From positions 1 through 34,991 of the forward strand of contig JAGDXJ010000060.1 in the NCBI GenBank assembly GCA_023256355.1: 34,991 nucleotides of DNA, read 5' to 3'. Origin of the DNA: Nitrososphaerales archaeon (lineage in GTDB: Archaea > Thermoproteota > Nitrososphaeria > Conexivisphaerales > UBA164). This document shows positions 1-34,991 of this stretch, one piece after another (position 1 is the first letter of the stretch; every line of letters begins with the position of its first letter). A program made the translations under genes and the position numbers. The notes beneath the pieces are model-generated. The model was not told the origin of the DNA. It saw only the letters and a list, made by a program, of their open reading frames with translations, and ran no database searches.

Positions 1-51
1 AATACACTTTTGCAGTTGGGCTATAAGAAAGCTTTTTTGCTTTATTTTAAT

Positions 52-348
52 ATGAGAGCATTGATAGTTTTGCCATGGGGTGAGGCGCTGGCGTTCGCCA
101 TCGCGTTTGCCAGCGGGGTGCTTTTCGGCGTGGCGATGAAAAAGAGCACAGCCTCGCTCGTGCTCACGCTCGGCGGCGTGGCGCTTGCCGGCCTGCTCAT
201 TGCGGTGCTTTATTCGCTGCCCCTGCAGCCCGTGTTTCTGGGCATCCCCGCCGCCGTAAAACAGCTGGCAGGAGCATCGCCCGCTGCCTTTGTCGGCGCC
301 CCGTTGAGCTTCATGGTCGGCGTTGCGGTCGGCGTGAAGAAAAGCTGA
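52..348 (+). CDS. small hydrophobic (multi-TM) hypothetical protein
   Basis: ORF 10..348; internal ATG at 52 follows an AT-rich promoter-like stretch; several hydrophobic Gly/Ala/Val-rich segments. Confidence 0.5.
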   Translation: MRALIVLPWGEALAFAIAFASGVLFGVAMKKSTASLVLTLGGVALAGLLIAVLYSLPLQPVFLGIPAAVKQLAGASPAAFVGAPLSFMVGVAVGVKKS

Positions 349-401
349 TGCGTTTTCGCGGTGAAACAGGGGTTTTTATATGCTTTGCTGGTTGGTTATG
401 C

Positions 402-506
402 ATGAGCGAAGAAGAGGAATGGGACGCAGACTACGAAGAGGACTACGAGGAAGACTACGAGGAAGACTGGGATGAGGACGAAAGCGACGAAGAGGAAGAA
501 GAATAA
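402..506 (+). CDS. very small, extremely acidic protein (34 aa, MSEEEEWDADYEEDYEEDYEEDWDEDESDEEEEE)
   Basis: Read directly from sequence; ATG 402, TAA 504-506; TATA-like tttttatatg about 25-30 nt upstream, typical of archaeal leaderless genes; too short for the ORF track. Confidence 0.45.
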   Translation: MSEEEEWDADYEEDYEEDYEEDWDEDESDEEEEE

Positions 507-569
507 AGGCACAGAAGAAATTTAATTTTTTTGGTTGCTTGCCCCAGCAAAACCTGCGCTTTTTTGGCA

Positions 570-758
570 GTTAGGTAAACACAAAGCCACAAAAAAGGCG
601 ATCCTGTGTCAGTCTGGTGGTTTGCTCGTTTCATTGCAATAATTATAACTTTAACAATGAAACGCGCGCCCAAAAGATCCTGTGTCACTGTTTCATGTGG
701 GGGTGACACAGGATAAGCCTATCGCTCTATCTTTATTTCCATTTTGTGTTTACCTAAC
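570..758. repeat. MITE-like palindromic unit A (189 bp) bounded by 13 bp inverted repeats GTTAGGTAAACAC...GTGTTTACCTAAC
   Basis: Terminal inverted repeats at 570-582 and 746-758; internal inverted pairs CGTTTCATTG 627-636 / CAATGAAACG 655-664 and ATCCTGTGTCAC 677-688 / GTGACACAGGAT 703-714. Confidence 0.85.
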
Positions 759-876
759 TTTTTTTAAAAAATGTACACTACAGATGGTAAGATATGTGTC
801 AGGTATATATATAATTCAAAAAATAGAAAAATAGGGTAAAAATTCTAAAATAAGATATATATTCTAAAATTAGAAA

Positions 877-1061
877 GTTAGGTAAACACGAAGTGGAAAT
901 AAAGATAGAAGGGGGGTTTATCTTGTGTCAGTGGGTCATGAAACGCTGACACAGGATCTTTTTTGGGTCGCACCATGCCTCGTTTCATTGCAAACGTTAT
1001 AATTTTGACAATGAAGTGTTAAAAAAACCCACTGACACAGGTTGGCCGGTGTTTACCTAAC
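877..1061. repeat. MITE-like palindromic unit B (185 bp), inverted homologous copy of unit A
   Basis: Same 13 bp TIRs at 877-889 and 1049-1061; reverse complement of unit A aligns along its length (GGAAATAAAGATAGA, ACACAGGATC, TTTCATTG, TTATAATT blocks). Confidence 0.85.
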
Positions 1062-1172
1062 TATTGTTTACCTAACTTTCAAAATTTTGAATTTCCGTCC
1101 ATATTTTTGAGTCGTTAGCGCAGTTTTTGAACGGGTTTTTCGCAGTTTTCGGTCTTAATTTCGCAAAATACT

Positions 1173-1625
1173 ATGTCCGACGACGATGTCGAAAAAAAGC
1201 GCAGCATGCCTTTTTTCGACGTAAAGCTCATGGCACAGCGGGGCGCCCAAACGCACAAAAGCGAAATTTACACCACATATGTGAAGTACTGCGATAAAAA
1301 CGGTCTGTCTAAAGTAAACGATGTAAGCTTCTTCAAAAACCTTGTAAAGTTCGGCATTGATACGCGGGATGTGGCGCGCCCATATATAAACGGAAGGCAG
1401 GTGCACGCCCTTAACAACGTCGCGCTTAAGCCTGAAAACGCGTGGGGGCTTGATGATGGCGAGCTTGAAGCGCCTGAAGGAGAGCCGCTCCCTGAAATTA
1501 AGTCCGCGTTACAAATACAGCCCGTGCCACCCCACGTTGAAACAAACACGGTTCAGGTGTCGCCCCCATTGCCACCGCGCGCCAGCCTGAGTAACCAAAG
1601 GTCGAAGCGCAGCCAACAAATATAA
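1173..1625 (+). CDS. hypothetical protein with a wHTH domain resembling the C-terminal D5-like (phage/plasmid/NCLDV) primase domain
   Basis: SEIYTTYVKYCDKNGLSKVNDVSFFKNLVKFGIDTRDVARPYINGRQVHALNNVALK fits the 'LYeaYkkWCeeng...Fg..L...' pattern of D5-family C-terminal domains; Pro-rich tail. Confidence 0.5.
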   Translation: MSDDDVEKKRSMPFFDVKLMAQRGAQTHKSEIYTTYVKYCDKNGLSKVNDVSFFKNLVKFGIDTRDVARPYINGRQVHALNNVALKPENAWGLDDGELEAPEGEPLPEIKSALQIQPVPPHVETNTVQVSPPLPPRASLSNQRSKRSQQI

Positions 1626-1835
1626 ACGTTGTGCCCGCTCCCTCGAATGCGCCACAGCGCAAAGCCTCCAAAAACGGTGTGTTGCTTCTGCACGTACTTT
1701 CACAACTGTAAGTGCGAAAAGTACCCGAACGCGTGATCGTAACTGAAACTGCGCTGTACCCGCTGAAATGCCCCTATTTCAAGCCACCCCCGACGGCTCG
1801 GATTTCACAGGGCTGTTTTTACCCAGCGATGAAAC

Positions 1836-2093
1836 ATGAACGCCCCAAAACAAACACGCAGGCGCCCGCTCAATGCGTTGTTAGCTTTGCTTCTGCTTGC
1901 GCTCGCTGTGTTTGCACCAGCAACCGAAGCAGTAGGTGTGGGCTTGTGCCTTATTTCGATATTGCTCCGGGTGCTCGCGCAGGAGCCAGCGCGCCACAGC
2001 GCTTTTATGCTTTTCAATAAAGCCCAGCGCGAGCTCTGCAACCTCATCGTACGCCATGAAACAGAAAAGGACAGCCGGGCATATATTTGTTGA
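1836..2093 (+). CDS. small hypothetical protein with a hydrophobic segment
   Basis: ORF with LNALLALLLLALAVFAPATEAVGVGLCLISILL; competing overlapping ORFs in other frames, so weak. Confidence 0.2.
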   Translation: MNAPKQTRRRPLNALLALLLLALAVFAPATEAVGVGLCLISILLRVLAQEPARHSAFMLFNKAQRELCNLIVRHETEKDSRAYIC

Positions 2094-2120
2094 GAAGCGT
2101 TTGGGGGGAGGGGGTACCCA

Positions 2121-2150
2121 ACAGCCGAGGGGTAGGATTTGAACCGAAAA
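2121..2150 (-). pseudogene. possible 3' tRNA remnant (T-arm/acceptor-like)
   Basis: Reverse complement contains cGGTTCAAATCCTACCCCTCGGC, resembling the 3' end of the adjacent tRNA (GGGTTCAAAGCCCTCCCCCGGC), but the T-stem pairing is degenerate. Confidence 0.3.
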
Positions 2151-2157
2151 CTTTATT

Positions 2158-2230
2158 GCCGGGGGAGGGCTTTGAACCCTCGACCTCCAGATTATGAGTC
2201 TGGCGCTCTAACCAGCTGAGCTACCCCGGC
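2158..2230 (-). tRNA. tRNA with CAT anticodon (tRNA-Met, or tRNA-Ile2)
   Basis: Minus strand GCCGGGG TA GCTC AGCTGGTTA GAGC G CCAGA CTCATAA TCTGG AGGTC GAGGG TTCAAAG CCCTC CCCCGGC: all four stems pair; anticodon CAT; no encoded CCA. Confidence 0.95.
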
Positions 2231-2349
2231 TTTATACTAACATCAAATTTTGCGATTTAATACTTTTTCGCTTTGTTTAAGGTTTGTCAGCGCAAAAGCT
2301 GAAAGTTTTTCAGCAGGATTATAAGTTGCTTAATACGATATAGTCAAGC

Positions 2350-3129
2350 ATGAGCAGGATTTCGATGATAAAGACGCCGCTTTATCTTGTTTCAATAATT
2401 CCCGTAATATATGCATGGATTAAAACAGGGTTCAAAAACCCTTTTCTTTTTGCCTTAATAGTTGTTTTTGCTTTAGTTTCTCAGCTTTCAATGAACATCG
2501 AGATGGATTCCGAAGATCAAAAAAGGGGTATGAAATGTTTTGAAAGCGAGCCATTATTAAATGTCGGACCTTGCCATATGCTACTTTTCAAACAAAATCA
2601 TCTTAACGTAATCAGAAAATCCTCACTTGTACTGCTGCTCATTATAGCAGTTGTTGTGCTTGCATTTACCCGTATGCTTGTACTACTACTTTACGGGTTA
2701 GCGGGAATAGTTTTGATGTACGCCTACCTAAAGAAACCTCTTGAGCTTTACAAAAGGGGAGTGGGTGAAGTTTCGACTTTTTTTGATTTTGGACCGATTC
2801 TGGTTCTGGGATCGTATACGGCTCTTGGAGGAGGTTCTTTGAACAGCGTACTTATACCTTCTCTAGGTTTCGGCCTTATAGCTTCTTCCATAAGGTATTC
2901 TCATCACATAGTGGAAGAAGCAGAAGGCTCCAGAAGAAAAATGTTTTACCCTTACGCTCACGCTCTGCTGCTGGTACTTTCATCCTTAACAGCTTTAAGC
3001 CCTCTTAAGGCAGCGCTTCTGATTCCGGTTGTTGTACTGGTTTCAGTTTATGCATCAAGACAAAGGCTAAAAACGTGGGCTGATCTGCTTTACCTTGTAT
3101 ATTTTTTTACAGTAATTTCTTTATTATAA
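2350..3129 (+). CDS. UbiA/MenA-superfamily prenyltransferase homologue, divergent
   Basis: Multi-TM; GVGEVSTFFDFGPILVLGSY matches the MenA-type 'GlGE..vf.fFGp..vlGsy' motif; first Asp motif as MNIEMDSEDQKRG; second Asp motif not recognisable. Confidence 0.65.
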   Translation: MSRISMIKTPLYLVSIIPVIYAWIKTGFKNPFLFALIVVFALVSQLSMNIEMDSEDQKRGMKCFESEPLLNVGPCHMLLFKQNHLNVIRKSSLVLLLIIAVVVLAFTRMLVLLLYGLAGIVLMYAYLKKPLELYKRGVGEVSTFFDFGPILVLGSYTALGGGSLNSVLIPSLGFGLIASSIRYSHHIVEEAEGSRRKMFYPYAHALLLVLSSLTALSPLKAALLIPVVVLVSVYASRQRLKTWADLLYLVYFFTVISLL

Positions 3130-3164
3130 TCAGATAAGATTACCGTTGGGACTTATACCAAAAT

Positions 3165-4484
3165 TCAAACGATAGATGAGATTATTAAAGCAACTAGCAT
3201 GAAGGCTATAGAAAAGTACATGTGAAGTGCCGTAAAGAACCCAGTCTGCTGATCCAGTATCTTTCTTTTCCAGCTTTTTGAGTTCATCGCTATCTTTGTA
3301 AGCCTGTAAGCCCACGGCATGGTAAGGAAAGACCCAAGTATCGGCCAGTAAGTTCTGTCCAGAAAAACCGCAAACGCAAAAAGCGCGTAGCTCAGCCATA
3401 TAAGCGCAAGATAGTATGCTTTTGATCCTTTTTCTCCAAGCAAAAGGGCAACAGTTTTGATACCGGCCCTTTTGTCATCTTCCATATCTCTCCAGTTGTT
3501 TGCGTGGAGGACAGCAACTATGACCATGCCTATTGCTACCGATATAAGGACGCTTGCCATGCTTATCTTAGCTCCCATAAGGGCTTCTGTGCCCAGGACG
3601 ATGCCCGGTCCAAATGCTAACATGACCCCAAGGTCTCCAAGCGCTAGCCACTTAAGCCCAACCTTGGGTATCCCGTACATAAGCCCTGCAACAAGCCCCA
3701 ATATTATAAAGGGGACTATTGAAGCCCTCGCTAAAGCAAGATAAACGCCTATCATGAGCGATGCTGTAAGCAGAAATAAAGAGTAAGCTAGCTGGAACCT
3801 CGGCTTCATAAGTCCGTCAATAAGAACCCTCGAACCCGCTGAACCCATTCCGTTAGGCAGGTCTACTTTGCTTATGTAATCAAAATAATCGCTGAGCGCG
3901 TTAAAGGCACCGTGAACCATTATTATGCCTAAGATGGCAAGCATGAAGAATAAAACCACTATCTGTCTTGCTAGAAGAACGCCAAGGATCATCGCAGAAA
4001 CGCTCATCTGAAGGCTCCATGGCCTTAAAGCCCTTAACAGCTTAACCGGCTCTTTTTCACTCAACTCTTCAAGGTTAAAATCAGCATAGTACTTTTTTGG
4101 CTCATCGCTCATGTCCGTAACCCTTATCCTCTCGGGAACAAGCCTAACAAGAACTACGTTTCCCATGGTTATAAAAAGAAGGTCTTCAGGAACTTTGGAA
4201 AGCAAAACTCCCCTTTCTCTTTCGAGCTTTGCCGGGTCGCCAAGGACTTCAACTTTTCCTTCTCCCTGGACAAAAAGGTCTGGCCTGTTCAGATCTATTG
4301 AAAAAGAAACCCTTGGGTTTTTCTGAACCGCTTTTAGCGTCCTACCTTCATTTTCAAGAAGAAAGATAAACCCATCATGCATAGCATAATAAACTTTTAT
4401 GCCCCATGGACCCTGATCGTCACAGACGGATATGTTCATTGTTTTTGCCTTTCTTAGAAGATTTATGACACGCCTGTCAATCAT
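3165..4484 (-). CDS. fusion protein: N-terminal pyridoxamine-5'-phosphate-oxidase-like FMN split barrel + C-terminal UbiA prenyltransferase
   Basis: N-term RKAKTMNISVCDDQGPWGIKVYYAMHDGFIFLLENEGRTLKAVQKNPRVSFSID...VQGEGKVEVLGD is PNPOx-like; C-term has NALSDYFDY and NNWRDMEDDKRAGIKTVA Asp-rich motifs. Confidence 0.8.
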   Translation of the reverse strand: MIDRRVINLLRKAKTMNISVCDDQGPWGIKVYYAMHDGFIFLLENEGRTLKAVQKNPRVSFSIDLNRPDLFVQGEGKVEVLGDPAKLERERGVLLSKVPEDLLFITMGNVVLVRLVPERIRVTDMSDEPKKYYADFNLEELSEKEPVKLLRALRPWSLQMSVSAMILGVLLARQIVVLFFMLAILGIIMVHGAFNALSDYFDYISKVDLPNGMGSAGSRVLIDGLMKPRFQLAYSLFLLTASLMIGVYLALARASIVPFIILGLVAGLMYGIPKVGLKWLALGDLGVMLAFGPGIVLGTEALMGAKISMASVLISVAIGMVIVAVLHANNWRDMEDDKRAGIKTVALLLGEKGSKAYYLALIWLSYALFAFAVFLDRTYWPILGSFLTMPWAYRLTKIAMNSKSWKRKILDQQTGFFTALHMYFSIAFMLVALIISSIV

Positions 4485-4578
4485 CTGGTTTTGTGATGCA
4501 TTTTTCGTTATTTAAGCTTTGTTAAAGATATAATTTTATGAAGTTTATGAACAAAAAATGAAAAATTAATGTTAAACG

Positions 4579-4589
4579 TTTATATCTTA
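4579..4589 (+). promoter_or_regulatory. putative TATA box for the 4610-6795/7714 gene cluster
   Basis: tttatatctta about 25-30 nt upstream of ATG 4610, consistent with archaeal leaderless transcription. Confidence 0.45.
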
Positions 4590-4609
4590 AAGCGTATTAA
4601 AAAATACCA

Positions 4610-4905
4610 ATGAAATGCATAAACTGCTCTTATTATAGGCAACACCCAATCTACGAGTTTATGGGATACTGTGAGAAAAAAGGTTCTGCTGTCTTCCCTG
4701 AAGATAGCTGCAGAGACGCCATCAGTACTGTTAAAGAGGAAACTGAAAAGCTCTTTGAAAACTACGGATGGGCATACTGTATCGAGTGCGGCAGCGTGCT
4801 TTTTGATAGGAGCGAGCTTGATAAACACATAAGCCTAGGACACAGCTTGACTCAAAAATTTTTGGAAGATGAGGTAGCTACTTACGAATCACCGGGTGGA
4901 GATTG

Positions 4906-4906
<1 letters not shown>
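4610..4906 (+). CDS. small Cys-rich protein: four-Cys cluster plus C2H2-like zinc finger
   Basis: CINCSYYR...GYCEKKGSAVFPEDSC and YCIECGSVLFDRSELDKHISLGH; its TGA overlaps the ATG of the next gene. Confidence 0.75.
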
Positions 4907-9173
<4,267 letters not shown>

Positions 9174-9235
9174 TAACATATTAAAGAAAAACACTAATTT
9201 AAAATTTAAGTAGAAAACATAATTTAAGTTTTAAC

Positions 9236-9300
9236 GTTGCGGGGTGAACTACCCTGACCTTGCGGTCAGGGCTTCCCGGTTCATCGCCGCACTTGCTTTC
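9236..9300 (-). mobile_element. IS200/IS605-type right-end / omega-RNA scaffold-like remnant
   Basis: Minus strand GCGGCGATGAACCGGGAAGCCCTGACCGCAAGGTCAGGGTAGTTCACCCCGC: perfect 8 bp hairpin CCCTGACC/GGTCAGGG with the GGAAGCCC...GGGTAGTTCAC context typical of TnpB-associated ends; no intact tnpB adjacent. Confidence 0.55.
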
Positions 9301-9672
9301 ACATGCGCTTACCACTTGATATCTTGCTCAAGTCAAATTTTAGTTTGATTTTTTATTTTCTGATCTTTTTTGTGCAGATTTGTCTAACGAGTTCTTTCGT
9401 TCTTTTTAGCTCTAGACATAAATCTGTAAAGAACACCTGCTGTGACTTAAAAAGCATTCCTAAGGGGGACTTAAGCCTTATTGACCTAAGTAAGAAAAAA
9501 ATAATATAAAGACCGCATTTACATCACGGATCAGTTTACCTGCTGCCTGTCATCCCTGTAAAGGTCAATGTATATTTGGATCCTTAACATTAAAAATTTT
9601 CCGCAAAATCATGCCGATTGCTCTGTACACATTTAGCTCTTGAATGAGTTTTTAACATTAATCAGTTACAGT

Positions 9673-10416
9673 TCATGGTTTTAAAGATAATCCACCATCA
9701 ACTGGCACAACGGCGCCAGTTATGTATGATGACTCGTTAGAAGCCAGAAAAAGCGCTAAACTGGCCACGTCTTCGGGTTCTCCGATCTTTTTTAAAGGGA
9801 CCCTTTGTTTCATTTTTTTCCTAGTTTCTACGTCGCTTAATAATTCTTGGTTCATAGGAGTGTCGATTATGCCAGGGGCTATGCAGTTAACCCTTATTTT
9901 GTGCTTTGCAAGCTCAAGAGCCGTTTCTTTAGTCAGCATTATCAGACCGGCTTTAGAAGCGTCATAATGAACCTTTTTGATACGGGGTATATATCCATGA
10001 ATGGAAGAAATGTTTATAATCACACCCTCGTTTTTTTTCTTGATCATTTCTTTAGCTACTGCCTGTGAGCATAAAAATGTGCCAGTTAGATTAACGTCAA
10101 GAACGCGTTTCCATTCTTTTACGCTTAAATCAACAAATGGTTTTTCTGTCTGTATTCCGGCATTGTTCACAAGTATGTCGATCCTGCCAAATCTTTCCAT
10201 CACTGTCCTGACCATGTTTTCAACGTCTTTTTTAGATGATACGTCCACTTTTAAAGCCAACGAGGATCCGCCTATTTCTTTGGAGATCTTCATTGCACTA
10301 TCATAGTCTATATCGGCTATCACTACACGTGCTCCTTCTGAGGCAAAACGCAAAGCTATAGCCCTGCCGATGCCTTTTCCTCCGCCAGTGATAATTGCAA
10401 CCTTTTTGTCCAGTTT
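9673..10416 (-). CDS. SDR-family oxidoreductase (FabG / glucose dehydrogenase-like)
   Basis: VAIITGGGKGIGRAIA (TGxxxGxG), NNAGIQTEKPF (NNAG), YDASKAG (YxxxK); probable TTG start. Confidence 0.9.
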   Translation of the reverse strand, partial: KLDKKVAIITGGGKGIGRAIALRFASEGARVVIADIDYDSAMKISKEIGGSSLALKVDVSSKKDVENMVRTVMERFGRIDILVNNAGIQTEKPFVDLSVKEWKRVLDVNLTGTFLCSQAVAKEMIKKKNEGVIINISSIHGYIPRIKKVHYDASKAGLIMLTKETALELAKHKIRVNCIAPGIIDTPMNQELLSDVETRKKMKQRVPLKKIGEPEDVASLALFLASNESSYITGAVVPVDGGLSLKP

Positions 10417-10528
10417 CAATTCACAATACCCACTATAATGATTAAACAATGAGTTGTGTTATTAACTTTTTTGTGCCGACATCGATATGTTGAAACACTG
10501 TAAGCGATCAGAAATCAAGAATCAATTA

Positions 10529-11185
10529 TCAGATAAACTGTATGCTTTCTTTTAACTTTTCTATGTTCTCAGCGATGCTTCCAGAAAAGATTCCTGTCCC
10601 GATAACAAGCATTTCAGCCCCAGCCTCCGCAACATCTTTTGCGTTCTCGGGTTTGATGCCTCCATCCGCAGAAATAGTATAGTTCATCCCTCTTTTTTCC
10701 CTGAAGCGCTTTAGCTCTGAAATAGCTTCCAGAGAGGAAGGGTTTAGCCTCTGCCCTCCTTCTCCGGGCTTTACAAGAAGCAATAGGACGCTGTCAACTT
10801 CGCTCAGCAGGGCGCTGTCAAAATAAGATAAAGCATTTAAAGCTATACCTGCTTTCTTTCCATTGTCTTTTACAGTTTTTACGAGCTTAACTGGATCTGC
10901 AGATGCTTCTGGATGAAAGTAGATCGTTTCAACTTTATCGAGGTTCAGGAAGCTTTCAATCTGAAGCTCGGGTCTAGAAACCATCAGATGCAATTCGCCG
11001 GTTACATTGAAGCTCCTAAGGATAGAACTCACTAACCTGTCCCCAAAACTGATTCTTTTCGCATAAATGCCGTCTGTTATGTCAAAGTGAAAAAGCGTTA
11101 TGCCGTTTTCCACAGCGATCTTTATGCTTTGATAATAACTTAGAGGGTCCACCTCAAGTATTGAAGCTGATATCTTAACCTTCAA
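10529..11185 (-). CDS. rpe: ribulose-phosphate 3-epimerase
   Basis: KISASILEVDPL, FHFDITDGIYAKRISFG, LHLMVSRPE, LLLLVKPGEGGQRL, ISADGGIKPENA. Confidence 0.92.
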   Translation of the reverse strand: MKVKISASILEVDPLSYYQSIKIAVENGITLFHFDITDGIYAKRISFGDRLVSSILRSFNVTGELHLMVSRPELQIESFLNLDKVETIYFHPEASADPVKLVKTVKDNGKKAGIALNALSYFDSALLSEVDSVLLLLVKPGEGGQRLNPSSLEAISELKRFREKRGMNYTISADGGIKPENAKDVAEAGAEMLVIGTGIFSGSIAENIEKLKESIQFI

Positions 11186-12029
11186 AGAGTTCTCTGTAGC
11201 CGGATTTCTCTGCGTCTTCGTAAAAGATCTTTACGCCTTCTTCTGTCTTTGGGTGCTTTATCATGTCTTCGAGCACATATGCAGGCAGCGTTACTATTTG
11301 AGGTCCGACGATCATTATTTGATAAACCTGCCTCACGTTTCTTATGCTGGCCGCTATGATTTCAGTTCTAATGCCATAGTTTTCAAACGACCTTTTAATC
11401 TTCTCAACAAGATCAACGCCGCTCAGTACCCCTGAGTTTCCTTCCAAGTCATAAAGTTTGAACGCATCTTCAATCATTTTTGCTTCGCTGAGTTTTAATT
11501 TTTTGTATTCCTGCACCGCTGAACTGTCATAATAATCTTCCTTACCAAAACTGATTCCAAGCTTTTTCCTGATATAATCATCAACCCTGCCTACAAAAGG
11601 GCTTACATAGGAAGCGCCGGCTTTAGCAGCAAGGAAAGCCTGAGAAGGCGTCATTATTAGCGTAGCGTTAACCGGAATCCCCTTACCGCTTATCTCTTTA
11701 ATTACCTTAAGTCCATCTATAGATGACCCAAAGGAACCCACGCTTATGGGTATCTTTACAACGACGTTCCCAGCTATACCGTTAAAGTTTCTGTAAAGGT
11801 ACTCAGCTTCGCTTATCATTTTTTCAGGCAAAACGCTCGCAACTTCCAAGCTCACCGGCCTCCCTTTTCCGGCAATTTCGCATATCTCAGCTATGTAATC
11901 TTTCAGTTTTACTTCTTTCCTCTTTTCAACAGCTATCCTCAGAAGGGTTGGGTTGGTTGTTACTCCATCTATTATGCCAGAATACTTTTTTATTTCATCA
12001 ACTTCTGCCGAATCTATAAATATCTTCAT
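11175..12029 (-). CDS. tal: transaldolase (TalC/FSA-type) with an internal insertion
   Basis: KIFIDSAEVDEIKKY...GVTTNPTLL, VVVKIPIS, NATLIMTPSQAFLAAKAGASYVSPFVGRVDDY. Confidence 0.9.
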   Translation of the reverse strand: MKIFIDSAEVDEIKKYSGIIDGVTTNPTLLRIAVEKRKEVKLKDYIAEICEIAGKGRPVSLEVASVLPEKMISEAEYLYRNFNGIAGNVVVKIPISVGSFGSSIDGLKVIKEISGKGIPVNATLIMTPSQAFLAAKAGASYVSPFVGRVDDYIRKKLGISFGKEDYYDSSAVQEYKKLKLSEAKMIEDAFKLYDLEGNSGVLSGVDLVEKIKRSFENYGIRTEIIAASIRNVRQVYQIMIVGPQIVTLPAYVLEDMIKHPKTEEGVKIFYEDAEKSGYRELFEG

Positions 12030-12559
12030 CCTTTCGTTTCACTCATTATTATTTCAACGGCTTCCTTAAAGCTTTTAACTTTGTAATCAGCCTTCGCTTC
12101 AGGATCGTCGGTGATAAGGATCGTCGTGCACCCGGCTGCCTTTCCAGCTTCAGCATCGATCTGTTTATCCCCTATCATAAAGCTTGACTTCAGGTCTATG
12201 CCGTGCTTTTTTGCTGCCTCAAGGAGCATCCCGGGTCTGGGTTTCCTGCATTCGCAATCTTCTTCCGGCAGACATGGACAAACATATATATCATCGATCT
12301 TAGCTCCATACGCCGAAAGCTCTTTAACCATCCTTTCATGTATCTTATTCAGGTTCTCCTCCGTTATAAGACCCCTTTTCAGCCCAGATTGGTTGGTTAC
12401 TACAATGATCAGGAAGCCCACTTCGTTTAACTTTTTTATTCCTTCTCCAACTCCGGGCATGAGCATAAACTGCGCTGGCGAGGACATATAGTGCACATCG
12501 TAGCAGATCACGCCGTCCCTATCTAAAAAGACGGCCCTATTTAAAGAGCTCATTCTCAA
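12026..12559 (-). CDS. gmhB: D-glycero-D-manno-heptose 1,7-bisphosphate phosphatase (HAD family)
   Basis: AVFLDRDGVI, VVTNQSGLKRG, CPCLPEEDCECRKPRPGML (Zn-binding Cys cluster), MIGDKQIDAEAGKAAG. Confidence 0.9.
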   Translation of the reverse strand: MRMSSLNRAVFLDRDGVICYDVHYMSSPAQFMLMPGVGEGIKKLNEVGFLIIVVTNQSGLKRGLITEENLNKIHERMVKELSAYGAKIDDIYVCPCLPEEDCECRKPRPGMLLEAAKKHGIDLKSSFMIGDKQIDAEAGKAAGCTTILITDDPEAKADYKVKSFKEAVEIIMSETKG

Positions 12560-13109
12560 CTATTTCGCTTATTATGTGACCTATTGTTATGTGAGCTTCC
12601 TGAATTCTGGGCGTTGAATCTGAGGGTACATTTATGCACAGGTCGACTACGTTTGCGAGCTCCCCTCCGCTTTTGCCGGTGAGCCCGACCGTAAATGCCC
12701 CGAGCTCTTTTGCCCTTAATACGCCTTTTATCACGCTCTTTGATTTTCCGCTCGTGCTTATGCCTATAACTACGTCACCATGCTTTACAAAGGCTTCAAC
12801 CTGCCTTTCAAACACGTTTTCGTAGCTGTAGTCGTTGGCTATTGCAGTAATGCATGAGGTGTTTGTAGTCAATGATATAGCCGGAAGGCTTTTCCTCTCT
12901 TTCATGAACCTGCCGACAAATTCGCAGGCTATATGCTGGGCGTCTGCGGCGCTTCCACCGTTTCCAAAGAGCACAACCTTGTTACCTTTTTTCAGAGCTT
13001 CAGCTATGATTTCAGCGGCTCTGTATATTTTCTGCGTTTCAGCTGTCTCTGCAAGCGCCCTTTTTATGTCTGAACTTTCAAGCAACCTTTTTTTAACTAA
13101 ATCTTCCAA
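12537..13109 (-). CDS. gmhA: sedoheptulose 7-phosphate isomerase
   Basis: LFGNGGSAADAQHIACEFVGRFMKERKSLPAISLTTNTSCITAIANDYSYENVFERQVEAFVKHGDVVIGISTSGKS and C-term IQEAHITIGHIISEIVE. Confidence 0.95.
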   Translation of the reverse strand: MEDLVKKRLLESSDIKRALAETAETQKIYRAAEIIAEALKKGNKVVLFGNGGSAADAQHIACEFVGRFMKERKSLPAISLTTNTSCITAIANDYSYENVFERQVEAFVKHGDVVIGISTSGKSKSVIKGVLRAKELGAFTVGLTGKSGGELANVVDLCINVPSDSTPRIQEAHITIGHIISEIVENELFK

Positions 13110-14095
13110 ACCTTTACCCCCTCCTTTTCGAACCTGAAACTTAAAGGTTCGAGGTTCATCTTTAACGCTTCCTTTATCACTTCGCCCCTCTTATCCTTTT
13201 TCGTGAACATGAGGATAAACCCTCCGCCCCCTGCGCCCTGAATCTTCCCGCCCAGTCCGCCTGCCTTTATCAGGGCATCATAAGCCCTGTCTATGTCTTG
13301 GTCGGATATCTTTTCAGACATCTTCTTCTTGAACTCCCAGTTTTCGTTTATTAACTGGCCAAAGTAGTCAAGATCTTCATTCTGAAGAGCCCTGTAAAGC
13401 TCATAAGCTATTCTTTTGAGCTCATCCCTTATGCGCTTCTCCTTTTCTTTTTCCTCTTCGTATTTCTTCTTCATATCTGCATGAATTTCATGAGAAAAGT
13501 GCGCTTTTCCCGTAAACAAGAGAAGCGTCCTGTACTGAAGCTCTTCAAACACCTCGTCTTTTAAAACCAAAGGGGTGACCTTTACGCCTTCTTTAAAGAA
13601 CTCCATCAGGTTTAACCCGCCATATGCAGCCGCAAACTGGTCCTGATAGCCCCCGAGTTGCCCCAGTTCAACCCTCTCAACGTTATAGGCAAGCATCGCG
13701 ATGTCGTACTTCTTCATTCTAAGTCCAAGCGCCTCAGAAAATGCGCTTATGAGGGAAACCGCTAAAGAAGACGAAGTGCCCATACCAGAACCGGCTTGTA
13801 TTTCGCTGAAAGTTTCTACTTTGAAACCTTTATCGAGCTTGAACTGGTTGGCGACAGCTTTTATGAGGTCTAGCTGACCGTCATACGGCAACCTTGAAAC
13901 GCTGTACACAAGTTCTCTGTTCATGTCTACTGAGCTTATGATGATTTTTTCTCCCCCGAGCGCAAGAGAAGCATACGCGTACCTGTTCACTGTAACGTTT
14001 AAAACAGCCCCTCCATTTTCCCAGCAATAAGGAGGTACGTCTGATCCGCCTCCACCGAAACTTATTCTGAAGGGAGCTCTAGACCTTACCAGCAA
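13097..14095 (-). CDS. hddA: D-glycero-alpha-D-manno-heptose 7-phosphate kinase (GHMP family)
   Basis: RSRAPFRISFGGGGSDVPPYC, GSGMGTSSSLAVSLISAFSEALG (GHMP motif), GGKIQGAGGGGFILMF. Confidence 0.92.
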   Translation of the reverse strand: MLVRSRAPFRISFGGGGSDVPPYCWENGGAVLNVTVNRYAYASLALGGEKIIISSVDMNRELVYSVSRLPYDGQLDLIKAVANQFKLDKGFKVETFSEIQAGSGMGTSSSLAVSLISAFSEALGLRMKKYDIAMLAYNVERVELGQLGGYQDQFAAAYGGLNLMEFFKEGVKVTPLVLKDEVFEELQYRTLLLFTGKAHFSHEIHADMKKKYEEEKEKEKRIRDELKRIAYELYRALQNEDLDYFGQLINENWEFKKKMSEKISDQDIDRAYDALIKAGGLGGKIQGAGGGGFILMFTKKDKRGEVIKEALKMNLEPLSFRFEKEGVKVWKI

Positions 14096-14783
14096 CTTTA
14101 TTCACCCACTCGAGAAAAGAGCGATATCCTTCTACTGTTCCTATGTCCCATAATCGGTTTTCGAAGATGCATGCGTAGACTCCGTGGCTTATAAGCAATG
14201 GTAGAAAATCGTATTCAAAAGAAAAGCTTTCCGATTCAGGCATATGGTTAAAAACGTCTTTCTTGAGCAGAGAGACGCCCGCGTAGAAAAAGCCGGATGC
14301 GTTCTCGACCTCCCGAATACCGATTACTCTGTAGTTATCGGCTATCTCTATGACCCCTGCTTTCTGCTTGGTGCTCCCTTTTTTTACCAGAAGGCAAGCC
14401 GCTCCTTCTTGCTCTGAGCATTTTTTAAAGAACCAGCTGTAATCTAAATCTACATAGGTGTCACCGTTCATCAAGAGGAATTCTTCCTCATCCTTTAACA
14501 AACGGTAAGCGTTCTTTATAGCTCCCCCTGTTCCAAGGGGCTTTTCTTCTTTTGAATATTCGATCCTGACGCCGAGAAGGCTTCCATCCCCAAAGTAGGA
14601 AATAATCCTGTCGGCCATATACCCCACACTGAGCACGATTTCCTTTATGCCCTGAGATCTGAGCTGTTCTATCAAGATCTGAAGAAAAGGCTTGCCGTTA
14701 ACGTCAGCCATGGGCTTTGGTCTGTCGTTCACAACGCTCCTGAGCCTCGTGCCCAGTCCGCCAGCCAGTATTAAGGCCTTCAT
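14079..14783 (-). CDS. hddC: D-glycero-D-manno-heptose 1-phosphate nucleotidyltransferase (HddC-like)
   Basis: ALILAGGLGTRLRSVVNDRPKPMADVNGKPFLQILIEQLRSQGIKEIVLSVGYMADRI; operon context with hddA/gmhA/gmhB. Confidence 0.88.
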   Translation of the reverse strand: MKALILAGGLGTRLRSVVNDRPKPMADVNGKPFLQILIEQLRSQGIKEIVLSVGYMADRIISYFGDGSLLGVRIEYSKEEKPLGTGGAIKNAYRLLKDEEEFLLMNGDTYVDLDYSWFFKKCSEQEGAACLLVKKGSTKQKAGVIEIADNYRVIGIREVENASGFFYAGVSLLKKDVFNHMPESESFSFEYDFLPLLISHGVYACIFENRLWDIGTVEGYRSFLEWVNKVAGKV

Positions 14784-15703
14784 TTTTTCCTCTTCAGAAC
14801 TTTTCTTACAGATGAAGCTATGTTTTCAGATGTAAGCCCGTAAAACCTGAACAGCTCCTCGAGCGATGCGCTCTGTCCAAAGCTGTCATTTATACCGACG
14901 AACTCAACAGGAACCGGATAGTGCTTTGAAAGAACTTCCGTCACAGCTCCTCCCAGACCACCTATAACGCTGTGTTCTTCTGCCGTAACTATAGCTCCGG
15001 TAGACTTTGCGGCCTTGATTATGAGCTCCTCATCTATGGGCTTAACGCTTGACATGTTTATGAGTCCAACGCTTATTCCATCTTTTTTTAATTCTTCAAC
15101 TGCCTTTATGGCAATGCTGAGCATGTTTCCGTTGGCTATTATGTATACGTCAGAGCCGTCGTTCATGATATTCCCCTTGCCAAGCTCAAACCGCAGGCCT
15201 TTTTCAAATATTATCGGGCTCTCACTCCTGCTCAGCCTCACGTAAATCGGCCCCTTGATCTTCAAAGATTCTTCGGTAACGGTGTCGGCTTCAACGGCGT
15301 CAGCGGGAACTATGACTTTAAAGTTTGGAAGAGCCCTGAAAACAGCTACATCTTCAACTGTCTGATGAGACCAGCCGTCAGAAGAGTTTGTCAGGCCTGA
15401 ATGAGAAGCGAAGATCTTAACTTCTAGGTTATCATGAGCTATTATCCTGAGCTGATCGTAAGCTTTTAAGACGAATACTGAATAAAGGGAGGCATAAACC
15501 TTCAGCCCAGAGTAAGCCAGACCGACAGCTGTGCCGAAGAGGTTTTCTTCTGCTATGCCGAAGTTTATGAACCTTTGGGGGTATATTTTTCTGAATTGAG
15601 AAGTTTTCGTAGAGCCAGAAACGTCTGCATCAAGTACCACTATGCTCGGATCTGAACCTATCCTGACGAGGGCTTTTCCGAAAGCTTCCCTAGTTGACAT
15701 CAA
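14780..15703 (-). CDS. tkt: transketolase, C-terminal subunit (split type)
   Basis: RFINFGIAEENLFGTAVGLAYSGLKVYASLYSVF; SSDGWSHQTVEDVAVFRALPNFKVIVPADAVE; TAEEHSVIGGLGGAVTEVL. Confidence 0.94.
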   Translation of the reverse strand: MMSTREAFGKALVRIGSDPSIVVLDADVSGSTKTSQFRKIYPQRFINFGIAEENLFGTAVGLAYSGLKVYASLYSVFVLKAYDQLRIIAHDNLEVKIFASHSGLTNSSDGWSHQTVEDVAVFRALPNFKVIVPADAVEADTVTEESLKIKGPIYVRLSRSESPIIFEKGLRFELGKGNIMNDGSDVYIIANGNMLSIAIKAVEELKKDGISVGLINMSSVKPIDEELIIKAAKSTGAIVTAEEHSVIGGLGGAVTEVLSKHYPVPVEFVGINDSFGQSASLEELFRFYGLTSENIASSVRKVLKRKK

Positions 15704-16547
15704 GCTCCTTCATCTCTTCTTTGTGCTTCTCTTCTAACTCAGGGAGAAGCTTTTCAAGCTCCTGCTTGCTGAGAGGTTTTCCGTGAAACTCTGTAACCCA
15801 TTCGCCTATGAGCGAACCTTTGCCCTTTGTCGTGTGAGCTATTATCACCTTTGGTTTATCGCTTATTTCCTGTGCAGACCTGAATGCGCTGTAAAGCGCT
15901 TCTACGTCGTGACCGTCAACCTCCTGGACGTGCCAGCCAAAGGCCCTCCACTTGTCAGCTATGGGCTCAACGCTCATGCTCTTTTCTGTAGGACCAGACT
16001 GCTGAAGACCATTCCTGTCTACTACAGCTATTACGTTGTCAAGGGCGTAATGGGATGCGAACATAGCCGCTTCCCAGACTGTTCCTTCTTGAAGCTCCCC
16101 GTCGCCCATTAGCACATAGACTTTATAGTCCTTTTTCTTCAGCTTTCCGGCGAACGCGATCCCGTTTCCTATAGCTAGACCGTTCCCCAGCGAACCCGTT
16201 GTCGCTTCTATCATCATGTCTGGGTTCCATTCTGGATGACCCTGAAGGGGGCTTCCCAGCTTCCTCAGTTTTTTTATGTAGGACCTGTCAAGGTAGCCAG
16301 CTTCAATCAGGGCAGCGTAAAGTATAGGGACAGCGTGTCCCTTGCTGAACACGAGCCGGTCCCTTTCTTCCCATGATGGATTTTTTGGGTCGTGCCTCAT
16401 AACTTTAAAGAAAAGGACAGCAACTATATCTTTACTTGAAAGGGAACCACCGGGGTGGCCTGAACCTGCTTCAGTAGTCATCTGCAGGACATCTATCATC
16501 ATCCTGTAGGAAATTTCTTTAAGCTTTTTAACCTCTTCCCTGTTCAT
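15690..16547 (-). CDS. tkt: transketolase, N-terminal TPP-binding subunit (split type)
   Basis: GSGHPGGSLSSKDIVAVLFF, DRLVFSKGHAVPILYAAL, GSLGNGLAIGNGIA, VLMGDGELQEGTVWEAAMFA (GDGE...N motif). Confidence 0.95.
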   Translation of the reverse strand: MNREEVKKLKEISYRMMIDVLQMTTEAGSGHPGGSLSSKDIVAVLFFKVMRHDPKNPSWEERDRLVFSKGHAVPILYAALIEAGYLDRSYIKKLRKLGSPLQGHPEWNPDMMIEATTGSLGNGLAIGNGIAFAGKLKKKDYKVYVLMGDGELQEGTVWEAAMFASHYALDNVIAVVDRNGLQQSGPTEKSMSVEPIADKWRAFGWHVQEVDGHDVEALYSAFRSAQEISDKPKVIIAHTTKGKGSLIGEWVTEFHGKPLSKQELEKLLPELEEKHKEEMKELDVN

Positions 16548-17530
16548 TTTGCATCATTCTTTGAAACATAATCTACGAGCTTTTCAAAGAATTCTCCCTT
16601 AACTTTTTCGCTCTGTGTCTTAAGAGCGGCGGTAAAGTAAGAAAGCTTTGAAGCCTCCTCGTATGAAAAACCGAGAGAAAGAAAGACAGCAAAGGATGAA
16701 ACTATAACGTCTCCTATGCCCCTGAGGTTTGATGGCCTGAAGCTCAAAGGCTCAACCTTAAAGAAAGATTCGCCCTTCAGGCAGAAAAATCCTTCTTCGA
16801 GCCACGTTATGAGCACGTTTTCGACCTTTGCCATAGAAGAAAGCTTGAGGGCCATGTTCCTGTAACTGGTGCTGTTCATTGGAGATATCCCTGTAAGCTT
16901 TACCGCATCTTCCCTGTTCATCCTGAGGTAGTCGGCATCGCTGTACATGTATACGTTCTCTGGCCTCCCGTTTATTATGAGAGGTATGTTCCTCTCCTTC
17001 GTGCTGGACACTACAGCTTCCTTGACGCTTTTGCTAAGAAACCCCCTTGCGTGATCTGATATTATAACGGAATCAGCCTCACCAACTCTTTTCTTGAACC
17101 TCTTTATCACTGAGTTTTCTGCTTCTTCTGATATCCCTTTTTTAGAGGACTTTTCTGCCCATAACAAAAGGTATCCGTCAGAGAAGACCCTGTAAACTGA
17201 ATCTGTGTTTCTGTTTTCATCAAATACTATTTCTGCGTCTTTGACCTCCTTTTTGACCTCTTCAGCAAAGTGTTCGCCTTCAGGATCTGAGCCTACCACA
17301 GTTATGTAAACTGGCTTTACAGAAAGGTCTAAAAGGCCCTTCACGGCGTTGTAAGAAGCCCCTAGCTTGTAGTACTCTTTCTTTATGTTCATAGCGGGGA
17401 TCGGAGCTTCCCTTGATATTCCTTCTGGCTCAACGATCGTAAAGCGATCTATAACTGGATCGCCTAAAACTATAACATTAATGTCTTTAAGTTTACCCTT
17501 AACAGAGGCGAGTTTTTCCGAAAGACTCAT
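16544..17530 (-). CDS. PfkB-family sugar kinase resembling HldE domain I / RfaE1 (heptose 7-P kinase-like)
   Basis: VIVLGDPVIDRFTIVEPEGISREAPIPAMNIKKEYYKLGASYNAVKGL resembles HldE/RfaE 'vGDvmlDry..G...RISPEAPVPV'; GIGDVIVSSFAVFLSLG retains the PfkB GxGD motif. Confidence 0.75.
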   Translation of the reverse strand: MSLSEKLASVKGKLKDINVIVLGDPVIDRFTIVEPEGISREAPIPAMNIKKEYYKLGASYNAVKGLLDLSVKPVYITVVGSDPEGEHFAEEVKKEVKDAEIVFDENRNTDSVYRVFSDGYLLLWAEKSSKKGISEEAENSVIKRFKKRVGEADSVIISDHARGFLSKSVKEAVVSSTKERNIPLIINGRPENVYMYSDADYLRMNREDAVKLTGISPMNSTSYRNMALKLSSMAKVENVLITWLEEGFFCLKGESFFKVEPLSFRPSNLRGIGDVIVSSFAVFLSLGFSYEEASKLSYFTAALKTQSEKVKGEFFEKLVDYVSKNDAK

Positions 17531-17556
17531 TATGCTTTTTTATTATTTTTTTTAAT

Positions 17557-17564
17557 TTATATGT
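17557..17564 (-). promoter_or_regulatory. putative TATA box of the heptose operon
   Basis: Minus strand CATATAAA about 27-33 nt upstream of the ATG at 17530. Confidence 0.45.
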
Positions 17565-17676
17565 TTTTAAAATTTTAAGCACATGTCGGGAGCTTTTTAT
17601 CAATGATAGATAAGCAAAAATAACGTTAAAAGTCAATACAAAATGTATCGATAACGTAAACCTTGATTACGAAACG

Positions 17677-18492
17677 CTAAGCTAGATCTTCCCAGATCTT
17701 TTCCAACTTTTTTGCCACGACTTCTGCTTTGTGATTATTCTTTATGTATTCTACGTTTTCCCTCCCTTCTCTTTCGACAAATCCAGGATCGGAAAGCTGC
17801 TCTGCCCTTTCTTTTAAAAAGCTTTTGTGCCTGTAATCAATCGTCGCTAAGCCCGTTGACATGGCTTCCAGACAAGTTTTGCTACAGCTCTCGATCGTAA
17901 ACCTGTCTATAAAAATATCATACTTTTTCAGCAACGACGGCATTTCACTGTAAGGGAACTTTTTCTCCAGAACATCTAATGCAATGCCGTTCTTCTGTAA
18001 AAGCTCGGGCAACTCTTTTGGAAGGCTCTCGTACGATAGCTTGAAGTATACAGCCCGTGGATTTTTAGAATAGCTTTCCTTTGGTATAAAAACGTCAGTC
18101 CTTACAGGGTTGGGTAAATAGACAGCATCGGGCCTGTACTCTTTTACTATAGTTTCAAGATCAGGCGTTGCGTATATTACTTTTTTTGCCGAACGCAGAT
18201 CATGCTTGACAATCCAGCCCCAGCTCTTGCTTTTAAGCGTCCACCTTACGTCCGAGCCGTGCACGTGCAGCACGTCTAAATGCTTAAAGACGCTCACAAG
18301 ATAGGCATCCTGCAGAGCGTAATTTGCATGATAAATTTCCCCTTCAGACCTTAAGATGTCAAAGAGTAATCCTAAGGTCTTAGAATAAAGCCCTCGGGTC
18401 CTCTTTATAAAATTTATATCAAATTTATCGCTGACATAGGGAATAATGTCCTCCATTACGTGAGCGCAATCGTTAACTATTACTAACTTCAT
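17677..18492 (-). CDS. glycosyltransferase (GT4-like)
   Basis: LHVHGSDVRWTLKSK, KKVIYATPDLETIVKEYRPDAVYLPNPVRTDVFIP, CLEAMSTGLATI. Confidence 0.75.
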   Translation of the reverse strand: MKLVIVNDCAHVMEDIIPYVSDKFDINFIKRTRGLYSKTLGLLFDILRSEGEIYHANYALQDAYLVSVFKHLDVLHVHGSDVRWTLKSKSWGWIVKHDLRSAKKVIYATPDLETIVKEYRPDAVYLPNPVRTDVFIPKESYSKNPRAVYFKLSYESLPKELPELLQKNGIALDVLEKKFPYSEMPSLLKKYDIFIDRFTIESCSKTCLEAMSTGLATIDYRHKSFLKERAEQLSDPGFVEREGRENVEYIKNNHKAEVVAKKLEKIWEDLA

Positions 18493-19745
18493 GGTAAAAT
18501 TTTCTTAAGAGTTGCTATTAATTCTTTTTCAAAATTTTCAATTCCGAGCTCCCTAACCCTTTCCAATGATCTCTGGTAGTAAAGTTCAGCGGCGCCCTTA
18601 TCTTTTATAAACTTCATTATGTTCTCTACGGCTTCTTGCTCGTTTTCGTAACCAAGACCGTAATAGCCTTCTTTTGCCAGATCCATCCATGCCCCTCCAG
18701 ATTTATAAACTACAACTGGCAGGCCCCTTGCCATTGCTTCGGCTATGGCTGCCCCCAAGTGTTCATGGATGGTTGCATGGAAGAAAACCTTTGAGTTGTC
18801 CATCAGGTAGTTTATCAAATCGCGGCTGGCGTTCGGCAAGAAGATCACATCGTAGTCTTCTGTTAGCGCTTGGTTCACCTTATTTTCCTCGCTGACTATA
18901 GTTGCGTTCAAACCCAGATTTACGGCTTTCTTATAGCAATAGTTAAGGTAATCGAGCTGAACCTTTAAAACAGCGCTGCCAGCTATGACCAGTTTAACTT
19001 TGCTTTCCTTCAGCTTTATTGCTATGTTTTCTATGACCCAATCGTACCTCTTGTCAGAGCTGAACCTGCCGAGCATAAACACCATGTCCTTTCTTTCATC
19101 AAAGCTCTTTGGCTTCTCAACTATCTTTATTTTAGGAGAAAGAGGAGAATAGAGCGCAGGGGGCTCTTCTCCGTATATTTCCTTTGCTATCTTCGCTGTC
19201 CATTTAGAATTTGTAACAACCATGTCTGCATCTTCAAAGGGATTTTTCCTGTTGTATTTTTTGAAAAAACGAATGTATGTCTCATAGTATAGATTAAAGG
19301 GAAACCTTGAATACCTTGAACTTATAAAATTAGTATCCTTGTAGTAAAAGCCCAAATACCTGTACTTTTCTTCGTAAAACGCTTCAGCTGGAAAATGTAT
19401 GTATTCAAAAACCTTAAGGTTTTTGAAATCTTCCTTAATGGGCTTGTAAAGGCCCAAATCTGTGAAAAGCAACCGCGCGTTCTCTTGTTTAACGGCTTTT
19501 TTTGCTGGAACCCAGCTAAAAGCCGCAAGCATTAATCCAAATATAGTAAATGATGTAAGCGTGTATGTTTTATATTTTGAAATGTCTATACCGTACCATT
19601 CTTTATGCAATGATGGATCGAACTTAAAGGTCCCGCTTATGACCGGTTTAAAACCTGCTTTTTCAAGAGCTAATGCTGCTGCGTCTCCTACAAGAGCTCC
19701 CCCTGAAGGGGCTCCCCAGTAGTGCCTCATTATCACGGAAGACAT
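18489..19745 (-). CDS. glycosyltransferase family 4-like
   Basis: GGALVGDAAALALEKAGF, MVVTNSKWTAKIAKEIYGEEPPALYSPL, FMLGRFSSDKRYDWVIENI, EHLGAAIAEAMARGLPVVVYKSGG. Confidence 0.85.
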   Translation of the reverse strand: MSSVIMRHYWGAPSGGALVGDAAALALEKAGFKPVISGTFKFDPSLHKEWYGIDISKYKTYTLTSFTIFGLMLAAFSWVPAKKAVKQENARLLFTDLGLYKPIKEDFKNLKVFEYIHFPAEAFYEEKYRYLGFYYKDTNFISSRYSRFPFNLYYETYIRFFKKYNRKNPFEDADMVVTNSKWTAKIAKEIYGEEPPALYSPLSPKIKIVEKPKSFDERKDMVFMLGRFSSDKRYDWVIENIAIKLKESKVKLVIAGSAVLKVQLDYLNYCYKKAVNLGLNATIVSEENKVNQALTEDYDVIFLPNASRDLINYLMDNSKVFFHATIHEHLGAAIAEAMARGLPVVVYKSGGAWMDLAKEGYYGLGYENEQEAVENIMKFIKDKGAAELYYQRSLERVRELGIENFEKELIATLKKILP

Positions 19746-19799
19746 AACGGAAATTATCTGGAATGACAGATAAACTTTGCTTTTTGATCGCTTAAAATT

Positions 19800-21110
19800 T
19801 TATACAACCGCAGATGGCAGGACGAATTTTTCGTTTCCTTTATAGATGTAAAGATAGTTAAGCAGATCTTCTATCGATTTGTCCTTTTTGTCTAAAGGTT
19901 TGCCTTTGTATGTAAACTCCTCTATTTCCCCGGTTGAGCCGTTTACAACAAGCTTGTAGCCGTCCTTAAAAACAGCCTTTCTGGGAACATCATATAATTT
20001 CCGCGTTGCTTCATCTACCGCAATACCTTCTATATTGTCCTTTATTCCATAAGCTTCTGATATTATAAATTCTTCTTTTTTAAGTTCATAAATGCCTTCA
20101 GTAGCCATTTTTATAAAATCGTAAATGTTTGTTAAAGATAAAGAAGCTTTCTCTTTAGGCTTTTGACCTTTCGGATATTTTATTATCATTGGTATTTTTA
20201 CAAGCTCATCGTAGAGATATAACCCGTGGCCATAGAAGTTTTTTTCCTTTAAGGCTTGCCCATGATCTGAAGTCAATATTATGAGCGTATTATCATAGAC
20301 ATTTTTTATTACATCAAGAATTCTCTTAAAATAAAGATCTGCAACTTTAGACTGTTCAAAATATTCTTTTCTTATTCTGTTCATCAAGCTCTCGTTTATC
20401 TTTTTTATCCCAAAAAGGTCATTAAGATGAAATTGGTTAGTTGGATATTTTACGTCCGATGGATAAGGGTCGTGCATTTCCATAAAGTTTATGAAAACAA
20501 AGAAAGGCGTCTCGAGCGAGACTCTTCCCATTAACCAAGTTATCCAGTTTCCCCCTTTATCTACAGGATAATTAGAACTCAGTTTTATTCTATATTTACT
20601 AGCTTTATAAAAGCTGTAAAGTTCTTTAAACTTTCCTTTTTTCATTAGATTCATAATTATCTGAAATTTGGTTCTGCCATATGCTGTAGCTTCCTTTAAC
20701 GTTTCATCCTTTTCAGTAATGTCTATAAAAATATTAAAACCGGTATCCATTTTCGTAAAAGGAGATATCATGCCATTTGCTGATATACCAATCGTGTTAT
20801 ATCCTTTTTGCCTTAAATATTCGGCCAAAACTAAAGATGGAAGTTGCAATTCACCTTTGTTGAGCTTTAACGTAAGGTCGTTAACTTTTGTTTCAAAGCT
20901 TTCATGAATTTTGTGCTCGGATGGATATTTTCCGGTAAACAAAGATGCGTGTGATGGTAAGGTCCAAGAAGAGGGTGCAACTGCATCATAAACAACAGAA
21001 TCGGACGCAAATTTTTCTATATAAGGCGTAAAAACTCTCTCATTATAAGGATTTATAGCGTCAACTCTCATAGTATCCATTAAAACTATAAGTATGTTGG
21101 GCTGTTCCAT
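19800..21110 (-). CDS. alkaline phosphatase superfamily / sulfatase-like hydrolase or transferase with Thr at the nucleophile position
   Basis: NILIVLMDTMRVDAI, APSSWTLPSHASLFTGKYPSEHKI, TLIILTSDHGQALKEKNFYGHGLYLYDELVKIPMII. Confidence 0.85.
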   Translation of the reverse strand: MEQPNILIVLMDTMRVDAINPYNERVFTPYIEKFASDSVVYDAVAPSSWTLPSHASLFTGKYPSEHKIHESFETKVNDLTLKLNKGELQLPSLVLAEYLRQKGYNTIGISANGMISPFTKMDTGFNIFIDITEKDETLKEATAYGRTKFQIIMNLMKKGKFKELYSFYKASKYRIKLSSNYPVDKGGNWITWLMGRVSLETPFFVFINFMEMHDPYPSDVKYPTNQFHLNDLFGIKKINESLMNRIRKEYFEQSKVADLYFKRILDVIKNVYDNTLIILTSDHGQALKEKNFYGHGLYLYDELVKIPMIIKYPKGQKPKEKASLSLTNIYDFIKMATEGIYELKKEEFIISEAYGIKDNIEGIAVDEATRKLYDVPRKAVFKDGYKLVVNGSTGEIEEFTYKGKPLDKKDKSIEDLLNYLYIYKGNEKFVLPSAVV

Positions 21111-21200
21111 CTATGTTAATCGTGCATAATGCCAGAATTTAAACTTTGAATAAGGTTTTGAATGAAATTATGATTTTTTTACGATTAAAAAAACAAAGGT

Positions 21201-22373
21201 TTAGCTTGCCCCGTAAATTTCTTCTAAAATTCTCCATTCGGCTGTGGCAACAGATTCCCATTTATATTTAGAAGCGTACTCCTTGCCCTTTTTACCTAGT
21301 TCTACCCATTTTTCGTTTTTTAAAATACTTTGCGTTTCGGTAATCAATGATCCAACGTCTAAAGGTTTAACCTTTATAACCGCATCCGTTAAATAATTCA
21401 TCCGTATTGCCGGAATCGAGTACGAAACAACAGGGGTACCACACGATAAGGACTCTAAAACAACTAATGGAAATGCATCCAATCTTGTAGGGTAAACAAA
21501 AACTTTTGAGCTCTTTAATAATTCTGCGCTCTCTTTACTGGTTAGGTTCGTCATCAGCTTTACCCTATTTTTAAGACTGTTTTTTGTTAAATATTGGTTT
21601 ATTTCATTTTTTACAGTTTCAGAAGCGAAACCAGCAATCACTGCGTTCACATAAGTCATTTTCTTTACAACTTTCAGGAAGTCATAAATCCCTTTTTGAG
21701 GAATTAGTCTTGCGTAAAAAATCAAATCTATATTTTTATCAGTACCATCATAACATGTATCTACGCCGTTACCTGGTTTAACAGTGTATAAATTTAGATT
21801 GATTCCTATTTTTTTCATTTCATATCCAATCGATTCAGATACAGTGAGTAAAGGGCGTTTAAAAGCTAAAAACTGATAAATTAACAACCGTAAATAAGTT
21901 TTAATAGCCTTAGATTCGCCATAATTAAAAATAAACTTAAAGTTTTTTCTGAAGAGCTCATAACCATGACCCTCCTCAAATATCAAAGAGCCCACGCCAG
22001 GGGATAGTTGAAGCAATTGCGTCCATCTAATTCTTGAAAGCTGAAAAGCCAAAGGGAAATACTGATTTGTAAAAGGAAAATAGATGAAGTCCACGCCATA
22101 TTTTTTAATTTCTGATGACAAAATTGAACCGTATTTAAATATACCGTATACGCTTTTTATATAACCTTGTATAGGAGGCAACGCTACAGCGTTATCTAAA
22201 GTTTTAAGCATCTGTTCTTCTTTTAAAGCGGTAATTTTTGATCTAAAATTTTCAAGCTTATCCTTAGGCATCATAAAAATAAATCTTTTTGCAGGAAAAA
22301 GTGTTAAAGTCCTTTCTAAATGATTGACACCGCCGCCCAATTCATCAGAATAGGAAAATATGCCTATGACCAT
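21201..22373 (-). CDS. glycosyltransferase family 4
   Basis: GGGVNHLERTL, LIFYARLIPQKGIYDFLKVV, FVYPTRLDAFPLVVLESLSCGTPVVSYSIPAI. Confidence 0.88.
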   Translation of the reverse strand: MVIGIFSYSDELGGGVNHLERTLTLFPAKRFIFMMPKDKLENFRSKITALKEEQMLKTLDNAVALPPIQGYIKSVYGIFKYGSILSSEIKKYGVDFIYFPFTNQYFPLAFQLSRIRWTQLLQLSPGVGSLIFEEGHGYELFRKNFKFIFNYGESKAIKTYLRLLIYQFLAFKRPLLTVSESIGYEMKKIGINLNLYTVKPGNGVDTCYDGTDKNIDLIFYARLIPQKGIYDFLKVVKKMTYVNAVIAGFASETVKNEINQYLTKNSLKNRVKLMTNLTSKESAELLKSSKVFVYPTRLDAFPLVVLESLSCGTPVVSYSIPAIRMNYLTDAVIKVKPLDVGSLITETQSILKNEKWVELGKKGKEYASKYKWESVATAEWRILEEIYGAS

Positions 22374-22702
22374 AATATTTACTTTATATTAATGGTTCAT
22401 AAGTTTTTCAAACCCACAGGTATCTGAGTTATAAACCAGTACAGTGTAATATAGAATCCGATTTAAAATCTATTTTAATTTTAAATATATTACAAATAGG
22501 TTATAGTATGCACTTGCGACCAACTTACAGTTGCTGTTTATCACTGGATCTCCAAAATCATTTGGACATATATTTAATGATATTTATCGCCGTTAACAAT
22601 TTCATTTATATAGAGTAGTGTATTCTCTAAGCTTTTTATATTAAATTTGAAGAACTTAAGAGCGTTAAAGTTATAAGCTGAAAAGCGTATTTAAAGCGTA
22701 AA

Positions 22703-23623
22703 TTGAAAATTTCAGTAATTTCTCCTACATACAAAAGAGGCTGGAGCCTGCCTTATATGCTTAACAGTTTAAGAACTCAAACGTTAAAACCCGATGAAAT
22801 CATAATAGTGCTGAAAAGATCGGGCGACGAGTCTGAATCTGTCATCAAAAATTATAACGATCTGCCGATTAATGTAATAGTACAGAACGAGGGAAGAATC
22901 GTCCAGGCTTATGATATAGGTATTAGAAGCGCCAATGGAGATCTGTTACTTTTTATAGACGACGACGCCATAGCAGAACCTTCATGGGTGGAGAAATATG
23001 TTAATTTTTTTAATAGCGTTGAAGAAGTTGGCGGTGCTTCTGGAAACGTATATATAACAGAGATTGATGAATCTGGAAATCAGAAAGTAAAATATGAATA
23101 TTCTAATTTTCCAGATACGCGTAATGTCTTTTGGCGGAAACCCTTAAAAGGTTTAGAAAACTTTTGCGAAGGAATTTCTATTTCGGGGTTTAACTACAAG
23201 TATAAATGCAATGAGAAACTAAAATATTATAAATCAACTGCGTTAATTGGAGTCAATATGGCAATAAAAAAAGAGTCTATTAGCGGATTGAGCCTTTCTA
23301 GTTTATTTAAAAATAGTCATATTGGATTTCATTTTGAAAACTTTTTAGCGTATTATGTTATAACTAAAGGTTATTTTACCTATAAAATTATAAATAAGGA
23401 AATTTCTCCAACTGTTTTTCATATAGAAAATTTATCAACGACTAGATCCAAAGGTTGGAAGTTTGAATTCTGGAAACATTATGACATCGTTAAGCAGTTC
23501 CACAGGTTAAAAAAAATTAATGCAAACGTGTCATGGACCGCATATACTATGGCTTGCATAGCAACTTTAAGGAGACATCCTATTCCGAGGTTATTAGCTA
23601 CTGTTTATGCGCAATTTGTGTGA
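22703..23623 (+). CDS. glycosyltransferase family 2
   Basis: KISVISPTYKRGWSLPYMLNSLRTQTLKPDEIIIV, GDLLLFIDDDAIAEPSWVEKYVNFF; TTG start. Confidence 0.9.
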   Translation: MKISVISPTYKRGWSLPYMLNSLRTQTLKPDEIIIVLKRSGDESESVIKNYNDLPINVIVQNEGRIVQAYDIGIRSANGDLLLFIDDDAIAEPSWVEKYVNFFNSVEEVGGASGNVYITEIDESGNQKVKYEYSNFPDTRNVFWRKPLKGLENFCEGISISGFNYKYKCNEKLKYYKSTALIGVNMAIKKESISGLSLSSLFKNSHIGFHFENFLAYYVITKGYFTYKIINKEISPTVFHIENLSTTRSKGWKFEFWKHYDIVKQFHRLKKINANVSWTAYTMACIATLRRHPIPRLLATVYAQFV

Positions 23624-24741
23624 TACATCAATTTTAAAATAATTTCTTCATATTTTACGCCTTTTATATCTAAAGAATAATTTTCTGCTAACTTTCTTGC
23701 TTCTATGCTCATTGATTTGAGTAAAGTTGGATTGCGCTCAATATTTGTTAAAATTTTTTCGTAATCATTATCATTATCAGCAACAAAGCAGTTTGCCCCA
23801 TCAATCAATCCGGGTATCGACTCAGCAACTGCTTTGCTTAGTACTGGCACAACTCCACATGCCATAGCTTCAATAACTGCAATACTAAAGCCTTCATAAA
23901 CTGATGGAAAAATAAATATATCAGACGCCTGATAATATTCAATTAATAAATCTTCTTGTATGTAACCTAACAATTTGATGTTGCTAGAATTATAATAATG
24001 AGAAGTACCGCCTATTGCGATAAGATGTATATCCTCATGCGCTTTAATTAAACTTATAACAAAATCCAGCCTTTTTCTTTTTGCATCTACACCAACCCAA
24101 ATGGCATAAATTTTGTTTTGATCTAATCCCAATTTACTTCTCTTTAAAGTTTTGTTAGCTGGTATATACCTATCGGTATCTACAAAATTTTCGATGACTA
24201 TTATATCGTTCCTTTTGCTTACCTTTTTTATATATTTCAACAAACTGGGTGACACTGAAGTTACCACGCTTGAGCGCCTTGATCCAAAAATTTCTAACCA
24301 ACCCTTTATTGTAAGGCTAATTTTTCCTATAAGGCTTAACTCTCTTTTTTTAAATGCAAGCAAAGAACTTCCGTGCCAAGTCATTATGGTTTTTATTCCT
24401 TTTATAGTTGTAATAAAAGCTCCATTATCCCCGTTTATATGATATAAATCAAAATTATTCCTGTTTTTCAAAACATAAAAATAAATCCATAAATTGTAAA
24501 TTATTTTGTTTAAAAAACTTGGAAAACCTTGGAAAACCTTGGAACCTAAACCTATCTTGTTAATTTTATGCGGTAATGATTTTAGCCTCTTGTTCTTATT
24601 GTAACTTTTATTATATAAAAATGTGATAGAAAATCCTTTTCTACTTAAAAAATGTGAAAGATTTAAAGCAAATGTTTCTAACCCTCCCCCTGCTTCAGGA
24701 TCATCATATACGATTTCTAAAATTTTTATCAATAGCCACAT
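23605..24741 (-). CDS. glycosyltransferase family 4
   Basis: DDPEAGGGLETFALNLSHFLSRKGFSITFLY, DIFIFPSVYEGFSIAVIEAMACGVVPVLSKAVAESIP. Confidence 0.88.
   Translation of the reverse strand: MWLLIKILEIVYDDPEAGGGLETFALNLSHFLSRKGFSITFLYNKSYNKNKRLKSLPHKINKIGLGSKVFQGFPSFLNKIIYNLWIYFYVLKNRNNFDLYHINGDNGAFITTIKGIKTIMTWHGSSLLAFKKRELSLIGKISLTIKGWLEIFGSRRSSVVTSVSPSLLKYIKKVSKRNDIIVIENFVDTDRYIPANKTLKRSKLGLDQNKIYAIWVGVDAKRKRLDFVISLIKAHEDIHLIAIGGTSHYYNSSNIKLLGYIQEDLLIEYYQASDIFIFPSVYEGFSIAVIEAMACGVVPVLSKAVAESIPGLIDGANCFVADNDNDYEKILTNIERNPTLLKSMSIEARKLAENYSLDIKGVKYEEIILKLMYHTNCA
24515..24544. repeat. three tandem 10 bp repeats (AAACTTGGAA/AACCTTGGAA/AACCTTGGAA) inside a GT4 gene
   Basis: Read directly; unit length is not a multiple of 3. 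Confidence 0.85.
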
Positions 24742-24794
24742 ATATGTAAAATGTATTTAAAAAGTTATTTAATCTTAATTTCTTTATAAATTTA

Positions 24795-26321
24795 AAACCT
24801 TAACTCCGCAAAAATTTAGGGTATAATAGGTTAAATTTTAAGTTTATAATTTATGAAATATAGCAAGATAGAAAAGTTGATTAGGGAGATATGTATACCC
24901 TAATAGGGTATACATTTGGAAGACTGATAAAGGACGTTCTGAAAAATGAAAGGGCTAAAAGAGGTATACCTATTGAGGTCAAGAAGATAGGTGGCAATTA
25001 TTTCGCTTATAAATCAACAACAGTCTGGGACAAAGAAAAGAAGAAGAGGAAGAAGGTATCAGTGTACATTGGCAGGATAATTGAAAACGGAATAGATCAA
25101 GGGAGCTCAAGGTCTATATTTGAATACGGTAACGCAAGGCTTGTCTGGGAGATACTTGAAGAGGTTATGCCATACCTGAAAAGGTCATTTCCAGATGACT
25201 ACAACGAAATAATGGCGATGGCGGCTGTAAGGGTTATACACCATGTGCCCATTAGGCTTATGAAGAGCTCATGGGAAAAGCTGTACGTTTCTCAGAAGGT
25301 TGATGCTTCACTTTCTCCTAACACAGTCTCTGAAAAGCTGAAAAGGATAGGGTCTGATTACACAGCACAGGCAGAGTTTTTCATGCGTTTGATGAAAGAT
25401 AGCAAATACCTCATATTTGACCTCAGCTCTATCTTCTCAAGGTCAGAGAACCTTAACATGGCTGAAAAAGGATATAACAAGGATGACCTTTACTTAAAGC
25501 AGGTCAACTTTCTGCTTATGTTTTCTCACGACAGGAAAGTTCCTGTAATGATAAAGGCCTTGCCCGGGTCTGTTAGAGATGTAAAGGCCATAAAGGACGT
25601 AATGGATGAATACGATCTTAAAGGATGCACGCTTATAATGGACAGGGGCTTAGCGTCCATAGAGCTTGCAAGAGAGCTAAACAGTAATGGAATCGCATTC
25701 GTTTTCCCTCTCAGGAGGAATTCTTTGATGATAGACTATAGCATGAAGCTTGAACTTAGCTTCATGTACAGAGATAGGGGAATAAACTGCGGAAGGAAGA
25801 AGGTTGAAGAAGGAATATTCCTGTACATCTACGAAGACACTAAGCTGAGGTACGAAGAGGAAACAAACTTCATATCGATGGTTGAAAACAAAGAAAAAAG
25901 AAGGGATGAGCTTGAACAGGAGAGGATAAAGTTCGGAAAAATTTCTCTGCTATCAAACATTGACTCTGATCCAAAGCGCGTTTATGGGCTTTGGAAGGAG
26001 AGGGAAAAAGTGGAACAGGCTTTTGATGCAATGAAGAACGAGCTCGAGAACGACAAATCTTACCTTTCTGACTACGATGCAGTAAGGGGATACTTCTTTG
26101 TATCCTTTATATCGCTGTACGTTTATTTCAGGATACTTGAAATCATAAGGGAGAAAAGGCTTACTGGAAAGGTATCGGTTAATGAAGTGCTGTTCGAGCT
26201 CTCAAAGGTCTATACCATAAATTCCAAGAAGCTAAGCACTGTACCAGCAGGAGTGATCAGGCTTGTTAATGAGCTTGGATTGAACGGACTTATTCCCTAA
26301 AATATTGCGAAGTTAAGGTTT
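24795..26321 (+). mobile_element. insertion sequence, IS1634/IS4-type, with ~32 bp imperfect terminal inverted repeats
   Basis: AAACCTTAACTCCGCAAAAATTTAGGGTATAA (24795-24826) versus reverse complement of 26290-26321 (AAACCTTAACTTCGCAATATTTTAGGGAATAA), 4 mismatches; encloses the transposase ORF. Confidence 0.88.
24891..26300 (+). CDS. DDE transposase, IS1634/IS4-like
   Basis: LIFDLSSIFSRSENLNMAEKGYNKDD, TLIMDRGLASIELARELNSNGIAFVFPLRRNS, YREK-like LWKEREKVEQAFDAMKNEL. Confidence 0.9.
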   Translation: MYTLIGYTFGRLIKDVLKNERAKRGIPIEVKKIGGNYFAYKSTTVWDKEKKKRKKVSVYIGRIIENGIDQGSSRSIFEYGNARLVWEILEEVMPYLKRSFPDDYNEIMAMAAVRVIHHVPIRLMKSSWEKLYVSQKVDASLSPNTVSEKLKRIGSDYTAQAEFFMRLMKDSKYLIFDLSSIFSRSENLNMAEKGYNKDDLYLKQVNFLLMFSHDRKVPVMIKALPGSVRDVKAIKDVMDEYDLKGCTLIMDRGLASIELARELNSNGIAFVFPLRRNSLMIDYSMKLELSFMYRDRGINCGRKKVEEGIFLYIYEDTKLRYEEETNFISMVENKEKRRDELEQERIKFGKISLLSNIDSDPKRVYGLWKEREKVEQAFDAMKNELENDKSYLSDYDAVRGYFFVSFISLYVYFRILEIIREKRLTGKVSVNEVLFELSKVYTINSKKLSTVPAGVIRLVNELGLNGLIP

Positions 26322-26503
26322 AAAAAATAAAATTTTTTGTATCGACTAAATTATCATTTAGAAATTGATTGCTAATATAAATGCCTTATATTAGCATCTT
26401 TTATTTTTTTAACAAAAACCTTTTGTCTGCCATAAAGAAGCTTCCTTTCTTACTAACCTTTTAACTTCATTAAACTTATTAATTAAACCAAATTATTTTA
26501 TCT

Positions 26504-27499
26504 ATGCAATACAAAATTAAAGGAAAAAACCTTGAAGATTTAAACATACTTGTAACAGGTGGTGCTGGCGTAATAGGAAGCGCTATTGTCAAAAGACTAC
26601 CAGGAAAGATCACCGTGCTTGATAACCTGAGTTCAAGCACAACAGATAATATAAAAGAGCTCATTAATGAAGGAAAAATAAATTTTATAAAAGGAGATAT
26701 AGAAAATTTTGAAGCTGTCAACGAAGCTAGTAAAGGAAAGGACATTATATTCCATCTTGCAGCAAACGCAGATATAAGGTATAATGAAAGTAAGCCAACC
26801 AACATCGATCTTAAAGTTAACACAGTGGGAACATATAACGTCTTAGAAGCCATGAGAAAAAACGATGTGGACCTGATCGTTTTTACCTCTTCATCTTCAG
26901 TATATGGCTATGCTGAAAAGATCCCTACCCCTGAAACATATGGACCACTTTTCCCTGAATCCCTTTATGCTGCTTCTAAGCTTGGCGCTGAAAGCTTTAT
27001 ATCGGCTTTTTCAAAAATGTTTGGGTTTTCTGCATATATATTTAGGTTAGCTAACATAGTTGCTCCAGCTTATAGAAGCATAGGAAAAAACGTTATACCA
27101 GATCTTATCTTTAAGCTTCTTAAAGACCCCAATAACCTTCAAATTCTAGGCAACGGAAAGCAAGAAAAATCTTACCTTTATGTAGATGATTGCATAGACG
27201 GTATGATTTACCTATCTGACAGATCGCCAAAAGATTTAGATGTTTTTAACCTTGGGAATGTTGACAGCATAACGGTTGATAAAATAGCAAGGATAATCGT
27301 GGAAGAAATGGGACTTAAAGAAGTAAAGTTCCACTATACTGGAGGAGAAAGAGGATGGAAAGGGGACGTTCCAAAAACAGTGCTAGACATAAGCAAAGCC
27401 CTTTCCTTTGGCTGGAAACCCACTCTTAATTCGGCTGAAGCAGTAAGGAAATCAGCGAGAGAAATAATAAAAAGAATAAAAAATCTTTCTCGTTTTTGA
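26504..27499 (+). CDS. NAD-dependent epimerase/dehydratase (GalE-like extended SDR)
   Basis: ILVTGGAGVIGSAIVKRL, FHLAANADIRYNESKPTNIDLKVNTVGTYNVLEAM, SSSVYG, YAASKLGAE, GNGKQEKSYLYVDDCIDGM. Confidence 0.92.
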   Translation: MQYKIKGKNLEDLNILVTGGAGVIGSAIVKRLPGKITVLDNLSSSTTDNIKELINEGKINFIKGDIENFEAVNEASKGKDIIFHLAANADIRYNESKPTNIDLKVNTVGTYNVLEAMRKNDVDLIVFTSSSSVYGYAEKIPTPETYGPLFPESLYAASKLGAESFISAFSKMFGFSAYIFRLANIVAPAYRSIGKNVIPDLIFKLLKDPNNLQILGNGKQEKSYLYVDDCIDGMIYLSDRSPKDLDVFNLGNVDSITVDKIARIIVEEMGLKEVKFHYTGGERGWKGDVPKTVLDISKALSFGWKPTLNSAEAVRKSAREIIKRIKNLSRF

Positions 27500-28111
27500 A
27501 CATGACTTAAATCAGTATAAATTTTAAAAAGCTTATATGCAAAGCTTGATTTTTTTAAAATGTTGATGGATAAAGATAAAAAACTCACGGTTAATGGTCA
27601 GGGAACAATCAAAAAATACTTATTTGATGATATAAGGCTCGTACGAGACGGTAAGAAAAAAATTCTGAAAGTTTCTGAACCATTTAAGAGCGTACCGCCT
27701 TCAATCAAGATAGCAACGATTCCGACAAAACGGGTTAATGAAGTTGTGAAGTTTTATAAAGGGAAGCTCAATGAAGTGATCCTTGCAGATGAAGATAACC
27801 CAGTAAGCTTAGGTGGAGGTTTCGTCCAGATCGATGGTCAGGACGTGCTTTTTGTAAAAAGAGATCTTAACGCCATCAGAAAGCCGGGGCTTCTTGACAT
27901 TTCTGCGGGGCTTTTCGATGAAATCTTCAGAAATCCTGTAGAGATGATGGTGTCAGAGACTGCAGAAATAGTTAGACGTCAAGGCGAAGATTTTATTCTA
28001 CCAGTTCCAGAAGAAAATGCAATAAAAAGCGACTACATAGAAACTTTAAAGAAAGAGTTTAAAAAATCTCTAGATTCTTTAAAAGTTTCTGGCAGAGTCA
28101 GAGAGGTTAAA
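27368..28111 (+). repeat. 744 bp direct repeat, copy 1 (partner 30109-30852)
   Basis: Near-identical, constant offset 2741 with no indels noticed; the 184 shared aa of the Nudix-like ORF are identical. Confidence 0.95.
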
Positions 28112-28117
28112 TGGTAA
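27560..28117 (+). pseudogene. 3'-truncated copy of the Nudix-like gene at 30301-31251
   Basis: 184 identical N-terminal residues, then divergence at 28112 and immediate stop. Confidence 0.92.
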
Positions 28118-28301
28118 ACCAATAGAGTTATGAAACTATGTGAAAATTATCTAAACAATTCATATTTTTAAAAATCTAAATCAAATATAATTTGCTTTGC
28201 ATTTTATATTTCTATAAATTCTGGTTGTTGTAATAGTTGATAGGTTATAATGAATTTTCATACAGTCTCATAAGCGTCTTGATGTTACAATCGAATTTAT
28301 C

Positions 28302-28483
28302 CCTGTTTTTCAAAACATAAAAATAAATTCAGAAATTGTAAATTATTTTCGTTTATAAACTTGGAAAACTTTTGAACCTAAACCTATCCTGTTAATTTTA
28401 TGCGGTAATGATTTTAGCCTTTTGTTCTTATTGTAACTTTTATTATATGCAAATGTGACAGAAAATCCTTTTCTACTTAAAAA
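28302..28483 (-). pseudogene. internal fragment of a GT4 gene homologous to 24460-24651
   Basis: Extended nucleotide similarity (ctgtttttcaaaacataaaaataaat..., gttaattttatgcggtaatgattttagcc, gaaaatccttttctactta) with frameshifting differences. Confidence 0.85.
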
Positions 28484-28487
28484 CTAG

Positions 28488-28909
28488 CCCCATCCGGCTC
28501 TATTACTGAATTTTCTTTAACTCTTTTATCCAGCTTTATCACGCTCCTAATACCCTGCACGAACTTGCGGATCGTGCTCTTCGGTACTTCAACGTTTGTA
28601 ATTTTCTTTAACATCTTACTGGTTTCCATCATAAGATGCAACATATGCAATATCCGCTAACATTACCTTAAGTTCCCTTGAATACTTCTGCTTAGTTATT
28701 CCGAGAACATCGAGCAAGGGCGAAGCTATCCTGCCATCTTTGTGCAGCTTTACAATTTTTAAAATTACAGATCCTATGCTTTTTACAAGCTCCCTTTCGT
28801 AATACCCAGATTTTCTGTACCATCTGCTCATCATGTATTCAACTATCTGCTCCTGAATTTCTTCAATTCTTTCCTTAAGTCTCAGTGCAGATTCTATCCT
28901 TTCTGCTTA
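28488..28909 (-). pseudogene. truncated, frameshifted transposase N-terminal remnant (ISLre2/UPF0236/ISH6-like)
   Basis: Minus-strand AERIESALRLKERIEEIQEQIVEYMMSRWYRKSGYYERELVKSIGSVILKIVKLHKDGRIASPLLDVLGITKQKYSRELKVMLADIAYVASYDGNQ, then in another frame MLKKITNVEVPKSTIRKFVQGIRSVIKLDKRVKENSVIEPDGA. Confidence 0.6.
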
Positions 28910-29051
28910 AATTATAGCGATAAGGTCTATATCTTTACATTTTTACATCTAACACTGGCTTGTTCCTTGCCTAACCCGTCACTAAAAGGTGTTAAAATAT
29001 TAAAAAGCTGTAAAAAATAAATATAATGATTGATTTAATTAGATTATAAAA

Positions 29052-30050
29052 TTGGATCAAAAAATAATTCATAATGGTAATTTGAAAAGTCCTTTAAATA
29101 TAGAAAGTCTAAAAATTTCATTTAATTTAATCGGTTATAGAAATGACCTATTTACGAGCGATAACCCAGAAGATATCATTGAATTCTATAATACTTTTAA
29201 GAGCAAAGAAAGCCTGATAAAATGGATGAAAGAAAGACCCAAAGGAGTTACGTACATTAATGAAGTTGATGGAAGAAAAGACATTATAGTAGTTATACCT
29301 ACAGCAAACGTTAATGGAAAATATGCCAAAGCCTGTCGGGACGAGATATTTAAAGGATTACATATTATATTTGTCGAAAGTGGAGAAGTAAAAGACCCTT
29401 ATTTTAATGTTGCTCATGCAAGCAATGTTGGCTTTAAAAAAGCGTTGGAATATGATCCAAAGTGGATAATATTCTCTAACGATGATATGTATAAGATCGA
29501 TGATGTATCTGTGTTAATTGAAGAATTAAATAAAATAAATCCGGCAACCGTAGATGTTGTATTTGCAGATAGTTATCCTTGTTTTCATCATAGTTATGAA
29601 AGAGTGTTGGGAACAAAGAGATCCATTTATGATTTCGCGTCTTCTTTTTACCATTTATTTTTAAACAAACAAAATAAACCTAAAACGGTATATAAAATGA
29701 AAAAAATTAATAAAACATTTAACACTAAATTGTTAATAAGAAACCGTTATAGCAAAATAGTATTTAAAAAAGCCCGTAAATTTATTGAGATCGGGGATTT
29801 TGCAATTTTTAGTGGGATCTGGGTGCGTAACATGAAAGGAAATATTTTCGATGAAACTTACATTAATGCGCATGATGATTTAGATCTATCATATGTTTTA
29901 TCCAAATCTAACAAAGATTATTACAAAATTATAAAATATCAAATCGGATCGTTTTCAGGCACTTCTTTAGGCCTTGGTATTACAAGAGATCTCAGGAGAA
30001 TAGCGGCAGATGTTTATTTAGAGTCTAAGTTCTTAGGTGATTTTGCATAG
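29052..30050 (+). CDS. glycosyltransferase family 2-like protein
   Basis: DIIVVIPTANVNGKYAKACRDEIFKGLHIIFVESG, VAHASNVGFKKALEYDPKWIIFSNDDMYKIDD; TTG start. Confidence 0.7.
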   Translation: MDQKIIHNGNLKSPLNIESLKISFNLIGYRNDLFTSDNPEDIIEFYNTFKSKESLIKWMKERPKGVTYINEVDGRKDIIVVIPTANVNGKYAKACRDEIFKGLHIIFVESGEVKDPYFNVAHASNVGFKKALEYDPKWIIFSNDDMYKIDDVSVLIEELNKINPATVDVVFADSYPCFHHSYERVLGTKRSIYDFASSFYHLFLNKQNKPKTVYKMKKINKTFNTKLLIRNRYSKIVFKKARKFIEIGDFAIFSGIWVRNMKGNIFDETYINAHDDLDLSYVLSKSNKDYYKIIKYQIGSFSGTSLGLGITRDLRRIAADVYLESKFLGDFA

Positions 30051-30108
30051 TATATATTTTTTAGGAAATATAAGCTTCGCTAAAGTGGAAAATAGAGGAT
30101 AAAAGAGA

Positions 30109-30239
30109 GTTCCAAAAACAGTGCTATACACAAGCAAAGCCCTTTCCTTTGGCTGGAAACCCACTCTTAATTCGGCTGAAGCAGTAAGGAAATCAGCGAG
30201 AGAAATAATAAAAAGAATAAAAAATCTTTCTCGTTTTTG
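30109..30239 (+). pseudogene. 3' tail fragment of the epimerase gene (duplicated from 27368-27498)
   Basis: Near-identical to the 3' end of 26504-27499, with two substitutions near the junction. Confidence 0.9.
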
Positions 30240-30852
30240 AACATGACTTAAATCAGTATAAATTTTAAAAAGCTTATATGCAAAGCTTGATTTTTTTAAA
30301 ATGTTGATGGATAAAGATAAAAAACTCACGGTTAATGGTCAGGGAACAATCAAAAAATACTTATTTGATGATATAAGGCTCGTACGAGACGGTAAGAAAA
30401 AAATTCTGAAAGTTTCTGAACCATTTAAGAGCGTACCGCCTTCAATCAAGATAGCAACGATTCCGACAAAACGGGTTAATGAAGTTGTGAAGTTTTATAA
30501 AGGGAAGCTCAATGAAGTGATCCTTGCAGATGAAGATAACCCAGTAAGCTTAGGTGGAGGTTTCGTCCAGATCGATGGTCAGGACGTGCTTTTTGTAAAA
30601 AGAGATCTTAACGCCATCAGAAAGCCGGGGCTTCTTGACATTTCTGCGGGGCTTTTCGATGAAATCTTCAGAAATCCTGTAGAGATGATGGTGTCAGAGA
30701 CTGCAGAAATAGTTAGACGTCAAGGCGAAGATTTTATTCTACCAGTTCCAGAAGAAAATGCAATAAAAAGCGACTACATAGAAACTTTAAAGAAAGAGTT
30801 TAAAAAATCTCTAGATTCTTTAAAAGTTTCTGGCAGAGTCAGAGAGGTTAAA
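30109..30852 (+). repeat. 744 bp direct repeat, copy 2 (partner 27368-28111)
   Basis: See copy 1; includes the 5'-truncated epimerase tail 30109-30239. Confidence 0.95.
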
Positions 30853-31251
30853 GCGAACGTACTTCAAGACGAAAGCTATACTGTTCTTGAATACGATGGC
30901 GAAGAAAGCATAGGCGTGATCGTTTCCCTTGAGCCGGACAGCGGTAGTGTTGAAATAATCGGCGTGCTAAAGGTTGATCTCACATCAGCTGAATATTCCG
31001 ACGGAGAATACAGATCGGCTGCAGAAGGCCTTTTGCCGCTTAACAGGGAAATTCACCAGGTCAACCTAAACAGCCTCGTGGACAGGGTCTGGAGGGGTTT
31101 TAAACAGATAAGCGCAACTGACTTCATCGAGGTCATAAGAAAAATAAAAAAAGAAGGACAGAAAGTTGCGTTTACGAGCAAGGTTGCAAACGCCCTTATG
31201 GCTGAACCGCTTTACAGGTATCCCATACGTAAAGCTCTGGAAGTGAAATAG
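30301..31251 (+). CDS. hypothetical protein with a degenerate Nudix-like domain
   Basis: GGGFVQIDGQDVLFVKRDLNAIRKPGLLDISAGLFDEIFRNPVEMMVSETAEIVRRQG resembles a Nudix core with an altered Nudix box; C-terminal extension. Confidence 0.5.
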   Translation: MLMDKDKKLTVNGQGTIKKYLFDDIRLVRDGKKKILKVSEPFKSVPPSIKIATIPTKRVNEVVKFYKGKLNEVILADEDNPVSLGGGFVQIDGQDVLFVKRDLNAIRKPGLLDISAGLFDEIFRNPVEMMVSETAEIVRRQGEDFILPVPEENAIKSDYIETLKKEFKKSLDSLKVSGRVREVKANVLQDESYTVLEYDGEESIGVIVSLEPDSGSVEIIGVLKVDLTSAEYSDGEYRSAAEGLLPLNREIHQVNLNSLVDRVWRGFKQISATDFIEVIRKIKKEGQKVAFTSKVANALMAEPLYRYPIRKALEVK

Positions 31252-31254
31252 CAA

Positions 31255-32664
31255 ATGGATCAGTACACTCCTCTTAAAGATTCAAAGGACATATTCTATT
31301 TTACGGGCATGGCAAGCGACAAGAAGAAGTTCAACAGCGTTCTCAAGGCAACCTTTGCTTCTCCTTCTGTACATAAAGCGGTAAACAACGTCTACAGGGC
31401 TATGAAAGGAGAGGGCCTAGCTTCTGACGGATGTACAGAGCTCAGCAGGTATGTGGACTTTCTTACTGAGGAACTAAAATGGCACATGCTCATTTCTCAT
31501 CTTTCTGACCTTCACCCAGCTTTCATGTTAAGGGAGCTGAAAGGCAAGCCGGTGAGCATAACGTATGCTGACATGCCTTACTTTGACACTAAATACATAA
31601 CAACGGCTTCATTAACCTTACCCAACTCACAGGAAGAACATGATCTCGAGCTCGTGCTGAAGGAAGCTGTCAGAAACATGAAAGAAAAAGAAAGTTCCGT
31701 TGCCTTGGAATGGATGGAAAATGAAGAGCAGCCTGAAAGGGGGATATGGCCTTACTACGGGATATCTCTGTTCAGCGCTGTTCTTTACCAGCTCTGGTAC
31801 GAGCTTTACAACGCTGAAACCGGAAAGCTCAGAGTTTACACTGGCAACAACGTTAAATCTCAGGAATTTTTTGAACAGGAAACGAATAATGAAACTTTTG
31901 CAAAACTGCTTGTCATGGCTTCAGGCAGCCCAGATTACATTGAGCTAACTGACGATGAGAAGAGCGCTGACGTCTTAGTAAGCGTTGGCATTGATGGAGA
32001 AAAGCCCCAGGAACAGAGCGGGAAATCGATGACGGTGCCTGTCCTGAGGCATTTTTCTATACCGACCAAGGCATTGAGGGACAGAATCCTCATGAAAGAT
32101 GGGCCTGTAGGTGTATTTGCCGTGGGCGGGCTCGAGCATAACATTTCAATGCTTTACTTTTACATAAAGGAAAGGTGGTTGGGAAACGAAGATGTCAGAA
32201 TATACAACAACTTTTTCGACCTCCGGAAGGCGCTTTCGGCCAGGTTAATATCGGCCAGCGGCGAGAGGTTCAGGGTGGCGGGAAACCTGGTCGAGATGCC
32301 GATAGTCCTAGCTCACTCAGGCTTCATCCCGAGGCACAGGTCTTTTTTCGGAATACTGTACAATTTTTTCAACGCGGACGGCAAGGAAATAAGGATGGTT
32401 CACGTTATAGGACTATCCGCCTTCCTTTCAAAGCTCGGCGCGCAGCTCTACCTTTTAGATGAGTTCAAAAAATCCTTCAAAGGAAAATATCTGCTGAACA
32501 GCCTCGTACAAAACTATGCTTGGAAGGTCTTTAAAGTGGGAAACGATGATAAAGAATTTGAGGAGATTTTATCGAAGTGGGACAGAGAGGATCTTTTCAA
32601 CGACTATGATAGGTCTCAGGAAGCGCTTAAAGAAGTAGACAGATCTGTTATCGAGGTGAAATGA
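31255..32664 (+). CDS. 469 aa protein of unknown function
   Basis: Long intact ORF; its stop overlaps the next ATG (ATGA); no family recognised. Confidence 0.75.
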   Translation: MDQYTPLKDSKDIFYFTGMASDKKKFNSVLKATFASPSVHKAVNNVYRAMKGEGLASDGCTELSRYVDFLTEELKWHMLISHLSDLHPAFMLRELKGKPVSITYADMPYFDTKYITTASLTLPNSQEEHDLELVLKEAVRNMKEKESSVALEWMENEEQPERGIWPYYGISLFSAVLYQLWYELYNAETGKLRVYTGNNVKSQEFFEQETNNETFAKLLVMASGSPDYIELTDDEKSADVLVSVGIDGEKPQEQSGKSMTVPVLRHFSIPTKALRDRILMKDGPVGVFAVGGLEHNISMLYFYIKERWLGNEDVRIYNNFFDLRKALSARLISASGERFRVAGNLVEMPIVLAHSGFIPRHRSFFGILYNFFNADGKEIRMVHVIGLSAFLSKLGAQLYLLDEFKKSFKGKYLLNSLVQNYAWKVFKVGNDDKEFEEILSKWDREDLFNDYDRSQEALKEVDRSVIEVK

Positions 32665-33227
32665 GCTTGCAGATTTCTATTGAGGTCTATTCTGTTGTTG
32701 CTGAAATTTTAATAACTTTGCCGCTGATCATTTTAATGTTCAAAGAGATAGAGAGCTTGATTGAAAAGGTAAAAGGGTACATAAACGCTATGAACGCCCT
32801 TAGCGAAGATGTTGCTGCTCTAGACAATGAAGCCATAGATCATCTGTACACAATGATCGAAGATCTGAAAATTGGACGTTCAGTTAAAAACGTCGAAAGA
32901 CCAAAGATCGTAAGAAATAGAGAAATAGAAAACGCAAAAAGGAAGTTCGGCTCAAAGATAGATGAAGAGCTCAAAAAAGAAGTTGAGCTTAAAATAACTG
33001 CAAAGAAATACGCCAAACAAGTGCTCATATTTCCAGTTCTGGTTGTGTCTCTTTCGATGATCTTTTACATAGAAGGGTTAACTCTTCCTTTTGTTTTGCC
33101 ATTAACTATAATATCCACGTTGCTGTATCTTCACCTCATACTCCACTTTGAACTTCGCAAAGAAATTACAGAACTAATTGAACGCGCAAAAGAAATTGTA
33201 TACCCAAAATCTCAAAATTTGGGATAG
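32661..33227 (+). CDS. membrane protein of unknown function (N-terminal TM, charged helix, two C-terminal TM segments)
   Basis: VVAEILITLPLIILMF; KYAKQVLIFPVLVVSLSMIFYIEGLTLPFVLPLTIISTLLYLHLIL. Confidence 0.75.
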   Translation: MSLQISIEVYSVVAEILITLPLIILMFKEIESLIEKVKGYINAMNALSEDVAALDNEAIDHLYTMIEDLKIGRSVKNVERPKIVRNREIENAKRKFGSKIDEELKKEVELKITAKKYAKQVLIFPVLVVSLSMIFYIEGLTLPFVLPLTIISTLLYLHLILHFELRKEITELIERAKEIVYPKSQNLG

Positions 33228-33421
33228 CTTGCAACCAATAGCTGACTAATGCCGGCCTTTTATTCTTAAAATTGCTTTTAATTAATAATGAATTGCGGGC
33301 CATTCTCCAGCCATTAGATCCTTTGTGCGCATAATTTATTGCAGAAACGTGCTTTAAAATCAAAACACCATTTATGAATAAATCTTCAAAGAATATACAA
33401 TAGATTCATTTACAGAGAATT

Positions 33422-33474
33422 TATATCGATTTACCGATATACTTATAAATTGCTTTTACCAATCCTATATCGGT
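33422..33474 (+). promoter_or_regulatory. promoter with TATA box (CTTATAAAT 33442-33450) flanked by operator-like inverted repeats
   Basis: TATATCG 33422-33428 / CGATATA 33435-33441 perfect inverted repeat; ACCGATATA 33433-33441 and TATATCGGT 33466-33474 inverted around the TATA box. Confidence 0.65.
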
Positions 33475-33482
33475 GATCAGAT

Positions 33483-33815
33483 ATGATGAGAGGTAGAAGG
33501 AGAGGTTTCGGGATGGGATGCATGGGACCTTATGGGTACGGCGGTTACGGATCATGGGGACCAGGACCTTATGCTTTTGGGCTTAACCCTTGGGGCTTCC
33601 CCAGAAGGTCTGGCTGGATAGTGTTCAGCGCTCTGGCTTCAGGCCCAAAGACCGAACAGGAGATCAAGGATTATATGGCAAAGCTTACAGGACTGCAGAT
33701 CACTTACAGCCTTCAGCCATTCTTAGATTACCTTGCAAGCACTGGAGCAATCAAGAAGCGCGAAGACGGGAAGTATGAGCTTGGCTCTTATCCCTACTGG
33801 TACCCCCCTGTCTAA
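33483..33815 (+). CDS. Gly/Tyr-rich N-terminus + winged-helix (PadR-like) putative regulator
   Basis: SGWIVFSALASGPKTEQEIKDYMAKLTGLQITYSLQPFLDYLASTGAIKKREDGKYEL wHTH pattern after an MGCMGPYGYGGYGSWGPGPYAFG low-complexity N-term. Confidence 0.65.
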   Translation: MMRGRRRGFGMGCMGPYGYGGYGSWGPGPYAFGLNPWGFPRRSGWIVFSALASGPKTEQEIKDYMAKLTGLQITYSLQPFLDYLASTGAIKKREDGKYELGSYPYWYPPV

Positions 33816-33936
33816 GATTTTTAATTTTTTTATATAATCAATTCTTTATTTTTGTTATAGGCTCAGAATTTAGCTTTACTTTGTATAAAAATCGCAAATA
33901 AAAGCTTAAATCGTAAACTTTGGTATATATTGTAAA

Positions 33937-34740
33937 TTGGAAGCTGTAAAAAAGGATAACCTTAGCCTTGAAGCAAAGGAAAAGATAGGCATTACGGTCA
34001 TAAAGGACGCCATTAAGAGGTTCAGCCGAGGGGCCATAGTGTGGAGCGCAGGGAAAGATAGCACTGTAGCTCTGCATCTTTTGAAAAGAACAGTAGAAGA
34101 AGAAGGGCTAGATATGCTGCCAGCAATATTCGTTGACCACGGGGACCACTTTCCCGAAACGCTAAAAATGCTGGATGAAGTGAGCAGGTCGTGGAACTTC
34201 AGGGTAATACCTGCAAGGAACGACGATGCGCTGAGCCATGTAAAGGACGGGAAGATCTATGTATCCGAGCTTAACGAGAGAAACAGAAGAGAAGTAGAAA
34301 AAATAGGGTTTAAGGGCGACAGTTTCGAATATTCGCTTGAAACAGATGTAGGAAACCACATACTCAAGACTGTCCCTTTGCTTACGACAGTTGAAAAGTA
34401 CAGGCTTGAGTATCTGATCATAGGTATAAGGTGGGACGAAAACCCTGCAAGAGCTGTTGAAGTGTTCATAAGCAAGAGGGAAAACCCTGATCACTACCGT
34501 GTGCATCCTATACTTCCTTTTACTGAAAGGGACATATGGAGCTACATATTCAAGTACAACCTGCCGATACACCCAAAGTACAGAGAAGGATACAGGTCAA
34601 TAGACGGAATAAAGGACACAAAGAAGTTCTCTGACAAGCCTGCATGGGAACAGGACCTTGAGAACACAAAAGAAAGGATGGGAAGGTCTCAGGACAAAGA
34701 AAACATGATGGAAAGGCTCAGAAAGCTAGGGTACATGTGA
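33937..34740 (+). CDS. PAPS reductase / ATP-PPase (adenine nucleotide alpha hydrolase) family protein
   Basis: IVWSAGKDSTVALHLLKR PP-loop; AIFVDHGDHFPETLKMLDEV; IIGIRWDENPAR; VHPILPFTERDIWSYI; TTG start. Confidence 0.85.
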   Translation: MEAVKKDNLSLEAKEKIGITVIKDAIKRFSRGAIVWSAGKDSTVALHLLKRTVEEEGLDMLPAIFVDHGDHFPETLKMLDEVSRSWNFRVIPARNDDALSHVKDGKIYVSELNERNRREVEKIGFKGDSFEYSLETDVGNHILKTVPLLTTVEKYRLEYLIIGIRWDENPARAVEVFISKRENPDHYRVHPILPFTERDIWSYIFKYNLPIHPKYREGYRSIDGIKDTKKFSDKPAWEQDLENTKERMGRSQDKENMMERLRKLGYM

Positions 34741-34777
34741 ATATTTCTTTATTTAACGCCTGCAAATTAAACTGAAT

Positions 34778-34802
34778 AACAAAATTTTATTAAAATTTTG
34801 TT
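34778..34802. terminator. palindrome between convergent genes (AACAAAATTTTA-T-TAAAATTTTGTT)
   Basis: Perfect 12 bp inverted repeat in a convergent intergenic region; a second one (AAGCAT/ATGCTT) lies nearby. Confidence 0.35.
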
Positions 34803-34848
34803 ATAAGTGCTTTAAGCATAAAAATGCTTGCAGGTTCGCTTCTTGGTT

Positions 34849-34991
34849 TCAGGTTTTGACTTTATCCCTGCCTCTTAAGAATAAGGTTATTCCGGATATT
34901 GCCGCTATCACAACTATCGCTATCAATCCTATGCTTAGATAGTTGTATGTATAATTCACTGTAAGGTATTCATTAACTGTATACCCTGTTG
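34849..34991 (-). CDS. partial CDS (3' end): protein ending in a C-terminal TM anchor
   Basis: Minus-strand read ...TGYTVNEYLTVNYTYNYLSIGLIAIVVIAAISGITLFLRGRDKVKT*; typical surface-protein membrane anchor; continues off the window. Confidence 0.6.
   Translation of the reverse strand, partial: TGYTVNEYLTVNYTYNYLSIGLIAIVVIAAISGITLFLRGRDKVKT

Follow-up and report, generated by a model that had tools for sequence, protein, structure and literature searches.

The stretch of DNA analysed here, 34,991 nucleotides from a Nitrososphaerales archaeon and referred to in the following as the window, is contig C40 of an assembly of 1.19 Mb (66 contigs, 82% complete), and its position 1 is a contig end. 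From left to right it begins with two small open reading frames, an extended palindromic region, a gene for a free-standing winged-helix protein and, on the minus strand, a tRNA-Met(CAT) gene (2157–2230, 3′ end at 2157), the likely integration site of a mobile element. From about position 2142 onward the window shows 89% identity to the congeneric genome G002. Since the homology breaks off about 15 bp outside the 3′ terminus of tRNA-Met, positions 1 to about 2142 probably represent one end of an element that has inserted into the 3′ end of this tRNA gene. In G002 the same tRNA-Met is followed by different genes and the palindrome is absent from that locus; in another congener, G004, the contig begins one base past the same tRNA-Met end. 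tRNA genes are common integration sites of thaumarchaeal elements (PMC6563490). The other end of the element was not found, and a search for a duplicated tRNA-Met 3′ end returned only 78–79% matches inside the tRNA, which are probably paralogous tRNAs.

Several further features are seen around this junction and beyond it. Directly past tRNA-Met, the minus strand of positions 2127–2148 reads GGTTCAAATCCTACCCCTCGGC, which looks like the T-arm plus 3′ end of a different tRNA and is a possible attachment-site remnant. At the site of the element, G002 (L089, contig C1) has a 2.3-kb segment with two genes, enclosed by an inverted pair of about 110 bp (2430–2545 and 4785–4900); one copy starts at the tRNA-Met 3′ end and holds TTTAAGTAAACAC, the other holds TTTAGGTAAACAC, copies of which are present in G009 and G002. 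Further along the window, positions 3165–4484 (minus strand) encode a UbiA prenyltransferase with a weak pyridoxamine-phosphate-oxidase-like N-terminal domain, and a 462-aa ORF is found at the matching place in G002. The GC content drops within the contig from about 45% to about 30% between about 20000 and 31000, which suggests a second island or a composition boundary.

To the left of the palindrome, both on the plus strand, lie a predicted membrane protein of 94 aa without family match (64–348) and an acidic ORF of 34 aa (402–506). To its right, the plus-strand ORF at 1173–1625 starts with ATG and encodes 150 aa, which constitute one complete domain resembling the C-termini of D5-type primases, and its product is a candidate origin-binding protein. 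The match to the Pfam family RFX (PF02257) has an E-value of 5.5e-4 and, with 20.9 bits, lies below the curated cut-off of 27. A profile built from five relatives matches, at weak E-values, only RFX5, Sulfolobus Cdc6-1, a DNA primase, the P4 primase domain and RFX1 in the PDB. The AlphaFold model, which is of moderate confidence (pLDDT 71), superposes best on the RFX DNA-binding domain bound to an X-box (E 2.6e-4, TM 0.83 on the target), followed by RFX5 and, weakly, by Orc1/Cdc6 bound to origin DNA. The predicted fold is thus that of an RFX/D5/P4-alpha/Orc1-type winged helix, and an earlier note made from the sequence alone had assigned the ORF correctly as D5-like. In three viral contigs (L052, L053 and L054) the domain is found at the C-terminus of a 290-aa protein encoded next to a terminase-like gene, and a Desulfobacterium genome gives the same match; beside these viral-contig relatives, in which the winged helix is fused to another domain, a comparable palindrome was not found.

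Between these genes, positions 569–1062 form a single imperfect palindrome with all blocks in mirror order about one axis near 817–822; an unpaired extra box at 1064–1076 extends the palindromic region to 569–1076, i.e. to about 0.5 kb. It is composed of unit A (570–758, about 190 bp), its reverse-complement homologue unit B (877–1061) and, between them, an AT-rich core (759–876, 81% AT), which is a candidate unwinding element. The earlier note had recognized both homologous units with their correct borders as well as the core, but had overlooked that the whole constitutes one palindrome. Adjoining the core, the inner arm of unit A (726–761, minus strand) is complementary to its mirror arm (874–909, plus strand) at 34 of 36 positions, much as had been described for the inner flanks, and the two arms carry the two TGGAAATAAAGATAGA sites, mirror-placed about 817–822. 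The internal inverted pairs noticed before are present as well, namely 677–688/703–714 and 627–636/655–664, the latter together with 981–990/about 1007–1015.

The palindrome is a real and highly non-random structure. DNA folding, which the earlier note had proposed as a check, gives −119 kcal/mol for 569–1062 as compared to −49.7 ± 4.5 kcal/mol in shuffled sequences (z = −15.5), and the best palindrome arm score of 31 exceeds the maximum of 14.5 obtained when the surrounding 12 kb were shuffled 30 times. When unit B is reverse-complemented and aligned with unit A, conserved blocks alternate with diverged spacers. Since the arms are alike in the blocks and have diverged in the spacers, an assembly artefact in the form of a perfect foldback is ruled out, and this pattern is as expected for binding sites and unlike that of a recent duplication.

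Both units are bounded by box1 (GTTAGGTAAACAC), whose four identical 13-bp copies, the terminal inverted repeats of the earlier note, are located at 570–582 (+, outer left), 746–758 (−, inner left), 877–889 (+, inner right) and 1049–1061 (−, outer right). A fifth, unpaired copy with one mismatch is found on the side of the winged-helix gene at 1064–1076 (−), where the earlier note had placed a further core of the repeat at 1066–1076. Allowing up to two mismatches, GTTAGGTAAACAC has five matches in the window, as opposed to 0.64 on average and never more than 3 in 100 shuffles, and TTAGGTAAACA occurs five times in the palindromic region and nowhere else in the 1.19-Mb assembly. Box2 (CTGTGTCAG, YTGTGTCAS) is found at 604–612 (+), 680–688 (+), 703–711 (−), 923–931 (+), 946–954 (−) and 1032–1040 (−), six of its seven matches in the window falling inside the palindromic region. 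Box3 (GTTTCATTG, RYTTCATTG) has four sites (628–636 (+), 655–663 (−), 982–990 (+) and 1009–1017 (−)), and box4 (GTTTCATG) has two, at 690–697 (+) and as a mirror copy at 937–944 (−). The long inverted arms would presumably pair in a transcript too, as required for a long hairpin RNA; such an RNA, or a structural role of some other kind outside replication, would leave the repeated short boxes and the AT-rich core unexplained, and with no Rfam match in the window besides tRNA we regard it as very unlikely.

The identical 13-bp terminal inverted repeats borne by each unit are also what two head-to-head MITEs or transposon ends would display, and the earlier note had listed a MITE pair and a composite transposon end among its explanations. 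A mobile cassette with a similar end may be present in G009 (L060, contig C147, 1697–2208), where a 512-bp segment with a single ORF of 121 aa is bounded by a 28-bp inverted repeat with the inner ends TTTAGGTAAACA(C/A). Two partial copies of this repeat end lie on the same 25-kb contig (L087, 6649 and 12829), on which all four exact copies of TTAGGTAAACA in the G009 genome are located as well, and the segment is a possible small mobile cassette sharing the box of the window. Against mobility of the units themselves stands their copy number: the search of the genome and its relatives that had been suggested for recognizing a MITE finds the unit at one genomic locus, and 60 related genomes contain no DNA similar to the palindrome beyond AT-rich chance matches. 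Searches of plasmid and phage collections with tblastn and blastn returned no relatives, and the viral contigs contain no paired boxes 140–170 bp apart. A target-site duplication is not visible by eye, the flanks of unit A (...TTGGCA / TTTTTTT...) and unit B (...TAGAAA / TATTGTT...) being different. Moreover, all internal boxes are mirrored about one axis, and the UBA164 genome described below has the same layout in a different sequence. No transposase was found in the palindrome's part of the window, nor any other feature supporting a composite transposon end. Both explanations are therefore not supported and regarded as highly improbable.

Inverted sites flanking AT-rich DNA and a winged-helix initiator are likewise features of Orc1/Cdc6 origins with their origin recognition boxes (ORB). 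The inner arms carry AGTGGAAATA / ATGGAAATA by the AT-rich core, and the Orc1 boxes of the genome are CTCCAGTGGAAATATAGGGG, as might be expected if the palindrome were a chromosomal origin bound by the host Orc1/Cdc6. However, GTGGAAATA alone is expected 0.38 times by chance, and a full ORB is found nowhere in the window within three mismatches. This explanation fails because orc1/cdc6 is located on another contig together with its own canonical boxes and no such box is present in the window; with the palindrome missing at the same tRNA-Met locus of G002, it is hardly credible. On contig C30 of G000 (L014, 1127–1213), two identical 28-bp repeats ending in the ORB-like CTCCAGTGGAAATATAGGGG are found upstream of orc1/cdc6, and these repeats are likely the chromosomal origin.

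The arrangement of the window recurs in the thaumarchaeon UBA164 (G007, contig C8), a genome of the same family, where a prim-pol/SF3 helicase gene, a palindrome and a gene for a free-standing winged-helix protein follow each other in this order. The replication protein comprises 769 aa with Prim-Pol, D5_N and DUF5906 domains. The inverted repeat lies 56 bp past its gene, its outer arms match at 62 of 62 positions and its fold deviates from shuffled sequences by z = −16.8. As in the window, two units surround a core; each is bounded by inverted AGGTGTRCA, a motif oriented opposite to TTAGGTAAACA of the window. The free-standing protein (186 aa) contains two winged helices, scores above the Pfam cut-offs for Pox_D5, RFX and Cdc6_C, and is followed directly by a ParB-like gene. 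While the layout is shared, the sequence identity of the two palindromes is almost nil, with a weak excess of common k-mers (p about 0.02 at k = 9) to which we give no weight. Comparison of the window with UBA164 hence reveals a large non-coding stem-loop beside a replication gene with conservation of structure and not of sequence. Prim-pol, SF3 helicase and winged helix are combined in one replicon in UBA164, whereas the assembly of the window provides the winged helix only, the contig ending at the palindrome's side.

An association of inverted repeats with primase genes is found across the sampled Nitrososphaeria. In four relatives, the top-scoring non-coding repeat within the 10–12 kb surrounding D5/prim-pol genes reaches 24.5–62 compared to shuffle maxima of 14–15.5, and these repeats adjoin the primase gene or primase operon: immediately 5′ of the D5 primase in G009, upstream of the primase operon in G002 and 3′ of a second prim-pol gene in UBA164. 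For a wider sample, the 3′ flanks of 25 D5/prim-pol genes with enough flanking sequence were compared to those of 111 other long ORFs; the window, whose palindrome sits 5′ of the winged-helix gene, is excluded from the 25. Inverted repeats with a score of at least 13 are present in 13 of the 25 primase flanks and in 3 of the 111 controls (p = 4.5e-9), those with a score of at least 15 in 10 and none, respectively; several thresholds are given since the cut was picked after a first look, some of the 25 loci may be related elements and the controls include a few doubtful ORFs. Against background windows, the 500 bp 3′ of the 25 genes yield a Fisher combined p of 4.5e-9, the 5′ side only p = 0.13. 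The positions of the repeats range from slightly inside the stop codon up to 159 bp past it, with loops of 51–271 bp that are usually more AT-rich than their own locus, and the arms often consist of tandem units of about 9 bp (e.g. three copies of AAGGTTACA, three of GTCAGGGCT, two of GTCACGAGC). Repeat arms around an AT-rich loop are likewise known from the origins of pRN1, P4 and SaPI. At the newly sampled loci L105–L121 every above-threshold inverted repeat adjoined a primase gene. The D5/prim-pol 3′ flanks of L105–L119, with their inverted tandem repeats of about 9 bp around AT-rich loops, are themselves candidate origins for this group of elements.

These observations bear on two further explanations, which jointly hold a quarter of the probability. 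Autoregulation is frequent among small DNA-binding proteins of mobile elements, and the fifth box lies about 100 bp before the start codon of the winged-helix gene; the boxes could thus form a large operator through which the protein represses its own promoter, with replication starting elsewhere. A symmetric array of 490 bp, its AT-rich core separated by about 300 bp from the single gene downstream, nevertheless goes far beyond the needs of an operator, the ORFs at 64–348 and 402–506 run toward the palindrome, so that it is not a divergent promoter, and comparable repeats in many relatives are located at the 3′ end of the primase gene and not at a promoter. We consider an operator unlikely. 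Archaeal partition sites are palindromic, and the ParB-like gene just beyond the winged-helix gene of UBA164 would suit a partition centromere of the element, i.e. a parS-like array. In the portion of the element covered by the window, however, neither ParA nor ParB was recognised, the repeats associate with primase genes instead of par genes, and a centromere does not need an AT-rich core, which renders this function distinctly unlikely.

Replication origins of known plasmids and satellites provide closer counterparts. The minimal replicon of pRN1 needs a stem-loop of about 100 bp located 54 bp 3′ of the prim-pol-helicase gene orf904; among the pRN plasmids the sequence of the stem-loop varies while its structure is kept, and prim-pol, SF3 and winged-helix proteins have been proposed to assemble at the stem-loops (PMC4234260, PMC3869888). 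The palindrome corresponds to this element as a stem-loop in non-coding DNA beside a replication gene, retained in structure without retention of sequence, and, for the like locus of UBA164, in the class of replication protein (prim-pol, SF3 helicase and winged helix). It differs by its length of about 500 bp, about five times that of the pRN1 element, by several box families and the 81% AT core, and by adjoining a free-standing winged-helix gene, with the helicase gene absent from the assembly. In phage P4 (record X51522), crr is separated by 45 bp from the 3′ end of the alpha gene and consists of two 120-bp units around AT-rich DNA, in which GGTGAAC iterons point either way. P4 and the window thus have in common a pair of units with iterons, some of them inverted, AT-rich DNA and a winged helix of the same broad class, but the P4 units are direct repeats, in contrast to the mirror units of about 190 bp seen here, P4 employs a single fused protein, and there is otherwise no sequence homology. 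The boxes of the window (GGTAAACA), UBA164 (GGTGTACA) and the P4 iteron (GGTGAACA) are alike, though so short that this could be chance. The half-site of the RFX X-box, GGTAAC, resembles them as well, and the likeness is a lead and not a test.

In SaPI origins, short iterons directly downstream of rep are bound by the C-terminal domain of Rep, as summarized in PMC7581432 (citing Ubeda 2007). The parallel to the window, short iterons as putative targets of a C-terminal domain of the helicase, is drawn from this description and not at the sequence level, and SaPIs are bacterial. The arrangement typical of P4 and SaPI origins, in which short sites recur in either orientation around AT-rich DNA, is found in the window. 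Integrated elements of thaumarchaea carry winged-helix or primpol-S3H replication genes, and for NitUzo-E2 a winged-helix protein has been suggested as possible replication initiator; integration at tRNA genes, probable for the window, is shared by these elements, and an origin structure is not described in the accessible text (PMC6563490). No mapped replication origin of a thaumarchaeal mobile element was found in the literature searched.

On the basis of the UBA164 layout, the primase-repeat association, the counterparts in pRN1, SaPI and P4, the winged-helix match and the likely insertion at tRNA-Met, we favor the interpretation of the palindrome as the replication origin of an integrated thaumarchaeal plasmid or virus, a variant of the prim-pol/D5 type, and give it a somewhat better than even chance. 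The origin with symmetric initiator sites envisaged by the earlier note thereby gains support. In such an origin, the adjacent free-standing winged-helix protein would bind the boxes in their inverted orientation, namely GTTAGGTAAACAC together with the sets of CTGTGTCAG / GTTTCATTG, in each arm; alternatively, the same domain at the C-terminus of the element's prim-pol/SF3-helicase, encoded outside this assembly, might do so. Symmetric binding would place two initiator/helicase assemblies at the flanks of the core (759–876), which would melt, possibly with the arms extruded as a cruciform, and bidirectional synthesis would be primed at the melted core. Binding, melting and replication, like the helicase on the missing part of the element, are inferred.

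The chief weakness of the origin interpretation is that the helicase gene was not found in this assembly: apart from the winged-helix ORF itself, neither a prim-pol nor a D5 helicase was detected, and the place directly 5′ of the palindrome, where UBA164 has its gene, is not taken by one. With a contig end at position 1 and a genome completeness of about 82%, this absence is weak evidence. It also counts against an origin that only about half of the tested primase genes carry such a repeat, that the palindrome exceeds the pRN1 stem-loop about fivefold and has several box families, and that the winged helix combines a Pfam score under the cut-off with a model of moderate confidence. A more specific proposal, which we make tentatively and consider rather doubtful, is a split initiator, in which a free-standing RFX/Orc1-like winged helix without helicase or ATPase domain would define the origin by binding the mirror array of half a kilobase, and the helicase, a separate one or that of the host, would be recruited.

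If the split initiator holds true, it would represent a split initiator-origin system of archaeal mobile elements and one instance of a widespread rule in Nitrososphaeria, according to which iteron palindromes are located beside prim-pol genes. The analysis provides short candidate origins together with candidate binding sites for roughly half of the prim-pol elements sampled in this class, and these could be a start for vectors in organisms without genetic tools. The origin layout of pRN1, P4 and SaPI would thereby be extended to a new archaeal group, and an RFX-like domain would be linked to a concrete set of candidate target sites.
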